This document shows, in pieces, positions 1 through 64,000 of a stretch of DNA of 64,000 nt. The position numbers and the translations under genes were made by a program. How positions within the stretch are numbered: position 1 is the first letter of the stretch; every line of letters starts with the position of its first letter. Under the pieces are notes generated by a model. It saw only the letters and a list, made by a program, of their open reading frames with translations, was not told where the DNA came from and ran no database searches. This DNA comes from Eubacteriales bacterium (GTDB lineage: Bacteria > Bacillota > Clostridia > Peptostreptococcales > Anaerovoracaceae): NCBI GenBank assembly GCA_028704515.1, contig JAQWFH010000004.1:1-64000 (forward strand), read 5' to 3'.

Positions 1-12
1 ACTACTTGCCAT
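1..12 (-). CDS. Possible start of a gene leaving the left edge
   Basis: Read on the minus strand, an ATG at 12-10 opens a frame (M-A-S-S) that runs off the window. Eight bases upstream lies GGAGG (plus 21-25), a canonical ribosome binding site at good spacing. The gene would be divergent from alaS. Only four codons are visible, so no product can be named. Confidence 0.35.
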
Positions 13-91
13 ACGGGGAACCTCCAATTGTGGTGTTTTTTAGTAGTAAATTAAACATAACACAATTTAGAAGTTTTCCGTATTTAATTTT

Positions 92-120
92 TTGACTTAA
101 TGTAACACATGTATTGTAAT
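92..120 (+). promoter_or_regulatory. Probable sigma-A promoter upstream of alaS
   Basis: TTGACT at 92-97 and TGTAAT at 115-120 are separated by exactly 17 bases. It lies about 120 bases before alaS and leaves a long untranslated leader. No T-box motif (TGGNACCGCG type) is visible in that leader. Confidence 0.5.
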
Positions 121-176
121 CCTACAGAACTTTTGTGCGACTTATGATATTTTTTGTTTTAAAAGGGTTAGAATAA

Positions 177-185
177 TGATATAAT
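177..185 (+). promoter_or_regulatory. Extended -10 element, second alaS promoter
   Basis: TG-A-TATAAT is a perfect extended -10 element, with no good -35 at 17 bases. It lies about 60 bases before the alaS start codon and may be the nearer of two promoters. Confidence 0.45.
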
Positions 186-243
186 AGTACATTAAGTTTA
201 CAATACTGATTTTGATAAAATATTCCCGAGAGGAGTTTACATA

Positions 244-2865
244 ATGAAAAATATGGGATTAAATAAGCTGAGAGAAAAATTCCTCAGTTTTTATGAAACA
301 AAAGAACATTACAGAAAAAACAGCTTTTCACTTATACCGCATAACGATAAAAGTCTTCTTTTAGTAAACAGCGGTATGGCTCCTATGAAAAACTATTTTG
401 CCGGTATTGAAAAGCCGCCTGCACCGAGAATGGTAACATGTCAAAAGTGTATAAGAACCGGAGATATAGAAAATGTCGGGCTTACAGCAAGACACGGGAC
501 ATTCTTTGAAATGCTCGGTTCTTTCTCGTTCGGAGATTATTTCAAGGAAGAATCTATCGTCTGGGGCTGGGAATTTGTAACCGAGGTTCTAGAAATACCC
601 GAGGACAAGCTCTGGGCAACCATATATGAGGACGATGACCAAGCATATAACATATGGAAAGATGTCATCGGAATTTCTGAAGAAAAAATAGTAAGACTGG
701 GTAAAGACGATAACTTTTGGGAAATAGGGCTCGGCCCTTGCGGACCTTGCTCAGAAATATATTTTGACAGAGGCCCTGATTACGGTTGCGATAACCCGGA
801 ATGTAAGCCGGGATGTGAATGTGACAGATACCTTGAATTTTGGAATCATGTATTTACTCAATTTTCCAAGGAAGAGGACGGTTCCTACAGCAATCTAGCT
901 CATCCAAATATAGACACAGGTATGGGCCTTGAAAGACTTGCGTGTATTCTGCAAGGGGTCGATTCTATATTCGATGTTGATACTATAAAAGTTTTACTAA
1001 ATGCAATTGTTGATAAAGCGGGTGTCGAATATAAGGATGGGAAGGCGAAAACAGATATTTCGATAAGACTTATAACAGACCACCTTCGTTCTATGACATT
1101 TATGATTGGAGATGGTATCCTTCCATCAAATGAGGGCAGGGGATATGTTCTCAGAAGGTTGCTTAGAAGAGCCGCAAGACATGGTAAGCTTCTCGGCATA
1201 GAAGGCTCCTTCCTCGCAGAGCTTGCAGATACGGTTATAGACACATCAAAAGAAGCTTATCCTGAGCTCGTTGAAAAAAGAGATTACATCCGTAAGGTTA
1301 TTTCCGTTGAGGAAGCAAAGTTTGCCGATACAATTGATCAAGGCACAAATATAATTGCCAGCTATATTGAAGAAATAAAGCAACAAGGACAAACTGTGCT
1401 TGATGGAAATAAAGTTTTTAAGCTATACGACACATACGGCTTCCCTCCTGAGCTTACAGAAGAAATACTCGCTGAGAACGGCTGTAGCGCAGATATAGAA
1501 GGCTTCAATACTAATATGAAGCATCAGAAAGAGCAGGCGAGGGCTGCAAGGAAAGATAATGATGATCAGGGCTGGCATGAAATGCATTTGGATTTCGAAG
1601 AAGCGGGAGCAACATATTTTTCCGGATACGAAACATTAACGGACCAGGCTAAGGTTAAGATTATTATATTAGAAAATGAAAAAATCGATCAAGTCAGCAC
1701 CGGGGAAACTGCCCTTATTGCAATGAACAGAACACCGTTTTATGCGGAAGGCGGCGGTCAAGCCTCCGACAAAGGCATTATTTTCAATGATAACTTCAAA
1801 GCGGATGTCCTAGATGTCACAAAGAACAACAATATTTACATTCACAGAATTCACGTCAACGAAGGGCTTTTAGCACAAGGGGACACTGTTCAATGTGAAG
1901 TAAACGTGCTTACGAGAAATAATATAGCGAGAAATCATAGTGCGACACATCTTCTTCATAAAGCACTTCGCACCGTATTGGGAGAGCATGTACAGCAGGC
2001 AGGTTCTTCTGTAACATCAAACAGCCTTCGTTTTGACTTTACACATTTTGAAAGCATCTCTAAGGAAGATTTGAACAATATAGAAGAGATTGTAAATACA
2101 CAAATAATTAATTTCCTACCTGTTAACACCCATATTATGTCGCCGGAAGAAGCATCAAAATTAGGTGCTATGGCATTGTTTGGTGAAAAATATGGTGAAA
2201 TGGTAAGGGTATTGTCCATTGGAGATTTCTCTATGGAGCTGTGCGGAGGAACACATGTCGCAAACTCCGGGCAAATCGGTGTATTCAAAATCCTTTCAGA
2301 AGGCGGAATTGCGGCAGGAGTAAGAAGAATTGAAGCGGTAACGGGTATTGGCATACTCTCAAAAATGCGCGAGGCGGAGACATTGCTTTCAGAAACCGCA
2401 GATCTTCTTAAGACAAACGTATCGGGAGTTCCTGCAAAAGCAGCAGCTCTTTCAGAAGAAGTTAAAATCGCCAAGAAAGAAGTTGAGGAATTTAAGCGTC
2501 AATCAATGAATACAGGACTCGATGATATAATTTCTTCTGCGGAAAACATTAAAGGTATAAAGCTCATAACTAAAGCGTTTAATGATTATAATATAAATGA
2601 TTTAAGAGCATTATCGGATAGCATTAAAGCTTCTCATAAAGGCATCATAATGGTATTTGCTACCATAAATGATGGTAAGGTTACCTTCCTTGTTTCAGTT
2701 ACCGATGACGTCCTTGAAAAGGGATACCATGCAGGCAATATGATAAAACAAATAGCCGCATCTGCAGGTGGCGGGGGGGGAGGTAAAGCTGATATGGCAC
2801 AAGCCGGAGCTAAGGATCCTTCAAAGATCGAGGCAGCATTTGAGGTGGCCAAAACACTTATTTGA
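244..2865 (+). CDS. alaS: Alanine--tRNA ligase (AlaRS)
   Basis: Charges tRNA-Ala with alanine in the cytoplasm and hydrolyses mischarged Ser/Gly-tRNA-Ala. The 873 residues match the usual bacterial length. The class II catalytic core is N-terminal (about 1-240, with GPCGPCSEIYFD), followed by the tRNA-recognition domain, the editing domain with the zinc-type motif HSATH near residue 565 and CGGTH near residue 665, and a glycine-rich C-Ala oligomerisation domain (GGGGGGKAD near 840). The start is supported by AGAGGAG eight bases before the ATG. It heads the conserved Firmicutes cluster alaS-ireB-yqgF. Confidence 0.98.
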   Translation: MKNMGLNKLREKFLSFYETKEHYRKNSFSLIPHNDKSLLLVNSGMAPMKNYFAGIEKPPAPRMVTCQKCIRTGDIENVGLTARHGTFFEMLGSFSFGDYFKEESIVWGWEFVTEVLEIPEDKLWATIYEDDDQAYNIWKDVIGISEEKIVRLGKDDNFWEIGLGPCGPCSEIYFDRGPDYGCDNPECKPGCECDRYLEFWNHVFTQFSKEEDGSYSNLAHPNIDTGMGLERLACILQGVDSIFDVDTIKVLLNAIVDKAGVEYKDGKAKTDISIRLITDHLRSMTFMIGDGILPSNEGRGYVLRRLLRRAARHGKLLGIEGSFLAELADTVIDTSKEAYPELVEKRDYIRKVISVEEAKFADTIDQGTNIIASYIEEIKQQGQTVLDGNKVFKLYDTYGFPPELTEEILAENGCSADIEGFNTNMKHQKEQARAARKDNDDQGWHEMHLDFEEAGATYFSGYETLTDQAKVKIIILENEKIDQVSTGETALIAMNRTPFYAEGGGQASDKGIIFNDNFKADVLDVTKNNNIYIHRIHVNEGLLAQGDTVQCEVNVLTRNNIARNHSATHLLHKALRTVLGEHVQQAGSSVTSNSLRFDFTHFESISKEDLNNIEEIVNTQIINFLPVNTHIMSPEEASKLGAMALFGEKYGEMVRVLSIGDFSMELCGGTHVANSGQIGVFKILSEGGIAAGVRRIEAVTGIGILSKMREAETLLSETADLLKTNVSGVPAKAAALSEEVKIAKKEVEEFKRQSMNTGLDDIISSAENIKGIKLITKAFNDYNINDLRALSDSIKASHKGIIMVFATINDGKVTFLVSVTDDVLEKGYHAGNMIKQIAASAGGGGGGKADMAQAGAKDPSKIEAAFEVAKTLI

Positions 2866-2962
2866 TGTATAATTGTTACGAATATATTAAATCAATAAAA
2901 CTTACTTGTGAGTATTATAGTTTCTACTGTATAATGTGTTCAAAAGAAAGGAGAGAGAGTAT

Positions 2963-3211
2963 ATGGACAGGAATACAATTTTATTCAATGCCACGGACAG
3001 AGGCGAGATGAAAACCACTGAAGATATTTTAACAAGTGTTTATGATGCCCTTGATGAAAGAGGATATAACGCTATAGATCAGATGGTTGGGTATATACTC
3101 TCGGGAGATCCGTCATATATTACAAGTCATAACAATGCAAGAAATATTATAAGGCATATAGAGCGTGACGATTTGGTAGAAGAACTGTTGCGCGCATTTC
3201 TAAAAAAATGA
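2963..3211 (+). CDS. ireB: IreB family regulatory phosphoprotein (UPF0297)
   Basis: Small cytoplasmic protein of 82 residues, the family's usual size. In Enterococcus, IreB is a substrate of the Ser/Thr kinase IreK and modulates cephalosporin tolerance; that role is family knowledge. The sequence shows the family hallmarks TILFN near the N-terminus, [20 protein letters not shown] in the middle and NNARNIIR near the end. A longer in-frame start exists at 2936, but the ATG at 2963 is preferred because AAAGGAG lies nine bases upstream and the family begins here. It sits between alaS and yqgF as in most Firmicutes. Confidence 0.9.
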
Positions 3212-3229
3212 TATAGGACATTTAAGCAA

Positions 3230-3262
3230 GGCGGACAATAGCGTCCGCCTTTATTTAATTTT
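3230..3262 (+). terminator. Hairpin terminator after ireB
   Basis: GGCGGAC at 3230-3236 pairs with GTCCGCC at 3243-3249 around a six-base loop and is followed by TTTATTTAATTTTA. It stands between ireB and yqgF, so it probably lowers rather than abolishes transcription into yqgF, for which no separate promoter is obvious. Confidence 0.7.
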
Positions 3263-3283
3263 ATTTACAAGGAAAAAGATAAT

Positions 3284-3721
3284 ATGAGAAAAATTGCACT
3301 TGATGTCGGCGATAAAACAATAGGTATAGCAGTAAGCGATGAATTGCTGATCACAGCACAAGGTATAACAACAATACAAAGGATAGGAATACGTAAGGAT
3401 TGCGGCAAAATAATCGATCTTATAAAAGAATATGACTGCGATACTGTAGTAATCGGCCTTCCGAAGCGTCTTGACGGATCAGACAGTCCACAGACCGAAA
3501 AGGTATATGAATTTAAAAATATGCTTGAAAATAAATTGCGAAGTATTTCTATGGGACATATAGGAATCGTATTTCAAGATGAGCGATTAACAACTGTAAT
3601 GGCTGAAAAAGTTCTTATAGCAGCCGATGTAAGAAGAAATAAAAGAAAACAAGTAATTGACAAACAAGCTGCAGTTCTGATAATGCAGGGATATTTGGAT
3701 TCACTTGCACTGAAAAAATAA
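3284..3721 (+). CDS. ruvX: YqgF/RuvX family Holliday junction resolvase-like nuclease
   Basis: RNase H-fold protein of 145 residues. Family members act as pre-16S rRNA nuclease (YqgF in E. coli) or are annotated as putative Holliday junction resolvase. The N-terminal motif ALDVGDKTIGIAVSD carries the first catalytic Asp, VVIGLPKRLDGSD is the central strand, and FQDERLTT supplies the conserved Glu/Asp region. Start: AAGGA about ten bases before the ATG. It is the last gene of the plus-strand cluster alaS-ireB-ruvX. Confidence 0.92.
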   Translation: MRKIALDVGDKTIGIAVSDELLITAQGITTIQRIGIRKDCGKIIDLIKEYDCDTVVIGLPKRLDGSDSPQTEKVYEFKNMLENKLRSISMGHIGIVFQDERLTTVMAEKVLIAADVRRNKRKQVIDKQAAVLIMQGYLDSLALKK

Positions 3722-3733
3722 AGATTGTAAGGG

Positions 3734-3760
3734 AGAGGAGCACACCAACGCTCCTCTTTC
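3734..3760 (+). terminator. Rho-independent terminator after yqgF
   Basis: AGAGGAGC at 3734-3741 pairs with GCTCCTCT at 3750-3757 around an eight-base loop, 13 bases after the yqgF stop. The U-tract is short (TTTC). Confidence 0.65.
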
Positions 3761-3768
3761 AAAAGATA

Positions 3769-3808
3769 AGTAACTATTCCTAAAATCGTAATTTGGGGAA
3801 TAGTTACT
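3769..3808. repeat. 40-base palindrome with 12-base perfect arms
   Basis: AGTAACTATTCC at 3769-3780 is the exact reverse complement of GGAATAGTTACT at 3797-3808. Inside, four more pairs (3783-3786 with 3791-3794) leave a CGTA loop, so nearly the whole 40 bases can form one hairpin. It has no U-tract on either side, so it is not an ordinary terminator. It could be a cruciform, an operator or the remains of a small repeat. Confidence 0.75.
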
Positions 3809-3984
3809 ACTTCTAAATATGTTATTCCAGGATTGTATCATAATATTCTCCTGCACAATCAACATATCAAGAATTCCACGGGTATAATCCAACTTATCTG
3901 AAATCATCAATATTCATATTTAAAATGCTTTTTCCTGCTGTTCTGGGAATTATAATCTAAAATTATCTCAAACTACTACAATAA

Positions 3985-4016
3985 TATTAAAATAACCCAA
4001 TTTTAATTAATTGGGT
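3985..4016 (-). terminator. Possible terminator of yneA
   Basis: ACCCAATT at 3995-4002 pairs with AATTGGGT at 4009-4016. Read on the minus strand the hairpin is followed by TATTTTAATATTAT. It lies about 85 bases after the yneA stop. The stem is AT-rich, so termination may be weak. Confidence 0.45.
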
Positions 4017-4098
4017 ATATGAAAGACAATACAGCTAAACAAGACCCTAATGCGAGCCCCTATTTTACGTTTTAACGGACTTTTTTTAAGTTTTGGCA

Positions 4099-4416
4099 TT
4101 ATCCCTCCTGCGCAAGATACATAGGCACCTTTATAATTTGTCCAGGATAGATCTGTGCCGATTCAAGATCATTAATCGTGCATAATTTGTGAACGGCTCT
4201 TCTTATTTCGGTATCAGGCATATATTCGGAAGCAATTTCCCATAATGTATCGCCGTTTTCAATTGAAACTGTTTTGTATTCAATTTTTGTTAAGCTTGCC
4301 GCATCATATATTCCTAAAATTCCATTCGCACTTGTAAGTATGGCAAGCATCATAACTACGACAAATGCAGTAAATCTCAATCGCGATTTTATTCTATATT
4401 TTTTTTTATTATTCAT
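4099..4416 (-). CDS. yneA: YneA-like LysM protein, SOS cell-division inhibitor
   Basis: Small membrane-anchored protein of 105 residues. A basic N-terminus (MNNKKKYRIKSR) leads into one transmembrane segment at about 13-35, then a LysM domain at about 46-100 (ENGDTLWEIASEY; IYPGQIIKVP). This is the architecture of Bacillus YneA, which delays division during DNA damage. The assignment rests on size, architecture and the three LexA boxes over the promoter, which a generic LysM protein would not have. Start: GGAGG upstream of the ATG. lexA itself is not in the window. A plain cell-wall LysM protein under SOS control is the alternative. Confidence 0.8.
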   Translation of the reverse strand: MNNKKKYRIKSRLRFTAFVVVMMLAILTSANGILGIYDAASLTKIEYKTVSIENGDTLWEIASEYMPDTEIRRAVHKLCTINDLESAQIYPGQIIKVPMYLAQEG

Positions 4417-4438
4417 CGTATGTATCCTCCCTATTCCT

Positions 4439-4508
4439 GAACATCTGTTCTTTAGATAATATTAATCGAATATCTGTTCGTTGTCAAGAGGATTTTGAAC
4501 ATTTGTTC
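4439..4508. promoter_or_regulatory. Three LexA (SOS) boxes, 29 bp apart
   Basis: GAAC-ATCT-GTTC at 4439-4450, GAAT-ATCT-GTTC at 4468-4479 and GAAC-ATTT-GTTC at 4497-4508 match the Gram-positive LexA site GAAC-N4-GTTC; the middle one has one mismatch. They lie just after the expected transcription start, between -10 and -35, and just upstream of -35. Each box begins exactly 29 bases from the next. This predicts tight repression until RecA-dependent LexA cleavage. Confidence 0.88.
4459..4487 (-). promoter_or_regulatory. yneA promoter (sigma-A)
   Basis: On the minus strand, TTGACA (plus 4482-4487) and TAATAT (plus 4459-4464) are separated by 17 bases. The -35 is a perfect consensus. The middle LexA box lies inside the spacer. 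Confidence 0.85.
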
Positions 4509-4580
4509 TTTTTTGTTTGCTGCACTTGGAAAGTGTAATGAAAGCTGATCTTTTGTTAGATTTAAAGGAATATCGACTAT

Positions 4581-4617
4581 AATACAAAAGATGCCACCCT
4601 ATTACGAGCGACATCTT
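4581..4617 (-). terminator. Terminator of thrS
   Basis: On the minus strand AAGATGTCGC (plus 4608-4617) pairs over ten positions, two of them G-U, with GTGGCATCTT (plus 4588-4597), followed by TTGTATT. It lies about 44 bases after the thrS stop and separates thrS from the yneA promoter. Confidence 0.7.
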
Positions 4618-4660
4618 TCTTATCTTTTATTTTTCAATTACATTTATTTAGTCATTGCAA

Positions 4661-6436
4661 CTATTTTGTGAATTGTTCCTTTGAATCTATTTCACCCTCA
4701 ATCTTAGCAAGGAAATCGTCTTTGCTCATAACATTAGTCTTACCCGTTTCACGAGCACGAACACTTACGCTACCGTCAGACACCTCTTTATCTCCCACTA
4801 CAAGCATATATGGAATCTTCGCTTCTTGCGCTGCTCTAATCTTAAAGCCCGTTTTTTCCTGTCTGCTATCGACTTCACATCTGATTCCCTTTTTCTTCAT
4901 CATATCGCATATTTCATTTGCATATTCTAAATGCTTTTCTGTTATAGGGAGAATTCTCGCTTGAACAGGTGAAAGCCATACAGGGAATTTGCCCATATAA
5001 TGCTCGATGAGTATTCCGATGAAACGCTCAATGGAGCCCAACGCTGTACGATGAATCATAATAGGTCTATGCTTCTGTCCGTCTGCACCGACATAAGTCA
5101 TATCGAATCTCTGCGGCATTTGCATATCGAGCTGAATAGTTCCGCACTGCCATGTTCTACCGATTGAATCCATAAGGTGGAAATCGAGCTTCGGACCGTA
5201 GAACGCTCCATCACCTTCATTAACAACATAATCAATTCCCATAGATTCAAGTGCATCTCTTAAACCTGCTGTTGCAACTTCCCATTCTTCCTCTGTACCC
5301 ATGCTGCTTTCCGGTCTTGTGGAAAGCTCAACTCTATAAGGAAGTCCAAACAAGCTGTATATTTCATCAAATAAGCGTGCAACGCCTACGATTTCATCTT
5401 TAATCTGTTCTTCTGTCATATAAATATGAGCGTCATCCTGTGTAAAACAACGAACTCTCATAAGACCGTGAAGCGCACCTGAAAGCTCATGACGATGTAC
5501 GATACCCAGTTCGCCAACCCTCATCGGAAGATCGCGGTAAGAACGCGGCTCGCTGTTATATACGAGAATTCCGCCAGGACAGTTCATCGGCTTTACAGCG
5601 TATTCCTGTTCATCAATTGTAGTCATATAGATATTTTCTTTGTAGTGATCCCAGTGACCTGACTGCTCCCATAGTCTTCTGTTCAAGATGAGCGGAGTTG
5701 AAATTTCAACATATCCCCAACGGTTATGCAGCTTACGCCAGTAATCGATCAATGTGTTTTTTAGCACCATTCCGTTAGGAAGGAAGAACGGGAATCCCGG
5801 ACCTTCTTCAGCGACCATAAACAGTCCAAGCTCTCTTCCAAGTTTCCTGTGGTCGCGCTTCTTTGCTTCCTCTAAACGGTTTAAATATTCGTCGAGGTCT
5901 TTCTTCTTATCAAATGCAGTGCCATATATACGAGCGAGCATCTTATTTTTTTCGCTACCTCTCCAATATGCTCCTGCAAGCGACATTAATTTGAATGCCT
6001 TAATTTCGCCTGTCGATGCAGCGTGAGGCCCTGCACACAAATCAATAAAGTCTCCCTGCTTGAAGAAGCTGAGTTCTGCTTCATCAGGCAGATCGTTAAT
6101 AAGCTCAATCTTGTACGGCTCACCTATCTTTTCCATCAAAGCAATAGCTTCAGTTCTTGAGAGAATTGACCTTTCGAGAGGAATATCCTCATCGATTATT
6201 TTCTGCATTTCTTTCTCAATATCTTCCAGTTCTGATTCCGAAAAAGCAGTTTCGCGGTCAAAATCATAGTAAAACCCATCTTTAATTGCAGGGCCGATGG
6301 CCAGTTTTGTTTCCGGATAAAGTCTCTTGACTGCCTGCGCGAGTATATGGGAAGCTGTATGTCTTAACGCTTCTCTTCCTATTTCATCTTCAAATGATTT
6401 TTTGATTGACGATCCATCTTGTAAAATAACTTTCAT
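4661..6436 (-). CDS. thrS: Threonine--tRNA ligase lacking the TGS domain
   Basis: Charges tRNA-Thr in the cytoplasm. The editing domain is present, with HTASH at about 26-30 and DLCAGPH near 132-138. The class II catalytic core follows, with the zinc ligands Cys in MNCPGG (about 285), His in DDAHIYM (about 337) and His in MIHRTALGS (about 466), then a C-terminal anticodon-binding domain. At 591 residues it is about 50 shorter than typical ThrRS (about 640): the first 12 residues (MKVILQDGSSIK) resemble the first strand of the TGS domain, but the rest is missing. Start: GGAGG seven bases before the ATG. Regulated by an upstream T-box; ends in its own terminator. Confidence 0.97.
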   Translation of the reverse strand: MKVILQDGSSIKKSFEDEIGREALRHTASHILAQAVKRLYPETKLAIGPAIKDGFYYDFDRETAFSESELEDIEKEMQKIIDEDIPLERSILSRTEAIALMEKIGEPYKIELINDLPDEAELSFFKQGDFIDLCAGPHAASTGEIKAFKLMSLAGAYWRGSEKNKMLARIYGTAFDKKKDLDEYLNRLEEAKKRDHRKLGRELGLFMVAEEGPGFPFFLPNGMVLKNTLIDYWRKLHNRWGYVEISTPLILNRRLWEQSGHWDHYKENIYMTTIDEQEYAVKPMNCPGGILVYNSEPRSYRDLPMRVGELGIVHRHELSGALHGLMRVRCFTQDDAHIYMTEEQIKDEIVGVARLFDEIYSLFGLPYRVELSTRPESSMGTEEEWEVATAGLRDALESMGIDYVVNEGDGAFYGPKLDFHLMDSIGRTWQCGTIQLDMQMPQRFDMTYVGADGQKHRPIMIHRTALGSIERFIGILIEHYMGKFPVWLSPVQARILPITEKHLEYANEICDMMKKKGIRCEVDSRQEKTGFKIRAAQEAKIPYMLVVGDKEVSDGSVSVRARETGKTNVMSKDDFLAKIEGEIDSKEQFTK

Positions 6437-6461
6437 ATTGTTTCCTCCTATGGTTTATTTG

Positions 6462-6719
6462 TAATAAAAAACACCCTTAAACAAGCTAATAAGCTGTTCA
6501 AGGGTGCTGCTTTCGTTTTTGGGAACAGCACGGTTCCACCTTGATTTTTCACTTAGGTTCCAACAAACCTTGTTCTTTAACGCAGAAATACGGCAATGCT
6601 CATCGCATGCGGCTCAGGAGTGGTCTTCACTGAGCTACATATGAAGAAATTTTCAGCAAATATCTCTTCTCTCTGTATATGCAAGTCTCAGCTACTCTTT
6701 CCATCGCAGCCTTTATTCT
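6462..6719 (-). promoter_or_regulatory. T-box riboswitch of thrS (specifier ACC, Thr)
   Basis: The leader of thrS contains the T-box core GGTGGAACCGTGCTG (minus strand, plus 6526-6540), which pairs with the uncharged tRNA 3' end. A terminator follows: CACCCTTGAACAGCT pairs with AGCTTGTTTAAGGGTG (plus 6471-6506), then TTTTTATT. In the stem I region, AAG-ACC-A presents the codon ACC (plus 6622-6624), a threonine codon, and AGTAG upstream resembles the AGTA box. Uncharged tRNA-Thr should favour the antiterminator and thrS expression. Confidence 0.93.
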
Positions 6720-6748
6720 CTTATAACATAATGAAAATTACTTGTCAA
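6720..6748 (-). promoter_or_regulatory. Promoter of the thrS T-box transcript
   Basis: On the minus strand TTGACA (plus 6743-6748) and TATAAG (plus 6720-6725) are 17 bases apart, directly before the T-box leader. Confidence 0.8.
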
Positions 6749-6780
6749 GCATTTTTAACAACAATTCCTCATTAATCTCA

Positions 6781-7707
6781 TTATTTTTCGTTATGTATCA
6801 CTAATTCAAAGGTATCAGGCCTCGAATAATGACCTGTAGGGTCAAAATCCATTCTGCTGAGCGGCACTTTATTCATATCAAGATCCGCATACAAAATTTC
6901 TTCCTTATTCCATACCGGCTCGATCACATACTTGCCAAACGGGTCAACGATACAGCTTCCGCCTGGGCAAAGGTCTTCCGGAAGTTGCTCAAGCTCGTTT
7001 TGATAATGGAAAAGCTCAGGATACATCGATTTTGTGACATACTGATTGCAGCTTATAACATAGCATCTTCCTTCAAGTGCAATATGTCTCATAGTACATT
7101 GCCACTCTTCTCTATTATCTGCCGTAGGTGCAACATATAACGCAACCCCTTTTTCGTACAAAGCAGCTCTCATCAAAGGCATATAATTTTCCCAACAAAT
7201 CAAACCTCCCATCGTACCGAATTCTGTATCGATTGTGGTCAGCATTCCTTCGTTGCCATCTCCCCAGATGAGTCTTTCTGTTCCTGTAGGCTTCATCTTT
7301 CTGTGCTTTCCTAAAATCTTTCCGTCAGGCCCGAAGTAAACGGTAGTACAATAAAGAGTACAATTTTTTTCACTTCTTTCTGTAATGCCCATGCAAACAT
7401 ACGCACCGGCGTCACGCGCTGCCTCAGCGATGCGATCTGTATCAGCACTAGGTACAATTACAGAATTGTCGTAATAAGTTTTCCAGTCCTCTCTGCCTTC
7501 CATTGTCCTGCTTCCAACGATAAAACCGTAAGAAAATCCTCTCGGATATGCGGGGATAAATGATTCCGGGAAGACAATAATGTCTGCATTTTGCTCTCCC
7601 GCTTCTTCAATGAGCTTAATAGCTTTATCGATTGTAGCGTCTTTATCAAATAATACCGGTGTTGCCTGAACTACTGCGACTCTGCAGATGCTTTTTAAAT
7701 CTTTCAT
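6781..7707 (-). CDS. Nitrilase (carbon-nitrogen hydrolase superfamily)
   Basis: Hydrolyses nitriles (or cyanide) to acids and ammonia. The 308 residues carry the Glu-Lys-Cys triad: Glu48 in FPESF, Lys137 in HRKMKPTG and Cys171 in ICWENYMPL. CWEN followed by PL is typical of true nitrilases and cyanide hydratases (branch 1) rather than amidases or carbamylases; the substrate cannot be read. Start: AAAGGAGAG before the ATG at 7707. It is the last gene of the long run that begins at asp23, 38 bases after the VTT membrane protein gene, and ends before the thrS promoter. No clear terminator is visible between its stop and that promoter. Confidence 0.9.
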   Translation of the reverse strand: MKDLKSICRVAVVQATPVLFDKDATIDKAIKLIEEAGEQNADIIVFPESFIPAYPRGFSYGFIVGSRTMEGREDWKTYYDNSVIVPSADTDRIAEAARDAGAYVCMGITERSEKNCTLYCTTVYFGPDGKILGKHRKMKPTGTERLIWGDGNEGMLTTIDTEFGTMGGLICWENYMPLMRAALYEKGVALYVAPTADNREEWQCTMRHIALEGRCYVISCNQYVTKSMYPELFHYQNELEQLPEDLCPGGSCIVDPFGKYVIEPVWNKEEILYADLDMNKVPLSRMDFDPTGHYSRPDTFELVIHNEK

Positions 7708-7745
7708 ATCTTCTCTCCTTTTTTATTTTTAAAGCCCCGGAAACA

Positions 7746-8444
7746 TTAAAGTTTTAGAAGCTTAACATATAAATTATCAATCCATTCGTGCATTTTTTTA
7801 TAATTGAAAACTCCAAGTATGCAAAGAGTGACCGCAACCAAGGACAATATTATTACTCCTGTATAATTCTCTGTAAGTGTCATTGAGCCAAGCATTACAG
7901 ACATCGCCATTGCCGGAGTTCTTCCCGTCATTGAAATTAACAAAAACGGCTTAAATCTCATTTCCGATACGCCTATTGCATAGGCAAATAAATCCTTTGG
8001 AAGCCCTGGGATCAAATATATTATAAAAATTAGAACAAATGCTCTCTTGCTGTTTAGTTTATTCACATATTTTTCGAATTTTTTTTCTCCGAATATCAAA
8101 TACATTGATTTTTTTCCAAGAATTCTTGAAATATAAAATGTAATTAAAGTTCCAATCGCCGCGCCTATTAGCGTCAATATAATGCCTAGCGGGAATCCAA
8201 ACGCGTATCCGGCTGCGAACTGAAGTACTTGTCCAGGAAGAATGCAAATTATTATTTGAAGCACTTGCAGTACAAGATAAACAAGTATTCCTTCTGTTTT
8301 GTATGCAGATAGAAGCTCGTTTAATTTTTCCAACGATCCAAAATCTTCAATTATTGTATAGTAATTGAGGTATATAATAACCGGTATACCTACAATTATC
8401 GCAAATAGCAATAAAAGCTTAATTACCGCAATGAATCTTTGCAT
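7746..8444 (-). CDS. TVP38/TMEM64 (VTT/DedA-like) membrane protein
   Basis: Integral membrane protein of 232 residues with about five or six hydrophobic segments. The VTT domain signature is clear: the reentrant region around ILPGQVLQFAAGYAFG, GAAIGTLITFYISRILGKK, and YLIPGLPKDLFAYAIG. Family members are implicated in lipid scrambling or membrane homeostasis; a role for this one is not shown. Start: AGGAG seven bases before the ATG. It lies 27 bases after ynbB and 38 bases before the nitrilase gene. Confidence 0.9.
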   Translation of the reverse strand: MQRFIAVIKLLLLFAIIVGIPVIIYLNYYTIIEDFGSLEKLNELLSAYKTEGILVYLVLQVLQIIICILPGQVLQFAAGYAFGFPLGIILTLIGAAIGTLITFYISRILGKKSMYLIFGEKKFEKYVNKLNSKRAFVLIFIIYLIPGLPKDLFAYAIGVSEMRFKPFLLISMTGRTPAMAMSVMLGSMTLTENYTGVIILSLVAVTLCILGVFNYKKMHEWIDNLYVKLLKL

Positions 8445-8471
8445 TAATTATCTCCTAAGTCCTTTTTAGAT

Positions 8472-9764
8472 TTATAATGCCACCAAATTTTTATCATAAA
8501 GTGCCTGAAGTGCCTTGATAACTCCGAATTTAGAGTGTTCGTATGTAAGTCCTCCTTGGAAATACACATTGTAAGGCTCTCTTATCGGTGCGTCCGCCGA
8601 CAGCTCGATAGATGATCCCTGCACAAATGCCCCGGCAGCCATTATAATATCGCTCTCATAACCAGGCATATAAGCGGGTATAGGCGTTACGTATGAATCT
8701 ATCGGAGCAGCGGCCTGTATTCCTTCGCAGAAGGCTATTACAGCTTCCGCAGTACCCAATCTTACTGTTTCTATTATATTGGCACGGGCATCTCCGGCCT
8801 TTGGACATACATTATATCCCAAGTTCTCAAATACCTGCGCGCAAAGGGCAGCTCCTTTTACCGCTCCATTCACAACCTTTGGTGCAATGAACAGCCCGTG
8901 CAGCATTGCTCTTGTTTGCCCAAATGTTAATCCGCATTCTCCACCTATTCCCGGACATGTCATTCTATATGAGATATTTTTGATAAGATCTTCTCTGCCC
9001 GCTACATATCCTCCTGTAAGAGCCATACCTCCTCCGGGATTCTTAATAAGTGAGCCTGCCATAACATCCACGCCAACATCGGTAGGTTCATTTATATCAA
9101 GAAATTCGCCATAGCAATTATCCACCATGCAAATTATATCTTCTTTTATATTCTTAATAAAGGTTGTACATTCTTTTATGGATTCAGTTGTGATGGCGTT
9201 CCTAAAAGTATAGCCTTGAGAACGCTGAATTGATACCATTTTTGTTTTATCACAAATAGCTTCACCTATTCTTTGGAGATTAATACTTCCGTCATCGTCT
9301 AATTCTACTTGCTTATAGGTTATCCCATATTCAGCAAGAGAGCCCATACCGCTGCCTCTTATGCCAATGATTGATTCAAGCGTCTCATACGGTCTTCCCG
9401 TGCAATATATAAGCTCATCACCGGGGCGCAGACAGCCAAACAGCGTTATTGCAAGTGCGTGTGTTCCGTTTACTATCGTAGGTCTTACAAGGGCATCCTC
9501 CGTGCCAAAGACGTCTGAATACACCCTTTCGACAGCAGCTCTGCCCGGGTCATCATATCCATACCCCGTATTCCATGAAAAATGCATATTGGATATATTG
9601 TTTTTTTGAAATGCCGACAATACCTTGTACTGATTGTACGCCATTATGTCATCAAGATTTTGGAATATAGATTCAATTTGTTCCTCAGCCTTGCCAACTG
9701 CATCAAGCACTGCCGGAGATATTCCAAAGCTTTGGGTTAAAAGTTTATAAGTGTTTTTTTGCAT
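8472..9764 (-). CDS. ynbB: PLP-dependent methionine gamma-lyase-like protein (YnbB, aluminium resistance family)
   Basis: Fold-type I PLP enzyme of 430 residues matching the YnbB/'aluminium resistance' family, often annotated as methionine gamma-lyase family. Visible family stretches are FSWNTGYGYDDPGR, RPTIVNGTHALA, CMVDNCYGEF (the Asp that contacts the cofactor) and SLIKNPGGGMA (the PLP lysine context). The reaction is not proven for the family. Position next to miaA is conserved in Firmicutes. Start: GAGGA nine bases before the ATG. Confidence 0.92.
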   Translation of the reverse strand: MQKNTYKLLTQSFGISPAVLDAVGKAEEQIESIFQNLDDIMAYNQYKVLSAFQKNNISNMHFSWNTGYGYDDPGRAAVERVYSDVFGTEDALVRPTIVNGTHALAITLFGCLRPGDELIYCTGRPYETLESIIGIRGSGMGSLAEYGITYKQVELDDDGSINLQRIGEAICDKTKMVSIQRSQGYTFRNAITTESIKECTTFIKNIKEDIICMVDNCYGEFLDINEPTDVGVDVMAGSLIKNPGGGMALTGGYVAGREDLIKNISYRMTCPGIGGECGLTFGQTRAMLHGLFIAPKVVNGAVKGAALCAQVFENLGYNVCPKAGDARANIIETVRLGTAEAVIAFCEGIQAAAPIDSYVTPIPAYMPGYESDIIMAAGAFVQGSSIELSADAPIREPYNVYFQGGLTYEHSKFGVIKALQALYDKNLVAL

Positions 9765-9776
9765 TATTTATTGTCC

Positions 9777-10928
9777 TCAGTTCTTTTTATTGTCGGTTTC
9801 ATTTATTTTTCTTTCAATCTCCCACTCCATGTCATTGACTAAATCTCTCTTAACGTTCATCTTGTGGGCAGCATATAGCTGTGTCGTAGTTACCTGTTCA
9901 TGATCAAGAAGAGCCTGTACATCGAATATAGAATTGCCTCTTCCTATAAGACTGGTGGCAGCCGTTGCCCTAAGCTTGTGGGGGCTGTAGCCTGCTTTTC
10001 TGGATGTTTCCAGGCCGATCGATGTATATTTCTTTGAAAGCTCTCTAATCGCGCGTTCCGTCATTCTCTTGCCTTGAAGCGAAAGGAAAAGTGCATCCTT
10101 ATGCTCTTCGTCTACATCCTCATCGTGTCGTCTTTCATTTTTAATATAGTCGTTTATTACCATAGTTACAGACTTGTTCAACGGCATTATGGATTCCTTG
10201 CCTCTCTTTCTGTATATCTTGAACTCTCCTCGGGTAAAGTTGAACGAAGAAACATTGAGCTGTTGCAATTCCGATATTCGAAGTCCATATGTAAGAAACA
10301 GTATCAGTATAGCCTTGTCCCTTTTTTTTGTCTTCTCCCAGTACTCATGCTCTTTCGGGGTGAGCATTGCCCCAGTGGAAACGGCATCGAGCATCTTCAT
10401 AACCTCATCGTCCTGAAGGGCCTTTATTTCTCTTTCGCCTTGCTTAGGAACTCTGATAGGATCAAACCCATCCGTTATGTTTTTTTCCAACAATCCGTCT
10501 CTGTAAAGCTGCTTGAACATTACCGAAACGGAAGATCGCTTTCGAGCCAGGGTTTTGTTGTTATTTTCATAAATATACACTGCATTCTCGGTCTCTTTTT
10601 CATACGAGCGGCAATAATCTATATACATATTAACGTCTACTGCTTGTATATTGTTGAATTCTTCTGTTTTTATCTCCTTTTCAGCCTTTGCATCCGTGAG
10701 ATCAGGTCTCTCGGAAATTAAATATTGGCAGAAAAATCGTATATCATAAAGATAAGCAAGACGCGTCATCGGAAGAACATTCCCTTTTAAATAGGCGTGA
10801 AATCCTCGCAAAAACCTGGGAAGCTCATCTTCAAGCTGCTTGCACATTACATTGATTTCGTGTTCCTTTCTTACTATGTTGTCCGGCTTGTCACTCTTGT
10901 TATGAAATTTTACTCTCTTTTTATCCAT
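9777..10928 (-). CDS. Xer-type tyrosine recombinase
   Basis: Site-specific DNA recombinase of 383 residues. An N-terminal SAM-like DNA-binding domain (about 35-150) precedes the catalytic domain with the full residue set: Arg in TYGLRISEL, Lys in YRKRGKES, His and Arg in SPHKLRAT, His in LLDHEQV and the nucleophile Tyr in TTQLYAAH. The ATG at 10928 has GGAG ten bases upstream and overlaps miaA by 19 bases; a TTG at 10949 also opens the frame but lacks a site. No dif-like site or flanking repeats were seen. It is translationally coupled to miaA, so it is more likely a chromosomal Xer-like enzyme than a phage integrase. Confidence 0.88.
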   Translation of the reverse strand: MDKKRVKFHNKSDKPDNIVRKEHEINVMCKQLEDELPRFLRGFHAYLKGNVLPMTRLAYLYDIRFFCQYLISERPDLTDAKAEKEIKTEEFNNIQAVDVNMYIDYCRSYEKETENAVYIYENNNKTLARKRSSVSVMFKQLYRDGLLEKNITDGFDPIRVPKQGEREIKALQDDEVMKMLDAVSTGAMLTPKEHEYWEKTKKRDKAILILFLTYGLRISELQQLNVSSFNFTRGEFKIYRKRGKESIMPLNKSVTMVINDYIKNERRHDEDVDEEHKDALFLSLQGKRMTERAIRELSKKYTSIGLETSRKAGYSPHKLRATAATSLIGRGNSIFDVQALLDHEQVTTTQLYAAHKMNVKRDLVNDMEWEIERKINETDNKKN

Positions 10929-11848
10929 TTGAGGATTTCTCCTATACAATCCGGTTCTTTTGCGTATTCCGAAATATTAAACCATTTTATGTCCTCGTAT
11001 CGGCGGAACCAAGTCCATTGCCTCTTTGCTAAATGTCTTGTATTTTTTTTTATAAGATCTATTGCTTCATCTTTTTCGTATTCTCCATTGAAAAATTCTA
11101 TTATCTCTTTGTAGCCTATACCTTTCATTGCTATATCATTTATAGAAAGTCCCATATCCAGCAATTCTTGGACTTCCCCAAACAATCCTTGTTGAACAAG
11201 TATATCAACTCTTTTATTAACGCGTTCGTACAACTCCTCCCTATTTCTCGTAAGACCTATAAGCGTATATTCATAATCCTCCGTCGGTATAAGTGCTTCA
11301 GAAAACTCCCTATTTTTTTCACCTGTGAGCTCATATATTTCTATTGCTCTGACGACCTTTTTTAAATTGTTTGGATGTATGCGTTCAGCTGCCTCAGGAT
11401 CAATTTCATTAAGGATTGAATGCACATATTCCTTGCCTTTTTCTTCAGCAAGTTCAAAAAGTTCTTTCCTTCTCGAATTGTAAATATCATTATCTCTCGG
11501 CGATGCGGAAAAGTCCATATCATAAATTATAGAATTTACATAAAGCCCCGTACCACCTGACACAACGGGATGCATCCCGCGTGCAAAAATATCTTCAATT
11601 GCCTCTTTTGCAAGCCTTTGATATTTCCCGACAGAAAATGGCTCTCGAGGATCTATACAGTCCACAAGGTGATGGTGGCAGGCTTCCCTTTCTTCTTTTG
11701 TGGGCTTTGCAGATCCTATATTCATAAACTTATAAATCTGCATGGAATCAGCATTGACGATTTCGCCGCCCAATGCGGATGCTATTTGTATTGTATAATC
11801 GGTTTTTCCCACTGCTGTAGGACCGCAAATTACAGTTATTTTTCTCAT
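10910..11848 (-). CDS. miaA: tRNA dimethylallyltransferase
   Basis: Transfers the dimethylallyl group from DMAPP to N6 of A37 in tRNAs reading UNN codons. The 312 residues are family length. P-loop GPTAVGKT at 8-15, then DSMQIY, VDCIDPREPFSVG and the substrate-site motif VSGGTGLYVN. Its start overlaps the mutL stop by four bases (ATGA), and its end overlaps the recombinase gene. DMAPP comes from the isoprenoid pathway whose genes dxs and ispA lie upstream in the same gene run. Confidence 0.97.
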   Translation of the reverse strand: MRKITVICGPTAVGKTDYTIQIASALGGEIVNADSMQIYKFMNIGSAKPTKEEREACHHHLVDCIDPREPFSVGKYQRLAKEAIEDIFARGMHPVVSGGTGLYVNSIIYDMDFSASPRDNDIYNSRRKELFELAEEKGKEYVHSILNEIDPEAAERIHPNNLKKVVRAIEIYELTGEKNREFSEALIPTEDYEYTLIGLTRNREELYERVNKRVDILVQQGLFGEVQELLDMGLSINDIAMKGIGYKEIIEFFNGEYEKDEAIDLIKKNTRHLAKRQWTWFRRYEDIKWFNISEYAKEPDCIGEILKWIKRE

Positions 11849-13704
11849 ATTCTCTTAAATAGTTTTTCTATTTCACCTTTTGTTATTTTGACGAATGTAG
11901 GCCTGCCATGAGGGCATGAATATGGATTTTCACATAAAGAAAGCTGCTTTATTAAAGCTTCTGCTCCTTCAAACGATAGCATATCGTTTGCCCTTACTGC
12001 CATTTTGCAAGCTTGCATTGCTATCTTTTCGGACTTTGCCTCGTCGAAATCGCCTTTTAATTCTCCCGCGCTTTCAATGAAGTGATTTAGGAATTGCTCA
12101 GCTTCTGATAATTCCATAAATATAGGTATCCCTCTTATATTATAAGCGTTCGGGCCGAATTCTTCAATATCGAAGCTCATTGCACGCAAATTATCGAGCC
12201 ACTGGCTTTCTTGGGACTTTTGGGCCGGTGATGCCTCTAAAATCAGGGGCATAAGCAGGGGCTGAATCATTTTCTCGGAATTTATATATTGTTTTTTTAT
12301 ATTTTCAAATAAAACTCTTTCATGGGCTGCATGCTGATCGAAAAGATATATTGCATCATCTAACACGCATGTTATATACGTTCCAAAAACTAATCCCATA
12401 GGCTTTAAAGCACTACAATCAAAGATTTTTTTCGATCCCACTGAATATTCCGTCGGTCTTTCATTAAGCTGGGATTCTTTCTTTTTATCTTGTTCCTCTC
12501 GTAATGTTGACAATAACTGTTTTATGTCAACCCGCGCCTCGCTTACATTGATAACTTCCGGAGATTCACTTGTATGAGTATTTTCATTGTCGTGCGTCGT
12601 GTCGCTTTCATCCACAATATCACTATACTGAACCTTGGGATTTTCAAGCTTTATCTGATCCGTTTTTTCCTTCGATTCCTGTATTTTGAAAAGCTTATCT
12701 GCTCTCATTTGTGGGATTGCGTTATTTACCGAAAGAGCTTCTTTTATAGCCATGTATACCATTTCCGTGACCATAGCCTCATCGTCAAAACGAATTTCCA
12801 TTTTATTCGGATGAATATTTACATCCAGCTTTTCGGGAGGTAAGTCAAGGAACAAGAAGGCTACAGGAAAACGCCCGCTAAATAATCTTTCAGAATACGC
12901 TTTATCAATGCCCTTCTCTATTATTTTACTTTTTATTGAACGGCCGTTCACAAAAAATATTTGAGTTTTGCGATTGCTCTGAGAAAGCGTGGGGTTTGAT
13001 ACATATCCCTTAATATTTCCGGCGTCAGTAGTCCCCTCAACCGGTACTAATTCTCTTCCGATTTCACTTCCGTAAATCGCAAGAATGTTTCTGTATGTAT
13101 CTCCGTTTCCGTTTGTTGAAAAGAGAACTTTATCGTTATTTATAATTGTGAATTTTATCTCAGGAAATGCAAGTGCTGCCTTTGAGACAAAGTCAATTAT
13201 ATGCATGCTTTCTGTGCTGTCGCTTTTCATGAATTTTAGACGTGCTGGCATATTATAAAATAAATCTGTGACGGTTATTGTAGTTCCATCCGGGGAACCC
13301 GTAGCTTTTATATCGGTTTTTTCTCCACCTTCGATGCGTACAACCGTTCCCACCTTGCTTTGCATCTTCTTTGTAATCAATTCAGTTCTCGATACCGAGG
13401 ATATGCTTGCAAGTGCTTCTCCTCTGAATCCGAGGGTCTTTATTCTAGCTAAATCGGTGTCGGAAACAATTTTGCTTGTAGCATGACGCATAAAGGCAAT
13501 CTCGGCTTCTTCTGCGGCAATTCCCGAGCCATTATCCGTCACTCTTATGTATTCCTTGCCGCCTTTCCTTATTTCGACAGTGACAGAATTAGCACCTGCA
13601 TCTATTGAGTTTTCAACGAGTTCCTTTACGACCGACAGGGGCCTGTCAACAACTTCCCCTGCTGCGATTTTATCGGCCACACTTTTACTCAATATTTGAA
13701 TCAT
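11845..13704 (-). CDS. mutL: DNA mismatch repair protein MutL
   Basis: Matchmaker and endonuclease of mismatch repair. The N-terminal GHKL ATPase shows KIAAGEVVDRP, ELVENSIDAGA, DNGSGI and TLGFRGEALASI. The C-terminal domain carries DQHAAHERVLFE, which fits the endonuclease metal motif DQHA-x2-E-x4-E found in MutL of organisms without MutH, and CPHGRPTF near the end. Length 619 is normal. Start: AAAGGAAG seven bases before the ATG. Two bases separate it from mutS. Confidence 0.98.
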   Translation of the reverse strand: MIQILSKSVADKIAAGEVVDRPLSVVKELVENSIDAGANSVTVEIRKGGKEYIRVTDNGSGIAAEEAEIAFMRHATSKIVSDTDLARIKTLGFRGEALASISSVSRTELITKKMQSKVGTVVRIEGGEKTDIKATGSPDGTTITVTDLFYNMPARLKFMKSDSTESMHIIDFVSKAALAFPEIKFTIINNDKVLFSTNGNGDTYRNILAIYGSEIGRELVPVEGTTDAGNIKGYVSNPTLSQSNRKTQIFFVNGRSIKSKIIEKGIDKAYSERLFSGRFPVAFLFLDLPPEKLDVNIHPNKMEIRFDDEAMVTEMVYMAIKEALSVNNAIPQMRADKLFKIQESKEKTDQIKLENPKVQYSDIVDESDTTHDNENTHTSESPEVINVSEARVDIKQLLSTLREEQDKKKESQLNERPTEYSVGSKKIFDCSALKPMGLVFGTYITCVLDDAIYLFDQHAAHERVLFENIKKQYINSEKMIQPLLMPLILEASPAQKSQESQWLDNLRAMSFDIEEFGPNAYNIRGIPIFMELSEAEQFLNHFIESAGELKGDFDEAKSEKIAMQACKMAVRANDMLSFEGAEALIKQLSLCENPYSCPHGRPTFVKITKGEIEKLFKRI

Positions 13705-13706
13705 TT

Positions 13707-16307
13707 TTATTCTTCCTTTGCCAAATTTTGCAATTCCTCCAAAAGCCGGATTGCTTTTGACGGAGTCATATCCATAATGTCCAGGTCCTTAAGTTTTTGC
13801 GTTATTGCACTTGGATGTGGCGAAAACAGTGAAATTTGCACGTCCTCTTGAAGGCTTTTAGAAACACTATAATCAACATTTTGAGGCTTGCTTTCAAGCT
13901 CATAGAGTTTTTCCTGTGCTCTATTCAAAACCGCCTTCGGAACACCTGCAAGTTTTGCCACATGTATTCCGTAACTCCTTGAGGCGCTTCCGTCAATTAT
14001 CTTGTGAAGAAATACAGCATTTCCATCCTCCTCACTAACATCGACATTGAGATTTTTAAGACCCGGAAGGCTTTCTTCAAGCACAGTCAGCTCGTGGTAG
14101 TGCGTTGCAAACATCGTTCTTATCTTTCTGCCTTTATTGCATAGATATTCTGCTGCTGCCCACGCGATAGAAAGCCCATCGTATGTTGAGGTTCCTCGAC
14201 CGATTTCATCCAGAACAACAAGGGACTTTTCTGTAGCAGTATTCAATATTAATGCAAGCTCACTCATTTCAACAAAAAATGTTGATTGCCCTTGCGCCAA
14301 ATTGTCAGAAGCACCTATCCGCGTAAATATCTTATCTGCAACTCCAATTTTTGCAATATCACACGGAACAAAGCAACCTGCCTGTGCCATCAAAACTATT
14401 AGAGCCGTTTGGCGCATATATGTGGATTTTCCCGACATATTCGGTCCTGTTATCAAAAGAAGCGATGATGTTGTGTCGTTTATATATGTATCGTTTGAGA
14501 CGAAGGTCCCGCCCCTTGACATCTGTTCTATAACGGGATGTCTGCCGTTTTTTATATATATTTCGCTTTCATCATTGATTTCTGGCTTTACATAGGATAG
14601 GTTGGAGCTAACCTCAGCAAATGACACGAGCACATCAAGTGAAGCAATAGCTTCTGCTGTTTGCTGAATTTCAGCAATGTACTCGGACACCTTCTGCCTA
14701 AGATCTATAAACAGTTCATACTCCATCTTGTTTATCTTTACCTCGGCGTTAAGAACAAGGCTTTCCATTTCCTTGAGCTCCGGTGTTATGAACCTTTCGC
14801 AATTTGAAAGCGTCTGTTTTCGTATGTAATTATCCGGAATACGATCGTAAAATGATTTGGTGATTTCTAGATAATATCCGAATACCTTATTAAATCCTAC
14901 CTTTAAATTTCTTATACCTGTGCGTTGCCTTTCAATCTCTTCAAGATTTACAATCCAAAGCTGTCCGTCCTTTATTGAAAATTTTAGCTTGTCCAGCTCT
15001 GCAGAATAGCCCGGCTTTATAAGCTTCCCTTCCTTAATTGTAAAGGGAGGCTCTCCCTCCAAGGCCGTATCTATTGCCTCGCATAACCCTGTAAGAGGGT
15101 TCAAGGCGGCTTCTATTTCCATTAGTAACTCATTGTTACAGTCACAGAGATCATGCTTTAAATCGGGCAACACGCAAAGAGAATTTTTGAGTGCGATTAG
15201 GTCTCTGCCATTTGCATTTCCGCACGAAATTCGACCTCCCAATCTTTCGAGGTCGTACACCTGCTTTAGGTATTGTCTTATATTATTTCTAAGCAGAATA
15301 TCATCATAAAATAGTTGCACGGCATCCAATCTCTTGGTGATTTCTTCTGTATTCTTCAAGGGTTCTCTCAACCATTTTTTTATCTTTCTGGAGCCCATCG
15401 CCGTGCTTGTCTTATCCAGGACACCAAGAAGAGACCCCTGTACCTTCTTTTCGTACAAGGTTTCTGTTATTTCCAAATTTCTGATAGCCGTCTTGTCGAT
15501 TGACATATGGCTGTTTATATCGTAAATTTTCAGCTTTGTTATATGTTTGAGATTATTTTTCTGTGTTTCTGTGATATATGAAAACAAAGCACCCAATGAA
15601 CTTACAATTTCTTCTTTATCTTCAAGGCCTATTCCTGTTAAAGCTTTCATGTCGAATTGCTTGAGAATTGCCTTTCGTCCGGCTTCATTACTGAAATACA
15701 TGTCACCGAGTATATTTATGTAAGCATTCGTAGTTTCTTTTATTTCTTCTTCACTTATGATATCAAGGAGGGATTTTTGAAACAATATTTCTTTTGGATT
15801 GATTTTTGCCAATTCATTAAATAAAATCTCTTTCCCTCTTTTAAATGTAAAATCTACGGAATAAAGTTCTCCCGTAGAAATATCACAATATGACAATGCT
15901 ATACTTTTGTCGGAAGCAAAAACGCAAGCCAAATAGTTGTTTTCCTTCTCATCAAGCCCAGGACCGTTCAAAACAGTCCCCGGAGTAATAATCTGGACTA
16001 CTTCCCGCTTTACTATGCCTTTTGCCTGTGCAGGATCTTCAACCTGTTCGCATATAGCTACCTTGTATCTTTTGGCTACAAGCGCAGCTATATACGTGTC
16101 GGCTGAATGAAACGGAACACCGCACATCGGAGCTCTCTGCTCTAACCCACAGCTTTTGCCTGTAAGTGTTAGCTTGAGCTCCTTAACAGCGATGATTGCA
16201 TCGTCGAAAAACATTTCGTAAAAGTCACCCAGTCGAAAAAACAGAATACAATCCTTATGTTTTTCCTTTATCTCCATATATTGCTGCATCATAGGTGATA
16301 GTGCCAT
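13707..16307 (-). CDS. mutS: DNA mismatch repair protein MutS
   Basis: Recognises mismatches and small loops. The mismatch-binding Phe-x-Glu lies in GDFYEMF near residue 29. The ATPase domain has Walker A GPNMSGKS, then STFFVEMSEL, Walker B VVLDEIGRGTSTYDG and the switch ATHYHEL. The 866 residues are standard. The site before the start is AAAGGA at a long spacing of about 13 bases, so MQQYMEIK a few codons on could also serve. First gene of the mutS-mutL-miaA group. Confidence 0.98.
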   Translation of the reverse strand: MALSPMMQQYMEIKEKHKDCILFFRLGDFYEMFFDDAIIAVKELKLTLTGKSCGLEQRAPMCGVPFHSADTYIAALVAKRYKVAICEQVEDPAQAKGIVKREVVQIITPGTVLNGPGLDEKENNYLACVFASDKSIALSYCDISTGELYSVDFTFKRGKEILFNELAKINPKEILFQKSLLDIISEEEIKETTNAYINILGDMYFSNEAGRKAILKQFDMKALTGIGLEDKEEIVSSLGALFSYITETQKNNLKHITKLKIYDINSHMSIDKTAIRNLEITETLYEKKVQGSLLGVLDKTSTAMGSRKIKKWLREPLKNTEEITKRLDAVQLFYDDILLRNNIRQYLKQVYDLERLGGRISCGNANGRDLIALKNSLCVLPDLKHDLCDCNNELLMEIEAALNPLTGLCEAIDTALEGEPPFTIKEGKLIKPGYSAELDKLKFSIKDGQLWIVNLEEIERQRTGIRNLKVGFNKVFGYYLEITKSFYDRIPDNYIRKQTLSNCERFITPELKEMESLVLNAEVKINKMEYELFIDLRQKVSEYIAEIQQTAEAIASLDVLVSFAEVSSNLSYVKPEINDESEIYIKNGRHPVIEQMSRGGTFVSNDTYINDTTSSLLLITGPNMSGKSTYMRQTALIVLMAQAGCFVPCDIAKIGVADKIFTRIGASDNLAQGQSTFFVEMSELALILNTATEKSLVVLDEIGRGTSTYDGLSIAWAAAEYLCNKGRKIRTMFATHYHELTVLEESLPGLKNLNVDVSEEDGNAVFLHKIIDGSASRSYGIHVAKLAGVPKAVLNRAQEKLYELESKPQNVDYSVSKSLQEDVQISLFSPHPSAITQKLKDLDIMDMTPSKAIRLLEELQNLAKEE

Positions 16308-16329
16308 TTACTTAAGTGTATCCTTTCAT

Positions 16330-17520
16330 TTATCTGTTCTTGTATGCTTCAAGAGCTTTTGCAAGAATCTCTGTACTTCTCCTTAAATCTTTCGCATTGA
16401 GTACATATGCAAGTCTTACTTCGTTCTTTCCAAGGCCTGGAGTAGCATAGAAGCCTTCTGCAGGAGCATACATCATAGTTTCTCCGTTATCTCTGAAATC
16501 TTCGAGAAGGAACATAAGGAAATCTTCAGCATTTTCAACTGGAAGAGTTACCATCATATAGAATGCTCCACCTGGCTTATTGACTTTGACGCCTGGGATT
16601 GCTGAAAGCCCTTCGAAAAGAACGTTTCTTCTGTTCTCATACTCTGTTCTGATAGCGTTGAAATAATCCGACGGAAGCTGATAGAGAGCAGCTGCGCCAA
16701 GCATCTCAAGAGTTGGACAGCAAAGACGCCCCTGAGCAATCTTCATCAGTGCGGCATTGAGTTCTTTATTCTTTGCGATAATGAATCCTATTCTTGCTCC
16801 GCAAGCCGAGAAACGCTTTGAAATAGAGTCAATTATTATAACTCTGTCAGCATATTCTTCAAGCTGTCCGAAGGAAACCATTTTTCTTCCATCGTATGCA
16901 AATTCTCTGTATACCTCATCTGCAATTACCCACAAGTCGTGTTTCTTTGCAAAACGGCAGATAACTTCCATATCTTCGGTTGAAAGAATCGTTCCTGTAG
17001 GGTTGCCTGGATTAACAACTGCGATTGCTTTGCATGTCGGCCTGTATGAAGCCTCAAGGAGAGCTTCGTCCGCAAACATATAACCTTTGTCTGGATCTGC
17101 AGTGATAGGAGTAACTTCTCCGCCGGATGCCGCTATAAATGTACGGTAATTTGTATAGTACGGCTCGGGAATCATTACTGTATCTCCCTCGTTAAGTATG
17201 GATGTAAATACCATGCTAAGTGCTTCTGAGCCACCGCTTGTAACCAGGACTTCGCTCCTGTCAACGTTTACTCCGAATGGTTTAAAATAGTTGATAATTG
17301 CATCCTGTAAAACTGTAAGCCCTGGAGATTCTGCATAAGCCAAAACCTTTTCATCATAACCTCTTATAGCTTCCATAAATGCTGCGGGAGTTTCGATGTC
17401 GGGTTGTCCTATGTTTAGGTGATAAACACGAACGCCGCTTGCTTTAGCTGCACCAGCAATTGGATTGAATTTTCTTATCGGTGAAAATTCCATTTTGTTT
17501 ACTCTTTCTGAAAGTCTCAT
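16330..17520 (-). CDS. PLP-dependent aminotransferase, class I/II (aspartate aminotransferase-like)
   Basis: Fold-type I aminotransferase of 396 residues. The motifs are VNPGNPTGT (carboxylate and cofactor contacts), VIADEVYREFAY (Asp to the pyridine nitrogen) and IDSISKRFSACGARIG with the Schiff-base Lys near residue 235. Amino donor and acceptor cannot be read; Asp/aromatic aminotransferases are the closest well-known relatives. Start: GGAG ten bases before the ATG. It stands between tlyA and mutS, 28 and 22 bases away, without a visible promoter. Confidence 0.92.
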   Translation of the reverse strand: MRLSERVNKMEFSPIRKFNPIAGAAKASGVRVYHLNIGQPDIETPAAFMEAIRGYDEKVLAYAESPGLTVLQDAIINYFKPFGVNVDRSEVLVTSGGSEALSMVFTSILNEGDTVMIPEPYYTNYRTFIAASGGEVTPITADPDKGYMFADEALLEASYRPTCKAIAVVNPGNPTGTILSTEDMEVICRFAKKHDLWVIADEVYREFAYDGRKMVSFGQLEEYADRVIIIDSISKRFSACGARIGFIIAKNKELNAALMKIAQGRLCCPTLEMLGAAALYQLPSDYFNAIRTEYENRRNVLFEGLSAIPGVKVNKPGGAFYMMVTLPVENAEDFLMFLLEDFRDNGETMMYAPAEGFYATPGLGKNEVRLAYVLNAKDLRRSTEILAKALEAYKNR

Positions 17521-17548
17521 AGCGATAGGTCTCCTTTCTTAAAAAACC

Positions 17549-18361
17549 TCAGTTATTTATTAGAGCGCTATGTGCAAGCGCAATAATATGGGTTGATGTA
17601 AAACTCGCCTCCGCATCAAAACTTTCACTCTTTTGTTTTTTGAGCAACAGAAGATATTCTATGTTGCCTTTTGCTCCCTTTATTGGTGAAAAGGTTAAAC
17701 CTGCTGGATATAACCCGCTTGCTGCGGCATATCCTACGACATTTTCAATCACTTCTTTGTGTATTTCGGGTTCGCGAACGATTCCCTTTTTACCTACCTG
17801 TTCTTTACCCGCTTCAAACTGCGGTTTTACAAGACAGAGTATGCTCCCGTTTTCCCTGAGCAGCGAAGCTGCAACCGGAAGCACAAGTTTCAGTGATATG
17901 AAGGATACATCGATTGAAATAAAGTCTAAGTCTTCCTTTATAGCATCTGCATCCAAATATCTAATATTAACCTTCTCCATGTTGACGATTCTCGGATCTA
18001 TTCTCAACTTATAATCAAGCTGACCATAGCCAACATCGACAGCATATACCTTTTGAGCGCCTCTTTGGAGCATACAATCTGTAAAACCTCCAGTAGAAGC
18101 ACCTATATCCATACATATAGCTTCATTTAGCTCTATGTTGAATTCATTAATTGCTTTTTCGAGCTTAAGCCCTCCTCTTGAAACATACGGGCAAAGGTTC
18201 TCTTTTATAAAAAATTCCGAATCTTCGCTTACGGCTGTTCCAGCTTTGTCTGACTTTTGGCCGTCTACATAAACAATCCCGGCCATTATCGCTGCTTTTG
18301 CTCTTTCTCGAGATTGAAAAAATCCCTTTTTTACCAAAATTATATCTAATCTATCCTTCAA
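17549..18361 (-). CDS. tlyA: TlyA family rRNA 2'-O-methyltransferase / hemolysin
   Basis: Family members methylate 16S and 23S rRNA. An N-terminal S4 RNA-binding domain (about 3-60, RLDIILVKKGFFQSRERAKAAI) is followed by an FtsJ-like methyltransferase domain (MDIGASTGGFTD as the SAM site; DFISIDVSFISL). I chose the TTG at 18361 because it gives MKDRLD, the usual N-terminus, with AAAGGA upstream; an ATG at 18397 would add 12 residues and overlap dxs by 47 bases without a binding site. The chosen start overlaps dxs by 11 bases. Start choice is uncertain. Confidence 0.92.
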   Translation of the reverse strand: MKDRLDIILVKKGFFQSRERAKAAIMAGIVYVDGQKSDKAGTAVSEDSEFFIKENLCPYVSRGGLKLEKAINEFNIELNEAICMDIGASTGGFTDCMLQRGAQKVYAVDVGYGQLDYKLRIDPRIVNMEKVNIRYLDADAIKEDLDFISIDVSFISLKLVLPVAASLLRENGSILCLVKPQFEAGKEQVGKKGIVREPEIHKEVIENVVGYAAASGLYPAGLTFSPIKGAKGNIEYLLLLKKQKSESFDAEASFTSTHIIALAHSALINN

Positions 18362-20210
18362 TAAATTGTCGAATCCTTTCTTCAATACTTTCTTCATCCA
18401 ATGAATAAGCCTTGAAAAGTTCTTTGGTATTTCCGTGTTCTATGAATTTTTGTGGCCACCCTATATTGAGAACTTTGGCACCTGGGACATTCAAAGCCAG
18501 TGTGTTGACCGTTTGCCCAAATCCGCCATTTAAGACATTGTCTTCTATTGTTATTATCTTGCCTGTTCTTTCTAGAGCGGATAAAATCGTATCCCTATCC
18601 GGCGGAGATATAACAGCGGCGTTTATGATTCCTACATCATATCCGGCTTTTAATAATCTTTCGGAAACAGCCAAGGCAACAGACGTCATATTGCCGACAG
18701 AAATTATCTCGGCATGCTTTCCTTCCTTCAACACTGTACTTTTACCGTTAAAGGTCGTTCTTCGCGATATATTTAAATCCTTTGATGAACCTCTAGGATA
18801 CCTAATTGCAACAGGTCCTGTGTATTGGAGTGAATACTCCAGCATTTCCTCAAGCTCCTTGCCGTCCATCGGCGCAAGCAGTTTCATATTCGGCATATGG
18901 CTCAAATATGATATATCAAATACTCCATGGTGGGTTTCGCCATCATTTCCGACATTTCCCGCCCTATCAATCGCGAAGATTACAGGTAAGTTTTGGAGGC
19001 ATACATCTATTAAGATTTGGTCGTATGCTCTTTGGAGAAAGGTCGAGTATATTGCAACTACAGGTCTAAAGCCCTGGGTTGCCATCCCTGCCGCAAATGT
19101 AACCGCGTGCTCCTCTGCTATTCCCACATCGAAGATTCTTTGAGGGAACTTCCTTGCAAATTCCGTAAGCCCGGTCCCACATTCCATTGCCGCACAGACA
19201 GCTGTTATTCGTTGATCTTTCTCTGCTAGCCTACAAAGCATATTGCCAAATGTCTGGGAATACGATGTTTCGGGCGGTTTAATGCAAGCTCCGGACTCAG
19301 TCTCAAATGGGCCTATTCCATGAAAACGACCCGGATCCCTTTCGGCATTGCGATATCCCTTACCCTTTTGGGTTATTGTGTGTACAACAACAGGTCCGTT
19401 TACTCTTTTTGCAAGAAGAAGTGCATCTGTCACCTCCTCAACATCATGACCATCTATAGGTCCGAGGTATTTAAATCCCATTTCTTCAAAGAAAATTCCA
19501 TCTACAACGGTGTATTTGAGCAGGTCTCTGACGTGTTCCATACCGGAATATATGCCTTCGCCCACACCTGGGATTTTTTTCAGTGTTTCCTTTAAAACTT
19601 TTTTAAAATCTATATAACCCTTGGATGTCCTAAGGCGATTTAAATGCTGCGAAATTCCTCCAATGTTTTTAGATATGGACATTCCGTTATCATTTAGAAT
19701 AACGATAAGGTTTTTTTCCATAGCCCCTACATTGTTCAAGGCTTCGTATGCCATCCCGCCCGTAAGTGCCCCATCTCCTATAATAGCAACCACGTTGTAA
19801 TCTTGACCAGAAAGGTCCCGCGCAACTGCCATACCGGCCGCCACAGAAATCGAGTTGCTACTATGCCCGGTATCAAAGCAGTCGTGACTACTCTCAGCTC
19901 TCTTTGGGAAACCTGATAGCCCGTCCTTTTGCCTTAATGTGGGGAACTGCGCTGCTCTGCCTGTGAGAATCTTATGGACGTATGCTTGATGCCCTACATC
20001 CCATATAAGCTTATCCTTTGGTGTTGAAAAAACTCTGTGCAAAGCTATCGTAAGCTCCACTACTCCCAGATTTGAAGCCAAATGGCCCCCTGTCTTGGAA
20101 ATATTATCTAAAAGGTATGATCTAATTTCATATGCTAAAAGCTCCGCCTCCCCAACCGTCATTAATTTAACATCGTCAGAGAGTTTCGGAGAAAAGATAT
20201 CGATTGTCAT
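18351..20210 (-). CDS. dxs: 1-deoxy-D-xylulose-5-phosphate synthase
   Basis: Thiamine-diphosphate enzyme that condenses pyruvate and glyceraldehyde 3-phosphate, the first step of the MEP isoprenoid pathway. The 619 residues show GHLASNLGVVELT, the ThDP motif GDGALTGGMAYEALNN, DIGIAEEHAVTFAAGMA-type sequence (here DVGIAEEHAV) and RYPRG near the end. It precedes tlyA and follows ispA, the usual Clostridia order, and supplies precursors for IspA and MiaA encoded nearby. Confidence 0.98.
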   Translation of the reverse strand: MTIDIFSPKLSDDVKLMTVGEAELLAYEIRSYLLDNISKTGGHLASNLGVVELTIALHRVFSTPKDKLIWDVGHQAYVHKILTGRAAQFPTLRQKDGLSGFPKRAESSHDCFDTGHSSNSISVAAGMAVARDLSGQDYNVVAIIGDGALTGGMAYEALNNVGAMEKNLIVILNDNGMSISKNIGGISQHLNRLRTSKGYIDFKKVLKETLKKIPGVGEGIYSGMEHVRDLLKYTVVDGIFFEEMGFKYLGPIDGHDVEEVTDALLLAKRVNGPVVVHTITQKGKGYRNAERDPGRFHGIGPFETESGACIKPPETSYSQTFGNMLCRLAEKDQRITAVCAAMECGTGLTEFARKFPQRIFDVGIAEEHAVTFAAGMATQGFRPVVAIYSTFLQRAYDQILIDVCLQNLPVIFAIDRAGNVGNDGETHHGVFDISYLSHMPNMKLLAPMDGKELEEMLEYSLQYTGPVAIRYPRGSSKDLNISRRTTFNGKSTVLKEGKHAEIISVGNMTSVALAVSERLLKAGYDVGIINAAVISPPDRDTILSALERTGKIITIEDNVLNGGFGQTVNTLALNVPGAKVLNIGWPQKFIEHGNTKELFKAYSLDEESIEERIRQFIEG

Positions 20211-20220
20211 CCAAATCTCC

Positions 20221-21114
20221 TTATTTTATGCGTACTTCAAGGCTCTTTATCAGGTCTGTGAAAAATTCGGCGTTATCATAATAAGGTGCCATTACATCGC
20301 GAGCGTTTTGTGAAAGCTCCTTTAAACGCTTCCTTGATGCATCCAGCCCATATAAAGCCGGATATGTTGATTTGTTCCGTTCCGAATCCATTCCTGTCTT
20401 CTTGCCAAGATCTCTTTCGTTACCAACAACATCTAAAATGTCATCGGCAATTTGAAAAGCGAGCCCTAGGTTTTCGGCGTACATAGTAAGCTTACCCATA
20501 ATTTCATCGTCTGATTCGCCTAAATGAGCGCCGGCTCTAACAGCTGCGGTTATAAGTGCCGCTGTTTTATTAAGATGTATATAATCAAGCATTTCAGTGG
20601 AACAAAGCTTTCCTTCGGCCTCAATATCAGCCACCTGGCCCACTATCATTCCGCGACATCCTGCACTTTTTGCAATCTCATATGATGCACATATTCTTTT
20701 TTTAAGCCTCGCCGGATCCTGAAAGTACATGAACATATCCTTATTCATTATTTCAAATGCTGTTGACAGCAATGCGTCTCCTGCAAGCAAAGCCATTGCG
20801 TGCCCAAAAACGATGTGATTCGTTGGTTTTCCGCGCCTTAAATCATCGTTGTCAACCTCGGGCAGGTCGTCGTGTATCAGCGAGTATGTATGAATGTATT
20901 CCAATGCACAGGCATAAGGAAGTGCAGATTTTACATCTCCCCCAGTAAAGTCACAGGCAGCAAGCAAAAGAACAGGTCTCAACCTTTTCCCTCCCGCTTC
21001 AAGGCTATACTTCATAGCATTGTATACCGTAATGCTTTTATGGTCAACTTCAGGGAGGAAATCTAAAATATGCTTTTCAACAAATTCCTTGTAATGATTA
21101 TATTCTACATTCAT
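20221..21114 (-). CDS. ispA: Polyprenyl diphosphate synthase (farnesyl/geranylgeranyl type)
   Basis: Head-to-tail condensation of isopentenyl and allylic diphosphates. The first Asp-rich motif is HDDLPEVDNDDLRRG and the second is QIADDILDVVG; GGKRLRPVL binds IPP. The ATG at 21114 is chosen because AGGAGG lies seven bases upstream and it gives a 297-residue protein of family length; a start at 21150 would run into xseB. Chain length of the product (C15 or C20) cannot be decided here. Confidence 0.95.
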   Translation of the reverse strand: MNVEYNHYKEFVEKHILDFLPEVDHKSITVYNAMKYSLEAGGKRLRPVLLLAACDFTGGDVKSALPYACALEYIHTYSLIHDDLPEVDNDDLRRGKPTNHIVFGHAMALLAGDALLSTAFEIMNKDMFMYFQDPARLKKRICASYEIAKSAGCRGMIVGQVADIEAEGKLCSTEMLDYIHLNKTAALITAAVRAGAHLGESDDEIMGKLTMYAENLGLAFQIADDILDVVGNERDLGKKTGMDSERNKSTYPALYGLDASRKRLKELSQNARDVMAPYYDNAEFFTDLIKSLEVRIK

Positions 21115-21139
21115 TTTTTTACCTCCTGCGATACTTGTA

Positions 21140-21328
21140 TCAGCTTCCAAACACTTCTATTTTTTGTTTGACCTCCGAAAGTATACCGCTACACTCTTCA
21201 TATAATTTAACACCTTGCTCAAAGCTTTTTATCGACTCATCAAGCGTGATATTATCTGATTTTAAATGCTCCGTAATTTCTTCAAGTTCTTTTAAAGCCT
21301 CCTCGAAGCTACGTTTTTTGTCGCCCAT
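21140..21328 (-). CDS. xseB: Exodeoxyribonuclease VII small subunit
   Basis: The 62-residue helical subunit that binds XseA in many copies. SFEEALKELEEITEHL and LDESIKSFEQGVKLY are the family stretches. Start: AAGGAG before the ATG. One base separates it from the xseA stop, so the two are translated together. Confidence 0.95.
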   Translation of the reverse strand: MGDKKRSFEEALKELEEITEHLKSDNITLDESIKSFEQGVKLYEECSGILSEVKQKIEVFGS

Positions 21329-21329
21329 A

Positions 21330-22463
21330 TTATTTATCTCCTTTTGTTACCATTGCGCTTACAGCCCCATCTTTAAATGTAACTATAAAGCCATCCCCTT
21401 CGTTAAGTTGCTTGGAGGATATTACAGGGCTCCCGTCGGGAAAAGCGACTGCTCCGTATCCCCTTTCCATAATATTTAACGGGGAAAGTGCAGAAAGCTG
21501 TTTGTAGCATGAATCCACCTTAATCCTCATCAAATCCAGATTAGAGTTCAAAATTTTTAAAACATTTTGAGGAGTGAGATTTTCCAGTGCCGTCTCTTTC
21601 TTATCTAAATTCCTTTTTATATAGTATAACATGATTTCTTTAATTGATTTTACCCTAATTTTTAATTCCTCTATGTCCGGTACTGCAAGTACGGCTGCCG
21701 CGGTAGGTGTTTCTGCTCTAACATCGGCGACGAAATCGGATATAGTGAAATCAATCTCATGCCCTACAGCCGATATTATTGGGATTTTTGATTTATATAT
21801 AGCTCTGGCCACCACTTCTTCGTTAAATGCCCATAAATCTTCGGTACTACCTCCACCCCTTCCGACAATTATAACATCAATCTCGGGAAAAGTTTCATTT
21901 ATATTTTGTATTGCCGAGGAAATATCGCCAGCTGCACCCACACCCTGTACCAAAACAGGATATATAAGTATATCTGTATAGTTATTGCGATTTTTTATTA
22001 TTCTTAGGATATCCTTTAATGCCGCACCCGTATCTGAGGTAACAACTGCTATTTTTTGCGAAAAAAACGGAATTGGTTTTTTATGGTTTACGTCAAATAG
22101 TCCTTCAGCTTGCAATTTATCCTTTAAAAGTTGAAAAGCTGCTGCAAGATCTCCTATCCCTTCAATTTCAATATTAAGTACATTGAGAGAATAGTATCCA
22201 CCTCTTTCATATACGGATATATACCCGTCAGCAATGATTTCAATACCGTCATCGAGCTCATATCTTACGCGCTTTAGAGCATCAGCACTCAAAAAGCAAT
22301 TTAGCCTGCTCGATTCATCCTTTAATGTAAAATAAACATGCCCGCTACTATGATGCTTTAAGTTTGAGATTTCTCCCTTAACGGAAACTTTACTCAAAAT
22401 AGGATCCGACGAAAGGATTCTGTTTATGTAATTGTTAAGCTGCGAAACCTTAACTGGCTTCAT
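21330..22463 (-). CDS. xseA: Exodeoxyribonuclease VII large subunit
   Basis: Single-strand-specific exonuclease. An N-terminal OB-fold (VSQLNNYINRIL; SGHVYFTLKDE) leads to the nuclease core with VVTSDTGAALKDI, IIVGRGGGSTEDLWAFNEE and SAVGHEIDFTISDFVADVRAETPTAAA-like sequence. At 377 residues it is shorter than the E. coli enzyme (456), consistent with a reduced coiled-coil region between core and C-terminus. Start: GGAGG eight bases before the ATG; it overlaps the TsaD-like gene by 14 bases. Confidence 0.96.
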   Translation of the reverse strand: MKPVKVSQLNNYINRILSSDPILSKVSVKGEISNLKHHSSGHVYFTLKDESSRLNCFLSADALKRVRYELDDGIEIIADGYISVYERGGYYSLNVLNIEIEGIGDLAAAFQLLKDKLQAEGLFDVNHKKPIPFFSQKIAVVTSDTGAALKDILRIIKNRNNYTDILIYPVLVQGVGAAGDISSAIQNINETFPEIDVIIVGRGGGSTEDLWAFNEEVVARAIYKSKIPIISAVGHEIDFTISDFVADVRAETPTAAAVLAVPDIEELKIRVKSIKEIMLYYIKRNLDKKETALENLTPQNVLKILNSNLDLMRIKVDSCYKQLSALSPLNIMERGYGAVAFPDGSPVISSKQLNEGDGFIVTFKDGAVSAMVTKGDK

Positions 22464-23415
22464 AGGCTATACCTCCAAGAAATGCAATGCCTACGGCATT
22501 ATCCGAAGCCAAATCACCGGCTGCAAAAGCTAACCTTATATCATTTTGTTGTAGCTTGCTTTGCAAATATTTTTTTATATACATGCTTCCGGAAACACCG
22601 CCGACAAAAATAACTTTTGTCAATCCCGTTTGCACAATCGCAGCTTCTACGGATTTATGTATTGACGAGGCAATCTTTTCAAAAGTCTCTGCAATTAAAG
22701 GCTCTTTGTTTTCATCGGGTGAAATCGATCTTTGGCATTGAGTTTCAATCCCAGAGAGATTTACATACGCTCCCTTGTTGGGAATAGGTCTAAGAAATTT
22801 CTTTGTCACCCCTTTGCTGGCAAAAGCTATACGATCAAGCTCCTCGCCTGCCGGGAAATCCATACCGAGAGATACGCCTACTCTGTCTAAAACTTGTCCG
22901 TATGATATGTCCAGCGAGCCTCCAATCGTTTCTATCTCAAAGCTACTACCAGTACTTTTCACACGGAGTAGTTCACTTGTCCCTCCCGAAAGATGATAAA
23001 CAAGAAATGTTTTTTCGTCTTTTAGCGTGCATTTTCTCCTGACCGCTTCGATATGTCCCTCTTGATGAGAGAATTCATATACCGGAATCTTAAGAGCCGC
23101 AGCTAAGCTGTGTGCTGAGCTTTTTCCAGCATTGAAGACCGGCATATATGAGCCCTCTACTGGTCTTGGTCTTGTAGAAACAGCGGCGGCGCAAATACGA
23201 CCGCACTCTATATTACTCAAAGCTTCCTTTATTAATATAGGAAGCTTATTGATATGCTGAAAAAGCGCATTTGACTGTCTTAAGCCCCTTTCGCCTTTTT
23301 TCACGGCGAGCAAATGTCTGCAATCTGACAAAATATTACCCTCAAGATCCGTCACAGCGACAGAGGTCTTGTAGTTGCTCGTATCAATGCCGATAACGTA
23401 TTTGTTATCATTCAT
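22450..23415 (-). CDS. Kae1/TsaD-like paralogue (ASKHA fold), function unknown
   Basis: A 321-residue relative of TsaD, the enzyme for the t6A37 modification of tRNA. It keeps the ASKHA start VIGIDTSNYKTSVAV, the metal motif SHQEGH (HxEGH in TsaD), YHLSGGTSELL and VIFVGGVSGSMYIKKYL. It differs from true TsaD in the N-terminal SCDET motif, replaced by TSNYKTS. Clostridia often carry this second copy between nusB and xseA, annotated O-sialoglycoprotein endopeptidase; whether it acts on tRNA or something else is not known to me. It overlaps nusB by 8 bases and xseA by 14. Confidence 0.85.
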   Translation of the reverse strand: MNDNKYVIGIDTSNYKTSVAVTDLEGNILSDCRHLLAVKKGERGLRQSNALFQHINKLPILIKEALSNIECGRICAAAVSTRPRPVEGSYMPVFNAGKSSAHSLAAALKIPVYEFSHQEGHIEAVRRKCTLKDEKTFLVYHLSGGTSELLRVKSTGSSFEIETIGGSLDISYGQVLDRVGVSLGMDFPAGEELDRIAFASKGVTKKFLRPIPNKGAYVNLSGIETQCQRSISPDENKEPLIAETFEKIASSIHKSVEAAIVQTGLTKVIFVGGVSGSMYIKKYLQSKLQQNDIRLAFAAGDLASDNAVGIAFLGGIAYEAS

Positions 23416-23848
23416 CGGCTTTTTCTCTGACTATAGAACCAAGAACTCCGTTTATAAATTTCCCAGAGTCATCGGTGCTGTATTTTTTCGCAATATTTAC
23501 AGCTTCATTTATGCTTACTTGCGGGGGTAAGCTTTCATCATACAGTATTTCTCCTATCGCTAAACGTAAAATGGCAAGATCCACCTTTGGGAGCCTTGTC
23601 GTTTTCCATCGTATACTGTGCTTATTTATATTTTCATCAATTACAATTATATTTTGTTCTACCGCGGATGCTAAATCCCTTATATATTTTGCTGAAGGCT
23701 CAGCCACGCGATTTTCATCTAAATATTTTTCCGTTGCTTCCTTTCCGAAATCATTGTTTACTTCCATTTGGAATAAAAGCTGCATCAAAAGCTCTCTTGC
23801 TTCTGTTCTTTTCTTTTTTAGAGGCTCTTTGGCTTCTGTTTTATTCAT
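23408..23848 (-). CDS. nusB: Transcription antitermination factor NusB
   Basis: All-helical RNA-binding protein that joins NusE/S10 on boxA of rRNA transcripts. The 146 residues show TEARELLMQLLFQMEVN, VDLAILRLAIGEILYDE and INEAVNIAKKYSTDDSGKFINGVLG-type family sequence. A lysine-rich first 14 residues precede the domain. Start: GGAGG nine bases before the ATG. It lies 18 bases after the Asp23 gene. Confidence 0.96.
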   Translation of the reverse strand: MNKTEAKEPLKKKRTEARELLMQLLFQMEVNNDFGKEATEKYLDENRVAEPSAKYIRDLASAVEQNIIVIDENINKHSIRWKTTRLPKVDLAILRLAIGEILYDESLPPQVSINEAVNIAKKYSTDDSGKFINGVLGSIVREKADE

Positions 23849-23866
23849 TTGTATATTCCTCCAAGG

Positions 23867-24223
23867 TCAATCGGGAAATTTTACGCCTTGTACATAAATG
23901 TTTATAGACTTCAATTCCTGGAATGATCTGTTTTCTATTTCTTTTTTTATATTTTCTTGCAAGTCCCATGCGACGGACGGAATATTTACTCCGTATTCAA
24001 CCACAACGAAAACATCCAAAACATATCCCTCGTCGTTGTGCGAAAGCTTAATACCGTTGTACATCAATGTTCTGCCGAGTATATTTTTAGATATCGTCTC
24101 TGCAAATGTATTACCCAAAACAGCGACTCCGGGTGTTTTCAATGTGGCCTTCGCTATACAAGCAACTATAAAGTCTTCAGAATCCCTGATATTTGTAGCT
24201 CTATGTCCGGAATCGCCGCTCAT
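23867..24223 (-). CDS. Asp23/Gls24 family envelope stress protein (YqhY-like)
   Basis: Cytoplasmic protein of 118 residues with the Asp23/Gls24 (DUF322) domain: IVACIAKATLKTPGVAVLGN, then GYVLDVFVVVEYGVNIPSVAWDLQENIKKEIE. In Bacillus the homologue YqhY sits before nusB and affects acetyl-CoA carboxylase activity; that is family knowledge. First gene of the long minus-strand run, with a good promoter directly upstream and GGAG before the ATG. Confidence 0.92.
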   Translation of the reverse strand: MSGDSGHRATNIRDSEDFIVACIAKATLKTPGVAVLGNTFAETISKNILGRTLMYNGIKLSHNDEGYVLDVFVVVEYGVNIPSVAWDLQENIKKEIENRSFQELKSINIYVQGVKFPD

Positions 24224-24275
24224 TGATTTCTCCTATATTTATACCCTTGTTTCTGTCGGTTTATCTAGTGTTATT

Positions 24276-24304
24276 ATTATATCAAAAGTATACAGGAAAA
24301 ACAA
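24276..24304 (-). promoter_or_regulatory. Promoter of the asp23-nusB gene run
   Basis: On the minus strand TTGTTT (plus 24299-24304) and a perfect TATAAT (plus 24276-24281) are 17 bases apart, and TGA before the -10 makes it an extended -10. No comparable promoter was noticed between this point and the nitrilase gene about 17 kb downstream. Confidence 0.75.
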
Positions 24305-24319
24305 CAAAAACCACCCAAA

Positions 24320-24931
24320 TCAGTATTTACTTTGAATTATTATTCCTGAAGCAGATCTACCGGTTTCCCTCATTGTAATATCGTAAATTTTTGCAATATC
24401 CGATTGTGTAAGGTCTTGCTTGTTTACTGTTACATTTACAGCATTATCAGTAATCAAAACCATGCATTCAGGAAGGCCTTTTGTAAGAATTAGATTCTCA
24501 ATTGTCTTTTCCTTATCCATATATTCTATTATTTTCAGCTTCTGTGCGGATGCATTTTCTTTTTCGGTAGCTGTCTGCGCTTCTGCAATCACATCTGAAA
24601 GCATCGATATGATCTGATTCCTGTCCATATTAACCGTCGCTCTTGCTTCATTAAAATATGTGTCGCTGTTTTTTAAATCGGATATATCGTCCGATGTAAC
24701 CATTTCCGAAGGCAGTTCTCCGTTGCCCGCATCACCGGGTAATTTTGTAAGTTTGAGGCTGTCTACAAGAACATCTCCGTCATGAGGTGATATTTCAGGG
24801 CTTTCATCGTTGACATATTCCACATTTGCTTGCCTTGAATCATCTTTATTCAAGGTTGTAACACCGACCGTTGCTATACAAATTGTAAATACGCATACTC
24901 CTGCAATTATCAGCCTTTTCTTTTTATTCAT
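24320..24931 (-). CDS. spoIIIAH: Stage III sporulation protein AH
   Basis: Mother-cell membrane protein whose extracellular domain meets forespore SpoIIQ across the intermembrane space to form the feeding-tube channel. One N-terminal transmembrane segment (about 5-27) is followed by a linker and the YscJ/FliF-like ring domain in the C-terminal half (ENLILTKGLPECMVLITDNAVNVTV). The 203 residues are near family length. The ATG at 24931 has GGGGGAAAG upstream and overlaps spoIIIAG by 8 bases; an upstream start at 24946 is less likely. Confidence 0.95.
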   Translation of the reverse strand: MNKKKRLIIAGVCVFTICIATVGVTTLNKDDSRQANVEYVNDESPEISPHDGDVLVDSLKLTKLPGDAGNGELPSEMVTSDDISDLKNSDTYFNEARATVNMDRNQIISMLSDVIAEAQTATEKENASAQKLKIIEYMDKEKTIENLILTKGLPECMVLITDNAVNVTVNKQDLTQSDIAKIYDITMRETGRSASGIIIQSKY

Positions 24932-25307
24932 CACTCTTTCCCCCATTCTTTTCGAAAACCACTACGTTTGATGTAGGAATATCAAATATTACCGCTACAG
25001 CGTTTATCAGATCATTTTTTACTACCGGATTACCCGCTCCCGTAGCTGTTACAATAACGCCTTTCACTTCTCCGTCATTGTTTTCTTTCATCATAACGGT
25101 TACATCTCCCGCTCCTTTTATATCTGAAAGCATCACTTCAAGAGATGTTTCAGTGCCACCGTCAGAATCTACAATTTGTCTGCGACCGTCTCGATTATTG
25201 CTAAAAACATCTAAAGATAAAAATAAAATCGCAATTACTATAACAATACTCAGAGCTTTCATCAGAAAATCTCTCAGATCTCCGGCATTCTTAAGTTTTT
25301 CCCACAT
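24924..25307 (-). CDS. spoIIIAG: Stage III sporulation protein AG (short form)
   Basis: Ring-forming component of the SpoIIIA complex. A transmembrane segment (about 16-37, IVIVIAILFLSLDVF) precedes one ring-building domain (TSLEVMLSDIKGAGDVTVMM; PVVKNDLINAVAVIFDIP). At 127 residues it is much shorter than B. subtilis SpoIIIAG (about 229), mostly by loss of linker sequence. The ATG at 25307 is chosen because GGAGGG precedes it by seven bases. Confidence 0.9.
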   Translation of the reverse strand: MWEKLKNAGDLRDFLMKALSIVIVIAILFLSLDVFSNNRDGRRQIVDSDGGTETSLEVMLSDIKGAGDVTVMMKENNDGEVKGVIVTATGAGNPVVKNDLINAVAVIFDIPTSNVVVFEKNGGKSDE

Positions 25308-25346
25308 ACAGGTTCCCTCCATAAAATATATTAAAAAGGCAATTGC

Positions 25347-25514
25347 TTATGCAATAAAATATCTTAACGGTGATAATATAACCGCCAAAATCATAATTGA
25401 AAAAATATATTTCAAGTATTTGCTCATATCTCCTTCCGGCAACAATATCTCCACAAATGACAAACTTAAAACAATCATGAAAATATTTTTTACCCACTCA
25501 TTTACCTCGTTCAC
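25347..25514 (-). CDS. spoIIIAF: Stage III sporulation protein AF, drastically shortened
   Basis: A 55-residue frame between spoIIIAE and spoIIIAG. It starts with GTG at 25514, overlapping the spoIIIAE stop by four bases (GTGA), with GGAGG upstream. The protein (NEVNEWVKNIFMIVLSLSF, then VEILLPEGDMSKYLKYI) matches the N-terminal two-helix membrane region of SpoIIIAF, including the ELLLP..MxKY pattern, and then stops after LSPLRYFIA. The roughly 150-residue soluble domain of typical SpoIIIAF is absent, and the 39 bases before spoIIIAG leave no room for it. The stop does not look like a recent frameshift. Confidence 0.82.
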   Translation of the reverse strand: MNEVNEWVKNIFMIVLSLSFVEILLPEGDMSKYLKYIFSIMILAVILSPLRYFIA

Positions 25515-26587
25515 CTTGCAGCTCCTCCTATGCCAATCAATACAGAAATGAATATCAAAAACATCATCGATGTCAATATTAGTATTACTACAAGAGTTGC
25601 CGTTGCATTTCCCATTTCATTTAAACTCTCGCTTATGTTTTTTTCGCCAATTGGTTCTGTTATAATTGCAGTAAATTTATATATGATTGCCAGAGCAAGT
25701 AGCTTTATAATCGGCATGATAAGCAATGAGCAAATTACTATAATTCCCAAAACACCGATACCGCTTTTTATAATTGCAATGCAGGAGAGAACCATATCGA
25801 CTGAATCTGCGGCAAAGCCCCCGACAATAGGAACAAAATTACTGAGTGAAAACCTTGCGGTATTTATTAAGAGCCCATCGGCCGATTTTGCAACAAATCC
25901 CTGTATGAGCGTAAGTCCGGAAAATATTGTTGCACAGAATCCCGTTGCAATTGCGGCCGCGCTTCTCAGGAAGGATGCTAACGTTTTGACATATGATTTT
26001 TCAGTCATACCATTTATTAGAAAAAATACTGTAGATACGAATATCATAGGCAGCATTACCTTGAGCAGTAATGTATTGAATGCTGTTATAGATGCTATCA
26101 TAAGGGGATTTAGTAGGCTGCCTGATGTAATTCCACCCATTGAAATTAACAGTGGTATTAGTATGGGAAGTAAAATCTGCATGGTATATGTCATTGTAGC
26201 TATCGTATCCGCGCATAAATCATATGTATAAGTAAAGTTTTTCATGCAGAGTGCTATAACGAAAAATGAGCAAACCAGCAGTCCTATATTTGAAACCGTT
26301 TTTTCGCCGAACGATGAAGAAATACTTTTGAGGAGGCCAATAAAAATACAGACCGCAATAATTTGCGCTGCCAATATCATTGCGCTTTTGATTTCAAAAA
26401 GAAGCAAATCCTTAAAACTATTTATAAGGACATCGGTATCAAAAATCGCCTTCCCCGAAACGAAATTTTCTATAAGCGATTCCCCCGTTATATCCGAAAA
26501 CGGCGTTTCTGTACTTCTTAAAATTTCTTCAAGCTCATTTAATTTTAGTTCATTTAGTCTTTCGGCTATATATTCTTTGTAATCCAT
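25511..26587 (-). CDS. spoIIIAE: Stage III sporulation protein AE
   Basis: Polytopic mother-cell membrane protein of the SpoIIIA-SpoIIQ channel. The 358 residues hold an N-terminal soluble stretch (about 1-70) and roughly seven or eight hydrophobic segments. Family sequence includes LIPLLISMGGITSGSLLNPLM, LSNFVPIVGGFAADSVD and ILTSMMFLIFISVLIGIGGAAR at the C-terminus. Upstream site is weak (AGGTGA). Ninth-base gap from spoIIIAD suggests coupled translation. Confidence 0.96.
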   Translation of the reverse strand: MDYKEYIAERLNELKLNELEEILRSTETPFSDITGESLIENFVSGKAIFDTDVLINSFKDLLLFEIKSAMILAAQIIAVCIFIGLLKSISSSFGEKTVSNIGLLVCSFFVIALCMKNFTYTYDLCADTIATMTYTMQILLPILIPLLISMGGITSGSLLNPLMIASITAFNTLLLKVMLPMIFVSTVFFLINGMTEKSYVKTLASFLRSAAAIATGFCATIFSGLTLIQGFVAKSADGLLINTARFSLSNFVPIVGGFAADSVDMVLSCIAIIKSGIGVLGIIVICSLLIMPIIKLLALAIIYKFTAIITEPIGEKNISESLNEMGNATATLVVILILTSMMFLIFISVLIGIGGAAR

Positions 26588-26595
26588 ATTTTCAC

Positions 26596-26979
26596 CTATA
26601 AAATAGTGTTGATTAGATCCAAAACCGAAAGGAATATGGGCATAGAGAGATAAAAGATTATAACCTTTCCCGCAAATTCTACCTTATTTCCGATAGCGCT
26701 CTCCCCCGCATCCTTGCAAAGCTGAGCGGTAAAATCAGCCATATAAGCAATTGCTAATATCTTTATAAGAATAGGGAAAAAGGTTTTCCCATAAGAAATT
26801 TGTTCATATAGTGATTGTAAGAAAGACAGTACGATTGCAAGCTTGTCGGCAATTAAAAAAAAGATGATTATTACAGTGCATATTACTATGTATATCCCAA
26901 ATTCTTTTTTTATATTTTTCATCAGGGAAACTGTCAAAACCCCGGCAAGAGCTATGCCGATAATCTTCATTATTTCCAT
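26596..26979 (-). CDS. spoIIIAD: Stage III sporulation protein AD
   Basis: Membrane protein of 127 residues with three or four transmembrane segments, typical of SpoIIIAD (IIGIALAGVLTVSLMKN at the start; KILAIAYMADFTAQLCKDAGESAIGNKVEFAGK in the centre, in two stretches of the family pattern). Start: AGGAG six bases before the ATG. Nine bases after spoIIIAC. Confidence 0.95.
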   Translation of the reverse strand: MEIMKIIGIALAGVLTVSLMKNIKKEFGIYIVICTVIIIFFLIADKLAIVLSFLQSLYEQISYGKTFFPILIKILAIAYMADFTAQLCKDAGESAIGNKVEFAGKVIIFYLSMPIFLSVLDLINTIL

Positions 26980-26988
26980 GCTTTGCTC

Positions 26989-27189
26989 CTAAAGATTAAA
27001 CAAGGTGCGCAATGTTTCAAAAAATTCACTGATCATATTTACAATCAAAAATAGGACAATTATTATCCCCGCAAGAGTCATAAGCAACGCTTGATCCTCT
27101 CGACCCGCTCTGACGAGTATTTGATTTAAAACGGCAACGGCGATCCCTATCCCCGCAATTTTAAATATTATATCTATATCGAATCCCAT
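26989..27189 (-). CDS. spoIIIAC: Stage III sporulation protein AC
   Basis: The 66-residue membrane protein with two hydrophobic segments: DIIFKIAGIGIAVAVLNQ and LLMTLAGIIIVLFLIVNMI. GREDQA in between is the family loop. Start: AGGAG before the ATG. Probable partner of SpoIIIAD in the membrane. Confidence 0.95.
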   Translation of the reverse strand: MGFDIDIIFKIAGIGIAVAVLNQILVRAGREDQALLMTLAGIIIVLFLIVNMISEFFETLRTLFNL

Positions 27190-27198
27190 GTTTTTCTC

Positions 27199-27717
27199 CT
27201 ATATAATCAATATTACTATCGTTATCCCAACAACAAATCCCATACCGGTGAACATTTTTCCTTTTGTCCTGCTATCATTTATGGCATCGTTTAGATTTTC
27301 CTTTAACTCCTCTATGTGCATGTAGAGGAATTCCTCCTGGCTCTGAGATGAAGAAATCCCTAAATTGGCTCCAATTTCAATCATTATTTTCATATCCTCA
27401 GGTAGAAGGGAAGAGTTCATATAAACCCTTTTTATCGATTCTTCCCATGCTTCTGAAAGAGGGCAGATTTTTCTTTCTTCATATATTTGTGCTGCCTCGC
27501 TGCAAACGAAGTGTGCCGAATCCTTTTTTAGCCTTCCCATTTTTTTTAATAGCTCAGGCAAAGGATCGAGCTTATATGTCATTTCGGTTTTAAGTGTACG
27601 TGTCATCTTTATAAATTCTTCAAGAAGCGAAACTCTTTCCCTGTAATCATACGCTTTGAAGATTCCTATGCCTGCACAGCCCCCGATTATGAGAAGATAA
27701 AGGAGTATGTTAAGCAT
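27199..27717 (-). CDS. spoIIIAB: Stage III sporulation protein AB
   Basis: Mother-cell protein with a transmembrane segment at each end (LLYLLIIGGCAGIGIFK; MFTGMGFVVGITIVILII) and a helical cytoplasmic middle resembling the T2SF/T4P assembly domain GspF, as known for SpoIIIAB. I chose the ATG at 27717: GGGAGGGAA precedes it, it overlaps spoIIIAA by 8 bases, and the protein is 172 residues as usual. Confidence 0.94.
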   Translation of the reverse strand: MLNILLYLLIIGGCAGIGIFKAYDYRERVSLLEEFIKMTRTLKTEMTYKLDPLPELLKKMGRLKKDSAHFVCSEAAQIYEERKICPLSEAWEESIKRVYMNSSLLPEDMKIMIEIGANLGISSSQSQEEFLYMHIEELKENLNDAINDSRTKGKMFTGMGFVVGITIVILII

Positions 27718-28618
27718 TTCCCTTCCCTCCCAAAATGCGTGATACTGTGCAAGGATTAGGAACGGATGTAAGAAATACAATTCTACCGAATGCCCCTTTC
27801 TTTACAAGCGGATAAATATTATTTCTCTTGAGCTCTTCCATGCTTCCCCCGTGCAATGTGGTTATAAATTTTATACCTGCCGACAGAAGAGCTTCTATGG
27901 CCTCAATTTCTTGACGTTTGCCTATTTCATCCGTAACAACTATATCAGGAGCCATCGATCTAAGCAGCATAAGCATTCCTTCCCCTTTTGGACACCCCGT
28001 CATAACATCTGTGTTTGCACCTATATCGAAGGAAGGCTGTCCGCAATACATTCCTGCAATCTCGGATCTTTCGTCACATATTGATATGTTCATACCGCGG
28101 CCGGACAAACTTCTAACTATATCTCTCAGAAGTGTTGTTTTTCCACACTTGGGTGGGGAGACTATTAAGGTATTGTGAAGCCTTCCCTCTCTGTCAAACA
28201 ATGCCGGGATAATTTTTTCTGAAACACCGATATATTCCTTGGAGCATCTCAAATTTATGGATGAAATATCCTTAATAAGCCGAATACATCCATTTTCAAC
28301 TACAGCCTTTCCGCATATACCCGCCCTGTGACCTCCCGTCAATGTAATATAGCCATTTCTCAGTTCTTCCTCATGGGCGTAATACGAATAATCTAAAAAT
28401 GAATTAATAGTATCATTAAGTAATTTTTTATTACACACTAAGCTTCCTTCATATTTCTTGCTTCCACAGCAAAATACAATCTTTTGCCCAGATCTCATGC
28501 GCACTTCTTCAATGGAATTCAAGCTTTGATAAGACAGTAATTCTAGTTCTTTTTCGATTTCAGCAGGTATCTGCCTAAGGGCGGCAAAAAAACTGCTGTC
28601 TCGTCTTTCGTCTCTCAT
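27710..28618 (-). CDS. spoIIIAA: Stage III sporulation protein AA (ATPase)
   Basis: AAA-type ATPase, related to type II/IV secretion ATPases, that energises the SpoIIIA channel. Walker A is PPKCGKTT, followed by RDIVRSLSGRG, DERSEIAG and Walker B-like IVVTDEIGKRQEIEAI. GHRAGICGKAV upstream is a family signature. About 302 residues. The first ATG (28630) touches its purine-rich site without a spacer, so the ATG at 28618 is preferred; the choice is not firm. First gene of spoIIIAA-AH, which is expected to be sigma-E dependent. Confidence 0.94.
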   Translation of the reverse strand: MRDERRDSSFFAALRQIPAEIEKELELLSYQSLNSIEEVRMRSGQKIVFCCGSKKYEGSLVCNKKLLNDTINSFLDYSYYAHEEELRNGYITLTGGHRAGICGKAVVENGCIRLIKDISSINLRCSKEYIGVSEKIIPALFDREGRLHNTLIVSPPKCGKTTLLRDIVRSLSGRGMNISICDERSEIAGMYCGQPSFDIGANTDVMTGCPKGEGMLMLLRSMAPDIVVTDEIGKRQEIEAIEALLSAGIKFITTLHGGSMEELKRNNIYPLVKKGAFGRIVFLTSVPNPCTVSRILGGKGNA

Positions 28619-28644
28619 ATCCTCGTCCATCCTTTCACATTAAC

Positions 28645-28673
28645 AATATATACTCGTCCACCCCTCTTTATGA
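28645..28673 (-). promoter_or_regulatory. Candidate sigma-E promoter of spoIIIA
   Basis: On the minus strand TCATAAA (plus 28667-28673) and TATATATT (plus 28645-28652) are 14 bases apart. Both resemble, imperfectly, the sigma-E elements (about ATA at -35; CATACANT at -10), and the spacing fits. No sigma-A promoter is visible here. Confidence 0.35.
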
Positions 28674-28679
28674 CAAATA

Positions 28680-28712
28680 AAAAAGACTGTTTTGTAACAG
28701 TCTTTTTCGCAT
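28680..28712 (-). terminator. Bidirectional-looking terminator before spoIIIA
   Basis: AAAAAGACTGTT at 28680-28691 pairs with AACAGTCTTTTT at 28696-28707 around TTGT. Read on the minus strand it ends the CorC membrane-protein group, 16 bases after the last gene, and insulates the sporulation operon. Confidence 0.9.
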
Positions 28713-28727
28713 TATATTTATATTATC

Positions 28728-29246
28728 TTATTTGTAATAGAGTTTTGAGTTCGAGGGATATTCGCTCCTTATCTCGCTTGTACGCTTTCGATATCTTCTT
28801 ATTTGAGGAAATGCAAAGAGGCATACTCCTCCTATGATACTTGCCATCGCTATAATAATTAACCAAATGCTTATCGCACCGTTATCACTTATAAATTTTC
28901 CAATCGCTATAGAGTTACCTTCCCCTGCAATGTAATATGAAACTAAAAGAATCTGACTAAGCTGGGTAAGCCCGATGTATAAGTAATATATTGCACCTAA
29001 AAATATAAAGCCTTGCATGATAATAATTGTTACTGCGATTAGGATTGCAATCGTAAACAAATGCCCCAATTCGAAGTTTATTCCGCCCAAAGCCAAATAC
29101 TCACCCGGAAATTGTGATAAATTCAATATTAATAGAGTTATAGCAATGAACAAAATAATCTTTTTACCCTTTGCATACTCGGGGTTTTGCCTCAATTCCC
29201 TTTTCAAATGCTGTTTATACTCGTATCCTCCGCTACCAATAGCCAC
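28728..29246 (-). CDS. Uncharacterised membrane protein, four or so TM segments
   Basis: I do not recognise this 172-residue protein. After a charged N-terminus (YKQHLKRELRQNPEYAKGKK) come hydrophobic segments at about 29-45, 58-80, 83-105 and 123-148, and a basic, Tyr/Ser-rich tail (RRYRKRTSEIRSEYPSN). It follows the DUF1648 protein gene by 19 bases and ends at a strong terminator, so it belongs to the same transcript as the CorC-type transporter. Confidence 0.75.
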   Translation of the reverse strand: MAIGSGGYEYKQHLKRELRQNPEYAKGKKIILFIAITLLILNLSQFPGEYLALGGINFELGHLFTIAILIAVTIIIMQGFIFLGAIYYLYIGLTQLSQILLVSYYIAGEGNSIAIGKFISDNGAISIWLIIIAMASIIGGVCLFAFPQIRRYRKRTSEIRSEYPSNSKLYYK

Positions 29247-29265
29247 TGTATCTCTACCTTCTTTC

Positions 29266-29763
29266 TTAATTATGTTTTTTCTTAATTCGAATGTAATATA
29301 TTATAATAGGTGCAAACACCAACGATATTGTTATTAGTAACGCCCAAGAACCAATGGCATAATTTGTCGAAGCTGCAATAGCTATATATGAGAAAAGTAT
29401 CACTATGGCAAGCTTTTCTGTCACAAGAAGCTTCTTCGTTTCACTATAAACTAAATCTTTATTTTGCTCGGTTACCTTTACAGGGATATTCCAATAAGCC
29501 GGTGGAAGATATTCAACAAGTGTCATAGAGCCATACATTACTACAGAAAGAAGCGGTAATATGATTAACTCTTTCTTATTACCATATCTATCTACTTCTC
29601 CGGCAAAATTGTAATGCATAGGCACTCTATCCGGTATGTCTCCCCAAGAAAAGAAAAAATACAGTGCTGTTATTACCAATATTACTATATTTAATCTATT
29701 AACCCTCTTGCAAAACAATAAATCCTTTTGTGATAGATTAATTTTTCCCGTTTTTATCTTCAT
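29266..29763 (-). CDS. DUF1648 domain membrane protein
   Basis: Membrane protein of 165 residues. The DUF1648 signature is present at about 40-66: WGDIPDRVPMHYNFAGEVDRYG followed by NKKE (shown in parts), the pattern IPxxVPxHxNxxGxxDxxG. About four transmembrane segments. DUF1648 occurs in SdpI-like immunity and regulatory membrane proteins, but this one lacks the rest of SdpI. Its start overlaps the CorC-type gene by 26 bases. Confidence 0.8.
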   Translation of the reverse strand: MKIKTGKINLSQKDLLFCKRVNRLNIVILVITALYFFFSWGDIPDRVPMHYNFAGEVDRYGNKKELIILPLLSVVMYGSMTLVEYLPPAYWNIPVKVTEQNKDLVYSETKKLLVTEKLAIVILFSYIAIAASTNYAIGSWALLITISLVFAPIIIYYIRIKKKHN

Positions 29764-31096
29764 TATTGTCGCTTTCCGAAGGTTCTTGTGTTTCTAAGAT
29801 TTCAATCTTCAGTTTTTCTATTCTTCGTTCTTTTACTGACAATATTGTGAATATACAATTACCATATTCAACGATACGGTTCTTTTCTTTTTCATCCGGT
29901 ATTTCTCCGAGTAAATCTATTATTAATCCTCCTATAGTCTCGCTATCCTCCGAGTTCAAATTCAACCCCAGGTTCTCATTTATATCATCTATATATGCGA
30001 AACCATCGACTACATAAGCATTTTCACTTATTTGCTCAATATCATTGTTTTCATCATCATATTCGTCTTCGATATCACCGACAATTTCCTCAATTAAATC
30101 TTCGGTCGTTACAATACCGGAGAATCCACCATATTCATCTATTAGTATTGCTATTTGATTTTTACTTCCCTTCAAATCAAAAAACAGAGAGTCTATAGTC
30201 TTTGTCTCCGGAACAAAATATGGCTTCCTCAATATTTCTCTTATGTTTACATCGTAAAAACCGTTGGTTTTAGCTTTTACAAAGTAATCCTTTATATTCA
30301 AAATCCCTATAATGTTGTCAAGATCATTGTCATACACCGGTATTCTGGAGTAATGCAATTCCATAAGCTCTTCAATGAATTCTTCTATGGGGTCCTCAAT
30401 ATCTATCGCAAAAACGTCAGTCCTCGGAGTCATTATTTCATAAGCAAGCTTGTCGTCAAAAGCAAAGATGCTGTCTATCATCTTTCGCCCTTCTTCTTTA
30501 AGCACTCCGGTATCTCGCCCGACCTCAAGCATGGATTTTACTTCATCCTCCGAAAATTCGTCCTCCTCCACATTTATATTTTGCCTTGTAAGCTTCAATA
30601 AAAAATTAAGAGAAACGGATAATATCGATACAAACGGTTTTGCAATCTTTGATATTACCATAATAGGCTTTACCACAAACATTGCAATTTTTTCCGCATG
30701 TTGCAGCCCTATTCTTTTAGGGTACAATTCTCCCAATACAAGAGTAAAATATGACAAAATTAATGTCACAACTACAACGGCAATTTGATTCGGGTAAGGG
30801 ATTCCAAACGAAGCCAAAAATTTCCCAAAATCGCCGGACATGCTGACTGCGGCAAATGCACTTGAAAGAAATCCTGCAAGTGTTATGGCAATTTGTATTG
30901 TCGATAGAAATTGGTTCGGTGAATCGATAAGTTCTTGCACCAGAACGGCATTTTTATTACCGGATTGAGCATGAATTTTAATTTTGTTCCGATTTGAAGA
31001 AACAATCGCCATTTCTGCAGCTGCAAAAAAAGCGTTGATTAAAACTAAAAATGCAAGAACAAGCAATTGTACCGCGTAGCCGGTATCGGGGTCCAT
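29738..31096 (-). CDS. CNNM/CorC family transporter with CBS pair (hemolysin family)
   Basis: Membrane protein of about 452 residues. An N-terminal CNNM (DUF21) domain has about three or four transmembrane segments (AFLVLINAFFAAAEMAIVSS at its start), then two CBS domains (IMTPRTDVFAID; SRIPVYDNDLDNIIGILNIKDY; IAILIDEYGGFSGIVTTEDLIEEIVGDI in parts) and a C-terminal CorC/HlyC domain. Homologues export Mg2+ or Na+. Start: ATG at 31096 with AGGAG 11 bases upstream; an in-frame TTG at 31117 also exists. First gene of a three-gene membrane cluster. Confidence 0.92.
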   Translation of the reverse strand: MDPDTGYAVQLLVLAFLVLINAFFAAAEMAIVSSNRNKIKIHAQSGNKNAVLVQELIDSPNQFLSTIQIAITLAGFLSSAFAAVSMSGDFGKFLASFGIPYPNQIAVVVVTLILSYFTLVLGELYPKRIGLQHAEKIAMFVVKPIMVISKIAKPFVSILSVSLNFLLKLTRQNINVEEDEFSEDEVKSMLEVGRDTGVLKEEGRKMIDSIFAFDDKLAYEIMTPRTDVFAIDIEDPIEEFIEELMELHYSRIPVYDNDLDNIIGILNIKDYFVKAKTNGFYDVNIREILRKPYFVPETKTIDSLFFDLKGSKNQIAILIDEYGGFSGIVTTEDLIEEIVGDIEDEYDDENNDIEQISENAYVVDGFAYIDDINENLGLNLNSEDSETIGGLIIDLLGEIPDEKEKNRIVEYGNCIFTILSVKERRIEKLKIEILETQEPSESDNNEDKNGKN

Positions 31097-31122
31097 CCCT
31101 AAAGTCACTCCTTTCAATATAA

Positions 31123-31145
31123 CGGTAAATCTACCGCATAAAACC
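31123..31145 (-). terminator. Weak hairpin after the U32 protease gene
   Basis: On the minus strand CGGTA (plus 31132-31136) pairs with TACCG (plus 31123-31127) around four bases, followed by TTATATT. Short stem; it may attenuate rather than end transcription into the CorC group. Confidence 0.35.
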
Positions 31146-31162
31146 TATAATTTGTGTTTTTA

Positions 31163-32389
31163 CTATTTCTGTTTTCTGAGTATGAAATTTCCGGCAACGG
31201 GGTTCTTCATCTTTATGCGCAGCATCTGTTGTGGATGTGGAGCGGAATTCAATGGCTCGCCTGTTTCAAGGTCATACATTTCTTCTAACTTTTGTGTGAA
31301 AAAATCGGTATTAGGCCCGAATACCTCTATTTCATCTCCAATTTCCATTTTATTGCGCTGCTCGACTACGGCGTATCCGGTTCCAGGGTCATATCCCCTC
31401 ACAATGCCAATAAATGTGTAATCCCTTGTATACGCGCTCGTTCGGTAGTTTTGATCCTTATTTGTCGGCTTGTCGAAATAAAAGCCTTTTGTGAATTCTC
31501 TGTGAGAAACCTTCTTTAATTCGGACATCCAAGCTTCATTAAATCTTGAAGCCTCAGGATTATCATAGTAATCATCTATTGCTTTTCTATAAGCCGAGAC
31601 TACTGTGGCCACATAGAAGACGCTTTTCATTCTACCTTCTATCTTTGCTGAAATAATACCTGCTTTAATAAGCTCGGGCATATGCTCTATCATACATAAA
31701 TCCCTTGAATTCAGTATATATGAACCTCTTAAGTCTTCTACGATTGGATAGTATTCTCCTGGGCGCTGCTCTTCGACCAATGAATATTTCCATCGACACG
31801 GATGAGCGCACCTTCCTCTGTTCGCATCTCTCTCTATCATAAAATTCGAAAGCAAGCATCGTCCGGAATATGAAATACACATAGCTCCATGGACAAAGGC
31901 TTCCAGTTCAATTTCCTCAGGTATCAGAGAACGAAGCTCTGTTATTTCTTGCATAGTCATCTCTCTTGCAAGTACTATTCTCTTTACACCTTGGCTTGCC
32001 CAAAATCTTGCAGTCATATAGTTAGTCATATTCGCCTGCGTGGAAAGATGAATCTCAGCCTCAGGTATTATATCGTGAATCATCATGATAATTCCAGGGT
32101 CTGATATTATATAAGCATCTATCCCTAAGTCTTTTATACTATTAAGATACTTTTGCAAGGGCTCTATGTCTTCATTATGTGCAAATATATTGAGCGTCAA
32201 ATAAGCTTTGGCACCGTGACTGTGGGCAAAGCTGACGCCTTCACGAATTTCTTCGACTGTGAAATTACCTGCTCCCGCACGTAAAGAAAAGAGTTCTCCT
32301 CCAAAGTAAACGGCATCCGCACCGTAGTGAATTGCTATTTTAAGTTTTTCCAAATCGCCTGCCGGAGCAAGCAGTTCTATTTTTTTCAT
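31163..32389 (-). CDS. trhP: Peptidase U32 family, tRNA 5-hydroxyuridine synthase (TrhP)
   Basis: Radical-independent U32-fold protein of 408 residues. Homologues TrhP/YrrN/YrrO use prephenate to form 5-hydroxyuridine at tRNA position 34. Family motifs: LLAPAGDLEKLKIAIHYGADAVYFGG at the start (in parts), EAFVHGAMCISYSGRC and ANRGRCAHPCRW with the conserved Cys residues. The ATG at 32389 shares its A with the stop of the methyltransferase gene (TAATG). Neighbouring trmR supports the tRNA role. Only one U32 copy is here, where Bacillus has two. Confidence 0.9.
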   Translation of the reverse strand: MKKIELLAPAGDLEKLKIAIHYGADAVYFGGELFSLRAGAGNFTVEEIREGVSFAHSHGAKAYLTLNIFAHNEDIEPLQKYLNSIKDLGIDAYIISDPGIIMMIHDIIPEAEIHLSTQANMTNYMTARFWASQGVKRIVLAREMTMQEITELRSLIPEEIELEAFVHGAMCISYSGRCLLSNFMIERDANRGRCAHPCRWKYSLVEEQRPGEYYPIVEDLRGSYILNSRDLCMIEHMPELIKAGIISAKIEGRMKSVFYVATVVSAYRKAIDDYYDNPEASRFNEAWMSELKKVSHREFTKGFYFDKPTNKDQNYRTSAYTRDYTFIGIVRGYDPGTGYAVVEQRNKMEIGDEIEVFGPNTDFFTQKLEEMYDLETGEPLNSAPHPQQMLRIKMKNPVAGNFILRKQK

Positions 32390-33063
32390 TACGTTAGATT
32401 CCTCTTTATACTTACTGTAAGCCCGTCTCCCTCTGAAAGAAGATAGGTTTCCGCACATTCTTGCGTTTTTATATACTCTATAAATTCACGCATGCGCTTT
32501 ATATTTGTTTTGTGTCTGCCTGTTACATCGTATTGGCTTGAAGCCGTAGATCCCTTGAGTAATACATTGTCGCAAACTATTAAGCCGCCATCGTGTGTCA
32601 GCTTCATCGTGTTTTCCCAGAAATCCTTATACTGACTTTTCGATGCATCAATAAAAATAAAATCAAACGGCTCAAGATTTTGCTCTTTCATCCTCTGGAC
32701 AAGCGTTGTAATAATTTCCATAGCATCCCCGCACAAACAATTTACCCTTTTTTCTAGCCCAAAGGCACTGATATTTTTAAGCGCTTCTTCATAAGACTCT
32801 TCGTTTCGCTCTATTGTGGTAATCTTACATTGGCCGCATATATTTGCGAAAAAAATTGTGCTGTATCCAACCGCTGTTCCTATTTCGAGTATTCTTTTGG
32901 GTGACCTGGTTTTTAGGATTACACTGAGCATCGTTTCCGTGCTTTTTAAGATGATTGGTATCCTTTTACCCTCGCACTCTTCTCTCAATGCATTAAGCGC
33001 ATCGTTTTGTGGTCTATAATATTTATTTACATATTCCTGAACTACCGGATTTATAATATTCAT
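32389..33063 (-). CDS. trmR: tRNA 5-hydroxyuridine methyltransferase (YrrM/TrmR)
   Basis: SAM-dependent O-methyltransferase of 224 residues (COG4122). Motif I is ILEIGTAVGYSTIFFA; DFIFIDASKSQYKDFW and LIVCDNVLLKGS are the catechol-OMT-like metal and substrate motifs. In Bacillus the homologue TrmR methylates ho5U34 to mo5U34. The order mltG-trmR-trhP is the same as yrrL-yrrM-yrrN in Bacillus, which makes tRNA the likely substrate. Confidence 0.9.
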   Translation of the reverse strand: MNIINPVVQEYVNKYYRPQNDALNALREECEGKRIPIILKSTETMLSVILKTRSPKRILEIGTAVGYSTIFFANICGQCKITTIERNEESYEEALKNISAFGLEKRVNCLCGDAMEIITTLVQRMKEQNLEPFDFIFIDASKSQYKDFWENTMKLTHDGGLIVCDNVLLKGSTASSQYDVTGRHKTNIKRMREFIEYIKTQECAETYLLSEGDGLTVSIKRNLT

Positions 33064-33072
33064 ACTATATCC

Positions 33073-34116
33073 TTATAATGTCGACTTGTAAGCCGCTTCA
33101 TATTTCTTAAATTCCTTGCCATCTTTCGCAAAGTTGTGAGTTGTTTCATTCTTTGACTTTAAAACATAATAATAATATTCGGTATCTGCCGGATACAAAG
33201 CCGCCCTTATAGACGCCTCTCCCGGTGAGCATATGGGGCCTAGTGGCAGGCCATCGTGTTTATATGTGTTATACGGTGAATCAATTTCCAAATCCTTGTA
33301 CAAAAGTCTCTCCTTTTGTTTGCCGAGAGCATATTGCACAGTTGCATCGATCTGCAGCTTCATTCCTATATCCAACCTGTTATATATGACGCTTGCTACT
33401 TTTGCTCTTTCATCATCTACCCTAGTCTCTCTTTCAATAAGTGAGGCTATAGTTATTATATCATAGAGCGAATATCCCATTTCATCGGCTCTTTCATAAT
33501 ATTCATCCTTGAATATACTATCAAATTGAGATAGCATCGTGTCTACTATTCGCTCCTCTGTGGCATTTGTGTATACTTCGTATGTCTCTGGGAAAAGGAA
33601 TCCTTCCAATCTGTTTTCTCTATTTGGTAAATATTGGATAAATTCATAGTTGAATTTCCCGGATTTAACTTGTTTCATAAATTCATCTTTATTTACAAGA
33701 TTTTCGGATGCAAGCTTGTCCGCAGTTTGATTTACAGTATATCCTTCCGGTACCGTAAACCTGGCTGTGTTGGATTTACCTTCGATTATAACGCTCATAA
33801 TCTCCTTCAATTGCATTGAAGGGCTGAGATTATATTCCCCTGCCTTGAGTTTTCCGTCATAGCTGTTTATCTTTGAATACAGCTTAAACTTTGACGCACT
33901 CTCTATTATCCCATTTTCTTCGAGAACCCGACCTATATATGACGTAGAGGAGCCTGCCGGAATATTTACTGTGATGATTTCTTCCGAACTGCTGTCCAAT
34001 GCGTTATCGAGGTTCGCTATAAAAATCATGCCGATTGCTGCGACTATAATAAGGATTGCTGCCAGTATAATGAATTTTTTATTATACCATCTTCTGCCTC
34101 TTTTTCTTGAACTCAT
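33073..34116 (-). CDS. mltG: Endolytic murein transglycosylase MltG
   Basis: Cleaves nascent glycan strands at the cytoplasmic membrane. One N-terminal transmembrane helix (about 13-31, IILAAILIIVAAIGMIFIA), a LysM-like region (FTVPEGYTVNQTADKLA), then the YceG catalytic domain with SLIERETRVDDERAKVASVIYNRL, whose Glu is the catalytic residue, and the conserved YNTY..GLPLGPICSPG. Length 347 is normal. It follows efp by 66 bases that contain a hairpin. Confidence 0.95.
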   Translation of the reverse strand: MSSRKRGRRWYNKKFIILAAILIIVAAIGMIFIANLDNALDSSSEEIITVNIPAGSSTSYIGRVLEENGIIESASKFKLYSKINSYDGKLKAGEYNLSPSMQLKEIMSVIIEGKSNTARFTVPEGYTVNQTADKLASENLVNKDEFMKQVKSGKFNYEFIQYLPNRENRLEGFLFPETYEVYTNATEERIVDTMLSQFDSIFKDEYYERADEMGYSLYDIITIASLIERETRVDDERAKVASVIYNRLDIGMKLQIDATVQYALGKQKERLLYKDLEIDSPYNTYKHDGLPLGPICSPGEASIRAALYPADTEYYYYVLKSKNETTHNFAKDGKEFKKYEAAYKSTL

Positions 34117-34149
34117 GATTTTTTCTCCTGATACCGGTATATAGTCAAA

Positions 34150-34166
34150 GGACGCTCAAGGCGTCC
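34150..34166 (-). terminator. Hairpin between efp and mltG (attenuator-like)
   Basis: GGACGC pairs with GCGTCC around five bases. The following minus-strand sequence TTTGACTATAT has only a poor U-tract, so partial termination is the most it suggests. Confidence 0.4.
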
Positions 34167-34182
34167 CTCGTAACACAAATAT

Positions 34183-34743
34183 TTATTTTGATCTTCCTAA
34201 ATAGTCGCCTGTTCTTGTATCAATTTGGATGATTTCACCCTCTTCGATAAATATTGGCACATGTACAACCGCACCGGTTTCTACCGTTGCTGCTTTTGTT
34301 ACATTAGTCGCTGTATCACCCTTGACGCCCGGCTCTGTTTCGATAACCTTGAGATTTACAAAGTTAGGAGCTTCTACGAGAAATGCAGCGCCCTTATAGA
34401 ACTTAATCATGGCTTCATCATTTTCTCTGAGATATTGCATTGCATCTTCAACCTGTTCCTTCATGAGCGGTACTTGTTCAAAGGATTCTTGGTCCATAAA
34501 GTAATACAACTCTCCGTCATTATAGAGGTATTGCATATTTTTTGTTTCGATGTGAGCTTTTGGGAATTTATCATTCGGGTTGAATGCTTCCTCTCTAGTT
34601 GCTCCCGTCAAAATATTTCTGTATTTTGTTCTTACAAATGCAGCACCTTTCCCGGGCTTTACATGCTGAAAATCAAGGATAATATGTGGCTCTCCGTTGA
34701 TTTCGAATGTCATGCCTTTTCTGAAATCACTCGCATAAATCAT
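34183..34743 (-). CDS. efp: Elongation factor P
   Basis: Relieves ribosome stalling at polyproline. The 186 residues form three beta-barrel domains. The tip loop is [11 protein letters not shown] with Lys32, the position that is modified (5-aminopentanol) in Bacillus; E. coli uses Lys34. The C-terminal signature is [14 protein letters not shown] strong promoter lies about 70 bases upstream. Confidence 0.98.
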
Positions 34744-34811
34744 TTTAATATCTCTCCTTTATCATTAGCTTAATACTTTTAAAGCTTAATTCAATTTTTT
34801 AACCGCTAGTT

Positions 34812-34840
34812 ATTATATCAAAGTTAGCAACATTTGCCAA
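34812..34840 (-). promoter_or_regulatory. Promoter of efp-mltG-trmR-trhP
   Basis: On the minus strand TTGGCA (plus 34835-34840) and perfect TATAAT (plus 34812-34817) are 17 bases apart; TGA before the -10 makes it extended. One of the strongest promoters in the window. Confidence 0.88.
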
Positions 34841-34850
34841 GTAAAATACA

Positions 34851-35177
34851 CTAATTTGATATCGCTTCGCCAAGTATCTTGTAAACATCGTTCATCATAA
34901 CAGAAAAGCTCATTTCTGCTTGCATGTATTCGGCAGCTTTTGGATCCCTCATGAGGATGCCATAAAGTTCCTGAATGCTATTTGTCATTTCATCGTCAGG
35001 CTCTTTTCCTGACATTTGCGCAAGCTGATATTCCATTTGTTTACTTTGGAAATCGGCAATTGCCTTTGAAAGATCTTCATTTGTGTCTATTTGTTTTTTT
35101 AATTCAAGATACTGCTTTAATTCATCACACTCTTTAATTGCTTTTGCCAAGTTATGTGCTTCGTTATAAACGTTCAT
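34851..35177 (-). CDS. YlbF/YmcA family regulator
   Basis: Helical protein of 108 residues of the Com_YlbF family. In Bacillus YlbF, YmcA and YaaT form the Y-complex that steers RNase Y. VYNEAHNLAKAIKECDELKQYLELKKQI and DFQSKQMEYQLAQMSGKEPDDEM (in parts) fit the family. Start: AGGAGG six bases before the ATG. It directly follows the RNase J gene, which suits a role in RNA turnover; which family member it matches cannot be decided. Confidence 0.85.
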   Translation of the reverse strand: MNVYNEAHNLAKAIKECDELKQYLELKKQIDTNEDLSKAIADFQSKQMEYQLAQMSGKEPDDEMTNSIQELYGILMRDPKAAEYMQAEMSFSVMMNDVYKILGEAISN

Positions 35178-35206
35178 GTTTTACCTCCTTTTATCCGCCC
35201 TGTAAT

Positions 35207-37084
35207 TTACGCTTCCATAAAAATAGGGAGTATTACAGGGTTTCTTCCTGTTGATTTATAAATAAACGATCTCATTTCCTCTTTTACACAGGTTTTCATC
35301 GCATTCCAATCAGCTCCGTTAGATCTGTGAGATTTCTCAAGTGCCTTTTGTGCCACAATCTTAGCTTCATCGATAAGATCGCTGTTTTCTCTCACATAGA
35401 CAAATCCTCGAGAAATAATATCCGGTCCAGAAATTATTTCTTTAGTTGCTCGATTTATCGTAGCCACAACGACGATAAGGCCTGCTTCTGATAGAAGTCT
35501 GCGGTCTCTTAGGACAATATTCCCTACGTCCCCTACCCCGAGCCCATCAACAAGCACAGGATCTGCGGATACGACGTTATAAGAAAGATCCGCACTTTGC
35601 TTTGTCAAGGAAAGCATATCCCCGTTTTCGAGTATGAAAATATCTTCAGAATCCATGCCTAAGCTCTCAGCTAAAAGGGCATGACGCTTAAGATGTCTGT
35701 ATTCTCCATGGACAGGCATGAAATATGTCGGCTTTATTAGAGAATGTATCAGCTTAAGCTCTTCCTGACAGGCGTGTCCTGAGACATGTATATCGGCAAT
35801 ATCTGAATATATTACATCGGCTCCCTTTTCAAAAAGCTTATTTACTACATTTGATACTGTTTTTTCGTTGCCAGGCACAGGAGTGGATGAGAGTATTACC
35901 ATGTCTCCCTTCCTGATTTGCACCGATTTGTGCTCGCTGGTTGACATCCTTGAAAGCGCCGACATAGGCTCTCCCTGGCTGCCTGTTGTTACAATCAAAA
36001 CTTTACTGTCGGGAATGCCCTTTAGTTTGTTTATATCCACAAGTGTATTGGCAGGTATACTTATATAACCGAGCTCTATAGCAAGGTTTACTACATTAAT
36101 CATGCTGCGTCCCGATATCGCTACCTTCCTGCCGCAGGCCACCGCATTATCAATTATACGCTGTACTCTGTGAACGTTTGATGAGAATGTAGCTATAATT
36201 ATTCTTCCTTCTGCAGATCTAAAAATATTTCCGAGAGCCTCTCCTACTACTTTTTCGGAGGCGGTATATCCAGGCCTCATTGCATTTGTTGAATCGGCCA
36301 TTAGGAGTTTTACCCCTCTTTTGCCTATTTCAGCAAGTCTTGCAAAATCTATAGGGGCCCCATCAACAGGAGTATAATCTATCTTAAAATCTCCTGTATG
36401 GAATATTGTGCCAACAGGTGTGTTTATTGAGAGACATATTGCATCTACAACCGAATGTGTTACCCTAATGGTTTCTACCTCAAAAAGCCCTATTTTTACT
36501 TTGTCTCCCGGGTTTATCCTCTTGAGATTTCCGCGAATTCCATGTTCCTTGAGCTTATTTTCAACAAGCCCTATCGTAAGCCTTGTTCCGTAAACAGGAA
36601 TGTTTAGCTGCTTAAGCAGATAAGGAACCGCTCCTATATGATCCTCATGTCCGTGAGTTAGTATCAGCCCTTTTACTTTATTTGCGTTCTTTATCAAATA
36701 AGTAAAATCCGGGAGGACAATATCTATACCGTACATTTCGTCCTCCGGAAATGAAAATCCGCAGTCAACCAACATGATATCATTCTTATATTCTAAAATG
36801 GTTAGATTCTTGCCGATTTCGTTAAGCCCGCCCAAAGGAATTATCTTAAGGGGTTCCGACTTGTTCTCTGAGGCCTGTGCAGACGTGCTCCTGTTTTTAG
36901 TCGGTGCTGTTGTCCTTTTTACATCTTCCCTCACCGGGCTTTCTGTTGCCTTTTTTACGCTTTTCTTCAGTTGGGTTAGCATTCCACCTTTTGAATTTTG
37001 TTTTGGTTTCGCTGCCGTCCCCCCATTTGAGTTTCCGTTTCGCGTATTCGTTTTAGTGCTTTGTTTTTCTTCTTGTCTTTTCAT
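35207..37084 (-). CDS. rnj: Ribonuclease J
   Basis: Metallo-beta-lactamase/beta-CASP ribonuclease with 5' exonuclease and endonuclease activity on mRNA and rRNA. Core begins at about residue 79 (KIIPLGGLNEIGKN); metal motif LTHGHEDHIGAVPYLL, HTGDFKID, SGHACQEELK and PVHGEYRHL follow. The first 78 residues are a basic, low-complexity extension rich in Lys, Thr, Ser and Asn, absent from Bacillus RNase J1/J2, which start near the core; the total of 625 residues compares with about 555. Start: CGGAG before the ATG, 43 bases after leuS. Confidence 0.95.
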   Translation of the reverse strand: MKRQEEKQSTKTNTRNGNSNGGTAAKPKQNSKGGMLTQLKKSVKKATESPVREDVKRTTAPTKNRSTSAQASENKSEPLKIIPLGGLNEIGKNLTILEYKNDIMLVDCGFSFPEDEMYGIDIVLPDFTYLIKNANKVKGLILTHGHEDHIGAVPYLLKQLNIPVYGTRLTIGLVENKLKEHGIRGNLKRINPGDKVKIGLFEVETIRVTHSVVDAICLSINTPVGTIFHTGDFKIDYTPVDGAPIDFARLAEIGKRGVKLLMADSTNAMRPGYTASEKVVGEALGNIFRSAEGRIIIATFSSNVHRVQRIIDNAVACGRKVAISGRSMINVVNLAIELGYISIPANTLVDINKLKGIPDSKVLIVTTGSQGEPMSALSRMSTSEHKSVQIRKGDMVILSSTPVPGNEKTVSNVVNKLFEKGADVIYSDIADIHVSGHACQEELKLIHSLIKPTYFMPVHGEYRHLKRHALLAESLGMDSEDIFILENGDMLSLTKQSADLSYNVVSADPVLVDGLGVGDVGNIVLRDRRLLSEAGLIVVVATINRATKEIISGPDIISRGFVYVRENSDLIDEAKIVAQKALEKSHRSNGADWNAMKTCVKEEMRSFIYKSTGRNPVILPIFMEA

Positions 37085-37127
37085 CTATTTCTCCGTTCAT
37101 TTTTATTTGACAAGTTGAATCAAAGTG

Positions 37128-39599
37128 CTATTTTACTACGATGTTGATCAATTTTCCTGGCACTGTAATTATCTTGACTATATTCAGTCCTTCAACAAGT
37201 GCCTTGATGCTTTCGCTTTCCATAGCAGTCTTTTCAAATTCATCCTTATTCAGGTCGCTCGCCATGTTAAGTTTTTCCTTAACCTTGCCGTTTACCTGTA
37301 CTACAATTTCCACAGTATCTTTAATAAGCGCATCTTTATCATATTCCGGCCATGCCATATTATATACTGATGAATCATGTCCTATATGCTGCCACATTTC
37401 TTCACATATATGAGGAGTGAAGGGTGACAATATAACTATTAAGTTTTCAATGCAATCCTTGATAATACCCTCATTTGCATTTTCAATTTCTTTATACTTG
37501 TAAATTCCGTTTACAAGCTCCATAATTGCGGATATTGCAGTATTGAACTGGAATCTTCCGCTCGTGTCGTCAGTTACTTTCTTTATTGCGTTGTGCAATA
37601 TGCAAAGTATTTCTTTATCGCTGCTGGTTACGGGCTTGTACGAATCCGGAGCAGCTTTTACCTTGTCGGTTAACTCATATACAAGTCTGTATACCCTGTT
37701 GAGGAATCTGTATGAACCTTCAACGCCGGCATCCAACCAATCAAGCTCTTTTTCCGGTGGTGCGGCAAACAAAATAAATAGTCTTGCCGTATCTGATCCG
37801 TATTTATTGATTATCTTTTCCGGTGATACGACATTACCGATAGATTTACTCATCTTTTTGCCGTCTTTAATAACCATTCCCTGAGTTAGAAGATTTGTGA
37901 ATGGCTCTTTTGTGCTCACAAGTCCCATATCACAGAGTGCTGCCTGGAAGAAACGCGAATACAGCAGGTGAAGAATAGCATGCTCAACTCCTCCGATATA
38001 TTGGTCGACGTTCATCCAGTAATCTGTCTTTTCTTTGTCAAAAGCCTTTTCACTGTTTTGAGGATCACAAAAACGCAAGAAATACCAAGATGAATCCAGA
38101 AATGTATCCATAGTGTCTATTTCTCTGTTCCCTTGCTTTCCGCATTTCGGGCACTTAGCCTTTACAAATGTCTTACTAGTAACGAGAGGAGACTCACCTT
38201 TACCTGTGAACTCAACATCCTTTGGCAGCATAACGGGTAGATTCTCTTCTTCTTCAGGCACCCATCCGCAATCCTCACAATAAATCATAGGGATCGGCGC
38301 ACCCCAGTATCTCTGACGAGAAATCAGCCAGTCACGAAGCCTGTAGTTAACGGAACGCTTTCCAATGCCTTTTTCTTCAATATCCTTAATTATCTCTTCA
38401 ATTGTCTCTTTGTTGTTCATCCCATTGAATTTGCCGGAATTTATCATAGTACCTTCGGCATCAAAGGCTTCCTTTAAATTGTTTACATCAATTTCAGGAT
38501 TATCCGTATCTACTACCGGTATAATATCAAGCCTAAATTTTGTGGCGAATTCAAAGTCACGCTGGTCGTGAGCCGGAACACCCATGACAGCTCCCGTACC
38601 GTAATCCATAAGTACATAGTCCGAAACATATATCGGGACGTTTTTGCCCGTCATCGGGTTTACGCAGTAATGCCCTGTGAAAACACCTGTCTTTTCGCGA
38701 TCTGTTGTTGATCTCTCAACATCGGAAAGTATCTGTGCCTTTTTCACATACTCCATCACCGTAGCTTCATACTCTGTACCCGTAACCAATTCCTCCACGA
38801 GTGGATGCTCAGGCGCGAATACCATAGACGTTACACCAAATAATGTATCAGGCCTTGTCGTAAATACGGATATGTTTTTATCTGTATTATAGATATCAAA
38901 GTTCACATCGGCGCCGACGGATTTCCCAATCCAGTTCCTTTGCATTATCTTAACCTTATTTGGCCAGCCGTCCAAAGTATTCAAGCTTTCAAGAAGCTCC
39001 TCAGCGTAATCTGTAATCTTAAAGTACCACTGAGAAAGCTTTTTCTTTCCGACAGGAGTCTTACATCTCTCGCAAGCTCCATCTACTACCTGCTCATTTG
39101 CCAAGACAGTCTTGCAGCTTGAACACCAGTTTACCGGATTTTCTTTTTTATACGCCAAGCCGTTATTAAAAAACTGAATAAACAGCCACTGCATCCATTT
39201 ATAGTAATCCGGCTTACATGAAGCTATTTCCCTGTCCCAATCATATGAAAAGCCCATTGTTTTGAGCTGAGTCTTCATTTCTTCGATATTGCTGAGGGTC
39301 CAAAGCGACGGTTCAACTCCATTCTTTATTGCTGCATTTTCTGCAGGCAGTCCGAAAGCATCCCATCCCATCGGGTGAAGGACATTATATCCAGCCATAT
39401 GCTTCTGCCTTGCAATAACATCACCTATTGAATAATTCCTTACATGTCCCATATGAAGTTTGCCCGACGGATATGGAAACATTTCCAATACATAGTATTT
39501 TTCTTTGTCGGGATCTTCCACTGTCTTGAAGCTATCGTTATCTTCCCAATATATTTGCCACTTTTTTTCTATTTCAGCAAAATTATATCTTTCGTTCAT
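37128..39599 (-). CDS. leuS: Leucine--tRNA ligase
   Basis: Class I synthetase of 823 residues. HIGH-type motif is KLHMGHVRN near residue 45; [10 protein letters not shown] is the second active-site motif; the CP1 editing domain lies between ([28 protein letters not shown]). Two CxxC pairs ([21 protein letters not shown]) form the zinc site. Start: GAAGGAG nine bases before the ATG. No T-box precedes it; rsfS ends four bases upstream. Confidence 0.98.
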
Positions 39600-39603
39600 G
39601 GCT

Positions 39604-39966
39604 CTATACTCCTTCTACTATATTTATAAAATCACAATCGCCCCATACTTTTTCAATATTGTATCTTTGACGCATTTCTTTTGTTAAGATGTTAACCACA
39701 AGGTCTCCAAAATCAATCAGTATCCAACCCGATGATTTCTCGCCCTCGGTATTTTTAGCAAAAATATCATTTTCTGAAAGCTTGTCCTTTAAATCGTCGG
39801 CCAGATTTGCTATCTGTCTCTCTGAATTCCCGGATGCTATAATCATATAATCCGCAAAAGATGCCTTGCTTGCAATATCAATTATTACAGTATCCTCTGC
39901 CTTTTTACTATCCAAAAAGTTTGCTGCTGCAAATGCTATACCTTTAGTATCTTCATTTACCTTCAT
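39604..39966 (-). CDS. rsfS: Ribosomal silencing factor RsfS
   Basis: Binds ribosomal protein uL14 and blocks subunit joining in starvation. The 120 residues carry [16 protein letters not shown], the family core, and [15 protein letters not shown]. Start overlaps the yqeK stop by four bases (ATGA), with AAGGAG upstream. It is in the standard Firmicutes order nadD-yqeK-rsfS-leuS. Confidence 0.96.
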
Positions 39967-40523
39967 ATACCTCTCCTTTTTTCGAAATAATCCTTGGCTT
40001 TCATAGAGTCTTCGTCAATGAATAAGCTTTGTGATTCTAAATTCCGGATAGTGCTTTTTATCGACAAATAGCACGCTCCGTCTATATCTTCTTTCTCAAC
40101 CATCTTTCTTAAATCGTCTACTCCGGGATAATTACGTCCCGGTTCTATAGCGTCTGCAATATAAATAATTTTTTCGAGAAGCGTCATCTCCGCTCTGCCG
40201 GTCGTATGATAGCTCACAGCATCCAGCACATCGCTATAGTTGATTCCGTACTCCTTATTCATCACGGCAGCAGCCAATTTGCCGTGAGCAAGATTTAAAT
40301 TACACTTATATCTTTCGTCAAGCCCGTATAAATCGACCATTTCTTCAAGTTTCTCTTGCGATATATCCTTGAACATATCGTGAAACAACGCTGCTTTATA
40401 AGCTTTTTCTTCATCAGCTCCATATTTTTTCGCAAGCTCGACCGCCTGTTTACACACTCCATATGTATGTTTTAAGCGCTTAGGTGTCAAATTTTTTTCT
40501 ATATAATCAATTATAGACTTCAT
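39963..40523 (-). CDS. yqeK: YqeK HD-domain Ap4A hydrolase
   Basis: HD-fold protein of 186 residues; family members hydrolyse diadenosine tetraphosphate symmetrically to ADP. Metal ligands: His in KHTYGVCKQA, His-Asp in ALFHDMFKD, His in LNLAHGKLAA and Asp in IYIADAIEPGR. It overlaps nadD by 17 bases and rsfS by four. Confidence 0.93.
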   Translation of the reverse strand: MKSIIDYIEKNLTPKRLKHTYGVCKQAVELAKKYGADEEKAYKAALFHDMFKDISQEKLEEMVDLYGLDERYKCNLNLAHGKLAAAVMNKEYGINYSDVLDAVSYHTTGRAEMTLLEKIIYIADAIEPGRNYPGVDDLRKMVEKEDIDGACYLSIKSTIRNLESQSLFIDEDSMKAKDYFEKRRGI

Positions 40524-41109
40524 TCTGAATAATATATTCCTTTACTTGCTCGGGAATTTTCCCTTCCGTTTCACTCCAATCACCTGTTTTCACATACCTT
40601 CTTATTTCAGTAGATGAAATGTCAATCATGGGATTTTTTATTTTGACCAGCTTTGTGCCGTGGTTGGTACAAATCCTTGAAATTACTTCTTCAAGCTGTT
40701 CTTCGAGATACCCGGGTCTCATCCCTATTATAAATGAGAATTCCTCAAGAAGTTCTTCTGAACCCTTCCAGCGTTCAATCTCAATAAAAGCGTCGATTCC
40801 GATTATAAAAAATATCTCGGCATCTTTGTATATCTCTTTCATCGCTCTTAAGGTATTTATCGTATAGGACAGCCCTTGCTTTTGTATCTCATAAAAGGAA
40901 ATTTCAAATTGAGGATTTCCTTTTATTGCAAGCTTGAGCATCTCAACTCTATCAGTTTCGGACGCAGGTACTATATCACATTTAAATGGTTGGGCGCCCG
41001 TTGGAACAAATATTACTTTACTTAATCCCAAGGACAACGCCTTGTTTGCCAATTCAATGTGTCCGGTGTGTACCGGATCGAATGAGCCTCCTAAAATTCC
41101 GATTTTCAT
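40507..41109 (-). CDS. nadD: Nicotinate-nucleotide adenylyltransferase
   Basis: Forms nicotinate adenine dinucleotide from NaMN and ATP in NAD synthesis. 200 residues. Nucleotidyltransferase motif GGSFDPVHTGHIELA at the N-terminus and the C-terminal motif ISSTEIRRYVK. Three bases separate it from the aspS stop. Confidence 0.96.
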   Translation of the reverse strand: MKIGILGGSFDPVHTGHIELANKALSLGLSKVIFVPTGAQPFKCDIVPASETDRVEMLKLAIKGNPQFEISFYEIQKQGLSYTINTLRAMKEIYKDAEIFFIIGIDAFIEIERWKGSEELLEEFSFIIGMRPGYLEEQLEEVISRICTNHGTKLVKIKNPMIDISSTEIRRYVKTGDWSETEGKIPEQVKEYIIQNEVYN

Positions 41110-41112
41110 ATC

Positions 41113-42873
41113 TTATTTTATTCGAATCCCTAATTCATCAAGCACATCTTCAGTAACCGGAATAGGTGCTTCCGATACAGGGCATTGCGCAGATTGATTT
41201 TTAGGGAATGCTATTACCTCTCTTATTGATTGTTCGCCGGCCAATAGCATTACCAGCCGATCCAGCCCGAATGCAAGTCCACCATGAGGCGGTACACCGT
41301 ATTTGAACGCCTCTATAAGGAATCCAAACTTGTTATCGATTTCTTCCTCAGGAATACCTAAAATGTCAAACATTGTTCTCTGAAGGTCCTTGTCGTGAAT
41401 TCTTATCGAGCCTCCTCCAAGTTCAACTCCGTTAAGAACAATATCATACGCCTTAGCTTTGACTTTGCCAGGTTCCGTCCTTAAGAATTTAATATCCTCT
41501 TCTCTCGGCGAAGTGAAAGGATGGTGCATCGCACTATAATCACCAGTTTCTTCATCAAGCTCAAACAGCGGGAAGTCAACGACCCACAATAGATTGTAAA
41601 GGCTTTCATCGATTATGTTCAGCCTTTTGGCGATTTCTCTTCTCAGAAAGCTGAGAGAATCAAATACTACTTTTGGTTTATCGGCAACTATGAGAACAAG
41701 ATCTGTGTCATTTGCTCCAAACACTCTTAGGATATCCATTAAGCTGTCCTGAGTAAAGAATTTATTCACAGATGATGTTATGTCGTTTCCGTTCTGCCTT
41801 ATCCATACTAGGCCTTTTGCTCCGTACTGCTTTGTGGCATCCTGGAGCTTGTCTATATCCTTTCGTGAAAAAGCATCCGAGCCACCCTGTATACAAATGC
41901 CTCTGACATCTCCTCCTGCCGCAATTGCATTTTCAAATATAGCAAATCCGCAGTTTTCTACCAGATGGTTTAGCTTCTTTAATTCAAATCCAAACCTCGT
42001 ATCCGGCTTGTCGCATCCATAGCGCTCCATTGCTTCGTCATATGTCAGACGCGGCAACGGAAGTGATATATCGACGTTCATGACGTCTTTAAATAATTTT
42101 TTCAAAAAGCCTTCTTGTGCTTCAATAACATCATCGACATCAACAAATGACATTTCAAGGTCAATTTGCGTAAATTCCGGCTGTCTGTCTGCCCTTAAGT
42201 CTTCGTCTCTGAAGCATTTCGCTAACTGAAAATATCTGTCGGTGCCGCTAACCATCAAAAGCTGCTTAAACATTTGCGGGGATTGCGGAAGTGCATAAAA
42301 TGCTCCCGGATTTACCCTTGAAGGTACTAGATAATCCCTTGCACCTTCAGGTGTAGGCTTTATAAGAATTGGAGTTTCTATTTCTGTAAAGCCCTGTTCC
42401 GAATAATAATCTCTTGCCAGCTTTGACACTTGATGCCTCAGCATGAGATTTTTCTGCATCTTTTGCTTTCTCAGGTCTAGATATCTGTATTTTAGTCGTA
42501 GGTTATCATCGACAACATCATCATCCTTTATATAAATGGGAGGAGTTTCGGCTTCCGAATATACCAGTATTTCGGAAACAAATACTTCTATATCTCCTGT
42601 GGCCAGTGCATTATTCTTTGACTGCCTTTCTTTTACTGTTCCTATTACGCCAACAACATATTCGCTTCTTAGTTTCTCTGCAACTGCTCTCATTTCGTCA
42701 GTTATGCTGTCGTCAAATACGATTTGGGTTATTCCCGTCTTATCCCTTATGTCGCAAAATATAAGGCTTCCCAGGTTTCTTCTCTTCGCAATCCATCCGT
42801 TTAGAGTTACCAATCGTCCTATATCCGACGATGTAAGCTCTCCACACATATGGGTTCTTTTTAATACCTTCAT
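41113..42873 (-). CDS. aspS: Aspartate--tRNA ligase
   Basis: Class IIb synthetase of 586 residues with an N-terminal OB anticodon-binding domain (about 1-105), catalytic core (RYLDLRKQKMQKNLMLRHQ; FRDEDLRADRQPEFTQIDLEMSF in parts; GLAFGLDRLVMLLAG) and the bacterial GAD insertion. Bacterial-type AspRS; whether it is discriminating cannot be read with confidence. Start: AGGAGG six bases before the ATG, inside the end of hisS. Confidence 0.97.
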   Translation of the reverse strand: MKVLKRTHMCGELTSSDIGRLVTLNGWIAKRRNLGSLIFCDIRDKTGITQIVFDDSITDEMRAVAEKLRSEYVVGVIGTVKERQSKNNALATGDIEVFVSEILVYSEAETPPIYIKDDDVVDDNLRLKYRYLDLRKQKMQKNLMLRHQVSKLARDYYSEQGFTEIETPILIKPTPEGARDYLVPSRVNPGAFYALPQSPQMFKQLLMVSGTDRYFQLAKCFRDEDLRADRQPEFTQIDLEMSFVDVDDVIEAQEGFLKKLFKDVMNVDISLPLPRLTYDEAMERYGCDKPDTRFGFELKKLNHLVENCGFAIFENAIAAGGDVRGICIQGGSDAFSRKDIDKLQDATKQYGAKGLVWIRQNGNDITSSVNKFFTQDSLMDILRVFGANDTDLVLIVADKPKVVFDSLSFLRREIAKRLNIIDESLYNLLWVVDFPLFELDEETGDYSAMHHPFTSPREEDIKFLRTEPGKVKAKAYDIVLNGVELGGGSIRIHDKDLQRTMFDILGIPEEEIDNKFGFLIEAFKYGVPPHGGLAFGLDRLVMLLAGEQSIREVIAFPKNQSAQCPVSEAPIPVTEDVLDELGIRIK

Positions 42874-42874
42874 A

Positions 42875-44137
42875 TCATGCCTCCTGTTTCACTATTATTT
42901 CCGCTAATTTATCTATATCAACCAGCTCTTGATTAGATGTTGACATTTCTTTTATGGATACTTTTCCAGATGCCAATTCATCATCTCCTATTACAACTGT
43001 ATATTTTGAATCCAATCTGTCGGCGTATTTGAATTGACCCTTAAAATTTCTCGACATAAGGTCCATTTCAGCGTGCAGTCCGGCAGCTCTAAATTCACGT
43101 AGCAAAGCAATACCTTTTGCCTTTGCCTGCTCACCCATTACAGCAATAAATATGTCGACACCTGCAGGCTTTGGTATTTCTAATCCTGAGGCTTCCATAA
43201 GCAGAAGCAATCTTTCTATTCCCAGTCCGAATCCTACGCCAGGCGTAGGTGGGCCTTCAAGTTCCTCAATAAGATTGTCGTAACGTCCTCCCCCGCAAAC
43301 AGTCCCTTGCGCTCCGATGCTGTTTGATACAAATTCAAACGCTGTCTTTGTATAGTAGTCCAGTCCTCTGACAATACCGGGATCCACTGTAAAAGGTATT
43401 GATGCGGATGTAAGGTTGTCCTTCAATTCTGTAAATGCATCATCGCATTCTTCACATAGATAATCGAGCATCATCGGTGCCCCTACTACGAGTTCTTGGC
43501 AAATAGGTGATTTGCAATCCAAAATTCTCATCGGGTTTTTTTCGTAGCGCCCCTTGCATGTGTCGCATAGCTGATCGTATTTGTCAGCAAGGAATTCCTT
43601 CAAGGCTTTTCTGTGTATGGGACGACATTTTGGACATCCCACGGAATTTATCCTAAGCTCCACATCGATTATGTTGACCTTCGTTAGAAAATCATGTGCA
43701 AGTGCAATTACTTCCATGTCCGCTAGCATATTAGATGCCCCAAATACCTCTATTCCAAACTGATGAAATTCACGAAGTCTTCCCGATTGCGGTTTTTCAT
43801 ATCGGAAACACGGTATTTGATAATACATCTTTGTCGGCTGCACATCGGCAAATATCTTGTGCTCTATAAATGCTCTTGCTGTTCCTGCAGTTCCCTCCGG
43901 CTTAAGTGTTATACTCCTATCGGCATAATCTTTAAACGTATACATCTGTTTTTCTACAATATCTGTCGTATCTCCTACTCCTCTTGCAAATAGTTCTGTA
44001 TGCTCGAATATTGGCGTTCTTATTTCCTTAAATCCGTATTTTTTGCAAATATCTGCGAAAATGGCTTCTACAAAGTGCCACTTATATATTTGGTCTGGCA
44101 TCAAATCCTTAGTTCCCTTTGGAGCTTTTGTCAACAT
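42875..44137 (-). CDS. hisS: Histidine--tRNA ligase
   Basis: Class II synthetase of 420 residues. KGTKDLMPDQ at the N-terminus, RYEKPQSGRLREFHQFGIEVFG (in parts) as motif 2, the His-binding loops ALAHDFL and GLDYYTKTAFEF, and GFGLGIERLLLLM as motif 3; C-terminal anticodon-binding domain. Start overlaps hemZ by seven bases with AGGAGG inside hemZ. Confidence 0.97.
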   Translation of the reverse strand: MLTKAPKGTKDLMPDQIYKWHFVEAIFADICKKYGFKEIRTPIFEHTELFARGVGDTTDIVEKQMYTFKDYADRSITLKPEGTAGTARAFIEHKIFADVQPTKMYYQIPCFRYEKPQSGRLREFHQFGIEVFGASNMLADMEVIALAHDFLTKVNIIDVELRINSVGCPKCRPIHRKALKEFLADKYDQLCDTCKGRYEKNPMRILDCKSPICQELVVGAPMMLDYLCEECDDAFTELKDNLTSASIPFTVDPGIVRGLDYYTKTAFEFVSNSIGAQGTVCGGGRYDNLIEELEGPPTPGVGFGLGIERLLLLMEASGLEIPKPAGVDIFIAVMGEQAKAKGIALLREFRAAGLHAEMDLMSRNFKGQFKYADRLDSKYTVVIGDDELASGKVSIKEMSTSNQELVDIDKLAEIIVKQEA

Positions 44138-45528
44138 TTGTTTTCCTCCTGAAAGATATTGTGTTCTTTTCTTGAAATCATCTCATCAATTCGCTCAATA
44201 TATATCTCATAATTTGTTACATTAGGTACGCGTTCAAGGCGATTTTCTTTTGGATAAAACGCCTTAGATATTCCGCCTGCTCCCAGAGCTATTATTGTCT
44301 GAGCTTCTTCCATTATTCTGATATTGTATATAGACTCCGTCTTAGGCTTGCACCAGCCTATATTCTCGAATGCACCAGCCATATGCTTTTGCCTATACAG
44401 ATAATACGGAATATATCCTGCAGCTCTTAGAAGTTTCTCCCCTTCTTCGAGTTGTTTTTTTACGATTTTAGCTTGCTTATAGTGGAATTCTTTATCAATG
44501 TCGATTAGGCGAGACGCCCTTTTGACAGAAAGCGTATGAACGGTTATATTGTCGAACTCCATATCGATCAATTTATTGAGAGTCCTTTTGAAATCCTCAT
44601 CATCCTCTTCTGGTAGCCCTGCTATAACATCGCAATTAATAATTGATATACCTGCTTCTCTCGCTTGCAGGTAAGCCCTTTCTATATCCTTTGCGCTGTG
44701 TGAACGTCCTATCAATTCAAGGGTTTTGTCCTTCATGCTTTGAGGATTTATACTTATTCTCTGTACTCCTGCATTTTTAAGTATACGCAGCTTTTCGTCA
44801 TTCAAAGTATCGGGTCTTCCGGCTTCAACGGTAAATTCTTTTGCGTGATCCAAATCAAACGTTTTCAAAATCTTATCAAGAAGCCTTAGAAGCTGGGATT
44901 CGTTCAGTGCTGTCGGAGTTCCCCCGCCTATATAAAAAGATTCGATTTTAAATCCCGAATTCTTTATTTCTTTTCCACAAAATTCTATTTCTTTAAAAAG
45001 AGAAAAAAGGTATTCTTCCATTCGGGCTTCAGATGCTTGATTTGAGGCAAATGAGCAGTATAAGCATCTTGTCGGACAAAATGGTATACCGATATATATC
45101 CCAACCGAATTTACTGTAACATTCTCTACAGATACCTTTTGATACTTTAATATTTCTAAAATTAAGTCCGTCTTTTTTTCATTTAAAAAGTAGTATTCTC
45201 GAAATTTTTCATTTACGAGCGCATAATTCTTAAATTCCGCCAGCATTTCAGATGCCATCTTTACCGGGCGCACGCCTGTGAGTATGCCCCACTCGGGTCT
45301 TAATCCTGTCAGGGTGGCGAGCTTCTCATATATTTCGCGTTTTATCAAATTTTTGTCGCTCAAGTTGTTTTCATTAAAAATTAAGGTTTCACAGTCAGTT
45401 TGTATTTCTGAATCCGTCTCAATCTCATCCTCTGTAAACAATTGATAATCGTCTGGTCTTATGAAAATTTTTATTAATTCTTCGTATTCATATTTATTGC
45501 TTATATTTTTTAAGATTATATTATACAA
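44131..45528 (-). CDS. hemZ: Coproporphyrinogen dehydrogenase HemZ (radical SAM)
   Basis: Radical SAM enzyme of 465 residues in the HemN/HemW class, named HemZ in Firmicutes. The cluster motif is FCPTRCLYCSFAS (CxxxCxxC). SFYIGGGTPTAL and ADVIAGLP-type sequence (here CDVIAGLPEED) follow. A roughly 150-residue N-terminal extension is typical for HemZ. Start is TTG at 45528 with GAGGA upstream, overlapping the hydrolase gene by eight bases. No other haem gene is in the window, so the true role may differ from coproporphyrinogen oxidation. Confidence 0.9.
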   Translation of the reverse strand: MYNIILKNISNKYEYEELIKIFIRPDDYQLFTEDEIETDSEIQTDCETLIFNENNLSDKNLIKREIYEKLATLTGLRPEWGILTGVRPVKMASEMLAEFKNYALVNEKFREYYFLNEKKTDLILEILKYQKVSVENVTVNSVGIYIGIPFCPTRCLYCSFASNQASEARMEEYLFSLFKEIEFCGKEIKNSGFKIESFYIGGGTPTALNESQLLRLLDKILKTFDLDHAKEFTVEAGRPDTLNDEKLRILKNAGVQRISINPQSMKDKTLELIGRSHSAKDIERAYLQAREAGISIINCDVIAGLPEEDDEDFKRTLNKLIDMEFDNITVHTLSVKRASRLIDIDKEFHYKQAKIVKKQLEEGEKLLRAAGYIPYYLYRQKHMAGAFENIGWCKPKTESIYNIRIMEEAQTIIALGAGGISKAFYPKENRLERVPNVTNYEIYIERIDEMISRKEHNIFQEENKC

Positions 45529-46138
45529 ATGGGTTGTTCCTCTTTTCGAATCCTATTGTCGTTTCACTCATATGTCCCGGGAAAACTTTTATTTCGTCCG
45601 GTAAAATAAACAGCTTGTTGCGGATTGAGTCCATAAGCTCATCGAATGAACCGTTTGGAAAGTCAGTTCTTCCTATTGAAGCCCTGAAAAGAGTGTCGCC
45701 GCTGAGCAAAATATCGTCTATAAGGATGCACATGCCTCCCGGTGTATGTCCTGGGGTTTGAATGAATTTTAATTCCAAATCTCCAACAGAAAGCTTATCG
45801 TTATCCCTGACCCAAATATCCGCTTCCATAGAAATATTTTCTCCAATCATGGGAGACATGTTTAATTTCGGATTGAACAATATTTTTTTTTCGGCTTCAC
45901 ACGCAACAATCTTTATGGTGGGGAATTCTTGCTTGTAATAATCCACTCCGCCTATATGGTCGCAGTGACCGTGTGTTAAAACAACATATTCCAGCGCGCA
46001 GCCGGATTCGCGAATATGGTTTACCATATCATTATTATGTCCACCAGGGTCCACTATAAAGCCAAGCTTGTTTTTCTCATCAGCAATAAAATATGTGTTG
46101 GCACCCAGCATACCACTCTCCATACATTTGAAAATCAT
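45521..46138 (-). CDS. MBL-fold hydrolase (glyoxalase II-like, YqgX type)
   Basis: Metallo-beta-lactamase fold protein of 205 residues. Metal motif LTHGHCDHIGGV, then QTPGHTPGGMC, LLSGDTLFRASIGRTDF and FPGHMSETTIG. These fit the YcbL/YqgX group of GloB-like hydrolases; substrate unknown. The ATG at 46138 is chosen because AGGGG lies seven bases upstream. Its place between dtd and hemZ is common in Clostridia. Confidence 0.9.
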   Translation of the reverse strand: MIFKCMESGMLGANTYFIADEKNKLGFIVDPGGHNNDMVNHIRESGCALEYVVLTHGHCDHIGGVDYYKQEFPTIKIVACEAEKKILFNPKLNMSPMIGENISMEADIWVRDNDKLSVGDLELKFIQTPGHTPGGMCILIDDILLSGDTLFRASIGRTDFPNGSFDELMDSIRNKLFILPDEIKVFPGHMSETTIGFEKRNNPFV

Positions 46139-46153
46139 TTTATTTCCCCTCAA

Positions 46154-46606
46154 TTAAAATGCCTTTTTACTATCAATTATTATCGTAACAGGCCCGTGAT
46201 TATTGATTCTTACAAGCATTTCAGTTTGGAAGACTCCTTCCTCAACGTGAACCCCGTGTTCCTTCTTTAATTTATCTATCACAGTTCTGTATATATCGTT
46301 GGCAATTTCGGGTTTTGCCGCAGCGGTGTAACTCGGTCTGTTCCCTTTGCGAACATCACCGAGCAAGGTGAATTGAGAAACCGCAAGAATATCCCCTTTG
46401 ATATCAATTACGGAATTGTTCATTACACCGTTTTCATCATCAAAAATTCTTAGATTTGCGACCTTCTTTGCAATATAGTTCGCGTCGCTATCATCATCTT
46501 CATTTTCAACGCCAATTAGAACCATGAGCCCATTTTTTATTTCCCCGGTAATTTTTCCGTCAACAGTAACATCAGCCGAGGTTACTCTTTGCACTACTGC
46601 TCTCAT
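46154..46606 (-). CDS. dtd: D-aminoacyl-tRNA deacylase
   Basis: Removes D-amino acids (and Gly from tRNA-Ala) from tRNA. 150 residues. RAVVQRVTSADVTVDGK at the start, the active-site motif SQFTLLGDVRKGNRPSY, and the cross-subunit Gly-Pro pair in NHGPVTIIID. Neighbour of relA, 25 bases away, as in most Firmicutes. Confidence 0.97.
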   Translation of the reverse strand: MRAVVQRVTSADVTVDGKITGEIKNGLMVLIGVENEDDDSDANYIAKKVANLRIFDDENGVMNNSVIDIKGDILAVSQFTLLGDVRKGNRPSYTAAAKPEIANDIYRTVIDKLKKEHGVHVEEGVFQTEMLVRINNHGPVTIIIDSKKAF

Positions 46607-46631
46607 ACTTATTTTACTCCTGTAATATTAA

Positions 46632-48833
46632 TTATACTACGGCTCTATATACATCTATAACGCCTGGGACACCCTTAAGTACCCTTATAACCTTTTCAAT
46701 CTGCTCTATATTTGTTATTTCCACAGTCATTGTTATATTTACTAATTGATCCCTATTTGTCCTTGCTATTACTCCGTTTATATTTATATCATTATTCTCG
46801 CATACCCTCGACAAATCGGCGATGAGCCCTCTGCGATCCTCGGAGATAATATTTAAATCTGCAGCATATGAAGTCTTATCCATTTTACTTTCATCCCATT
46901 TTACTTGTATAAAACGGGCCCTTTCTTCTTCTGGCAGAGAGATAATATTTGCACAATCCGATCTATGTACTGATATACCTCTTCCTTTTGTTATAAATCC
47001 AATAATTTCGTCCCCCGGTACGGGGTTACAGCATCTCGACATCCTTATCATAAGGTTGTCCACGCCTTCTACTACTATACCCCGATCGAAAGGAGTGTTT
47101 CTTCGTGTTTTTTTAACCTTTTTATTTTCTTCTGCGATGGTTTCAGAGAGAGATTTTTCGCTGCTCTTAATGCTTTCTTTTTTCTCTTCATGGTAATATC
47201 CGATCAGCAAAACCCCCGTCTTGGATACAACCGCCCCTCCGTTTGCCATCTGCCTGTACATATCTTCAAGAGAAGTGTAGTTTAGTTGTTTTACTGCCTT
47301 TATGAGATTTGAGTTTTTTATTACAGCTTTCGTATCGTACCCTTTTTTGTGTATATACTTTTCAAGGAGTTCCTTGCCTTTTTCTATCGAATCGCCCAGA
47401 TTTTCTTTTTTCAGCCACTGCCTTATCTTATTTTTAGCGGAACTTGTCCTAGCAATTTTGAGCCAGTCGGAGCTCGGCCCTGTTGAATTCCCAGATGTTA
47501 TTATTTCAACAATATTTCCATTTTCGAGTTTGGTGTTCAACGGTACTATCTTACCGTTAATTTTTGCACCGACACATTTATAGCCTACCTCGGAATGTAT
47601 TTTAAAGGCAAAGTCAAGAGGTGTGCTATTGGCAGGGAGTTCAAGAACCTTTCCTTGTGGCGTAAATACAAATACTTGAGATGCAAATAAATCTACCCTT
47701 AGGGTTTCCATGAACTCCCTAGGATCGTTTATATCCTTTTGCCATTCAAGGGTTTGGCGAAGCCATGCGAGTTTTGTTTCTGCCTTGTCGGAGGAAGCAT
47801 TCCCTTCTTTGTATTTCCAATGGGCCGCTATACCGTATTCAGCAACCTTGTGCATTTCATACGTTCTTATTTGAATTTCAAAAGGCTCACCGTTATCAGC
47901 AATAACAGTCGTATGCAATGACTGATACATGTTCGGCTTAGGCATTGCCACATAATCTTTGAATTTTCCGGGAATAGGTTTCCACATAGTATGAACAATT
48001 CCCAGTACAGCATAACAGTCTCTAACTGTGTCCACTATGATTCGGACGGCAGTCAAATCAAATATTTCATCCAATTCCTTATCCTGGAATTTCATCTTTC
48101 TGTAAACGCTGTATAGGTGCTTTGATCTACCCATTATATCATGATGAATATTAAATTCGTTGAGCTGTCCCTCTATTTGGTTTATTACATTGCGTATTAG
48201 CTTCTGCCTTTGTAATTTTTTAGCTTCTACATCCCTTACAAGCCTAGCGTACGCGTCTGGTTGAAGGTACTTTAGAGCTATATCTTCAAGCTCAAACTTT
48301 ATGGTATATATACCGAGTCTCGCCGCAAGGGGAGTATATATATCCAAGGTTTCACGGCTTTTTTCTATAATTTTAGCCTCATTCATGTAATTGAGCGTTC
48401 TCATATTATGAAGCCTGTCAGCAAGTTTTATTATCAAAACCCTTATATCCTTGGACATTGCCAGGAACATCTTTCTCAGGTTTTCAGCTTGGAATTCTTC
48501 TTTTGTCTCGAATTTTAAAGAGCCGAGCTTTGTAACGCCCTCCACCAAGAGTGTTATTTCTTCTCCAAAATCTTCGGTGAGATTTTTCTTGGTATACTCG
48601 GTATCCTCAACAACATCGTGCAGCATTCCTGCTACAAGCGCATGGTCATCAATCCCTAGGTCTGCAAGTATTTTTACTACTGCAACGGGATGTATAATAT
48701 AAGGTTCTCCGGACTTGCGGAATTGATTTTCGTGCATTTTGTCAGCCAGGTCATATGCCCTTTCGACAAGCTCTAAATCATAACCTGAATTAATATTCTT
48801 TAAATAGTCCAACAGTTCTTTTTTCAAATCCAT
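46632..48833 (-). CDS. relA: RelA/SpoT bifunctional (p)ppGpp synthetase/hydrolase
   Basis: Stringent-response enzyme of 733 residues. HD hydrolase domain (HPVAVVKILADLGID; GMLHDVVEDTEYT), synthetase domain (FDLTAVRIIVDTVRDCY; MPKPNMYQSLHTTV), TGS domain (about 395-455, VFVFTPQGKVLELPANSTPLDFA in parts), a helical and zinc-finger region with Cys residues (RCCNPVPGDEI) and a C-terminal ACT domain. Both catalytic motifs are intact, so synthesis and hydrolysis are both expected. 13 bases after secDF. Confidence 0.97.
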   Translation of the reverse strand: MDLKKELLDYLKNINSGYDLELVERAYDLADKMHENQFRKSGEPYIIHPVAVVKILADLGIDDHALVAGMLHDVVEDTEYTKKNLTEDFGEEITLLVEGVTKLGSLKFETKEEFQAENLRKMFLAMSKDIRVLIIKLADRLHNMRTLNYMNEAKIIEKSRETLDIYTPLAARLGIYTIKFELEDIALKYLQPDAYARLVRDVEAKKLQRQKLIRNVINQIEGQLNEFNIHHDIMGRSKHLYSVYRKMKFQDKELDEIFDLTAVRIIVDTVRDCYAVLGIVHTMWKPIPGKFKDYVAMPKPNMYQSLHTTVIADNGEPFEIQIRTYEMHKVAEYGIAAHWKYKEGNASSDKAETKLAWLRQTLEWQKDINDPREFMETLRVDLFASQVFVFTPQGKVLELPANSTPLDFAFKIHSEVGYKCVGAKINGKIVPLNTKLENGNIVEIITSGNSTGPSSDWLKIARTSSAKNKIRQWLKKENLGDSIEKGKELLEKYIHKKGYDTKAVIKNSNLIKAVKQLNYTSLEDMYRQMANGGAVVSKTGVLLIGYYHEEKKESIKSSEKSLSETIAEENKKVKKTRRNTPFDRGIVVEGVDNLMIRMSRCCNPVPGDEIIGFITKGRGISVHRSDCANIISLPEEERARFIQVKWDESKMDKTSYAADLNIISEDRRGLIADLSRVCENNDININGVIARTNRDQLVNITMTVEITNIEQIEKVIRVLKGVPGVIDVYRAVV

Positions 48834-48846
48834 TCGTATCTACTTT

Positions 48847-51063
48847 TTAACTTTCTTGTTTGATTTTCCTTCTTTTCTTACCTTTATACCTCGACCCGCC
48901 CGTAACCTTGCAAAGCTCACAGTAAATAGGGCTTGCCACTGTAATACTTGAAATCATTCCTACGGTAATACCAATCATCAGGGGTATTACAAAACTCCTG
49001 ATTGCTGATCCGGTCATTAAGAACAGCGGAATCATTACTATCAACGTTGTTATAGATGTCATGAGTGATCTTACAAGGGTCTGATTGATACTTTTGTTGA
49101 CCAGTTCTTCCGTTTTCGCCTTAGGCATAAGCCCAAGATTCTCTCTTATCCTATCAAATACTACGATCGTATCATTTATAGAATAACCTACCACCGTGAG
49201 TATACCTGCAATGAATGGGTTGTTGACAGTGACCTGGAATATTCCGTAGAAAGCAACGACAAGCAACACATCATGTGCAATGCCCGCAATTGAAGCAATT
49301 CCGAATTTCCATTCGAATCTTATTATTATATATATTAGCATTCCGATAGCGGCTATTATTATTGCCAATATCGCATTACTGCGAAGCTCCTTACCTACGG
49401 AAGGTCCGAATAATTCACTTGCAGCGACCTCCGCATTTCCAATTTTATTTTGTATATTATTGATAAGGTCTGCTCTTTCATTATTTTCAAGGGCTACAGT
49501 TGTCCTTATGATAACTTCGCTCTGATCATCCGATGCAAAGATTATTTCCGCATCATTTACACCGTTCTCTTCAAGTACATCGTTGATTTGCTGTTCGGAG
49601 ATTTTCTCCTTAAAATCAAGTTGCATCATAGTACCGCCCGTAAAGTCGATACCATAATTCATGCCGCCTATCCCTGCAATCAACAAACCTACTGTTATTA
49701 ATACAACGGCAATAATATAGTATATCTTCCTGAATTTCATGAAGTCAACATTCTTTTTCCACATAAATGTAGGTGTACCGTCAGATCTGAAACCAAAATA
49801 TCTTTTATTGCCCACAAGCCTACTTTCCGCCATAATCCCAACGAAAAGTTGTGTAACGACTGTAGCCGTCACCAAGCTTGCAAGAATACCGATTATGAGG
49901 GTTATCGCAAATCCCTTTACAGAGCTTGTTCCTACCTGATAAAGCACAACTGCTGCTATCAGAGTAGTGAGCTGTGAATCGAGTACAGTATTCAGTGCTC
50001 TTTTAAATCCTGTTTGAACCGCTACACGCAATGTCTTTCCATTGTGAATTTCTTCCTTAATCCTTGAAAATATTACGACGTTCGCATCTACAGCCATTCC
50101 TACGGACAAAATGATACCCGCTATGCCAGGCAGCGTTAGAACGGCCCCCATAGCAATCATCGGCCAAAGTATAAGCAGTACATAAAGCAATAGTGCAATA
50201 TTTGCAGCTATACCCATTATATTATACGCTACGACCATAATAACAAATATGAGGCCTAGCCCGATGGCTCCGGCTATAATGCTATCATTCAGTGCCGTTT
50301 CACCTATTTTCGCGGTCTGTTCGCCCGAATTAACTTCCTCAAGTGCTACCGGAAGTGCTCCTCCTCTTATTAGCGCTGCCATTTGGGATGCTTCGGTATG
50401 TGGATAACCGCCTATGTTGCTGCTTGATATTTCACATTTTCCCCCGGTTATAGCTTCAGTAACAATAGGCGCTGAAATAACTTCATCGTCAAGTATTATT
50501 GCTATCGCATTGTTTAGTACTCCAGGCGTCGTTGATGTAATTTCTCCACGCGATGCTCTTGCTGTTGCATCTGCAAATATATCAGCTCCCTGGCTGTTGA
50601 ATTCAAGCGCTATTGCATAGCCTCCATGCTCTTGATCCGTTACCGCAGTAGCACTCTTAACTTGTGATCCGTCTAAAATAACCGTTCCGTCAGATAAAGC
50701 AAATTTTAGTTGAGCAGTTTTGCCTATCGCATCAATTGCTTCCTTTGAATTTGCAAGACCAGGCATTTCCACCCTTATTTTTTTGGTGCCTTCTATAGTT
50801 ACAACCGGCTCTGATACTCCAAGTTGATTTACACGATTTTCTATTACGACTTGTGTTTGCTCCATTAAATCTCTTAGTTCTTTATCTTTGGCATCCGTCT
50901 GTGCTTCCATTACGACATAAACTCCGCCTTTAATATCAAGACCTAATTTCATTCGTTCCTTAATAGGAGCAACTCCCCCTATACCAAACAGCGTTGCGTA
51001 CCATCCCGCAATAATTATTAAAATTAAACCTACTGCCAGTACTTTTTTTGAATTGTGACTCAT
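48847..51063 (-). CDS. secDF: SecDF fusion, preprotein translocase subunit
   Basis: Proton-driven accessory of the Sec translocon. SecD and SecF are fused in 738 residues with about 12 transmembrane segments. SecD half: GLDIKGGVYVVMEAQ, the P1 domain, GFPGLANSKEAI-type sequence (MPGLANSKEAID) and VDANVVIFSRIKEE; SecF half: GIDFTGGTMMQLDF and DTIVVFDRIRENL. The ATG at 51063 is chosen for the GAGGGTGG site before it; a start at 51099 is less likely. First gene of a 12-to-13-gene operon. Confidence 0.96.
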   Translation of the reverse strand: MSHNSKKVLAVGLILIIIAGWYATLFGIGGVAPIKERMKLGLDIKGGVYVVMEAQTDAKDKELRDLMEQTQVVIENRVNQLGVSEPVVTIEGTKKIRVEMPGLANSKEAIDAIGKTAQLKFALSDGTVILDGSQVKSATAVTDQEHGGYAIALEFNSQGADIFADATARASRGEITSTTPGVLNNAIAIILDDEVISAPIVTEAITGGKCEISSSNIGGYPHTEASQMAALIRGGALPVALEEVNSGEQTAKIGETALNDSIIAGAIGLGLIFVIMVVAYNIMGIAANIALLLYVLLILWPMIAMGAVLTLPGIAGIILSVGMAVDANVVIFSRIKEEIHNGKTLRVAVQTGFKRALNTVLDSQLTTLIAAVVLYQVGTSSVKGFAITLIIGILASLVTATVVTQLFVGIMAESRLVGNKRYFGFRSDGTPTFMWKKNVDFMKFRKIYYIIAVVLITVGLLIAGIGGMNYGIDFTGGTMMQLDFKEKISEQQINDVLEENGVNDAEIIFASDDQSEVIIRTTVALENNERADLINNIQNKIGNAEVAASELFGPSVGKELRSNAILAIIIAAIGMLIYIIIRFEWKFGIASIAGIAHDVLLVVAFYGIFQVTVNNPFIAGILTVVGYSINDTIVVFDRIRENLGLMPKAKTEELVNKSINQTLVRSLMTSITTLIVMIPLFLMTGSAIRSFVIPLMIGITVGMISSITVASPIYCELCKVTGGSRYKGKKRRKIKQES

Positions 51064-51130
51064 ATAAGTTCCACCCTCTGTTCTTGTAAAAATATACAAA
51101 TTATTGTTATTTAAATAATGCTATCCTAGT

Positions 51131-51159
51131 ATTGTACTACTTTTGAGGCTCTTTAACAA
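51131..51159 (-). promoter_or_regulatory. Promoter of the secDF operon
   Basis: On the minus strand TTGTTA (plus 51154-51159) and TACAAT (plus 51131-51136) are 17 bases apart, about 70 bases before the secDF start. Confidence 0.7.
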
Positions 51160-51190
51160 TAGCAACAATCGTATTTTTTGAGGGTTTGTT

Positions 51191-51556
51191 CTATTTTTTT
51201 AAACTTATTCCAATGACTCCTCCGATCGCACCTGCCAATATAGGGAAAATGTGTTTTATCCCAAAATCATAGCTTGAAATTTCTATTGAAAATATCATCA
51301 TTATAGCTGTGATCACAAGAATTTCCAATAAAAATGCAGACGCTATCCCTATCAAAAGGCCCCGCTTACCAAACAAGCTTCCCACTAAAAGCCCCATTGC
51401 CATACAGCTCAATGCTAGAATAACAATTGAAATTACCGGAGAGAAGCTCGAGGATATAGAAGTAAATGTCAAAATTGACGCAGCAATCAATATTAAAATA
51501 AGGAAAAGCAATAAAGAGAGAGCACAATTCTTTAAAAGTTTAATAATAACATACAT
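51191..51556 (-). CDS. TIGR04086 family membrane protein (YrzE-like)
   Basis: Membrane protein of 121 residues with four hydrophobic segments and small-residue-rich helices (ILAGAIGGVIGISL at the end). Size, profile and position between yajC and secDF fit the TIGR04086/YrzE family; function unknown. Start: AAAGGAG eight bases before the ATG. A terminator separates it from yajC. Confidence 0.75.
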   Translation of the reverse strand: MYVIIKLLKNCALSLLLFLILILIAASILTFTSISSSFSPVISIVILALSCMAMGLLVGSLFGKRGLLIGIASAFLLEILVITAIMMIFSIEISSYDFGIKHIFPILAGAIGGVIGISLKK

Positions 51557-51601
51557 TAATCCATACTCCTTTTTGATATATCATATTTCAAAGTAAATAA
51601 A

Positions 51602-51638
51602 AAAGAACATCCGCTTAAACTGTATGCAGATGTTCTTT
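51602..51638 (-). terminator. Terminator after yajC
   Basis: AAAGAACATC at 51602-51611 pairs with GATGTTCTTT at 51629-51638. Read on the minus strand it is followed by a T-rich run (TTTTTTATTTA). It lies about 20 bases after the yajC stop. Confidence 0.85.
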
Positions 51639-51658
51639 GTATTCTATATGTCTTTTTA

Positions 51659-52090
51659 TTATGCTAAAGGTTGTGTAGGCTCATGTTTAGGTTCTTCATC
51701 GACCGGATTAGCCTCTTCGTCCACCTTTTCAGCTCTTTTCATTTTCTTTGGCAATGAGCTCTTTGGTGCAGCTTTTTCGTCGACTACAGGCTCATCTGTC
51801 TTTTTCTTTAAATCGCCTATGGCGTCTCTGTTTACTATTGTTGAAATAGCCCAACGCATAATCTCAAATTTGACTTTTTCAGCACCAACCTGAATAATTA
51901 TACTTTCTTCCTTTGTTCTCACTATCTTGCCGCATATACCGCCAATAGTAATAATCTCATCGCCTACCTGAGCGCTTTTCCTCATTTCCTGAGTATCTTT
52001 TTCTCTCTTCTTCTGTGGCTTTAAAAAGAAAAAATACATGAATATTATTAAAATCAACAAAGGGGATAAACTAATTAACATATCGTACAT
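51659..52090 (-). CDS. yajC: Preprotein translocase subunit YajC
   Basis: Small partner of SecDF. One N-terminal transmembrane helix (about 5-24), then the cytoplasmic domain (FFLKPQKKREKDTQEM; VGDEIITIGGICGKIV). At 143 residues it is longer than usual because of a charged, Pro/Glu/Lys-rich tail from about residue 95. Start: GAGGAGG seven bases before the ATG. No terminator is visible between it and the tRNA-Leu gene upstream. Confidence 0.94.
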   Translation of the reverse strand: MYDMLISLSPLLILIIFMYFFFLKPQKKREKDTQEMRKSAQVGDEIITIGGICGKIVRTKEESIIIQVGAEKVKFEIMRWAISTIVNRDAIGDLKKKTDEPVVDEKAAPKSSLPKKMKRAEKVDEEANPVDEEPKHEPTQPLA

Positions 52091-52132
52091 ACTATTTCCT
52101 CCTCAATCGTTAGCGCATGCTTTTTACAAAGA

Positions 52133-52219
52133 TGGTGCCGGCGGTGGGGGTCGAACCCACACGGTGTTACCACCACGGGATTTTGAATCCCGCACGTCTG
52201 CCAATTCCATCACGCCGGC
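52133..52219 (-). tRNA. tRNA-Leu (anticodon CAA)
   Basis: An 87-base tRNA with encoded CCA. The 7-base acceptor stem GCCGGCG pairs around discriminator A; anticodon loop TTCAAAA sits on a GGGAT/ATCCC-type stem with CAA in the centre, reading TTG; a long variable arm (class II) and GGTTCGACC T-loop are clear. Confidence 0.95.
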
Positions 52220-52275
52220 GTAAAATAGCATTGTTTGTGTAGTATAACATATTTTGGGTAAAAAAAATAAATAAT

Positions 52276-52359
52276 TGGTGCGGCTGACTGGACTTGAACC
52301 AGCACGGTGTTACCCACACGGCCCTCAACCGTGCGCGTCTGCCATTCCGCCACAGCCGC
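52276..52359 (-). tRNA. tRNA-Leu (anticodon GAG)
   Basis: An 84-base tRNA with encoded CCA. Acceptor stem GCGGCTG, anticodon loop TTGAGGG with GAG, reading CTC/CTT, a class II variable arm and GGTTCAAGTCC T-arm. It shares the variable arm sequence (TGGGTAACACCG) with the neighbouring tRNA-Leu(CAA), 56 bases away. Confidence 0.95.
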
Positions 52360-52381
52360 ACAATTAATTATCACAATGAAT

Positions 52382-52409
52382 ATATTAGCACAAAACCATA
52401 TTATTGTAA
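52382..52409 (-). promoter_or_regulatory. Promoter of the tRNA-Leu pair (and yajC)
   Basis: On the minus strand TTACAA (plus 52404-52409) and TAATAT (plus 52382-52387) are 16 bases apart, with TGC before the -10 making it extended. It lies about 23 bases before tRNA-Leu(GAG). Confidence 0.65.
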
Positions 52410-52440
52410 AGAGGACATTTTTATTTTTTTGCAATATTTT

Positions 52441-54057
52441 TTAATATCTGCATTTCCAATTTTCACAGCCTCTATAAATATAATTGTAATTTGGCGTCAA
52501 TTCACCTTGTAATATATCTGTATAAAATATGCCATAGGTTTTATAGAACATACAATAATAAGGAATGTCTTCTTTAAGGATTTTTTTCAACTCCAAAGCG
52601 GCTATCTTCTTTTGATCGTTGTCTATACTTCCATTCATTGCGTTTAAATACTTATCGGCCCTGTTATTTTTATATCTTGCTACATTGCTATAGGATGAAT
52701 GAAGAAGGGGTCTTAGGTCATACCTCTCATTTATTCTTATCCCTCCTATAAATATATCATAGTTACCATAGGTTAACATAGAATAATATTCATCTGTTTT
52801 ACGGGAATCTATAATTACCGTCATCCCTAAATTTTCCAAGGAAGCCTTTAGCATAGGGGCCGCAAGATTTGCCGACGGGTCTTCCTGCTTTATCAGTATT
52901 TTTAATTCTATTTCATTATCAGCCTTGTTTTCGACATATCCATCGTCGTCTCTGTCTTCATATCCAGCTTTTTTAAGATAATCCTTTGCTACCTGCATAT
53001 CATAAGAGTATACCTCTCCCTTGCCTTCAATGCCAAAATATCCTGGGTAAAGTATTGAATCGGTTAAAATCCCTGTGTTGTAATATGCTTTTTCCAAAAT
53101 GGTCTTGGAATCTGTTGCAGATGCAATAGCCTTTCTCACTCTTTTATCGGTAAAAGGGGCCTTACTCGTGTTAAATCCTATTACTTCTGGTTCATTTGAT
53201 AGATAATTCACTCTGTCTATGTCGGAATCCGACACAAGAGCATCTCTATCTGGTGCACTGTTGTATATTAGGGATAAGTCTCCCGTTTTCATAAGCTTAA
53301 CCGAGCCCTCCTTGTTCGGTAATACGTGGAAAATCAGTGTATTGCCCGGTTTTTCTCCGTAGTAATCCGAATTCGAGACTAAGGTTAAGGATGAAAGCCT
53401 GTTATACTCATCTACTTTATATTTACCTGTTCCTACAGGAATAAATTTAGACGAGCCCCCCTTTGAAATAAAGTTGGCAACATTTTTGTATTGATGCTCT
53501 GGAAGTATCGGGAATATAAGATTGACTATATTGTTATTATTTTTTTCGTAGTAATCGACTGTTACACTGTATTCGCTTTCAATCTTTATGGACTTAATTC
53601 CTTTGACATAATCTGAATATAACCCTTTGTTAGATTTAGCAAGCTGCTTATAAAGATCTATCGAAAATTTCACATCCTTGGCCGTGAATTTTTTCCCATC
53701 ATGCCAGTCTATATCTCTACGCAAATCAATGCTGAGAGAAGTGCCTTCATTATAGTATCTATATGACTGAACGAGTTGATTTTGCGGTATCATTGCATCG
53801 TCTAGCACGAATAAGCCTTCATACAGAAGCTTTGTTATATGATATGTGTCCTCATCACTTGAAATGGCGGGATTCAATGTCTTTACCATATCCATCGGAA
53901 GATGTACAATATCTTCGTATTTGTATTCTTTTTCGCTTCCCATCAGAAAATCCTCTACTTTTGAGGCAACGCCACATGAAGTAAAAAGTAAAGAAGATAC
54001 GAATATCATTATTATAGGTAACGAAATTTTCCTGTTTCTATTTATCCAAAAGTTCAT
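52441..54057 (-). CDS. Family 5 solute-binding lipoprotein (peptide ABC transporter type)
   Basis: Extracellular lipoprotein of 538 residues. N-terminal signal with lipobox LFTSC (Cys about 28), then the SBP_bac_5 fold: NPAISSDEDTYHITKLLYEGLF, DIDWHDGKKFTAKDVKFSID (in parts) and KAIASATDSKTILEKAYYNTG. OppA-like proteins bind peptides, nickel or other ligands; the ligand here is open. No permease or ATPase gene is next to it. It overlaps coaE by 20 bases, so it is translated from the polA-coaE transcript. Confidence 0.88.
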   Translation of the reverse strand: MNFWINRNRKISLPIIMIFVSSLLFTSCGVASKVEDFLMGSEKEYKYEDIVHLPMDMVKTLNPAISSDEDTYHITKLLYEGLFVLDDAMIPQNQLVQSYRYYNEGTSLSIDLRRDIDWHDGKKFTAKDVKFSIDLYKQLAKSNKGLYSDYVKGIKSIKIESEYSVTVDYYEKNNNNIVNLIFPILPEHQYKNVANFISKGGSSKFIPVGTGKYKVDEYNRLSSLTLVSNSDYYGEKPGNTLIFHVLPNKEGSVKLMKTGDLSLIYNSAPDRDALVSDSDIDRVNYLSNEPEVIGFNTSKAPFTDKRVRKAIASATDSKTILEKAYYNTGILTDSILYPGYFGIEGKGEVYSYDMQVAKDYLKKAGYEDRDDDGYVENKADNEIELKILIKQEDPSANLAAPMLKASLENLGMTVIIDSRKTDEYYSMLTYGNYDIFIGGIRINERYDLRPLLHSSYSNVARYKNNRADKYLNAMNGSIDNDQKKIAALELKKILKEDIPYYCMFYKTYGIFYTDILQGELTPNYNYIYRGCENWKCRY

Positions 54058-54628
54058 CTATTTTTTGGCAAAGCCCCTCCATATCTCCGTCATTGTCAAT
54101 TCTAATAGTTTTATTTGATGATGAAAGCCTGTTTTCATCTGTCATCTGCAAAACAATCCTTTTTTTTATATCATCCTCATTGGAATTATCACGATTCTTG
54201 ATTCTGTCTATCTTTAACCATTCAGGGGCACAAATTACCCATATTGAGTCGCAGATTTCATCAAGACCAGCTTCAATTAAAAGCGGTACATCTAGAAAGA
54301 TTGTTTTTTCTCCGGCTTTTTTAAACGCGCTTTGCTTTTGAAATATTATTTCCATTATCCTTGCATGCATTATCTCATTTAGCTTTTTATGCTTATTTAT
54401 ATCTGAAAATGCGATATCCGCAAGCCTCTTTCTATTTAAATTGCCATACTCATCGAGTATATCTTCTCCAAATTCCAAAGCGAGCTTTATTAATACATCA
54501 CTGCCCTTTTCTGTTATTTCTCGCGCAATTTTATCTGCGTCTATAATCCGATATCCCTTGCCTTCGATATATGTTGATACGGTCGATTTACCCGCTCCTA
54601 TTCCTCCTGTGATTCCAATGGTCCTCAT
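54038..54628 (-). CDS. coaE: Dephospho-CoA kinase
   Basis: Last step of coenzyme A synthesis. 196 residues. P-loop GGIGAGKST at 7-15, DADKIARE, and VPLLIEAGLDE; LID region with Arg follows (RIKNRDNSNEDDIKKRI). 15 bases after polA, the usual Firmicutes neighbour. Confidence 0.96.
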   Translation of the reverse strand: MRTIGITGGIGAGKSTVSTYIEGKGYRIIDADKIAREITEKGSDVLIKLALEFGEDILDEYGNLNRKRLADIAFSDINKHKKLNEIMHARIMEIIFQKQSAFKKAGEKTIFLDVPLLIEAGLDEICDSIWVICAPEWLKIDRIKNRDNSNEDDIKKRIVLQMTDENRLSSSNKTIRIDNDGDMEGLCQKIDELLDK

Positions 54629-54643
54629 ATCGCTACACCTGCC

Positions 54644-57343
54644 CTATTTTAATTCGTACCAGTTTTCACCTTTTGAAAGGCTTGCTGTCAGCTTTACTTT
54701 GAACTGTATCGCTTCTTCCATGCATTCCTTCAGCAGCTGCTCAACCCGAAATTCTTCATCAGCTGTAGCCTCTATTATCAGCTCATCATGCACTTGAAGT
54801 ATAAGCCTTGATTTGAGCTTTTCCTTTTTCAGTTCATTATAAATTTTTATCATCGCAAGCTTAATTATGTCGGCAGCACTCCCTTGGATAGGGCTATTCA
54901 TTGCAAGTCGCTCACCTGCCCGACGCACCATATGGTTCGACGCATTTATTTCTTTGATGTATCGGCGTCTTTCAAGAATACTTTTAACATAGCCGTTATT
55001 TTTGCAAAAGTCAATTTGATTATCCATGAATTTCTTCACGCTTGAATATCTTAGGAAATATCCATCTATATATTCCTGTGCCTGCTTCCTGGTTACTTTT
55101 ATTTCTCCAGATAGCCCAAAACTACTCATTCCGTATATCACGCCAAAATTTACCGCTTTGGCGGCACTTCTCTGCTCTGGAGTAACATCTTCAATCTTTG
55201 CATCAAAAACCGTGGCCGCTGTAATTCGGTGTATATCGTCTCCATGCGAAAATGCTTCTATTAATTTCTCATCGCCCGACATATGAGCCAAAACCCTCAG
55301 CTCAATTTGTGAATAGTCCGCACCAATTAAAACGGAATACTCTTCACCCGTAACAAATGCCTTTCTTAGAAGCCGTCCCTGCTCTTGTTTGATGGGAATA
55401 TTTTGTAAGTTAGGCTCAGTGCAGCTTATTCGCCCTGTAGCTGTTACGGTTTGCATGAAATGAGCATGTATTCTTCCGTCTTCTCCTATCATAGGAAGCA
55501 ATCCTTCGACATACGTGCCGTTAAGCTTCGATAATGTTCTGTATTCTAAGATTAAAGTTATAATCGGATGCTTGTCTTTTAATCTTTCCAAAATATCAGC
55601 ATTTGTAGAGTAGCCTCTTTTCGTCTTTTTACCCGAAGGGAGTCCAAGCTTTTCAAAGAGTATATTTCCTAGCTGTGCAGGAGAGTTGATATTGAATTTT
55701 TCTCCGGCAAGTTCATATATTTCGTTAGAAATTATAGTAATGCTTTCCGACAGCTTTTTTCCTTGCTCAAGCAATATCTCTTTATCGATCGCAAATCCGG
55801 TGTATTCCATGAAGGCCATAATTTCAACAAGCGGCAATTCTACTTCCTTGTATAAATCAATCATACCGTCCTTGGCTACGTTTTCTTCTATACTATTGGA
55901 TAATAATGCGGCAGCTGTACATTGAACAAGGCATTGCTCGGAATACTGCGCAATGGCATCACCGAATAAATCAATTTGAGTGCCTTCATCTTCATAATCA
56001 TTCTGCGATAATTCAATATTGAAATACTCCAGTATCAATGTCTTGAGCTCATAATTGCTCCTTGAAGAGTCGAGGATATATGCCGCGATTTGTGTATCGC
56101 AATGAGTATTGAAGCAACGGCTTCCCAACGAATGATTTTTCCCCAGCATTTGCAGCATTATAAAATATTCATTTGAAAGTCCGTGCCCACATATCTTAAG
56201 CTGATTTTCCGAGATGAAAAGAATAGCTTCCTCCAATAATTTTTCTTCTGCTCCGTTTATAAAAAAGTATTCATCTCCAACCAAAATCCCAAAGCAATAA
56301 ACTTCGGGCTTTTGCCTGTGATTGCTGTCTGTGAGTATTTTTATCGAAACAAATTCCGCATCTTTCATTTTGTTTTCTGCATACTTAAGGCTCGCCGAGT
56401 CGGTAATCGATGTTCTTTTTTTCGTCAGCTCGAACGTTTTCAATGTGGATTCTTGTGTACTAACATCAGGTCGCTTGAGCTTCTTAAGAAAACTGTTAAA
56501 TTCAAGCTTAACATAAAGCTGAATTAATTTTTCATAATCAGGTTCCTCTAATGTGTATTCATCAAAGTCTATGCCTATAGGGACCTTTGTATTTATTGTT
56601 GCAAGTCTCTTGCTCATGAGTGCTATGAGCTCGTTTTCCTTGATTTTATTCCTCAGCTTTTCATTCTTTATAGAATCCGCATTTTCAAGCATATTCTCTA
56701 TACTGCCAAATTCTAAAAGCAGCTTAGTTGCGGTCTTTTCTCCAACGCCCGGTATTCCCGGAATATTGTCGGATTGGTCTCCCATGAGCCCTTTAAAGTC
56801 AATGAAGGCTTCCGGTGAAAATCCGTATTTTTCATGCATTGCAGCTCTATCGTAGATTTCAAATTCCGATACGCCCTTTTTCGTTATAATTACTTTTGTC
56901 TTATCTGTGGCAAGCTGCAATTCATCCTTGTCCCCTGTTATAATCAAGGGTTCAAGCCCTTCCTCTTCGGCTTTTATAGCAATGGTTCCGATTATATCGT
57001 CAGCCTCAAAGCCATCCATTTCAATCATTTTTATATTCATTGCCGAAAGGATGTCCTTCAACAACGGGAATTGCATTGCAAGCTCAGGAGGCATCTTTTT
57101 TCTTCCCGCTTTGTATTCCTCGTATTCCAAATGCCTCATCGTAGGTGCTTTTGTGTCAAAAGCAATAGCAATATATCCTGGCTCGTAGTCGTTTTTTATT
57201 TTTGTCAACATATTAAGAAAACCGTACACGCCTTGCGTGTACAGCCCTTCTTTTGTCAACATAGGGCGTTGCATAGCATAATACGCCCTGTTTATCAAAC
57301 TATTCCCATCTATAATGACGATTCTTCGATTGTCTCTATCCAT
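54644..57343 (-). CDS. polA: DNA polymerase I
   Basis: Repair and Okazaki-fragment polymerase of 899 residues. The 5'-3' exonuclease domain (about 1-290) has IIDGNSLINRAYY, DGFEADDIIGT and GVGEKTATKLL. The 3'-5' exonuclease-like domain lacks the DTE motif (DAEFVSIKI instead), so proofreading is probably lost as in Bacillus. Polymerase motifs: DYSQIELRVLAH (A), KAVNFGVIYGMS (B) and VHDELIIEA (C). Its start overlaps the anti-sigma gene by 34 bases, an unusual coupling. Confidence 0.97.
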   Translation of the reverse strand: MDRDNRRIVIIDGNSLINRAYYAMQRPMLTKEGLYTQGVYGFLNMLTKIKNDYEPGYIAIAFDTKAPTMRHLEYEEYKAGRKKMPPELAMQFPLLKDILSAMNIKMIEMDGFEADDIIGTIAIKAEEEGLEPLIITGDKDELQLATDKTKVIITKKGVSEFEIYDRAAMHEKYGFSPEAFIDFKGLMGDQSDNIPGIPGVGEKTATKLLLEFGSIENMLENADSIKNEKLRNKIKENELIALMSKRLATINTKVPIGIDFDEYTLEEPDYEKLIQLYVKLEFNSFLKKLKRPDVSTQESTLKTFELTKKRTSITDSASLKYAENKMKDAEFVSIKILTDSNHRQKPEVYCFGILVGDEYFFINGAEEKLLEEAILFISENQLKICGHGLSNEYFIMLQMLGKNHSLGSRCFNTHCDTQIAAYILDSSRSNYELKTLILEYFNIELSQNDYEDEGTQIDLFGDAIAQYSEQCLVQCTAAALLSNSIEENVAKDGMIDLYKEVELPLVEIMAFMEYTGFAIDKEILLEQGKKLSESITIISNEIYELAGEKFNINSPAQLGNILFEKLGLPSGKKTKRGYSTNADILERLKDKHPIITLILEYRTLSKLNGTYVEGLLPMIGEDGRIHAHFMQTVTATGRISCTEPNLQNIPIKQEQGRLLRKAFVTGEEYSVLIGADYSQIELRVLAHMSGDEKLIEAFSHGDDIHRITAATVFDAKIEDVTPEQRSAAKAVNFGVIYGMSSFGLSGEIKVTRKQAQEYIDGYFLRYSSVKKFMDNQIDFCKNNGYVKSILERRRYIKEINASNHMVRRAGERLAMNSPIQGSAADIIKLAMIKIYNELKKEKLKSRLILQVHDELIIEATADEEFRVEQLLKECMEEAIQFKVKLTASLSKGENWYELK

Positions 57344-58203
57344 ATTTCACCGCCCTGTCCCAAGTAATTGACTGGCTCGGAATCTATAATAACTTCAAAT
57401 CTCCAAACCACATCACCTATTTTTTTACTCGATTTTATTTGAAATTCTTTTCCCTCAAGCTCTTTTTCGAGACAGCGCATATACATCAGTACTTGTTCCA
57501 CATCGTCGGAACCGATTTTGTTATAGAATGTATCTTCAGTTTCCTTATGAATTCCCCTGCATGACTGCCGCGAAGCTGCTCCGAACCCGACCAGCTCCAT
57601 GACACGATTATCAGGCATTGGCAAATATCCCTTTTCGCTTGCGTCTGAAGCAATTTCTTCTGTCACATTGCCAATATTTTCGTCTGCATGTTCCGCCTCT
57701 AATGTCATCTTCACTGAAGCTTCTGCAGGTTTTGCAGAGCTTGGTACGACGCTATTATTATCGGTGTCGGCAACAAATTGTTCGATATCCTGTTGCTCTA
57801 GGTTTTTTTGCAAATCTTGCGGGGAGTTTGATGAACCCTTATATATATCACTGTCTGTAATACCAATATTATTATACATTGTTATAGTGAATATGCCAAC
57901 AACAAATATCGCAGCTAAAGAAGCCAAGCGCTTGTATAATTTTCTTCGAGGGGCTAATATGATAGATTCCTGTGCCTCGTCAGCTTTGATCTCCGAAATC
58001 CGTGCAGTGATTTTTTCTTCCAGCCCTTCCGGCATTTCCATCAGAGGGATTGCCTTCGTAATTGAGGTTACGCACAAAAGCTCTTCATATAATTGCTTGC
58101 ATTCCTTGCAACCAGACAAATGTATTTCTACTTTTGATTTAATTTCATCAGAAGCAACTCCATCAATATATTCGGATATGTAATTTCTTATCTCTTTGCA
58201 CAT
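57310..58203 (-). CDS. Membrane anti-sigma factor with zinc-finger (ZAS) domain
   Basis: Likely partner of the ECF sigma factor encoded 53 bases upstream. The N-terminal ZAS motif is HLSGCKECKQ (HxxxCxxC) near residues 28-37, one transmembrane segment lies at about 94-115 (SLAAIFVVGIFTITMY), and the rest (about 180 residues) is extracytoplasmic, with an acidic linker and an unrecognised C-terminal domain (MRCLEKELEGKEFQIKSSKK). 297 residues. The ATG at 58203 is chosen for GGGAGGG eight bases upstream. Its 3' end overlaps polA by 34 bases. Confidence 0.88.
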   Translation of the reverse strand: MCKEIRNYISEYIDGVASDEIKSKVEIHLSGCKECKQLYEELLCVTSITKAIPLMEMPEGLEEKITARISEIKADEAQESIILAPRRKLYKRLASLAAIFVVGIFTITMYNNIGITDSDIYKGSSNSPQDLQKNLEQQDIEQFVADTDNNSVVPSSAKPAEASVKMTLEAEHADENIGNVTEEIASDASEKGYLPMPDNRVMELVGFGAASRQSCRGIHKETEDTFYNKIGSDDVEQVLMYMRCLEKELEGKEFQIKSSKKIGDVVWRFEVIIDSEPVNYLGQGGEIWIETIEESSL

Positions 58204-58256
58204 GCAAATTTCCCTCCCTTCATTCGTCTTCTTAATCATTTAGACTATACTTTCGT

Positions 58257-58859
58257 TCAATTTGTTCCATCTTTATCTTTTTGGGATTCTTTTATGTAAA
58301 TTTCCCGAAGCTTTAATCTCGCCCTTGAAATCCTGGACTTCACGGTTCCCATTGAGCAAGAAAGAATACCGGTTATTTGTTCATATGTAAATCCGTTTAT
58401 ATCTCTCAAAATTATGACTTCTCTATGCTCATCCGCAAGCTTGTCTATACAGTACATAATGATGTTCTGCCGTTCCTCCGATATGACATGCTCTTCGGGA
58501 TTAAGCGCACTGTCCTTAAAATCGAGATTGAATTCGTCATCCTGCGCTTTTTCTGTGGTATCGTATAATTCTTGCTGGGTTTTTCGCTTGCGTAATATAT
58601 CTTTGCATACATTTACTACAATGCGGTAAAACCAAGTATCGAATCTACTGCTGAAATTGAAGGTTTTCAGATGGCGATATAGTTTAATGAAACTCTCTTG
58701 CACCGCATCCTGCGCATCCTCGTCATTTCTTAAGTAACGAAACGAGATGTTATATGCTTTTTTTTCGCATGATAAGACAAGAGTCTCAAATGCAGACTCA
58801 TCTCCATCTATAGCTCTTTGTATTATGTCTCTTTCGTTATTATTATCCATAATTTCCAT
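58257..58859 (-). CDS. ECF-type RNA polymerase sigma factor (SigW/RpoE-like)
   Basis: Sigma-70 family protein of about 200 residues with only regions 2 and 4. Region 2: AYNISFRYLRNDEDAQDAVQESFIKLYRHL (in parts), the -10 recognition segment FDTWFYRIVVNVCKDILRK; region 4: LADEHREVIILRDINGFTYEQI and MGTVKSRISRARLKLRE, a helix-turn-helix. No binding site is convincing before either the ATG at 58859 or the one at 58850. The start lies only 11 bases past the T-run of the 6S RNA terminator, so its mRNA must come from readthrough or a promoter inside the 6S gene. Confidence 0.93.
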   Translation of the reverse strand: MEIMDNNNERDIIQRAIDGDESAFETLVLSCEKKAYNISFRYLRNDEDAQDAVQESFIKLYRHLKTFNFSSRFDTWFYRIVVNVCKDILRKRKTQQELYDTTEKAQDDEFNLDFKDSALNPEEHVISEERQNIIMYCIDKLADEHREVIILRDINGFTYEQITGILSCSMGTVKSRISRARLKLREIYIKESQKDKDGTN

Positions 58860-58870
58860 TGATTTTTCAT

Positions 58871-59051
58871 AAAAAAATCCCGATGATGCCGTCAGGATAT
58901 AAAAGACGCCCTATCATCAAGATAGGTGGGTACCCTGTTTCCGCTTCTGTCTTCCCCTATAATGGGGCTTGACATAGGCTGACAAAAACTCGGATTCCCG
59001 ATTAAAAATTGTAGGTTCTTTTATGAGTCCTTAACGCACATCTCAGGATAT
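58871..59051 (-). ncRNA. ssrS: 6S RNA
   Basis: Minus-strand RNA of about 181 bases that binds sigma-A RNA polymerase as a mimic of an open promoter. The 5' end (ATCCTGAGATGTGCG) pairs with the 3' end (CGGCATCATCGGGAT) over ATCCTGA/TCGGGAT and GATG/CATC. The 3' half, CACCTATC-TTGA-TGATAGGG followed by CTGACGGCATCATCGG, lines up with the 6S 3' arm of E. coli (CACCTTGAA...TTCAAGGG...TGCGGCGGCATCTCGG). A central GCCCC/GGGG hairpin and AT-rich flanks form the bubble. ATCCTGA also pairs internally with TCGGGAT before seven T's, a terminator. Confidence 0.88.
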
Positions 59052-59057
59052 GCTTAT

Positions 59058-59086
59058 ATTGTATAATGTTTTTAAATATATTATGC
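59058..59086 (-). promoter_or_regulatory. Probable 6S RNA promoter
   Basis: On the minus strand TACAAT (plus 59058-59063) ends six bases before the inferred 6S 5' end at 59051. The -35 position falls on the yebC stop codon (GCATAA) and is not consensus, so readthrough from yebC may also contribute. Confidence 0.5.
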
Positions 59087-59809
59087 TTCATAAAGATCAA
59101 TACCGGAATTTGTATAAACTTTTTGAACATCGTCATTATCGTCAAGAACATCTATCATCTTTTTTAGATTTTTAATATCTTGTTCGTTTGACGGAAATGC
59201 TTCCATCGATGGTAGATATTCCATATCGGATTCGGCAATTATGTAACCAGCATCTGTGAGAGCCCCGTGGACGCTGTTATATTCAGCCGGTTCCGTTTGA
59301 ATTTCAAAGCTATCATCGTGGATAACTATATCTTCTGCACCTGCTTCAAGTGCTTTTTCCATAAGTGCATCTTCACTTATCGCTTCTGTTTTTTCTATAA
59401 ATATGACCCCTTTTTGTGAAAACATATAAGAAACACATCCTTGGGTCCCCAGATTGCCACCGTATTTATCTAATGTAGATCTTACTGCTGACGCTGTCCT
59501 GTTCTTATTATCTGTAAGGGCATTTACAATAACCGCAACTCCAGCTGCTCCGTATCCTTCGAAACTCATTTCCTCGTATGTTTCTCCGGCGAGTTCGCCT
59601 GTACCTTTCTTTATAGCCCTATTGATATTTTCGTTTGGCATACTTATGCCTTTTGCTTTTTCAATTGCGACTCTAAGAGCGGCATTATACTCCGGATCCC
59701 CTCCGGATTTAGCTGCTACCGTTATCGCTCTTGCGTATTTTGTAAAGACAGCAGCTCTCTTTGAGTCTTGCGCCGCCTTACGACCTGCGATTGTACCGTG
59801 CCTACCCAT
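59081..59809 (-). CDS. yebC: YebC/PmpR family protein
   Basis: Cytoplasmic protein of 242 residues. Family members are annotated as transcriptional regulators; recent work on the family also links it to translation of polyproline stretches. GRHGTIAGRKAAQDSKRAAVFTKYAR (in parts), NINRAIKKGTGE and YEEMSFEGYGAAGVAVIVNALTDN (in parts) are family hallmarks. Start: GGAGG before the ATG. It lies between the activase gene and the 6S RNA gene. Confidence 0.96.
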   Translation of the reverse strand: MGRHGTIAGRKAAQDSKRAAVFTKYARAITVAAKSGGDPEYNAALRVAIEKAKGISMPNENINRAIKKGTGELAGETYEEMSFEGYGAAGVAVIVNALTDNKNRTASAVRSTLDKYGGNLGTQGCVSYMFSQKGVIFIEKTEAISEDALMEKALEAGAEDIVIHDDSFEIQTEPAEYNSVHGALTDAGYIIAESDMEYLPSMEAFPSNEQDIKNLKKMIDVLDDNDDVQKVYTNSGIDLYEA

Positions 59810-59844
59810 GAGACACCTCCTAACTATAACATTAATTCTTTTTC

Positions 59845-62800
59845 TTACTTTACATTATACATAGCTTTGTTCTTTTTTTCAAGGTTTTTATATGCCGTTG
59901 CCATCATAAGCTTAATTCTGTTCAGCTGATTTACATCGGATGCTCCTGGATCGTAGTCTATTGCCGCTATATTTGACATAGGATTCCTCTTTCTGAGCGC
60001 CTTCATCATACCTTTGCCTGTAACGTGATTTGGCAAACATGCAAAAGGCTGAAGGCAAACTATGTTCTCAACTCCGGTGTCTATAAGCTCCACCATTTCT
60101 CCAGTCAAGAGCCATCCCTCTCCGTATTGATTGCCTAAAGAAACTATATCTTGAGCATGCTCTGCTATTTCTTCAATATACATAGGTTTTCTGAATCTGT
60201 GAGCTTTTGATATCGCGTCTCTGTACGGTTTTCTGAAATATTCAACAACCTTTATGGCAATCTTATTGAGTAGCATTGTGCTATATTTGCCTGCAAGCTT
60301 TTTATAGTTAAATTCCTTGCTGTACATTCCATATAGGAAAAAGTCAATGAGGTCAGAAACGATTGCTTCTCCGCCTTCGTTTTCAATTACCCCTACAATG
60401 TCGTTGTTTGCATTTGGATGATACTTGACAAGTATTTCTCCGACGATTCCGACCTTTGGCTTTCTTTCATCGGAAATTGGTAATTTATCAAAATCCTCTG
60501 CTATTTGCATCAGATTTTTTCTATAGGTTTTTAAATCTCCTGCAATTATATTTTCTTCGGCCTTTTTTGCCCATTTTTCATAAAGTGCATCTGCGCTGCC
60601 CTTTTCAACCTCATAAGGTCGCACCGCGTAAAGAACCTTCATAAACATATCCCCGTAAACCAAGGACATAATCCCTCTTTTTATCATCGGAAGGGTGAAT
60701 TTAAATCCCGAATTCGTTTCAAGCCCGCTCATGTTTACGGAAATAACGGGAATCTGCTCCATTCCCAAATCCTTTAGTGCCTTTCTGAGAAGAGAGACGT
60801 AATTTGAGGCTCTGCAGCCTCCTCCGGTCTGCGACATAAATACAGCTGTTTTGTCTAGATCGAATTTGCCTGATTTCAAAGAGGATATTATCTGACCCAA
60901 TGTTACTATCGTAGGATAGCACGCATCATTATTAATATATCTCAAGCCTTCTTCAACAGCATTTTTATCTACAGACGGTAGCATTTTAACTTTATATCCA
61001 CTATAACGAAGAGCCGGCTCCAGGAATCGGAAATGTATAGGAGACATCTGTGGTATAAGCAGTGTATAATCCTTTTTCATTTTCTTTGTAAAATATACAC
61101 GTTCATAAGGGATCATTGTTTTGTCAGCGTGAATTTGATTTTTTTCTCTTTCCGACATAGCCGCTCTGAGTGAGCGCACCCTTATTTTTGCAGCTCCAAG
61201 ATTTGATCCTTCATCTATTTTTAAAACAGTGTAAAGCTTATTATTGTTCTCCAATATCTCCTCGACTTGATCTGTCGTTACCGCATCCAGTCCACAGCCG
61301 AAAGAATTGAGCTGTATCATTTCGATATCGTCGCGAGTGCCTGAAAAATCAGCGGCCTTATAGAGTCTGGAGTGGTATACCCATTGATCTAGCACACGAA
61401 TAGGTCTCGGAAGCTTCCCGAGATGTGCTACTGAATCCTCTGTAACCACAGCCATTCCGTAAGATGTAATAAGGGTATCAATGCCGTGATTTATTTCCGG
61501 GTCCAGATGATAAGGTCTTCCCGCAAGTATAATTACTTTTTTGCCGGTTTCCTTAGCGTGCTCAAGTACTTCTTCCCCTTTTTTACGTATCTCATCTGTT
61601 ATTTTTGCCAGTTCTTCATTTCCGACTTTTACTGCTTCTTTTATTTCTTCATAAGATATGCCGTCATTTTTAAATATCTTTACAAGTCTCTTTGTCATGA
61701 TTTTACTGTTGTCGTACGGCAAGAACGGATGATTGAACGTCACATCGTTTTCCTGAAACAAATCATCCATATTTTTGCATATTACTTCAGGGTAAGTAGC
61801 AACAATCGGGCAATTATAATGGTTCTGTGAGGTTTCATCTTCTATTCTTTCGTAATTAACGCTTGGATAAAATATTCGTTTAATGCCTTCGTTAACTAGC
61901 CATTTGATATGACCGTGCACAATCTTTGCAGGATAGCAGGCCGTATCAGAAGAAATTGCTTCCATGCCGCTCTCATACATAGCCTTTGTTGTCGGAGGTG
62001 ATAGAACGACCCTATATCCCAACGCTGTAAAGAATTTAAACCAAAACGGATAGTTCTCATACATGTTTAATACACGAGGAATTCCGATAACGCCCCTTGT
62101 TGCAGCTTCTTCAGATAGAGGCTCATATCCAAATAAACGTTTAAATTTATATTCAAAAAGATTTGGAACGTTGTTATCGCTGTTTACAACGCCCTCTCCC
62201 TTTTCGCAACGATTTCCTGTGATAAAGGACGATCCATCATTAAATTTACTTATTGTAAGCAGGCAGTTGTTCTCACATTTACCGCACCTTGCATGCTTAT
62301 TCTCAACCGAAAAGCTATTCAATTGATGAGTGTTGTAAATAGTGCTCTTGGCCCCTTCATGCGCTGTATTTCTCGCAATCAATGCGGCACCGTAGGCTCC
62401 CATTATTCCCGAAATATCGGGTCTGATAACCTCTTTTCCAACTATTTTTTCAATGCTCCTCAAAACGGACTCATTTAAAAACGTTCCGCCCTGCACTACG
62501 ACCTTTTCGCCTGTTTCTTCAGGATTTCTAAGCTTTATTACCTTGTATAATGCATTCCTTATTACAGAATAGGAAAGCCCCGCGGAAATATCTCCTATCG
62601 TTGCGCCTTCCTTCTGCGCTTGCTTCACCTTGGAGTTCATAAACACCGTGCAACGAGTACCGAGGTCTACAGGTGCTTTTGCAAATATGGCCTCTTTGGC
62701 GAAATCCGCAACATCCATTTCAACTGATTTTGCATATGTTTCGATAAATGAACCGCAGCCGGATGAGCAGGCTTCGTTGAGCATAATGTTGTATATTGAA

Positions 62801-64000
62801 CCGTTCTTTATACGCATACACTTCATATCTTGCCCACCTATATCAAGAATAAAGTCAACTCCAGGCAGGAAATATTCTGCAGCTTTATAGTGCGCCATTG
62901 TCTCTATTTCGCCGCCGTCCGCTTTTAGTGCTGCCTTAATCAAGGCTTCACCGTATCCCGTTACTACCGTTTTCGCTATGTAGGTTTCCTTTTTTAGCTT
63001 TGTGTAAAGCTCTCTGAGCATTTGTATTGTTGTTTCTATAGGATTACCTTCATTCCCCTTATAGAAAGAATACAAAAGATTGCCCTCATTATCCGTTAAG
63101 GCTGCTTTTGTCGTAGTCGAGCCCGCGTCGATGCCCAAATAAACAGGACCTCTTACTTCTTCTATCGATTTCCTTCTTATGGTAGCCTTTGCATGTCGAT
63201 TTCTGAATTCTTCATATTCCTCTTTATTCTTAAATAAGGGCTCCAAATGCTTTGATTCGTGTGTAAGCATTTCATCCAAATTTTTTATCTTATCGATGAT
63301 ATCTGAAATTTTATTCGGCTCATGTTTTTCAGAAAGCATGGCGGCACCTATCGCAACAAAATATTGCGGATTTTCCGGGAATATAGCTTGTTCATCGGAA
63401 AGATTAAGTGTCTTTACAAACCTTTTTCTAAGCTCTGATAAGAAATATAACGGTCCTCCAAGGAATGCTACATTTCCTTTTATAACACGTCCGCATGCAA
63501 GCCCTGAAATCGTTTGATTTACGACAGCCTGAAATATCGATGCCGACAAGTTCTCCATAGAGGCACCTTCGTTTATAAGGGGTTGTACGTCTGTCTTCGC
63601 AAATACGCCACATCTTGCAGCTATAGGATAAATTATACTGTAACTTTTGGCGGCCTCGTTGAGCCCTTTAGCATCAGTGTTCAAAAGAACTGCCATCTGA
63701 TCTATGAATGCGCCTGTACCTCCGGCACAGGTTCCGTTCATTCTCTGTTCAATATTAGAGTCATAAAAAGTAATTTTCGCATCTTCTCCACCCAGCTCTA
63801 TAGCAACGTCTGTTTCTGGTATAATCTTTTCAACCGCATGACTACACGCGATGACCTCTTGTTCAAATGGTATACCTAGTATTTTTGACAACGCAAGTCC
63901 ACCCGAACCCGTTATAGTAACGTGAATCGGGTTATCTCCCATATCCTTTGAATCCATCCATACGCCTAGATCTTCCAGCATTTCCTCAACCTTCAGGAAA
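59845..64000 (-). CDS. 2-hydroxyacyl-CoA dehydratase activase, two-domain giant (partial)
   Basis: The frame is open to the right edge (FLKVEE precedes the internal Met at 63981), so the N-terminal 40 or so residues are missing; about 1384 residues are visible. Two BcrA/BadF ASKHA ATPase domains come first: the end of one (GGEDAKITF; NGTCAGGTGAFIDQMA) and a complete second (YLGIDAGSTTTKAAL; ILDIGGQDMKCMRI; EACSSGCGSFIETYA, whose Cys residues match the [4Fe-4S] ligands of HgdC-type activators). A DUF2229/HgdB-like half follows (ISSDTACYPAKIVHGH; LNSFGCGLDAVTTDQV; NNDACYPTIVTLGQ), rich in Cys. Activators inject an electron into 2-hydroxyacyl-CoA dehydratases; the large fused form's own substrate is unknown. 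Confidence 0.93.
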   Translation of the reverse strand, partial: FLKVEEMLEDLGVWMDSKDMGDNPIHVTITGSGGLALSKILGIPFEQEVIACSHAVEKIIPETDVAIELGGEDAKITFYDSNIEQRMNGTCAGGTGAFIDQMAVLLNTDAKGLNEAAKSYSIIYPIAARCGVFAKTDVQPLINEGASMENLSASIFQAVVNQTISGLACGRVIKGNVAFLGGPLYFLSELRKRFVKTLNLSDEQAIFPENPQYFVAIGAAMLSEKHEPNKISDIIDKIKNLDEMLTHESKHLEPLFKNKEEYEEFRNRHAKATIRRKSIEEVRGPVYLGIDAGSTTTKAALTDNEGNLLYSFYKGNEGNPIETTIQMLRELYTKLKKETYIAKTVVTGYGEALIKAALKADGGEIETMAHYKAAEYFLPGVDFILDIGGQDMKCMRIKNGSIYNIMLNEACSSGCGSFIETYAKSVEMDVADFAKEAIFAKAPVDLGTRCTVFMNSKVKQAQKEGATIGDISAGLSYSVIRNALYKVIKLRNPEETGEKVVVQGGTFLNESVLRSIEKIVGKEVIRPDISGIMGAYGAALIARNTAHEGAKSTIYNTHQLNSFSVENKHARCGKCENNCLLTISKFNDGSSFITGNRCEKGEGVVNSDNNVPNLFEYKFKRLFGYEPLSEEAATRGVIGIPRVLNMYENYPFWFKFFTALGYRVVLSPPTTKAMYESGMEAISSDTACYPAKIVHGHIKWLVNEGIKRIFYPSVNYERIEDETSQNHYNCPIVATYPEVICKNMDDLFQENDVTFNHPFLPYDNSKIMTKRLVKIFKNDGISYEEIKEAVKVGNEELAKITDEIRKKGEEVLEHAKETGKKVIILAGRPYHLDPEINHGIDTLITSYGMAVVTEDSVAHLGKLPRPIRVLDQWVYHSRLYKAADFSGTRDDIEMIQLNSFGCGLDAVTTDQVEEILENNNKLYTVLKIDEGSNLGAAKIRVRSLRAAMSEREKNQIHADKTMIPYERVYFTKKMKKDYTLLIPQMSPIHFRFLEPALRYSGYKVKMLPSVDKNAVEEGLRYINNDACYPTIVTLGQIISSLKSGKFDLDKTAVFMSQTGGGCRASNYVSLLRKALKDLGMEQIPVISVNMSGLETNSGFKFTLPMIKRGIMSLVYGDMFMKVLYAVRPYEVEKGSADALYEKWAKKAEENIIAGDLKTYRKNLMQIAEDFDKLPISDERKPKVGIVGEILVKYHPNANNDIVGVIENEGGEAIVSDLIDFFLYGMYSKEFNYKKLAGKYSTMLLNKIAIKVVEYFRKPYRDAISKAHRFRKPMYIEEIAEHAQDIVSLGNQYGEGWLLTGEMVELIDTGVENIVCLQPFACLPNHVTGKGMMKALRKRNPMSNIAAIDYDPGASDVNQLNRIKLMMATAYKNLEKKNKAMYNVK

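Follow-up and report, generated by a model that had tools for sequence, protein, structure and literature searches.

The usual picture of SpoIIIA is that of a conduit made of several rings. Which of its parts can be dispensed with is the question raised by a locus from a bacterium of the Anaerovoracaceae, where the gene in the position of spoIIIAF has 55 codons. The locus lies in a stretch of 64,000 nucleotides (the window; contig JAQWFH010000004.1, positions 1 to 64,000), which contains no N and belongs to a 1.93-Mb assembly, 98.2% complete (genome G000). The window harbours a complete spoIIIA operon on its minus strand, with the genes in order from spoIIIAA to spoIIIAH:

27710..28630, minus strand: spoIIIAA (ATPase); Pfam/TIGR profiles
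27199..27723, minus strand: spoIIIAB, 174 codons from 27723; Pfam/TIGR profiles
26989..27189, minus strand: spoIIIAC; Pfam/TIGR profiles
26596..26979, minus strand: spoIIIAD; Pfam/TIGR profiles
25511..26587, minus strand: spoIIIAE, 358 codons, its stop overlapping the spoIIIAF start by 4 bases; ORF, Pfam/TIGR profiles
25523..25529, minus strand: Shine-Dalgarno sequence AGGAGGA of spoIIIAF, within the end of spoIIIAE and 8 bases upstream of the start; read directly
25347..25514, minus strand: spoIIIAF, transmembrane hairpin only; ORF, Pfam/TIGR profiles, relatives, structure model
25308..25346, minus strand: gap of 39 bases from the spoIIIAF stop to the spoIIIAG ATG, holding GGAGGG; read directly
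24924..25307, minus strand: spoIIIAG, 127 codons: one helix, the linker DGRRQIVDSDGG and a minimal ring-building motif without the B. subtilis insert
24320..24946, minus strand: spoIIIAH, 208 codons when counted from the first ATG, matching PF12685 in full; Pfam

The spoIIIAF ORF opens with GTG, within the GTGA shared with the spoIIIAE stop, and closes with TAA. It is the sixth gene of the operon, flanked by spoIIIAE and spoIIIAG, and the same order was found in the 71 relatives measured. The Pfam profile of SpoIIIAF (PF09581, Spore_III_AF) matches the encoded protein with 32.2 bits (gathering threshold 28.3) at profile positions 3-40 of 185, and the NCBI equivalog TIGR02896 matches at positions 3-49 of 106 with 47.7 bits, under its cut-off of 61.3. 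The PF09581 match thus stops at position 40 of 185, and the C-terminal ring-building domain is absent from the window protein. A structure model (mean pLDDT 90) consists of two helices, 2-24 and 29-46, separated by a short loop with the conserved sequence LLPxGxMxKYLKF. Since the ring domain is missing and the equivalog cut-off is not reached, we call the product a hairpin-only variant of SpoIIIAF, not a full SpoIIIAF. The 39-base gap downstream leaves no room there for a ring domain. An earlier note, made from the letters of this DNA, had described a SpoIIIAF cut to a 55-residue membrane hairpin, with an intact start, coupling to spoIIIAE, no space for the missing domain, and a gene short enough to be easily missed. 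These points are borne out by the data above, the last one by the TIGR02896 score, with which presence/absence calls made with this NCBI model would miss spoIIIAF.

In the sister genome G001, SpoIIIAF also has 55 residues and is 85% identical to that of the window, with saturated synonymous sites; this conservation excludes both chance and sequencing error as the origin of the 55-codon gene. A frameshift or assembly error, the alternative that the note had proposed to look for near 25347, has the short length as the sole point in its favour. Besides the sister species, another 52 genomes have the short form, among them G071, G163, G191 and G194, each a single contig, and the ribosome site of spoIIIAG comes straight after the spoIIIAF stop. 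We consider the probability of such an error to be negligible, and it was discarded on the strength of the sister species and the complete genomes. The stretch 25347-25514 is a genuine spoIIIAF that ends ahead of the ring domain.

Among 247 Anaerovoracaceae genomes searched, spoIIIAE was detected in 73 and undetectable in 174. SpoIIIAF could be measured in 71 of these 73, loci L059 and L074 being left out because SpoIIIAE lies at contig ends. Its length is 50-63 amino acids in 54/71 genomes (18 of 27 genera), the four single-contig genomes among them, 125-127 in 5/71 (3 genera) and 137-189 in 12/71 (6 genera). The 55-residue form is found in Anaerovorax odorimutans DSM 5092 (a genus that NCBI classifies under Anaerovoracaceae, Peptostreptococcales), Clostridium aminobutyricum DSM 2634 and Sinanaerobacter chloroacetimidivorans BAD-6; SpoIIIAF of Bacilliculturomica massiliensis has 177 residues. 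In C. aminobutyricum DSM 2634 the 55-residue protein goes with a SpoIIIAG of 128 residues. The short SpoIIIAF is the commonest state in Anaerovoracaceae and is not peculiar to the window genome. The proteins of 125-127 residues (L029, L032, L033, L035 and L075; genera g8, g23 and g32) contain the first part of the ring domain only and share a C-terminal tail resembling SIPWxDIYS; they represent either an intermediate or a new short tail.

We extended the comparison to other Clostridia, as the note had suggested. A search of the order matched 115/247 genomes, 22 of them family members; in the other families, the main SpoIIIAF matches sit in open frames at least 173 long, and in 4 of the 93 non-family genomes a second match, or the only one, is weak and probably due to chance. 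A search of the class matched 262/391 genomes. Lengths were obtained for 150 of these 262 (none in the family), and 80 of the other 110 non-family genomes were covered by a second search; open frames, being measured from stop to stop, slightly overestimate gene length. Short SpoIIIAF were found in G677 (55 amino acids), G667 (68) and G580 (83). spoIIIAE was present in 13 of 80 class genomes without a SpoIIIAF match; the downstream region could be read in 12 of them and encodes 137-171 amino acids in 11 and 58 in G438, where the short SpoIIIAF is paired with a SpoIIIAG of 120 amino acids. The short form is thus also found in at least four clostridial families besides Anaerovoracaceae (f84, f82, f73 and f24), and in one of them it comes with an equally minimal SpoIIIAG. 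In G677 (L077), spoIIIAG lies in the same frame as the hairpin gene, 12 bases past its TAG stop. In G586 (L079), the region 12-619 downstream of the spoIIIAE stop holds an 82-amino-acid hairpin ORF and an overlapping 126-amino-acid ORF resembling the ring domain, which is either a natural split gene or a frameshift.

A diverged gene located elsewhere could supply the ring domain in trans, so that the machine would still contain a SpoIIIAF ring. A profile of the ring domain (A2), built from 12 long-SpoIIIAF relatives, recovered 11/12 in-family long controls, the one missed being the already eroded 137-amino-acid protein of G158, and detected the domain in 0/54 short-SpoIIIAF genomes, including that of the window. 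TIGR02896 matched a single additional place in G000 with an E value of 0.55, at chance level, and this candidate was discarded; the note's caveat of a full-length SpoIIIAF encoded elsewhere thus found no counterpart in G000 with either profile. Ring-building motifs diverge fast, and A2 recovered just 3/6 controls from other families of the order, so that a diverged copy could escape the search; the arrangement in G586, from another family, where the ring domain looks like a separate ORF overlapping the hairpin ORF, also speaks for supply in trans. Against it stand the clear difference between short genomes and in-family controls, the single SpoIIIAG-like locus per genome in 12/12 cases, and an operon without room for the domain. 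Taken together, supply in trans seems quite improbable. A search of solved structures with A2 gave no credible match (best E value 0.22), and the identity of the lost domain therefore rests on the coverage of PF09581 in long relatives and on the literature.

The hairpin is under purifying selection. dN/dS ranges from 0.009 to 0.28 across the 15 pairs of short SpoIIIAF with estimable dS, synonymous sites being saturated in 4 further pairs (for pair L034-L036, the SpoIIIAE values, based on 4 codons, are void). In an alignment of 49 short sequences, two residues (F20 and P26) never vary and six others (W7, L24, Y33, F38, S39 and P49) hardly do. Among long SpoIIIAF, six pairs show higher conservation in residues 1-50 (0.50-0.92) than in the remainder (0.23-0.74), as illustrated by one pair with 0.62 in the first 50 residues and 0.23 beyond.

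SpoIIIAG is reduced as well. The window protein has 127 residues from the ATG at 25307 (132 if the alternative first ATG at 25322 is used) and scores 42.2 bits against TIGR02830 (cut-off 147.7). Its model shows a membrane helix followed by a helix-strand-strand-helix-strand arrangement, that is, a ring-building motif, and lacks the insert found between the two central strands of B. subtilis SpoIIIAG. The nearest solved folds are PrgK, EscJ, SpoIIIAG and FliF, with modest but consistent E values (0.0016-0.012), and SpoIIIAF (6DCS) comes further down. The note had listed this protein as shortened: the length stands, but the loss is that of an insert and the ring-building motif is kept. A family SpoIIIAG profile aligned with B. 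subtilis SpoIIIAG (5WC3) with an E value of 3e-12, leaving one insert of about 55 residues of 5WC3 unmatched; the ring-building motif is thus common to both, the insert belonging to the B. subtilis protein. SpoIIIAG has at most 165 residues in 71/71 family genomes, as compared to 183-204 in 14 loci of the order outside the family, used as outgroup, and the full-length insert is absent in all 71, some members having a shorter loop of about 15-20 residues in its place. B. subtilis SpoIIIAG forms a 30-fold ring with a cylindrical beta-barrel, according to the text excerpted from PMC8092281, and the insert missing from the family is probably what makes this beta-barrel.

The motif, judged by length, is kept in 68/71 genomes, its fold and sequence having been checked for the window protein. 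The three exceptions are the single-contig genomes G071, G163 and G191 of genus g71, in which SpoIIIAG is reduced to 75-76 residues and the motif is gone, with no other SpoIIIAG match anywhere in these genomes. These short proteins have dN/dS values of 0.16-0.18, and the PF12685 domain of SpoIIIAH is complete in G071. The linker of the window protein, DGRRQIVDSDGG, has a similar counterpart in most of the family; in the three g71 genomes (L007, L009 and L011) the linker DGRRQIVDE(D/N)GG is retained and the motif behind it has been deleted in frame. Because linker and helix were both kept despite this deletion, they seem to serve some function by themselves.

SpoIIIAG of 140 amino acids or less is present in 41/54 genomes with short SpoIIIAF and in 0/17 others. 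This nesting suggests an order of losses, beginning with the SpoIIIAG insert and continuing with the SpoIIIAF ring and then what was left of the SpoIIIAG loop, after which one group would have lost the SpoIIIAG motif too; the order rests on nested lengths and on a tree with uncertain long branches. In this quick tree of SpoIIIAB, SpoIIIAD and SpoIIIAE (72 rows, L075 being left out for too few columns), at least three changes are needed and 51 short rows form one clade (SH-aLRT 96). Genera g17 and g30, with long SpoIIIAF, branch first, and g46, g3 and g62 are found elsewhere on long branches. With the set thinned to 49 rows and a simpler model, the grouping of all short rows in one clade was not rejected (p 0.196), so that one loss of the SpoIIIAF ring within the family is possible. 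An earlier SpoIIIAE tree with distant outgroups suffered from long-branch trouble and was replaced.

Do these bacteria sporulate? SpoIVA is present in 72/73 family genomes with spoIIIAE (the exception being G110) and in 0/6 without it. A sigG-type match above 240 bits was obtained in 69/73 (all except G107, G179, G186 and G204), as compared to about 141 bits or less, the level of other sigma factors, in the six controls. G000, G071, G128 and G163 encode M23 proteins of 215-224 amino acids that share their gene neighbours and have a hydrophobic stretch at the N terminus; by resemblance these are putative SpoIIQ. Clostridium aminobutyricum, one of the species with the 55-residue form, is described as a spore former. 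As far as the available text of the sources goes, Anaerovorax odorimutans, the genus Aminipila and Anoxybacterium hadale are non-spore-forming by description (PMC11362086), a single paper gives both statements, spore-forming and not, for Emergencia timonensis (PMC10213047), and a preprint reports spores with appendages in an Anaerovoracaceae bacterium (PMC11952670).

These data bear on the possibility of decay, in which the lineage would be gradually losing sporulation and would tolerate the short SpoIIIAF as a leftover of little function. Sporulation is often lost in the family, given that 174/247 genomes lack detectable spoIIIAE; the available text of PMC11362086 describes several cultured members as non-spore-forming, among which A. 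odorimutans DSM 5092 carries the 55-residue form, and intermediate lengths of 125-137 amino acids occur. Decay of this kind is nevertheless hard to reconcile with purifying selection on the hairpin, with its uniform length of 50-63 amino acids over 18 genera and with the near-universal presence of SpoIVA alongside spoIIIAE. Moreover, the six tested genomes without spoIIIAE also lack SpoIVA, so that loss of sporulation looks all-or-none. We regard decay as unlikely.

Two sporulation genes of the family showed peculiarities of their own. In the complete genome G191, SpoIVA matches as two adjacent pieces in different frames (G191:C1:599961-601435), which suggests a frameshift. In four genomes, sigG is split at one common codon (..STYAVPM / IIGEIRR..): G017, G119 (L166/L167), G052 (L168/L169) and G090 (L170/L171). 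In G017 (L165, G017:C61:35000-51000), the halves lie at 3884-4405 (minus strand) and 11566-11862 (plus strand); a large serine recombinase (PF00239, PF07508, PF13408) adjoins the 3' half, and the 5' half is about 7.2 kb off on the opposite strand. Compared to the intact relatives G099 and G145, G017 has an inserted stretch of about 5 kb and an inverted stretch of 2.3 kb. A similar recombinase adjoins the 5' half in G090. We take this element to resemble the skin element of sigK; it perhaps works by inversion. Titles and abstract openings of the papers found on this subject gave no report of such an element. In the assembly of the window genome, we also examined the ORFs of contig C73 (L196, G000:C73:15600-18900), which resemble a Bacteroidetes conjugative element, so that this contig may be assembly contamination.

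We consider it rather probable that the SpoIIIA machine of the family has been pared in steps by loss of ring domains, with the SpoIIIAF hairpin kept throughout and left as a membrane subunit. The hairpin would be the working part of the protein. It would sit in the mother-cell membrane, its translation coupled to that of SpoIIIAE, and could pack with SpoIIIAE and SpoIIIAC/AD as a subunit of a membrane transporter. The accessible text of PMC2703783 describes SpoIIIAE, AF, AD, AG and AB of B. subtilis as coming down together from membranes, and places SpoIIIAE, AF, AD and AG in a single membrane complex. Should full-length SpoIIIAF have its soluble domain in the intermembrane space, both ends of the hairpin would face that space and its conserved basic loop would be on the side of the mother-cell cytoplasm, in which the SpoIIIAA ATPase would act; loop and helices may work with SpoIIIAE and this ATPase. 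The lost ring domain would have had an accessory role in the stacking of rings in the intermembrane space, and the link to the forespore would rest on SpoIIIAH, SpoIIQ and, where its motif is kept, SpoIIIAG.

The ring stack may instead have changed in composition, SpoIIIAG and SpoIIIAH carrying the conduit and having taken the place of the SpoIIIAF ring. This is compatible with stepwise loss for genomes like that of the window, and it agrees with the retention (by length) of the SpoIIIAG motif in 68/71 genomes and with the full SpoIIIAH domain in both the window and G071. It fits less well with the full-length SpoIIIAG insert missing in 71/71 genomes, and with the three genomes without the SpoIIIAG motif, in which SpoIIIAH alone remains; we hold a changed stack to be plausible at somewhat less than even chances. 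Under stepwise loss, only SpoIIIAH and SpoIIQ would be left to bridge the membranes in G071, G163 and G191, because their SpoIIIAG lacks the ring-building motif. A tentative extension, to which we also give somewhat less than even chances, is that the essential SpoIIIA core is the mother-cell membrane transporter (SpoIIIAA to SpoIIIAE and the SpoIIIAF hairpin) and not the SpoIIIAF/SpoIIIAG ring stack.

The hairpin-only protein shares its operon position and N-terminal hairpin with B. subtilis SpoIIIAF (PF09581, TIGR02896; ring domain 6DCS), but the latter has 206 residues in the available text of PMC3533761 instead of 55, the whole soluble ring-building domain being absent here. The same text lists SpoIIIAF among the genes of all spore-formers. 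The excerpts of PMC7924749 describe its complete loss in Planococcaceae and Lysinibacillus, several such species forming spores. These bacteria have in common with the window that SpoIIIAF is not needed in full; there, according to the same excerpts, the whole gene is gone together with SpoIIIAA and SpoIIIAB, whereas here only the domain is missing and the other spoIIIA genes stay. The portions available of the SpoIIIAF literature (PMC7924749, PMC3533761, PMC12720343, PMC2703783, PMC8092281 and PMC3416734) contain no report of a hairpin-only SpoIIIAF, and surveys of presence or absence with curated models may score such genes as missing.

Evolution has performed domain deletions in these bacteria: of the SpoIIIAF ring in 54 genomes, of the full SpoIIIAG insert family-wide and of the SpoIIIAG motif in three genomes. 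This sets apart what has been retained under selection (the hairpin of SpoIIIAF, the helix and linker of SpoIIIAG, and SpoIIIAH) from what has been allowed to go. Selection and gene content suggest that the reduced apparatus works, in which case it would tell which parts of the SpoIIIA machine are essential.
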